Shown one piece after another: positions 1 to 11,110 of a stretch of 11,110 bases of DNA. The notes below the pieces were generated by a model, which searched no databases, was not told where the DNA came from, and worked only from the letters and a program-made list of their open reading frames with translations. This DNA comes from JBFLXN01 sp040755715 [NCBI: Candidatus Edwardsbacteria bacterium] (GTDB lineage: Bacteria; Edwardsbacteria; AC1; JBFLXN01). Each line of letters begins with the position of its first letter. Within the stretch, counting starts at the first letter, position 1. Position numbers and translations under genes: made by a program. The DNA is taken from contig JBFLXN010000086.1 of NCBI GenBank assembly GCA_040755715.1, forward strand, positions 1 to 11,110, given 5' to 3'.

Positions 1-25
1 GATTAATTTTTTTTCATGATTAGAT

Positions 26-53
26 ATTATACCGACTTTATCAGATTTTTCAA
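26..53 (-). promoter_or_regulatory. sigma70-type promoter facing out of the left edge
   Basis: On the minus strand a TTGAAA -35 box (48-53) is separated by 16 bases from a perfect TATAAT -10 box (26-31). Transcription would run leftward out of the window. It lies about 120 bp past the rbfA stop, so the next gene downstream of rbfA probably has its own promoter. A minus-strand ATG at 15-17 lies 8 nt past the -10 box but meets a stop after four codons, so the real start lies beyond the window. Inferred from consensus match only. Confidence 0.55.
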
Positions 54-75
54 GTTTTTTAAAATATCTCATTGA

Positions 76-104
76 AATTTGAGCCGCTGAAAACTGCTCA
101 AATT
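76..104 (-). other. hairpin downstream of rbfA, possible weak terminator
   Basis: AATTTGAGC (76-84) and GCTCAAATT (96-104) form a perfect 9-bp stem with an 11-base loop, about 70 bp past the rbfA stop. On the minus strand no clean T-run follows, so this is at best a weak or Rho-assisted terminator. It could equally be a transcript-end stabilising hairpin or another small intergenic palindrome. Confidence 0.4.
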
Positions 105-144
105 CATTTTGCATATAACCATTAGTTTTTAGTTTTTGGCTTTT

Positions 145-172
145 GCCTCTTGTATCTTGCGTCTTACATCTT
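145..172 (-). repeat. 14-bp tandem repeat at the rbfA 3' end
   Basis: Read on the minus strand, AAGATGTAAGACGC (172-159) is followed directly by AAGATACAAGAGGC (158-145), two 14-bp units with 11 of 14 identical positions. A more degenerate A-rich third unit seems to follow. The first unit overlaps the rbfA stop codon by one base. It resembles the other short-period intergenic elements in this window. Confidence 0.5.
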
Positions 173-519
173 CACTCAGATTCTCTAATTTCTTTTAGCA
201 ATTCGTCAATATGGGCCCCGTCGGTAATAGAACGGTCAAGGTGGAAGGAAATTTCCGGAGTATAGCGCAGTCCAAGATGTTCACCAATTAATTTTCTGAT
301 ATAGCCTCTGGCGCTTTTTAGCCCTTTCAAAGTTTCTTTTTCACTTTCTGGTGAACCTAAGATGCTCAAATAAACTTTAGCATAGCGCAAATCATCGGAG
401 AGAGTGACCTCTGTGATAGTAACGAAACCAATCCGAGGGTCTTGAAGACTATTAGTAATAATCTCACTAATTTCTCTTTTTAAAACTTCGCTGACCTGAA
501 CAGACCGCTTGTAATGCAT
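172..519 (-). CDS. rbfA: 30S ribosome-binding factor RbfA
   Basis: RbfA is a small cytoplasmic KH-fold protein that binds the 30S subunit during late 16S rRNA maturation and is needed for efficient 5'-end processing and cold growth. The 115-residue product has the normal family length and pattern: an N-terminal MHYKRSVQVSEVLKREISEI helix, the QDPRIGFVTITEVTLSDDLRYAKVY stretch described by its landmarks DPRIGFVTIT and DLRYAKVY, and the hallmark SARGYIRK segment near residues 69-76 followed by RYTPEISFHLD. The start is the ATG at 519, with an AAGG about nine bases upstream. It follows the DUF503 gene by about 105 bp on the same strand, an arrangement common in translation-related operons, although no infB, nusA or truB is visible here. 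The identification is firm. Confidence 0.95.
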   Translation of the reverse strand: MHYKRSVQVSEVLKREISEIITNSLQDPRIGFVTITEVTLSDDLRYAKVYLSILGSPESEKETLKGLKSARGYIRKLIGEHLGLRYTPEISFHLDRSITDGAHIDELLKEIRESE

Positions 520-625
520 CTTTTATCATACCTTGATTAGGCAAATTAAAAGGCAGATTACACAAATAAACCATCTCAATAAGTCGGGACTGTGTCATCA
601 TATTCTAAGCAAAGCGAGGAATATT

Positions 626-907
626 TTATCTCATCTCTACTCTATAATCTATCACTTCAATTTCTCTCTCCCCTCGGATGAAATCAACTACTCTCATAAT
701 TATCTCATCAGCAAAACGAGCCCCATTACTAACCATTGCTATCCCAAGAGTCGCTCTCTGCCACAGGTTTCCATTATCAGTTTCGGATACAGAGATATTA
801 AATTGCTGACGCAATCGTTCCTTCAAGCTTTTCAAGACACGCCTTTTAAACTTTAAGGAATCGCTCTGGGGAATATAAAGTTCAATTTGACAGGTGCCAA
901 CAATCAT
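626..907 (-). CDS. DUF503 family protein (YlxP-like)
   Basis: The product is about 93 residues and begins MIVGTCQIELYIPQSDSLK, the characteristic opening of DUF503/YlxP proteins. These are small cytoplasmic ferredoxin-fold-like proteins of uncertain role, usually encoded beside infB, rbfA or truB. The conserved SLK-KRR--KSLK-RLR--F-ISVSE pattern and the closing EIEVIDYRVE are visible. I chose the ATG at 907 because it matches the family N-terminus; an in-frame TTG at 925 would add six residues and has no better ribosome-binding site. Neither start has a strong Shine-Dalgarno sequence, which may mean coupling to rocD, whose stop lies 46 bp upstream. Function in ribosome biogenesis is inferred only from the rbfA neighbour. 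Confidence 0.88.
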   Translation of the reverse strand: MIVGTCQIELYIPQSDSLKFKRRVLKSLKERLRQQFNISVSETDNGNLWQRATLGIAMVSNGARFADEIIMRVVDFIRGEREIEVIDYRVEMR

Positions 908-934
908 ATCAACAAAAATTAGCAATCAACACAA

Positions 935-958
935 TTTATATTTTCCTACGCCATCAAG
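935..958. repeat. 24-bp repeat, copy 1 (overlaps rocD 3' end)
   Basis: This 24-base stretch, starting TTTATA and ending GCCATCAAG, is matched at 21 of 24 positions by 4054-4077 in the same orientation. It includes the rocD stop codon and the DUF503-rocD spacer. The shared sequence is too long to be chance in a window this size, although AT richness tempers that. It may be the flank of a dispersed element. Confidence 0.5.
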
Positions 959-2153
959 CAAATACTTTCTTAATCCTCTCTACGGCCCAGTCAATTTCCT
1001 TTTTGGTAATTAATAATGGCGGGGCAAAGCGAATGACATCCTCGTGTGTCTCTTTACAGAGCAAACCTTGATTCATCAGGGCCTCGCAATATTTCCGGGC
1101 CCCTCCAGCTTCCTCTTTCAATTCCACACCAATGAGCAGTCCCTTACCCCTGATTTCTTTTATCAGAGGATTTCTAATTTCCCGAAGTCGTTCTAGGAAA
1201 TAGCCACCGAATCTATAAGCTTTTTCAGCCAATCTCTCTTCAATCAAGACTTGCAGGGACGCTAAAGCTACCGCACAGGCTAAGGGATTTCCACCAAAAG
1301 TACTACCGTGGTCCCCAGGCTTGAATACACTCAAAATTTCTGCTGAAGAGACTACGGCGGAAATCGGCAAGATTCCGCCACCGAGTGCCTTTCCCAAAAT
1401 ATACATATCTGGCTTGACTCCCTCATAGTCTAAGCAGAACATTTTTCCCGTCCGACCAAAACCGGTTTGAATCTCATCGGCAATCAAAAGAATCCCTTTT
1501 GAGATACATATATTTCGCACCTCTTTTAGATAACCTGTGGGAGGAATTCTTACCCCAGCCTCGCCTTGAATCGGTTCAACCAGAAATGCGACGGTATTGG
1601 GACTAATCGCTTTTTCCAGTGTCTCTGCATCCCCATAAGGAATTATCTTAAATCCCGGAGTCAAAGGACCAAATCCATTCTTGTATTGTTCTTCAGAAGA
1701 AAAACTAACAACAGTAATAGTGCGGCCGTGAAAATTGTCTTCACAAACAATAATTTCTGCCATATCCTTGGGAATTTTCTTCCTTTGATAGCCCCATTTT
1801 CTCGCTGTTTTAATTGCTGTCTCTACAGCCTCGGCACCTGTGTTCATTGGCAAGACCATTTCCATCTTGCACAATCGGGCCAACTTCTTCATAAATGGTC
1901 CCAGTTGGTCATTATAAAAGGCACGAGAAGTCAGAGTTATTCTTTCCGCTTGTTTCTTAAGCGCCGCCACAATCTTAGGATGGCGGTGCCCTTGATTCAC
2001 AGCGGAATAGGCGCTAAGCATATCTAGATATTTTTTACCTTCTACATCATAGACCCAGATGCCCTCTGCTCTGGAAATGACTACTGGTAGTGGTTTATAG
2101 TTGTGAGCCCCAAACTTTTCGGTAATCTCAATAATTGTCTTGGTAGTGGACAT
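954..2153 (-). CDS. rocD: ornithine aminotransferase (ornithine--oxo-acid transaminase)
   Basis: This is a PLP-dependent class III aminotransferase that moves the delta-amino group of ornithine to 2-oxoglutarate, giving glutamate 5-semialdehyde and glutamate. The 399-residue product has the usual length. [11 protein letters not shown] and [15 protein letters not shown] near residues 15-60 are typical of ornithine, rather than acetylornithine, aminotransferases. [10 protein letters not shown] (104-113) is a cofactor-phosphate region, D226 in [12 protein letters not shown] should contact the PLP ring nitrogen, and K255 in ILGKALGGG is the Schiff-base lysine. The ATG at 2153 is preferred because GGAGAG lies six bases upstream; a longer reading to 2228 runs through an intergenic repeat. 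It follows hutU by about 100 bp, suggesting co-transcription in amino-acid degradation to glutamate. ArgD or another class III enzyme is less likely. Confidence 0.93.
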
Positions 2154-2170
2154 AGATTTCTCTCCATAAA

Positions 2171-2247
2171 ATGCTAATACGCTTAGACGGTGAAACGCTG
2201 ATACGGGAAACTTCTTACTTATTAACATATCAGCATATCAACGAAAT
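2171..2247. repeat. degenerate palindromic element between hutU and rocD
   Basis: The 102-bp hutU-rocD spacer carries repeated units of the form GCTGATACG or GCTAATACG on the plus strand (2173-2206). An inverted set follows near the hutU stop: ACGCTGATACG at 2195-2205 matches the minus-strand ATGCTGATATG at 2238-2228 at 9 of 11 positions. The internal spacing is about ten bases. It would be transcribed between two genes that appear to form an operon. It codes for nothing recognisable; the open reading through it is an artefact of the rocD frame. Confidence 0.5.
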
Positions 2248-2255
2248 GTATGTCT

Positions 2256-3923
2256 CTATTTCTTGGCAGACATAATTCTCATTGGCAGTTGGACGCCTTT
2301 TTTCTTAGCAGTTTTGATGGCTTCCTCGTAGCCGGCATCTGCATGGCGGGCAATACCAATACCAGGGTCATTAGTCAAAACCCTTTGCAGTCTCTCTTCC
2401 ATCATTTTTGTTCCATCGGCAATAATTACTTGCCCTGCGTGGATAGAAAGTCCGATACCCACGCCTCCACCGTGATGCACAGAGACCCAAGAGGCTCCAG
2501 AAGCCGTATTTAGCAAGGCATTAAGGATTGGCCAATCGGCAATCGCCTCAGAGCCATCCCTCATTCCTTCAGTCTCACGATTAGGAGAGGCTACCGACCC
2601 TGTATCCAGATGGTCTCTACCAATCACGATTGGTGCCTTGATTTTCTTCTTCTTCACTAATTGATTGATGGCTATTCCAAACTTATCTCTCTCTCCCAAC
2701 CCTAACCAACAAATTCTGGCGGGCAATCCCTGAAATCTCACCTTCTGTTCAGCCATTCTAATCCAGCGGATTAAAGATTTGTCTTTAGGAAAAAGTTTTA
2801 GAACTTCTTCATCCGTGGTATAAATATCCTTCGGGTCTCCAGAGAGTGCTACCCAGCGGAAAGGTCCTTTACCTTCGCAAAATAGCGGTCTAATGTACTC
2901 TGAAACAAACCCTGGAATATCAAAAGCATTTTCCACTCCAACTTTTTTTGCCTGTCCTCTAATATTATTGCCGTAGTCAAAGGCGACCGCCCCCTTCTTT
3001 TGCATTTCTAACATCGCTCTCATTTGAGTAGCCATTGATTCATAGGAGCGCTTAATATATTCTTCGGGATTGTTTCTCCGCAATTCCATTGCTTTTTCAA
3101 ATGGTATCTCTCCAGGTACATAACCATTAAGTTCGTCATGAGCAGAAGTCTGGTCAGTGAGGACATCAGGAATAATACCTCGCCTTACTAATTCTGGATG
3201 GATTTCTGAAGCATTGCCTACTAGACCTACAGAGAGAGAAGTATCCTTTTTCACCGCAGAATCTACCAATTGCAGGGCTTTATCAAGATTTGTCTCCATC
3301 AGATTACAAAAACCCATTTCTACTCTCCGTTTAATTCTCGCTGGGTCTACTTCCACATCAAGAATAACTCCCTCATTCATTGTTACCGCTAAGGGCTGAG
3401 CTCCACTCATTCCACCCATTCCTGCGGTTAAGACAAATTTTCCTTTAAGAGAACCGTTGAAGTGTTTTCTAGCGCAAGCAGCTAAAGTTTCATAAGTTCC
3501 TTGCAAAATTCCTTGTGTGCCGATATAAATCCAACTGCCGGCTGTCATTTGGCCGTACATAATCAAACCTAAAGCCTCAAGTTTGCGGAAATAATCCCAA
3601 TTAGCCCAGGCCGGCACAAGTAGAGAATTGGCAATTAACACTCTCGGGGCATATTCAAAAGTTCTAAAAATCCCAACCGGTTTCCCTGATTGAATTAGAA
3701 GTGTTTCATCATTTTCCAATTTCTTTAGAGCGCCAACAATTGCCTTATAGCAGTCCCAGTTTCTTGCCGCTTTACCAGATCCACCATAAATAATTAATTC
3801 CTCAGGCTTTTCGGCTACTTCAGCATCTAAGTTATTCATTAACATTCTCATCGCCGCTTCTTGTGCCCAACCTTTGCAGGAAATTTTTGTGCCTCTGGAC
3901 GCTTTGATATTTCTCTTTTGCAT
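2256..3923 (-). CDS. hutU: urocanate hydratase (urocanase)
   Basis: HutU is the second enzyme of histidine degradation: it hydrates urocanate to 4-imidazolone-5-propionate using tightly bound NAD+. The 555-residue product matches the family's usual length of about 555-560 and is conserved throughout. Visible landmarks are [11 protein letters not shown] (46-56), [19 protein letters not shown] (125-143), the NAD-binding [10 protein letters not shown] (168-177), TDQTSAHD (257-264), [11 protein letters not shown] (315-325), C405 in [10 protein letters not shown] (equivalent to the conserved active-site cysteine) and HHGGGVGIG (483-491). Position 173 is serine where I expect glycine in most urocanases. 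The ATG at 3923 has AGGAGG five bases upstream; an ATG nine codons earlier adds a basic tail and lacks such a site. No hutH, hutI or hutG lies in the window, so the rest of the pathway would be elsewhere. Confidence 0.97.
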
Positions 3924-3951
3924 TCTCTTCCTCCTGCCAATTGCCATCAAG

Positions 3952-4068
3952 GAAAATCCTTCAAACCACTGAATACACTGAATACACAGAAAAATAAGAT
4001 CTTCTTTATCTTTGGATTAAAAAACTCTTCAGTGATTTCAGTGTCCTCAGTGGTTTATACTTTCCTAT
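3952..4068. repeat. palindromic intergenic element upstream of hutU
   Basis: The arms at 3963-3993 and 4026-4056 are imperfect inverted repeats of about 31 bases, beginning AAACCACTGA on one side and ending TCAGTGGTTT on the other. Within each arm CACTGAA-type units recur every nine to ten bases. The element is bounded by GCCATCAAG (3943-3951) and GCTATCAAG (4069-4077), a direct repeat with one mismatch that could be a target-site duplication. It sits between the hutU ribosome-binding site and its likely promoter, so it would form a large hairpin in the hutU leader. Confidence 0.65.
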
Positions 4069-4077
4069 GCTATCAAG
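4054..4077. repeat. 24-bp repeat, copy 2
   Basis: This stretch matches 935-958 at 21 of 24 positions in the same orientation. It begins in the right arm of the palindrome ending at 4056 and ends with GCTATCAAG, so it may be the outer boundary of that dispersed element. Confidence 0.5.
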
Positions 4078-4108
4078 ATAACCCTCACTTCGTTCGGGTT
4101 TGATTTTA

Positions 4109-4207
4109 GTAGCCACAGATTACCCTCGTTAGAAATTCTCCACCACTATTCAGAAGGCTATATCTTCTGTCTAGTTATTTCTAACGGGGCGAGTTACGCA
4201 ACTGCTA
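4109..4207. repeat. nested palindrome in the hutU/DUF4389 intergenic region
   Basis: CGTTAGAAAT (4127-4136) pairs perfectly with ATTTCTAACG (4177-4186). Inside it CAGAAG (4151-4156) pairs with CTTCTG (4164-4169) around a seven-base loop, and outside it GTAGC (4109-4113) faces GCTAC (4203-4207). The result is a three-tier hairpin of about 100 bp. It lies downstream of a likely leftward promoter and could form a structured leader in the hutU transcript, or be a small non-autonomous mobile element. I cannot assign it to a known riboswitch class. Confidence 0.55.
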
Positions 4208-4244
4208 CCATTTAATCCAGCCAAAAATCTTACAGTGCAGTTAT

Positions 4245-4274
4245 AGTTTAAGTTAACAAGGCGAAAAAAGTCAA
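4245..4274 (-). promoter_or_regulatory. candidate leftward promoter for hutU
   Basis: On the minus strand TTGACT (4269-4274) is followed after 18 bases by TAAACT (4245-4250); an alternative -10, TATAAC (4240-4245), is a better box but at 23 bases is too far. The -10 is weaker than that of the opposing promoter. If used, the hutU leader would be about 310 bases and contain both palindromes of this gap. Confidence 0.35.
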
Positions 4275-4308
4275 GGAAATTTTTCAAAAATATATCTTGA
4301 CTTTTTTC
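4263..4308. promoter_or_regulatory. 13-bp inverted repeat spanning both divergent -35 boxes
   Basis: GAAAAAAGTCAAG (4263-4275) and CTTGACTTTTTTC (4296-4308) are perfect inverted copies separated by 20 bases. Each arm contains a TTGACT hexamer reading outward. The symmetry suggests an operator for a dimeric regulator that could control both directions, or simply duplicated promoter elements. No regulator gene is adjacent. Confidence 0.5.
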
Positions 4309-4326
4309 CTTATTGTATGCTATAAT
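4297..4326 (+). promoter_or_regulatory. sigma70-type promoter for the DUF4389 gene
   Basis: TTGACT (4297-4302), an 18-base spacer and a perfect TATAAT (4321-4326). The -10 is preceded by TGC, giving an extended -10 (TGCTATAAT). Transcription would start near 4333, leaving a leader of about 50 bases before the DUF4389 ATG at 4383. This is one of the two strongest rightward promoters in the window. Confidence 0.75.
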
Positions 4327-4382
4327 TTGTTTAATTACAAAAGAAACCCTAAACATTACACAGAGAGAGGAGGTGAGAAAAG

Positions 4383-4682
4383 ATGCCACATCCAGCAAAA
4401 TTCTCGATTGACTATCCGGAGAAACTCTCCCGTGGAATTCTCATCTTGCGATTGCTCTTTGGTTGGCTTTATGTCGGAATTCCTCACGGAGTCTGTCTCG
4501 CTCTTTACTCCATTGCTTCATCCATCGTTACTTTTATCGCTTGGTGGGCGGTGTTGTTCACCGGCAAATATCCCAAAGGAATGTTTGACTTCAATGTTGG
4601 TTTGTATCGGTGGATGATGCGTGTTTATGCCTATATGTCTTTTATGACAGACGCCTACCCCCCATTCAGTGGTAAAGAGTAA
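4383..4682 (+). CDS. DUF4389 domain membrane protein
   Basis: A 99-residue protein with the DUF4389 pattern: YPEKLSRGILILRLLFGWLY near residues 11-30, IPHGVCLALYSIAS, a second hydrophobic stretch IVTFIAWWAVLFTG (about 48-61), then KYPKGMFDFNVGLYRWMMRV and the closing YMSFMTDAYPPFS. These invariant-looking blocks are typical of the family, whose function is unknown. Two membrane segments (about 17-41 and 45-60) are evident. The ATG is preceded by GAGGAGG at good spacing, and a strong promoter lies 57 bp upstream. The downstream DUF4013 gene also encodes a small polytopic membrane protein, so both may act together in the inner membrane, but that is inference from position only. Confidence 0.88.
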   Translation: MPHPAKFSIDYPEKLSRGILILRLLFGWLYVGIPHGVCLALYSIASSIVTFIAWWAVLFTGKYPKGMFDFNVGLYRWMMRVYAYMSFMTDAYPPFSGKE

Positions 4683-4692
4683 GAGAACATTA

Positions 4693-4720
4693 GGGGTGAG
4701 AGAGAAACTTCTCTCACCCC
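4693..4720 (+). other. strong hairpin after the DUF4389 gene
   Basis: GGGGTGAGAGA (4693-4703) and TCTCTCACCCC (4710-4720) form a perfect 11-bp stem with a six-base loop, 10 bp after the stop codon. No T-run follows, so it is not a canonical intrinsic terminator. It may stabilise the DUF4389 transcript end or partly terminate before the DUF4013 gene. A small CAAAG/CTTTG hairpin follows at 4722-4734. Confidence 0.6.
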
Positions 4721-4742
4721 CCAAAGAATCTTTGACTTTTGA

Positions 4743-4810
4743 CCATGAAGGCACGAAAACTAGGAAAATACGAAATTTTTGGGTATCTTTTTCCTTTCGT
4801 GTTTTCGTGG
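4743..4810. repeat. palindromic element with CACGAAA units
   Basis: CCATGAAGGCACGAAAAC begins the left arm at 4743 and the right arm ends TTTCGTGTTTTCGTGG at 4810. The arms are imperfect inverted repeats of about 23-26 bases. CACGAAA units recur inside each arm at about nine to ten base spacing, the same architecture as the element upstream of hutU but with a different core. It occupies the gap between the DUF4389 and DUF4013 genes. Confidence 0.6.
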
Positions 4811-4850
4811 TAATACTTATCATCAATTCAACTTATTAAGGAGCAGAAAA

Positions 4851-5435
4851 ATGAATTTCGGTAGAGCGTTTTCTTTTATGTTTGAAGACAGAGAGGCTCT
4901 CAGAAAAATCCTGGTAGGTGGTTTCTTTACCTTATTGAGCTATTTAGTTATCGGTATACCTTTCGTGTTCGGCTATCTCTTAGAGTTAATGAAGGATAAT
5001 ATAGAAGGCAAAGAAACTCCTTTACCCGAATGGGACCAATTAGGTGAAAAGTTTGTCAAGGGTTTAGTTTTTTTGTTGATTGTAATTATTTATATCATGC
5101 CCGCTATTATCGTCAATGTCATCCCCTGTCTGGGTCAACTTCTATCATTTATTTATGGAATTGCTCTCTGGTTGGCTTTTCCCTATATTATGGGAAGATT
5201 TGCTCTCAGCGGGAAATTCACTGAAGCCTTTCAATTTGATGAAATCATTGAATTTGTGAAAAAGAATATAGAAAATCTTATCTTGGCTCTGGTGATGAGT
5301 ATAGTAATTTCTATCATTTCAGCCTTTGGTATTATTCTCTTGATGGTTGGCGTTTTATTTACTACATTTTGGGCTGGCTTGGGCTGTACCCACCTTTATG
5401 CTCAAGTTTTCAGAGCAGCCAAAGAAAAATCTTAG
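4851..5435 (+). CDS. DUF4013 domain membrane protein
   Basis: A 194-residue, very hydrophobic protein that fits DUF4013: an amphipathic start with an F-DR-A--KIL pattern, a first membrane segment (about residues 21-45), a short polar loop containing LPEWDQLGEKFVKG (about 57-70), then membrane segments near 70-90, 92-125 and 145-185. The aromatic cluster ALWLAFPYIMGRFA and the late FGIILLMVGVLFTTFWAG are family-like. Its function is unknown. The ATG at 4851 has AAGGAG eight bases upstream; a longer frame from 4779 runs through the CACGAAA palindrome and is rejected. A good intrinsic terminator follows 35 bp after the stop. With the upstream DUF4389 gene it forms a likely two-gene unit. Confidence 0.85.
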   Translation: MNFGRAFSFMFEDREALRKILVGGFFTLLSYLVIGIPFVFGYLLELMKDNIEGKETPLPEWDQLGEKFVKGLVFLLIVIIYIMPAIIVNVIPCLGQLLSFIYGIALWLAFPYIMGRFALSGKFTEAFQFDEIIEFVKKNIENLILALVMSIVISIISAFGIILLMVGVLFTTFWAGLGCTHLYAQVFRAAKEKS

Positions 5436-5470
5436 AGCAAAAAATGATGGAAGTTTCTAATTTTTAACAA

Positions 5471-5507
5471 AAAGGCAGCTATTTCAGAGTGATAGCGGCC
5501 TTTTTTT
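5471..5507 (+). terminator. intrinsic terminator of the DUF4389-DUF4013 unit
   Basis: AAAGGCAGCTAT (5471-5482) pairs with ATAGCGGCCTTT (5492-5503) with one mismatch across a nine-base loop, followed by a run of seven T residues (5501-5507). Stem and T-run have the classical Rho-independent form and lie 35 bp after the DUF4013 stop. Confidence 0.85.
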
Positions 5508-5533
5508 GCCGCCTAGGAATTTGAATAATGTCT

Positions 5534-5596
5534 TGATTACGCAGATAAAACCGATTCGCCAATCTGTGTAAGCTTGTTTAAAAATCTGCGTAATCA
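5534..5596. repeat. palindromic element with TGATTACGCAGAT arms
   Basis: TGATTACGCAGAT (5534-5546) and ATCTGCGTAATCA (5584-5596) are perfect 13-bp inverted repeats. A third, direct copy of the right arm's core, AATCTGTGTAA (5561-5571), lies inside. The design matches the other short-period palindromes in the window but the core differs. It lies in the long gap between the DUF4013 gene and mtaB. Confidence 0.65.
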
Positions 5597-5603
5597 TATT
5601 CTG

Positions 5604-5709
5604 ACCTGTCCGTTGTTTCCCTGGCCGTCCTGACCGTTAGCTCCGCATCTTGAGACAACGGACAGGTTGTAGCGACTTCAGAGAAGAACGGGCAGGCAAG
5701 ATGCAGAGC
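5604..5709. repeat. GC-richer patch with two overlapping inverted repeats
   Basis: ACCTGTCCGTTGT (5604-5616) and ACAACGGACAGGT (5655-5667) are perfect 13-bp inverted repeats. GCTCCGCATCTTG (5640-5652) is matched inversely by CAAGATGCAGAGC (5697-5709) with one mismatch. The two stems interlock, so the RNA could form a pseudoknot or switch between forms. The patch is clearly GC-richer than neighbouring genes, suggesting an acquired element. I recognise no known RNA class or coding content. Confidence 0.55.
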
Positions 5710-5734
5710 CCTCGGTCGTAACCCTTTGAGCATA

Positions 5735-5772
5735 GCCTCTCAGCCGTCCCGATTTATCGGGACGAGCGAGGC
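5735..5772. repeat. hairpin GTCCCGAT/ATCGGGAC upstream of mtaB
   Basis: GTCCCGAT (5746-5753) and ATCGGGAC (5756-5763) form a perfect 8-bp stem with a two-base loop, extended by GCCTC (5735-5739) and GAGGC (5768-5772). It sits 56 bp before the mtaB ATG. Shorter CCCGAT...ATC-GGG motifs recur near 7024 and 7170. It may be a hairpin in the mtaB leader or part of the preceding GC-richer element. Confidence 0.5.
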
Positions 5773-5827
5773 CAACGGGCGAGACGACGGTCAGGAACGA
5801 AGTGAGGAATATCTTGGGGAGTTCTCA

Positions 5828-7129
5828 ATGTCTCAGGTTTCTTTTATTACTTTTGGTTGTAAAGTTAATCAATATGACACTCAGAGTCTGAGAGAGATTT
5901 TTTGTCGGGCTGGTTATTCTATTGTCCCAGTGGAAAAAGACCCAGAGATTTGCGTGATTAATACTTGTGCGGTAACTCAGGTAGCAGAACAACAAGCAAG
6001 ACAGGCAATTCATAAAATTTCCCGAAAAAACCCTAAACCCTACATTATTGTTACTGGATGTTATGCCCAGATTAATCCCGAACGAATTGGCCAAATTGAT
6101 GAAGTAGACCTTGTTCTCGGATTGCCTGAAGAGAATAAAATTATTGAACTTCTTGAAGAGAAGAACTTATCCCGAGTCAGAGTCACCCCAATTCATCAAA
6201 TAGTAGATTTTACAGAGTCTCCGGTTTGCGGACACTTCCAACACACTCGAGCATTCCTGAAAATTCAGGATGGTTGTGATGCCTTTTGCTCCTATTGTAT
6301 TGTGCCCTATACTCGAGGAAAATCACGTCGCCGGGCACTAAACCAAATTATTGATGAGGCAAAACGATTGACTGAAGCAGGTTTTCAGGAGATTGTATTG
6401 ACTGGAGTCCATCTGGAAGGCGAACACTTGTTACAAGTAATCCCTCATTTAGAAGAAATAAAAAAACTCCATCGCCTTCGTTTGAGTTCGTTAGAAGTAA
6501 ATGAATTTAGCCCTGAATTGATTGAATTGATTAAGAAATCTCATAAAATATGTCATCACTTGCATATTCCACTTCAAAGCGGAAGCGAAAATGTCTTACA
6601 AAAAATGAATCGCCCTTACACCCCGGAAAGATATAGGAGACTTGTTAATCAACTAATAGCGGAAATCCCTGATTTGGCTGTGGGCACAGACATTATGGTG
6701 GGTTTTCCTGGAGAAACCGAAGACGATTTTAGTTCCACTTATAAACTCATTGAGGAAGTACCATTTGCTTATCTACACATCTTCAATTATTCCCTTCGTA
6801 AAGGTACTTTAGCCGCCTCTTTTAAAGAGACGGTACCATCAGAAACGAAAGCCCGAAGAAGTAAAACTCTCCGAATTCTGACAATTGAAAAAAAGAAGAG
6901 TTATCTCAGCAGATTTTTGGGAAAAGAAATAGAAGTTATCATTGAATCAAAAAGAGACAAGCAAAATGGATGCTTGACAGGAATTTCAGGAAATTATCTC
7001 AAAATATTTATTGTCGGTAGAGCCCGATCTATCGGGGAAGGTGCTGATGAATTCAAAGATAAATTAGCCAGAATAAGTATAGAGAAAATATCGGATGGAC
7101 AATTGTTCGGCAGTTTTACTGATTTTTAA
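5828..7129 (+). CDS. mtaB: tRNA (N6-L-threonylcarbamoyladenosine37-C2)-methylthiotransferase MtaB
   Basis: A radical-SAM methylthiotransferase that adds a methylthio group to t6A37 of ANN-decoding tRNAs, giving ms2t6A. The 433-residue product has the three family parts: an N-terminal UPF0004 domain with cysteines C11 (FITFGCKVNQYDTQ), C47 (INTCAVT) and C78 (VTGCYAQ) that hold the auxiliary iron-sulfur cluster; a radical-SAM domain with C150, C154 and C157 in CDAFCSYCIVPYTRG; and a C-terminal TRAM-like segment (from about 370). GCKVNQYDTQ and the RGKSRRR stretch separate MtaB/YqeV from MiaB. The ATG at 5828 has GGGGAG just upstream; the in-frame extension to 5726 runs through GC-rich intergenic hairpins and is rejected. 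The next gene is its paralogue miaB. Confidence 0.93.
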   Translation: MSQVSFITFGCKVNQYDTQSLREIFCRAGYSIVPVEKDPEICVINTCAVTQVAEQQARQAIHKISRKNPKPYIIVTGCYAQINPERIGQIDEVDLVLGLPEENKIIELLEEKNLSRVRVTPIHQIVDFTESPVCGHFQHTRAFLKIQDGCDAFCSYCIVPYTRGKSRRRALNQIIDEAKRLTEAGFQEIVLTGVHLEGEHLLQVIPHLEEIKKLHRLRLSSLEVNEFSPELIELIKKSHKICHHLHIPLQSGSENVLQKMNRPYTPERYRRLVNQLIAEIPDLAVGTDIMVGFPGETEDDFSSTYKLIEEVPFAYLHIFNYSLRKGTLAASFKETVPSETKARRSKTLRILTIEKKKSYLSRFLGKEIEVIIESKRDKQNGCLTGISGNYLKIFIVGRARSIGEGADEFKDKLARISIEKISDGQLFGSFTDF

Positions 7130-7130
7130 C

Positions 7131-7159
7131 TTGCATTTTAGCATGAGCTGTGATATTAT
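7131..7159 (+). promoter_or_regulatory. candidate promoter for miaB
   Basis: TTGCAT (7131-7136), 17 bases, then TATTAT (7154-7159) preceded by TGA, making an extended -10. The -35 matches consensus at only three positions. It starts two bases after the mtaB stop and would give miaB a leader of about 120 bases that contains the palindrome at 7195-7267. Confidence 0.4.
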
Positions 7160-7194
7160 TTTATAGTATCCCGATTTTATCAGGGTCCTGATTT

Positions 7195-7267
7195 CAGCGA
7201 TAAAAAGAACGATGATAACGAGGCAAAAGTTAAAGTTTCATCGTGGTAATCTTGGTTTTTATCGCTG
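7195..7267. repeat. palindromic element between mtaB and miaB
   Basis: CAGCGATAAAAA (7195-7206) and TTTTTATCGCTG (7256-7267) are perfect 12-bp inverted repeats. Inside, ACGATGA-like units on the left face CATCGTGG on the right, giving a longer imperfect pairing. The element ends 17 bp before the miaB ATG, so its hairpin would lie close to the ribosome-binding region. Confidence 0.65.
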
Positions 7268-7284
7268 TAATTGTTGTTTTGATT

Positions 7285-8595
7285 ATGAAAAAATTTTATG
7301 TCCAGACTTTCGGCTGCCAGATGAATGTCTATGATTCTGAATTGATGAAGGGGCTTCTTTCTGTCGAAGGTTATTTGCCCGCTCAAACAATCAAAGAAGC
7401 AGATATTATTCTTTTAAACACCTGTGCTATTCGCCAGCACGCCGAAGAAAGAGTCTTTGGACGATTGCGAGAACTAAAAAAACTAAAAGAAGAAAAACCT
7501 GAAATTATCTTAGGAATTTGCGGCTGTATCGCCCAGGAGCAGAGAGAAAAACTGTTTGATGATTTTCCTTTCATTAATTTGATTGTTGGCACCAAAGCTT
7601 ATAGACGACTTCCCCAAATAATTGAAAAATATAATTCTGACCATCTTCCCCAGTTGGAAATAAGCGATGAAGAAACTTTTGCCACCAGAGTGATACCTCA
7701 AGCCCCACTTTCTGCTCTCGTCGCCATTATGGAAGGCTGCAGTAATTACTGTGCCTATTGTATTGTGCCTTATGTCAGAGGTGTTGAAAAGTCAAGAAGG
7801 TGTCAGGAAATCTTAGAAGAGATTTCGCATTTAGCCGGAAAAGGAACAAAAGAAGTAATGCTTATCGGACAAAATGTCAATTCTTATAGAGATAGAGAAA
7901 TAGGATTCAGCCAACTTTTGCCAGAAGTAGAAAAAGTAGCAAAAATTGAGCGCGTTCGTTTCACCACTTCACACCCACGAGATATTGACGAAGATTTGTT
8001 GAAGGTTATATCTAATTCAAAAAAAATTTGTGAGCATTTGCATTTGCCGCTTCAAACAGGTTCAAACCGCATTTTAAAGGCAATGAATCGTGGATATTCC
8101 TTTGAAAAATATCACCAGATAGTTGAGCGAATTCGTGAATTGATTCCTGACCCGAGTATCACCACTGACCTGATTGTTGGTTTCCCCGGTGAAACCGAGA
8201 AGGATTTCCAAGAAACACTGATGGCAGTTCAAAAAATTCAATTTGACTCGGCTTATACCTTCAAATTTTCACCAAAGATAGGAACAAAAGCGGCAGAAAT
8301 GTCAAATCAAATTTCTGAGGAGGATAAACAGCGACGCTTGCAAGAATTAATTGCGGTTCAAGAGGAAATTACTAAAAAGAAAAATCAAGAGATGATTGGC
8401 AAAACGGTAGAAGTTTTGGTTGAAGGAGAAAGTCGCAGGGGAAATGGTCAGTTCAAAGGCAGAACCAGAACTAATAAGACAGTGGTTTTTCATCCTGTAG
8501 AAAAAAATGATTTAATCCGAAAGCTTTTGATGGTTAAGATAGAAGAAGCTGGTAGCCATACTCTATTTGGGACAAGTCAACGACCCCCACCCTAA
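7285..8595 (+). CDS. miaB: tRNA-2-methylthio-N6-dimethylallyladenosine synthase MiaB
   Basis: MiaB is the radical-SAM methylthiotransferase that converts i6A37 to ms2i6A37 in tRNAs reading UNN codons. The 436-residue product has the family's normal length. The N-terminal domain carries C11 (YVQTFGCQMNVYDSE), C47 (LLNTCAIR) and C81 (GICGCIAQ); the radical-SAM domain has C152, C156 and C159 in GCSNYCAYCIVPYVRG; a TRAM domain with RGNGQFKGRTRTNKTVVF closes the protein. FGCQMN and GQNVNSYRD are MiaB-type signatures. I chose the ATG at 7285, where the family N-terminus starts, although it has no clear Shine-Dalgarno sequence. A GTG at 7243 adds a hydrophobic tail translated from the upstream palindrome and is unlikely. 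miaA is not in the window. Confidence 0.95.
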   Translation: MKKFYVQTFGCQMNVYDSELMKGLLSVEGYLPAQTIKEADIILLNTCAIRQHAEERVFGRLRELKKLKEEKPEIILGICGCIAQEQREKLFDDFPFINLIVGTKAYRRLPQIIEKYNSDHLPQLEISDEETFATRVIPQAPLSALVAIMEGCSNYCAYCIVPYVRGVEKSRRCQEILEEISHLAGKGTKEVMLIGQNVNSYRDREIGFSQLLPEVEKVAKIERVRFTTSHPRDIDEDLLKVISNSKKICEHLHLPLQTGSNRILKAMNRGYSFEKYHQIVERIRELIPDPSITTDLIVGFPGETEKDFQETLMAVQKIQFDSAYTFKFSPKIGTKAAEMSNQISEEDKQRRLQELIAVQEEITKKKNQEMIGKTVEVLVEGESRRGNGQFKGRTRTNKTVVFHPVEKNDLIRKLLMVKIEEAGSHTLFGTSQRPPP

Positions 8596-8719
8596 AGAGG
8601 CTGTGTCATAATCCGCATTTTTGTCATTGTGAGCAATAGCGAAGCAATCTCAAATCCTTATAAAATGAAAGATTGCTTCGTCGCTACGCTCCTCGCAATG
8701 ACATTGCGACACAGCCTCT
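8596..8719. mobile_element. MITE-like 124-bp palindrome with 12-bp terminal inverted repeats
   Basis: AGAGGCTGTGTC (8596-8607) and GACACAGCCTCT (8708-8719) are perfect terminal inverted repeats. The inner arms, 8623-8650 and 8670-8702, are long imperfect inverted repeats with the familiar GTCATTGCGAGGA...GACGAAGCAATCT core that recurs between genes in many bacterial genomes. It encodes nothing. The left end abuts the miaB stop codon directly. No clear target-site duplication is visible. A decayed relative of the core lies at 10394-10439. Confidence 0.8.
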
Positions 8720-8844
8720 GAAGGCTGAGGCATTTTAGGACGGTGGTAACTTATCAGAATTGAAAAATTAAATAATTTCAAATGAACTCCAAAACTTCTC
8801 AACTCTTACACTTCTTACCTGAAAAAAGAGGAGGTTATTAAAAA

Positions 8845-9180
8845 ATGTGGATTTTAAGATTACTCGGTTCGTTATTGCTCATCATTGCTTTGACTATTAT
8901 CGTTTTACAAAACATTAAGGAAGATGTTACGGTCACGGTATTCAGTTGGCAATTTGTCAATAAACCACTGCCGCTTGTTATTCTGCTCAGTATTGCTCTC
9001 GGGATGGTGGTAACTTTTTTCATTAATATTTTCCATGAATTGTCTTTGCGGCGAAGAATCTGGGCACAGAAAAAGAAGATAGACAATTTGACCGTTGAAC
9101 TTACTGCCCTGCGTAATTTGCCTTTAGCAGAAGCAGAAGAAAAAAGTTCTGAAAAAGAAGAAACTAAAAAAGGAGAATAA
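8845..9180 (+). CDS. lapA: LapA domain-containing inner-membrane protein
   Basis: A 111-residue LapA/DUF1049 protein. It has two membrane segments, about residues 4-22 (starting ILRLLGSLLLII) and 41-64 (starting LPLVILLSIALGMV), with the typical short periplasmic loop VLQN--EDVTVTVFSWQF between them. A cytoplasmic coiled coil (about 68-90) and a Glu/Lys-rich tail follow. In Escherichia coli LapA partners LapB in the inner membrane for lipopolysaccharide assembly. GAGGAGG lies ten bases before the ATG. lapB starts five bases after the stop and its ribosome-binding site overlaps the lapA end, so the two are translationally linked. The pairing, more than the short sequence alone, supports the name. 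Confidence 0.87.
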   Translation: MWILRLLGSLLLIIALTIIVLQNIKEDVTVTVFSWQFVNKPLPLVILLSIALGMVVTFFINIFHELSLRRRIWAQKKKIDNLTVELTALRNLPLAEAEEKSSEKEETKKGE

Positions 9181-9185
9181 ATCTT

Positions 9186-10355
9186 ATGTCAATATTTTGG
9201 AATTTAACATTATTGGCGGCACTTATCTTGGTAGGATGGATTGGTTATCGGCATTTCAAACATAGACGCGCCCGCAAAGAAAAAGGGCCATCAGCTTACA
9301 TTGATGGTCTTAATTGTCTTTTAGCAGGAGATTTAGAGAATGCTTATTACCGGTTTAAGGAAACTGTGGAAAAAGACATTGACAATATTGACGCCTATAT
9401 TAAGTTAGGAGATATTTTGAGAAAACAAGGCCGGCTGGAAAAAGCCATTCAAATTCATCAATCACTTACCGCTAGGCCTTCGGTATCAAAAAAGATAGAA
9501 AAAGAAATCTTACGAAGTTTAGCCCAGGATTATTTAGCCAGTCAGAAATTTGCCCGAGCCACTTCGGTTCTAGAGGAATTGATTCGACTTGACCCTCAAG
9601 ACCTTCCGGCCAGAGAGATGATTATTGATTTATACGAAAAGGAAAAACGCTGGGAGGAAGCTTTTTTGACCGACAAAGAGATTTTGAAATTGAAAAAAAT
9701 CAAAGACAAAAATTCCTTGGCTCTGTATAAGACTTATATTGGTATAGAGCAGAAAAAAGAAGGTGATTTGAAGTCTGCAACTGAGACTTTCAAAGAATCA
9801 ATTTCTCTTGACCAGAATTGTGTGCCAGCGTATCTTTATTTAGGAGACATATATTATGAAAATGGAAAAGTAGAATCAGCCATTTCACTTTGGAAAAAAA
9901 TTGTAGCTAAAAGTCCCAAGTTTGCCTTTATCACCTATGAGCGTCTAGAAAAGGCTTATTACGAGCAGGGAAATTTTGAAGAAGTATTGAAAATTTATCA
10001 TCAATTCTTGAAAAAACATCCTCATGATTTAAAAACTCTTTTGACTCTAGCAAAGATTTATCAAAAGAAAGACGAGTTACCAAAAGCGACTGAATTTTGT
10101 AAACAGGCATTAGAATATCATTCTGATTCTTTAGAAGCTCGGGTTCTTCTGCAGGAGCTGAATTTTGCTGAAGGAAACTCGGAAGAGGCAAAGAAAACAT
10201 TCTCTTTGCTCTGGGAACTGATAGAAGAAAAGAATCTTTTCAGTTGTGGCCATTGCGGTTTCAAGACAAAAGATTTCTTCTGGCGTTGTCCCCACTGTTT
10301 GCACTGGCGAGATATAGGAAGTAGGTTTCCTGCGGCTAAAAAATCCGTTTCTTAA
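9186..10355 (+). CDS. lapB: LapB/YciM-type TPR and zinc-ribbon protein
   Basis: LapB (YciM) is an inner-membrane-anchored TPR protein which, in Escherichia coli, promotes FtsH degradation of LpxC and so limits lipid A synthesis. The 389 residues here equal the E. coli length. Features in order are one N-terminal membrane helix (about 5-22), a basic stretch KHRRARKEK, TPR repeats (about 37-335) beginning YIDGLNCLLAGDLENAYY with IQIHQSLTARPS, and a C-terminal rubredoxin-like metal site of C355, C358, C369 and C372 (CGHCGF...RCPHC). The YIDGLN and IHQSLTARPS blocks and the closing CxxC pair together identify LapB rather than a generic TPR protein. It directly follows lapA. Outside proteobacteria the LpxC role is inference. 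Confidence 0.88.
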   Translation: MSIFWNLTLLAALILVGWIGYRHFKHRRARKEKGPSAYIDGLNCLLAGDLENAYYRFKETVEKDIDNIDAYIKLGDILRKQGRLEKAIQIHQSLTARPSVSKKIEKEILRSLAQDYLASQKFARATSVLEELIRLDPQDLPAREMIIDLYEKEKRWEEAFLTDKEILKLKKIKDKNSLALYKTYIGIEQKKEGDLKSATETFKESISLDQNCVPAYLYLGDIYYENGKVESAISLWKKIVAKSPKFAFITYERLEKAYYEQGNFEEVLKIYHQFLKKHPHDLKTLLTLAKIYQKKDELPKATEFCKQALEYHSDSLEARVLLQELNFAEGNSEEAKKTFSLLWELIEEKNLFSCGHCGFKTKDFFWRCPHCLHWRDIGSRFPAAKKSVS

Positions 10356-10393
10356 TGGAATGTTGTAACATTAGGTGGTAAAAGACAATAAAT

Positions 10394-10439
10394 GTCATCG
10401 CGAGGACTCCAATGTATATCGGAAGACGAAATAGTCTCG
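10394..10439. repeat. degenerate relative of the 8596-8719 palindrome core
   Basis: GTCATCGCGAGGA (10394-10406) and GACGAAATAGTCT (10425-10437) recall GTCATTGCGAGGA and GACGAAGCAATCT in the inner arm of the element at 8596-8719, with a longer unrelated middle. It lacks the 12-bp terminal repeats and seems a decayed or divergent copy in the gap between lapB and the secretin-like gene. Confidence 0.45.
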
Positions 10440-10478
10440 TGCCAATGATTTTGTCAAAATAACAGAAGGAGGTTTGAA

Positions 10479-11003
10479 GTGTCTACTCTACAAAAAAGAA
10501 TGAGCTTATTTACTGAAATTTTGATTGGCGGTTTTTTGCTTTTATCAACGAGTTTCGCACAACAGGAACCACCTCAGCCAATTCCCACAATTCCTCTTTC
10601 GCCTAAAGCCGAGGGAACCATAGATTTTAGAGTAGATGATATGAGTATTTTTTCTCAAACCAAAGTCCTTTTCCTCAAAAACCTTCTTGCCTCAGAAATA
10701 GAGCCTTTTATAAAAACGAGACTGTCAAAATTTGGGAGTGTCCAGACTAATGACGCTGAAAATTTGCTTATCATTACAGAAAGAGAGCCTAAACTTTCAG
10801 ATTTAGAAAGACTCGTTAAAAAGTTAGACGAAATCGGCAAAAAAGGATTCTTGCGACTGGAAACCGAAATAGTTCCATTACAGTATATGAAAGCCTCTAA
10901 GGTATTAGGTATTGCTAAGCAGAGATTATCGTTAGAAGGCACAGTACAAGCCGATGATGGTTTGAATATCATCATTATTACAGACTTACTAATCAGAGCA
11001 TAA
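10479..11003 (+). CDS. secretin N-domain protein fragment, probably truncated by an insertion
   Basis: A 174-residue exported protein. A signal peptide (about residues 1-27, cleavage after SFA) is followed by a proline-rich linker and two secretin N-type (NolW) domains. The first spans about 63-117 (FLKNLLASEIEPFI ... NDAENLLIITE ... LERLVKKLD) and the second about 131-169 (VPLQYMKASKVLGIAKQ ... ADDGLNIIIITD). Such domains line the periplasmic part of type II/IV secretins. The protein ends abruptly with LLIRA after the second domain, where a secretin would continue to its outer-membrane pore. A consensus promoter and a probable IS630 transposase start immediately afterwards, so truncation is likely. 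The GTG at 10479 is chosen because AAGGAGG lies six bases upstream. A naturally short secretin-like protein is the alternative. Confidence 0.75.
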   Translation: MSTLQKRMSLFTEILIGGFLLLSTSFAQQEPPQPIPTIPLSPKAEGTIDFRVDDMSIFSQTKVLFLKNLLASEIEPFIKTRLSKFGSVQTNDAENLLIITEREPKLSDLERLVKKLDEIGKKGFLRLETEIVPLQYMKASKVLGIAKQRLSLEGTVQADDGLNIIIITDLLIRA

Positions 11004-11020
11004 AATAGTTTAATTTTTAT

Positions 11021-11049
11021 TTGACATAGTTAAGCAAATATGATATAAT
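11021..11049 (+). promoter_or_regulatory. perfect-consensus sigma70 promoter of the transposase-like gene
   Basis: TTGACA (11021-11026), 17 bases and TATAAT (11044-11049): both hexamers and the spacing match consensus exactly. The next ATG starts six bases after the -10 box, so transcription would begin at or beside the A of that ATG, giving a leaderless mRNA. Confidence 0.8.
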
Positions 11050-11055
11050 GAGGGC

Positions 11056-11110
11056 ATGGAAAATAAAGATGCCCGATCGCTTCCTGCGGTAGTACAGGAG
11101 GAACTGCGGA
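11056..11110 (+). CDS. IS630-family transposase, N-terminal fragment (partial)
   Basis: Only the first 18 codons are present: MENKDARSLP followed by AVVQEELR. This DARSLP...QEELR opening resembles the N-terminus of IS630-family transposases, which continues into a helix-turn-helix domain and then a DDE catalytic domain. Neither domain is inside the window, so the call rests on this short motif, the consensus promoter and the broken gene upstream. There is no usable Shine-Dalgarno spacing: an AGGG ends one base before the ATG. A different helix-turn-helix protein is possible. Confidence 0.55.
   Translation, partial: MENKDARSLPAVVQEELR

What the first reader, a model, noticed from the sequence alone, without database searches (positions are those of the whole stretch)
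2160..8719. Most gaps hold a different imperfect palindrome, several with a short internal period
Cores differ (GCTGATACG, CACTGAA, CACGAAA, GATTACGCAGAT, CGATAAAAA, GCGAGGAGCG) but the layout is similar: 60-125 bp, inverted arms, and in several cases units repeated about every ten bases. The near-helical period raises the possibility of a common DNA-binding or replication-slippage mechanism rather than independent mobile elements. This is the closest thing here to an undescribed system.
Basis: partly seen in the sequence, partly recalled or inferred. Interest (0 to 1): 0.6.

Follow-up and report, generated by a model that had tools for sequence, protein, structure and literature searches.

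The report
Mobile elements with protein-matched repeat arms
At least one and probably several of these odd palindromes are gene-less copies of a widespread, apparently undescribed kind of tiny bacterial mobile element, whose two ends are built from short repeats whose length (7-8 or 8-10 letters) depends on the small protein that the full-length version encodes.

Summary
The observation largely holds: each of the six gaps between genes from 2150 to 8850 has an imperfect palindrome (weak in P1), and cores differ. The period is 8 or 9, not ten, significant only for P1 and P2. The window's genome is not held, so its copies could not be counted.

P2 (3963-4056) has two convergent arms of three CACNGA units at 9-nt steps (17/17 positions; shuffles reach 15). 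Elsewhere such arms lie 69-261 bp apart without a gene, or 428-524 bp apart around a GxxExxY (PD-(D/E)XK) gene; one 368-bp pair has none. A second small protein, four-helix-bundle/S23, sits between arms of 7-8-nt units. Significant periods: GxxExxY 9, 10 or 8; four-helix 7 or 8; 4 of 128 stray. Period follows the protein tree.

Mobility: near-identical elements in unrelated flanks; five near-identical gene-less copies in one genome; one Nostoc site seen empty, full and gene-less. No target duplication was seen.

The four-helix branch probably explains cyanobacterial heptamer repeats. P1 and P3 probably, P4 and P6 possibly, are GxxExxY-type; P2b, P5 and P7 look like other repeats. How the elements move is inferred.

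The parts
3963..4056 (.). P2: gene-less GxxExxY-type element, 94 bp, upstream of hutU (2256-3923, - strand)
   Evidence: inverted arms 83% complementary; arms 3965-3990 (+) and 4029-4054 (-) score 17/17 on the CRCNRA x3 model, no score above 15 in 100 shuffled windows; fold z -4.49; 9-nt period 0 of 500 shuffles
3963..3991 (+). P2 left arm: AAACCAC TGAATA CAC TGAATA CAC AGAA, three CACNGA units at 9 nt
4028..4056 (-). P2 right arm (inverted): AAACCAC TGAGGA CAC TGAAAT CAC TGAA, three CACNGA units at 9 nt
4742..4811 (.). P3: probable GxxExxY-type element with 8-nt units (CACGAAAA), between the small frames 4383-4682 and 4851-5435
   Evidence: convergent arm scores 14 (+) and 15 (-) of 17 at period 8 (shuffled windows give 14 about once and 15 0.08 times); period 30 of 500 shuffles; fold z -4.54
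2170..2245 (.). P1: probable member with 8-nt units (CGCTGATA), between the ornithine aminotransferase and hutU genes
   Evidence: period 8, 0 of 500 shuffles; arm model only 13/17, a chance level; weak fold z -1.31
5534..5596 (.). P4: possible member (TGATTACGCAGATTT arms, two units only)
   Evidence: fold z -4.68; no significant period (402 of 500); assignment rests on resemblance to CACAGATT/CGCGAATT units in GxxExxY arms
7189..7273 (.). P6: possible member (CGATAAAAA / CACGATGAA), between mtaB and miaB
   Evidence: fold z -4.54; 9-nt period 63 of 500
4109..4208 (.). P2b: different kind, palindrome with GTAG at one end and CTAC at the other (REP-like)
   Evidence: fold z -4.29; no tandem period; GTAG read directly
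5604..5717 (.). P5: overlapping inverted repeats, different kind
   Evidence: pairs I6 and I9; fold z -1.82
8596..8722 (.). P7: long palindrome with TTGCGAGGAGCGTAGCGACGAAGCAATC core (written on the - strand), different kind (REP-like)
   Evidence: pair I3; fold z -7.19; no tandem period
122..172 (-). heptamer array (AAGATGT AAGACGC AAGATAC AAGAGGC AAAAGCC AAAAACT AAAAACT, units read by eye), like one arm of a four-helix-type element
   Evidence: 7-nt run at 122-148; stretch 112-178: 3 of 500 shuffles as good

Best explanation
P2 (and probably P1 and P3, possibly P4 and P6) are gene-less, MITE-like copies of a small mobile element. SHOWN in other genomes: the full element is a single ~115-aa GxxExxY gene (Pfam PDDEXK_3) between two convergent arms, each of three CRCNRA units 8, 9 or 10 nt apart; short copies keep the arms and lack the gene; a parallel family has a four-helix-bundle/S23 gene between arms of 7- or 8-nt units. 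INFERRED: the encoded protein binds its own arms as an oligomer that counts units, which would explain why unit length follows the protein family and is mostly equal in both arms; the paired arms (as cruciform or as hairpin in single-stranded DNA or RNA) mark the ends of the unit; the GxxExxY nuclease, or for the four-helix type a partner enzyme in trans, cuts or copies the unit into a new site that is sealed without a target duplication; gene-less copies are moved in trans. In the window the elements would be passive passengers between genes.
For: (1) Starting from the arm pattern alone: found in 54 of 199 genomes of one phylum; the control (pattern read backwards) gives 6 matches in 5 genomes. 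In loci L101-L170 plus the window, neighbouring arms within 700 bp are convergent 21 times, divergent 4, same strand 9. Ten gene-less convergent pairs span 69-261 bp (P2: 90). Of eleven longer pairs nine hold a GxxExxY gene; a tenth, L104, was not in the gene scan and is the same place as the GxxExxY gene of L164; one of 368 bp has none. (2) Starting from the gene: left and right flanks align as inverted arms better than 60 shuffles in 24 of 30 GxxExxY and 20 of 29 four-helix loci. CRCNRA arms at >=15/17 on both sides in the right orientation in 50 of 100 GxxExxY loci (71 with at least one) and 0 of 98 four-helix loci; periods equal in 49 of those 50. (3) Significant flank periods: GxxExxY 48 of 100 (9: 30, 10: 9, 8: 7, 5: 1, 12: 1); four-helix 80 of 98 (7: 65, 8: 13, 11: 1, 12: 1); control positions 4 of 95. 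(4) Unit length follows the protein tree: four-helix 8 changes vs 12.3 expected (0 of 2000 shuffles), GxxExxY 10 vs 14.8 (1 of 2000). (5) Mobility: L314/L327 97.5% identical over 444 bp with unrelated flanks; 7 of 16 pairs compared are alike only over the element. Complete genome G042: five matches spanning the L203 four-helix element (itself included) plus five near-identical 174-bp copies with the gene region gone. One Nostoc site: empty (two C057 plasmids), full (C052, N. edaphicum), gene-less (ATCC 53789); a Nostoc nrd site and a Bacteroides radA site are empty in relatives. (6) Conserved E, D, E-x-K and Q in all 25 aligned GxxExxY proteins, read by me as the nuclease site.
Against: No protein-arm contact, cutting or movement was observed. 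No catalytic site is known to me in the four-helix protein, so one mechanism for both needs an unknown partner. Within-genome copies are mostly as diverse as copies of different genomes (median protein identity 46% vs 46% for GxxExxY, 26 same-genome pairs; 40% vs 39% for four-helix, 18 pairs), so bursts are rare and much of the spread may be horizontal. About half of the GxxExxY loci have no significant period. Among 8 named plasmid GxxExxY loci only Bacteroides finegoldii passes every test; Bernardetia, Prevotella and Persicobacter pass one; four pass none. The arm model was written after looking at some of the same loci. Periods of the two arms differ in 3 of 21 pattern-first pairs. P4 and P6 fail the period test. 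Clean empty sites were not found for the two G042 copies tried.
Confidence: 0.75

Rival explanations
1. Independent hairpins: each palindrome is an ordinary mRNA-end hairpin, terminator or stabiliser that arose where it stands, with no mobile element behind it.
For: They lie in gaps; several fold strongly; cores differ.
Against: The P2 arm pattern recurs in 54 of 199 genomes of one phylum, mostly in convergent pairs where pairs were read, and encloses a specific gene in the long size class. P2, P3 and P4 lack a T-run after the stem (read by eye; the terminator scan was not run) and P2 lies upstream of a gene start.
Confidence: 0.1
2. REP elements moved by RAYT (Y1) transposases.
For: P2b begins GTAG and ends CTAC; P7 resembles REP-type palindromes; REPs are described in several phyla, Planctomycetes included (PMC3733652: part 1 of 8 and passages read).
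Against: P1-P4 and P6 have no GTAG or CGTC end that I could see, are longer than 20-40 bp, and arms like those of P2 enclose GxxExxY genes elsewhere. RAYT genes were not searched for.
Confidence: 0.1
3. Replication slippage plus template switching: short tandem tracts arise by slippage, are copied inverted, and small genes happen to sit between them.
For: Tandem units with changing copy number, best seen in heptamer arms.
Against: Two gene families each with their own unit lengths; equal period in both arms while the letters differ (49 of 50; 18 of 21); unit length tracks the protein tree; presence/absence of the whole unit at one site.
Confidence: 0.05
4. The arms act mainly in RNA: the stem is cut by RNase III so that insertions into transcribed regions are tolerated, as for 23S rRNA intervening sequences; movement is by reverse transcription or rare recombination.
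For: The three four-helix proteins scanned match Pfam 23S_rRNA_IVP and, below the curated cut-off, bAvd; the Coxiella intervening sequence is a 428-nt element ending in a 28-bp stem cut by RNase III (PMC4990558, abstract and passages).
Against: No RNA data here; arms of one element are often only partly complementary; it does not explain unit length by itself.
Confidence: 0.3

Closest known systems
23S rRNA intervening sequences (IVS) with S23/23S_rRNA_IVP proteins
   Same: Small element, inverted ends, one four-helix-bundle gene; the four-helix branch described here carries the same protein family
   Different: Known IVS sit in rRNA genes; those looked at here sit between protein genes, have gene-less copies and arms of counted 7-8-nt units. 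P2 itself belongs to the GxxExxY branch, for which I found no IVS counterpart
Short tandemly repeated repetitive (STRR) heptamers of cyanobacteria; GGGAATC heptamers of Xanthomonas; TAACTGA heptamers of Beggiatoaceae
   Same: 7-nt tandem units in gaps; 70 and 75 convergent pairs in two Xanthomonas genomes (PMC4692102, passages). Ten of ten cyanobacterial plasmid four-helix genes examined lie beside 7-nt arrays
   Different: The passages I read give no carrier: TAACTGA repeats, 'no mechanism is evident' (PMC4679880, abstract and passages); Xanthomonas and Nostoc repeats generally not found with mobile elements. The same paper found only a few paired GGGGA(C/T)T repeats in Nostoc PCC 7120 and none on its plasmids. 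The link to the four-helix gene is made here, and not yet tested for these exact repeats
MITEs and their parent insertion sequences
   Same: Gene-less copies with inverted ends beside gene-bearing copies
   Different: The encoded proteins match no transposase family in Pfam (6 proteins); arms are counted repeats; no target duplication seen by eye at three sites
REP/BIME elements with RAYT transposases
   Same: Intergenic palindromes, several types per genome
   Different: No GTAG/CGTC tag seen on P1-P4; a different encoded protein
BrickBuilt MITE of Porphyromonas gingivalis
   Same: Tandem repeats inside an inverted-repeat element (PMC4596501, abstract)
   Different: 23-nt repeats, described from P. 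gingivalis strains; neither gene family is mentioned in the abstract

Membership tests
GxxExxY-type arm element (defined here) | two convergent arms of three CRCNRA units, first one ACCRC | tested here: met
   P2 17/17 and 17/17; P3 14 and 15, weaker; P1 only 13, a chance level
GxxExxY-type arm element (defined here) | equal unit spacing of 8-10 nt in both arms | tested here: met
   P2 at 9 nt and P1 at 8 nt, both arms summed, 0 of 500 shuffles; P3 suggestive only (30 of 500)
GxxExxY-type arm element (defined here) | P4 and P6 show the same period | tested here: not met
   402 and 63 of 500 shuffles as good; they are not filed as members
GxxExxY-type arm element (defined here) | gene-bearing parent in the same genome | not testable with these tools
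   no genome held; no GxxExxY gene in the window
MITE of a classical insertion sequence | target-site duplication | tested here: not met
   three filled/empty comparisons of relatives show no duplication by eye, within the limits of diverged flanks; the window's own site has no empty relative
REP (GTAG or CGTC) with RAYT | GTAG or CGTC at one end of the palindrome | tested here: not met
   read by eye for P1-P4 and P6; met for P2b (GTAG...CTAC)
REP (GTAG or CGTC) with RAYT | RAYT gene in the genome | not tested
   no search was made
23S rRNA IVS | encodes S23/23S_rRNA_IVP protein | tested here: not met
   P2 encodes nothing and its gene-bearing relatives encode GxxExxY; met for the heptamer-armed elements of other genomes (3 of 3 proteins scanned)
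23S rRNA IVS | located in a 23S rRNA gene | tested here: not met
   no Rfam match in the window
Described Rfam RNA family | match at gathering score | tested here: not met
   0 matches

The most novel reading that the evidence does not exclude
A new class of mobile DNA in bacteria: element ends are counted arrays in which unit length, more than letter sequence, is the recognition code read by the encoded protein. Two apparently unrelated small proteins (a PD-(D/E)XK nuclease and a four-helix bundle related to the Avd proteins of diversity-generating retroelements) have converged on or share this scheme and one hidden mobilising machine, and the heptamer repeats long known in cyanobacteria, Xanthomonas and Beggiatoaceae are their gene-less offspring.
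Probability: 0.4. Interest if true: 0.93.

Novelty: new variant of a known kind. Interest (0 to 1): 0.8.

Why it matters
GxxExxY and four-helix-bundle genes are common and of unknown role: 93 and 106 of 149 genomes of one phylum. Tying them to arms of fixed unit length gives both families a likely role (mobile elements), gives intergenic 7-10-nt repeats a source, and makes an old question (where cyanobacterial heptamer repeats come from and how they spread) directly testable. It also warns annotators that such palindromes beside a gene need not regulate it.

Tried and rejected
Led nowhere or rejected: the window's own genome (none held); placing the window by MiaB (best relative 43-45% identity, no near kin); P2 against 25 genomes by BLAST (mostly chance matches, though L081 and L095 hold arm-like stretches by eye); Rfam; single-sequence structure prediction of a GxxExxY protein (mean pLDDT 37.7, not used); PDB search with GxxExxY (one match at E 0.43), while the four-helix profile matches 2gsc and 2rld; clean empty sites for two G042 copies (in relatives the flanking genes match on separate contigs) and for G152 versus G149 (a further reading frame differs too); P7 in phages (two records, 34 bases each); four-helix gene in phages (none at E 1e-8). 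The helical ten-base idea was dropped: best periods are 7, 8 and 9, with 10 in a minority of GxxExxY loci. GxxExxY in 8 named plasmids: period significant at 9 nt in Bacteroides finegoldii, Persicobacter and Prevotella nigrescens; inverted flanks significant in B. finegoldii and Bernardetia (Prevotella 5 of 100 shuffles as good, Persicobacter 77); Treponema, Gemmatirosa, Fusobacteria ZRK30 and Sphingomonas show neither, apart from one Gemmatirosa side at 15/17. Two distant four-helix genes in L030 and L031 were not tested for arms.

Not in print, as far as searched: (open-licence PubMed Central only). GxxExxY occurs in 2 papers; one was read in a passage, the other seen only in the listing.
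Full report
What was checked. The window is 11,110 bases, 39.5% G+C. Best-supported genes: rbfA, ornithine aminotransferase, hutU (urocanate hydratase), mtaB and miaB above curated cut-offs; lapB-like and secretin-like frames below them; and small frames at 4383-4682, 4851-5435 and 8845-9180 without a match. No whole genome is held for it. A scan of genome contigs with the MiaB protein found no close relative (best 43-45% identity), so its lineage is unknown and its own copy numbers cannot be counted.

The palindromes are real. Eight of ten inverted pairs lie in gaps. As single-stranded DNA, six of eight tested stretches fold better than all 200 shuffles (z -4.3 to -7.2); P1 and P5 do not; six coding controls do not. 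The tandem period is 9 nt in P2 and 8 nt in P1 (0 of 500 shuffles each), suggestive in P3 (8 nt, 30 of 500), not significant in P6 (63 of 500) and absent in P4, P7 and P2b.

What P2 is. Its two arms are each three CACNGA units at 9-nt steps, the first one ACCAC, in convergent orientation. A 17-position model of this arm scores 17 on both; in 100 shuffled windows no score exceeds 15, and 15 comes up 0.08 times per window. The same pattern (up to one mismatch) occurs in 54 of 199 genomes drawn from the phylum of genome G002 (that phylum is not named by the tool); the pattern read backwards matches 6 times in 5 of the 199.

Two size classes. In loci L101-L170 plus the window, adjacent arms within 700 bp are convergent 21 times, divergent 4, same strand 9. 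Ten convergent pairs span 69-261 bp and hold no gene (P2 spans 90; three of the ten, and the window, were outside that profile scan, but the three are too short for the gene and the window was scanned). Of eleven longer ones nine hold a GxxExxY gene by profile; a tenth (L104) was outside the scan and is the same place as L164, where the gene is present; one (L168, 368 bp) has none. Periods of the two arms agree in 18 of 21.

Starting from the gene instead. GxxExxY (TIGR04256) occurs in 93 of 149 genomes of that phylum at E 1e-5 and in 40 of 99 Planctomycetota at E 1e-20 (phylum inferred from the record of G001). The four-helix-bundle family (TIGR02436) occurs in 106 of 149 at E 1e-5 and in 51 of 97 Omnitrophota at E 1e-20 (phylum inferred from G005). 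In the first 30 loci of each, the flanks align as inverted arms better than 60 shuffles in 24 of 30 GxxExxY and 20 of 29 four-helix loci (one dropped for a short flank). In 100 GxxExxY and 100 four-helix loci (those that the tool returned, plus the next 40 of each listing; two four-helix loci dropped for short flanks) I asked which tandem period best fits the two 150-bp flanks. Significant: GxxExxY 48 of 100, with 9 nt 30 times, 10 nt 9, 8 nt 7, 5 and 12 nt once each; four-helix 80 of 98, with 7 nt 65 times, 8 nt 13, 11 and 12 nt once each. Of 95 control positions 4 were significant. With the arm model, both sides in the right orientation score at least 15 in 50 of 100 GxxExxY loci and in 0 of 98 four-helix loci; wrong-orientation hits are 11 and 14 of 100 for GxxExxY and 1 and 0 of 98 for four-helix; the two periods are equal in 49 of 50. 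The model was drawn up after viewing some of these loci, so the four-helix set and the pattern-first set are the cleaner tests. A GxxExxY gene in a named Ignavibacteriae contig (L068), the only one in the 80 loci, shows 9-nt arms of the same kind by eye.

Unit length follows the protein. On protein trees the four-helix labels 7/8 (78 loci) need 8 changes (mean 12.3 in shuffles, 0 of 2000 as few) and the GxxExxY labels 8/9/10 (46 loci) need 10 (mean 14.8, 1 of 2000). This is what one expects if the protein reads the spacing; it is not proof of binding.

They move. Of 16 pairs of similar genes compared with their surroundings, 7 are alike only over the element (417-559 bp) and have unrelated flanks; the others are orthologous sites or mixed. 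In L314/L327 the shared unit runs from AGTTCACCACTGA to TCAGTGGTGAACT; one copy has a 26-bp palindrome inserted in an arm. In the complete genome G042 the element of L203 has five matches spanning the unit, itself included (whether all encode an intact protein was not checked), and several gene-less ones; five of these are near-identical 174-bp copies keeping both ends and lacking the gene, and they lie inside longer composites with other repeats. At one site in Nostoc plasmids the gap is empty in two plasmids of strain C057, holds a full four-helix element with GGGAACA arms in C052 and N. edaphicum, and a gene-less element with GGGAAC-type arms in ATCC 53789; the ribonucleotide-reductase site of N. 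edaphicum is empty in Calothrix NIES-4105, and the radA site of Bacteroides finegoldii (GxxExxY, arms 17/17 on both sides) is empty in Parabacteroides. I see no target duplication at these junctions; some bases of the empty Nostoc site are missing from the filled one, so insertion with loss is possible. Within one genome, copies are usually as different as between genomes, which points to frequent horizontal arrival.

Named organisms. Of 15 plasmid records with four-helix matches I examined 11: ten cyanobacterial loci best fit 7 nt (nine with 0 and one with 1 of 100 shuffles as good) and one Gemmatirosa locus 8 nt (0 of 100); the flanks align as inverted arms with at most 1 of 100 shuffles as good in 8 of the 11 (not in Calothrix 4105 and Nostoc HK-01; Gemmatirosa 3 of 100). 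Of 8 GxxExxY plasmid loci, three are significant at 9 nt (Bacteroides finegoldii, Persicobacter, Prevotella nigrescens) and two for inverted flanks (B. finegoldii, Bernardetia); only B. finegoldii passes every test and four pass none.

Mechanism. All 25 aligned GxxExxY proteins keep E, D, E-x-K and Q positions and three of three scanned match PDDEXK_3, so cutting is plausible. The four-helix protein is the Pfam 23S_rRNA_IVP family with a weak match to bAvd, a family named after the accessory protein of diversity-generating retroelements (recalled); it would need a partner. I commit to: protein reads arm spacing, paired arms define the unit, cutting or copying by the nuclease or a partner, gene-less copies moved in trans. 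Binding, cutting and the partner are inferred.

Compared with the known. Cyanobacterial STRR sequences are usually 7-bp repeats of unknown function that can form hairpins (PMC2670836, one passage). Heptamer arrays in Xanthomonas and Nostoc were studied in PMC4692102 (passages): 70 and 75 convergent pairs in two Xanthomonas genomes, only a few pairs in Nostoc PCC 7120 and none of its GGGGA(C/T)T repeats on plasmids, increased stability of repeat loci, and generally no association with mobile elements; the stability claim speaks against frequent movement there. The best solved relative of the four-helix profile is 2gsc, XCC0516; the name says Xanthomonas campestris to me (recalled). The Coxiella IVS is a 428-nt selfish element with an S23 gene and a stem cut by RNase III (PMC4990558, abstract and passages). 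TAACTGA heptamers of Beggiatoaceae have 'no mechanism evident', and the paper raises the possibility that a repeat-binding protein is the mobile part (PMC4679880, abstract and passages). None of these texts, as far as I read them, links the repeats to these genes. Most subscription journals and all preprints lie outside the library.

Other palindromes. P2b carries GTAG/CTAC ends and P7 is a long palindrome without tandem period; both fit REP-like repeats better than this family. P4 and P6 resemble the family by letters but fail the period test and are left open. So the finding is partly one system and partly a mixture.

Noticed in passing
window 122-172: Seven degenerate heptamers (AAGATGT AAGACGC ...), 7-nt period 3 of 500 shuffles; looks like one arm of a four-helix-type element beside rbfA.
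   Followed up: partly
80 loci L001-L080: Runs with 7-nt period are far above chance: 33 against 0 in shuffled sequence, many of them in Patescibacteria loci.
   Followed up: partly
L314 right arm; L117 near 1600: Short G+C-rich palindromes (CCTGCCTGACTGCGTCGGCAGGCAGG and a relative) are inserted inside arms of GxxExxY-type elements; perhaps a still smaller kind of mobile palindrome.
   Followed up: no
L440 and L449: A four-helix gene with 7-nt arrays lies between cas6 and cas4 on plasmids of Pseudanabaena galeata and Anabaena sp. 90.
   Followed up: no
L409 against L423 and L425: The genes that flank a gene-less element composite in G042 match separate contigs in the relative G056, so the element may mark a rearrangement.
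   Followed up: partly
L161: A 258-bp gene-less element is present twice in the same orientation, 358 bp apart.
   Followed up: no
window 4263-4335: A-T-rich inverted repeat (pair I5) overlapping a promoter-like TTGACT ... TATAAT upstream of the frame 4383-4682, read by eye; the promoter scan was not run.
   Followed up: no
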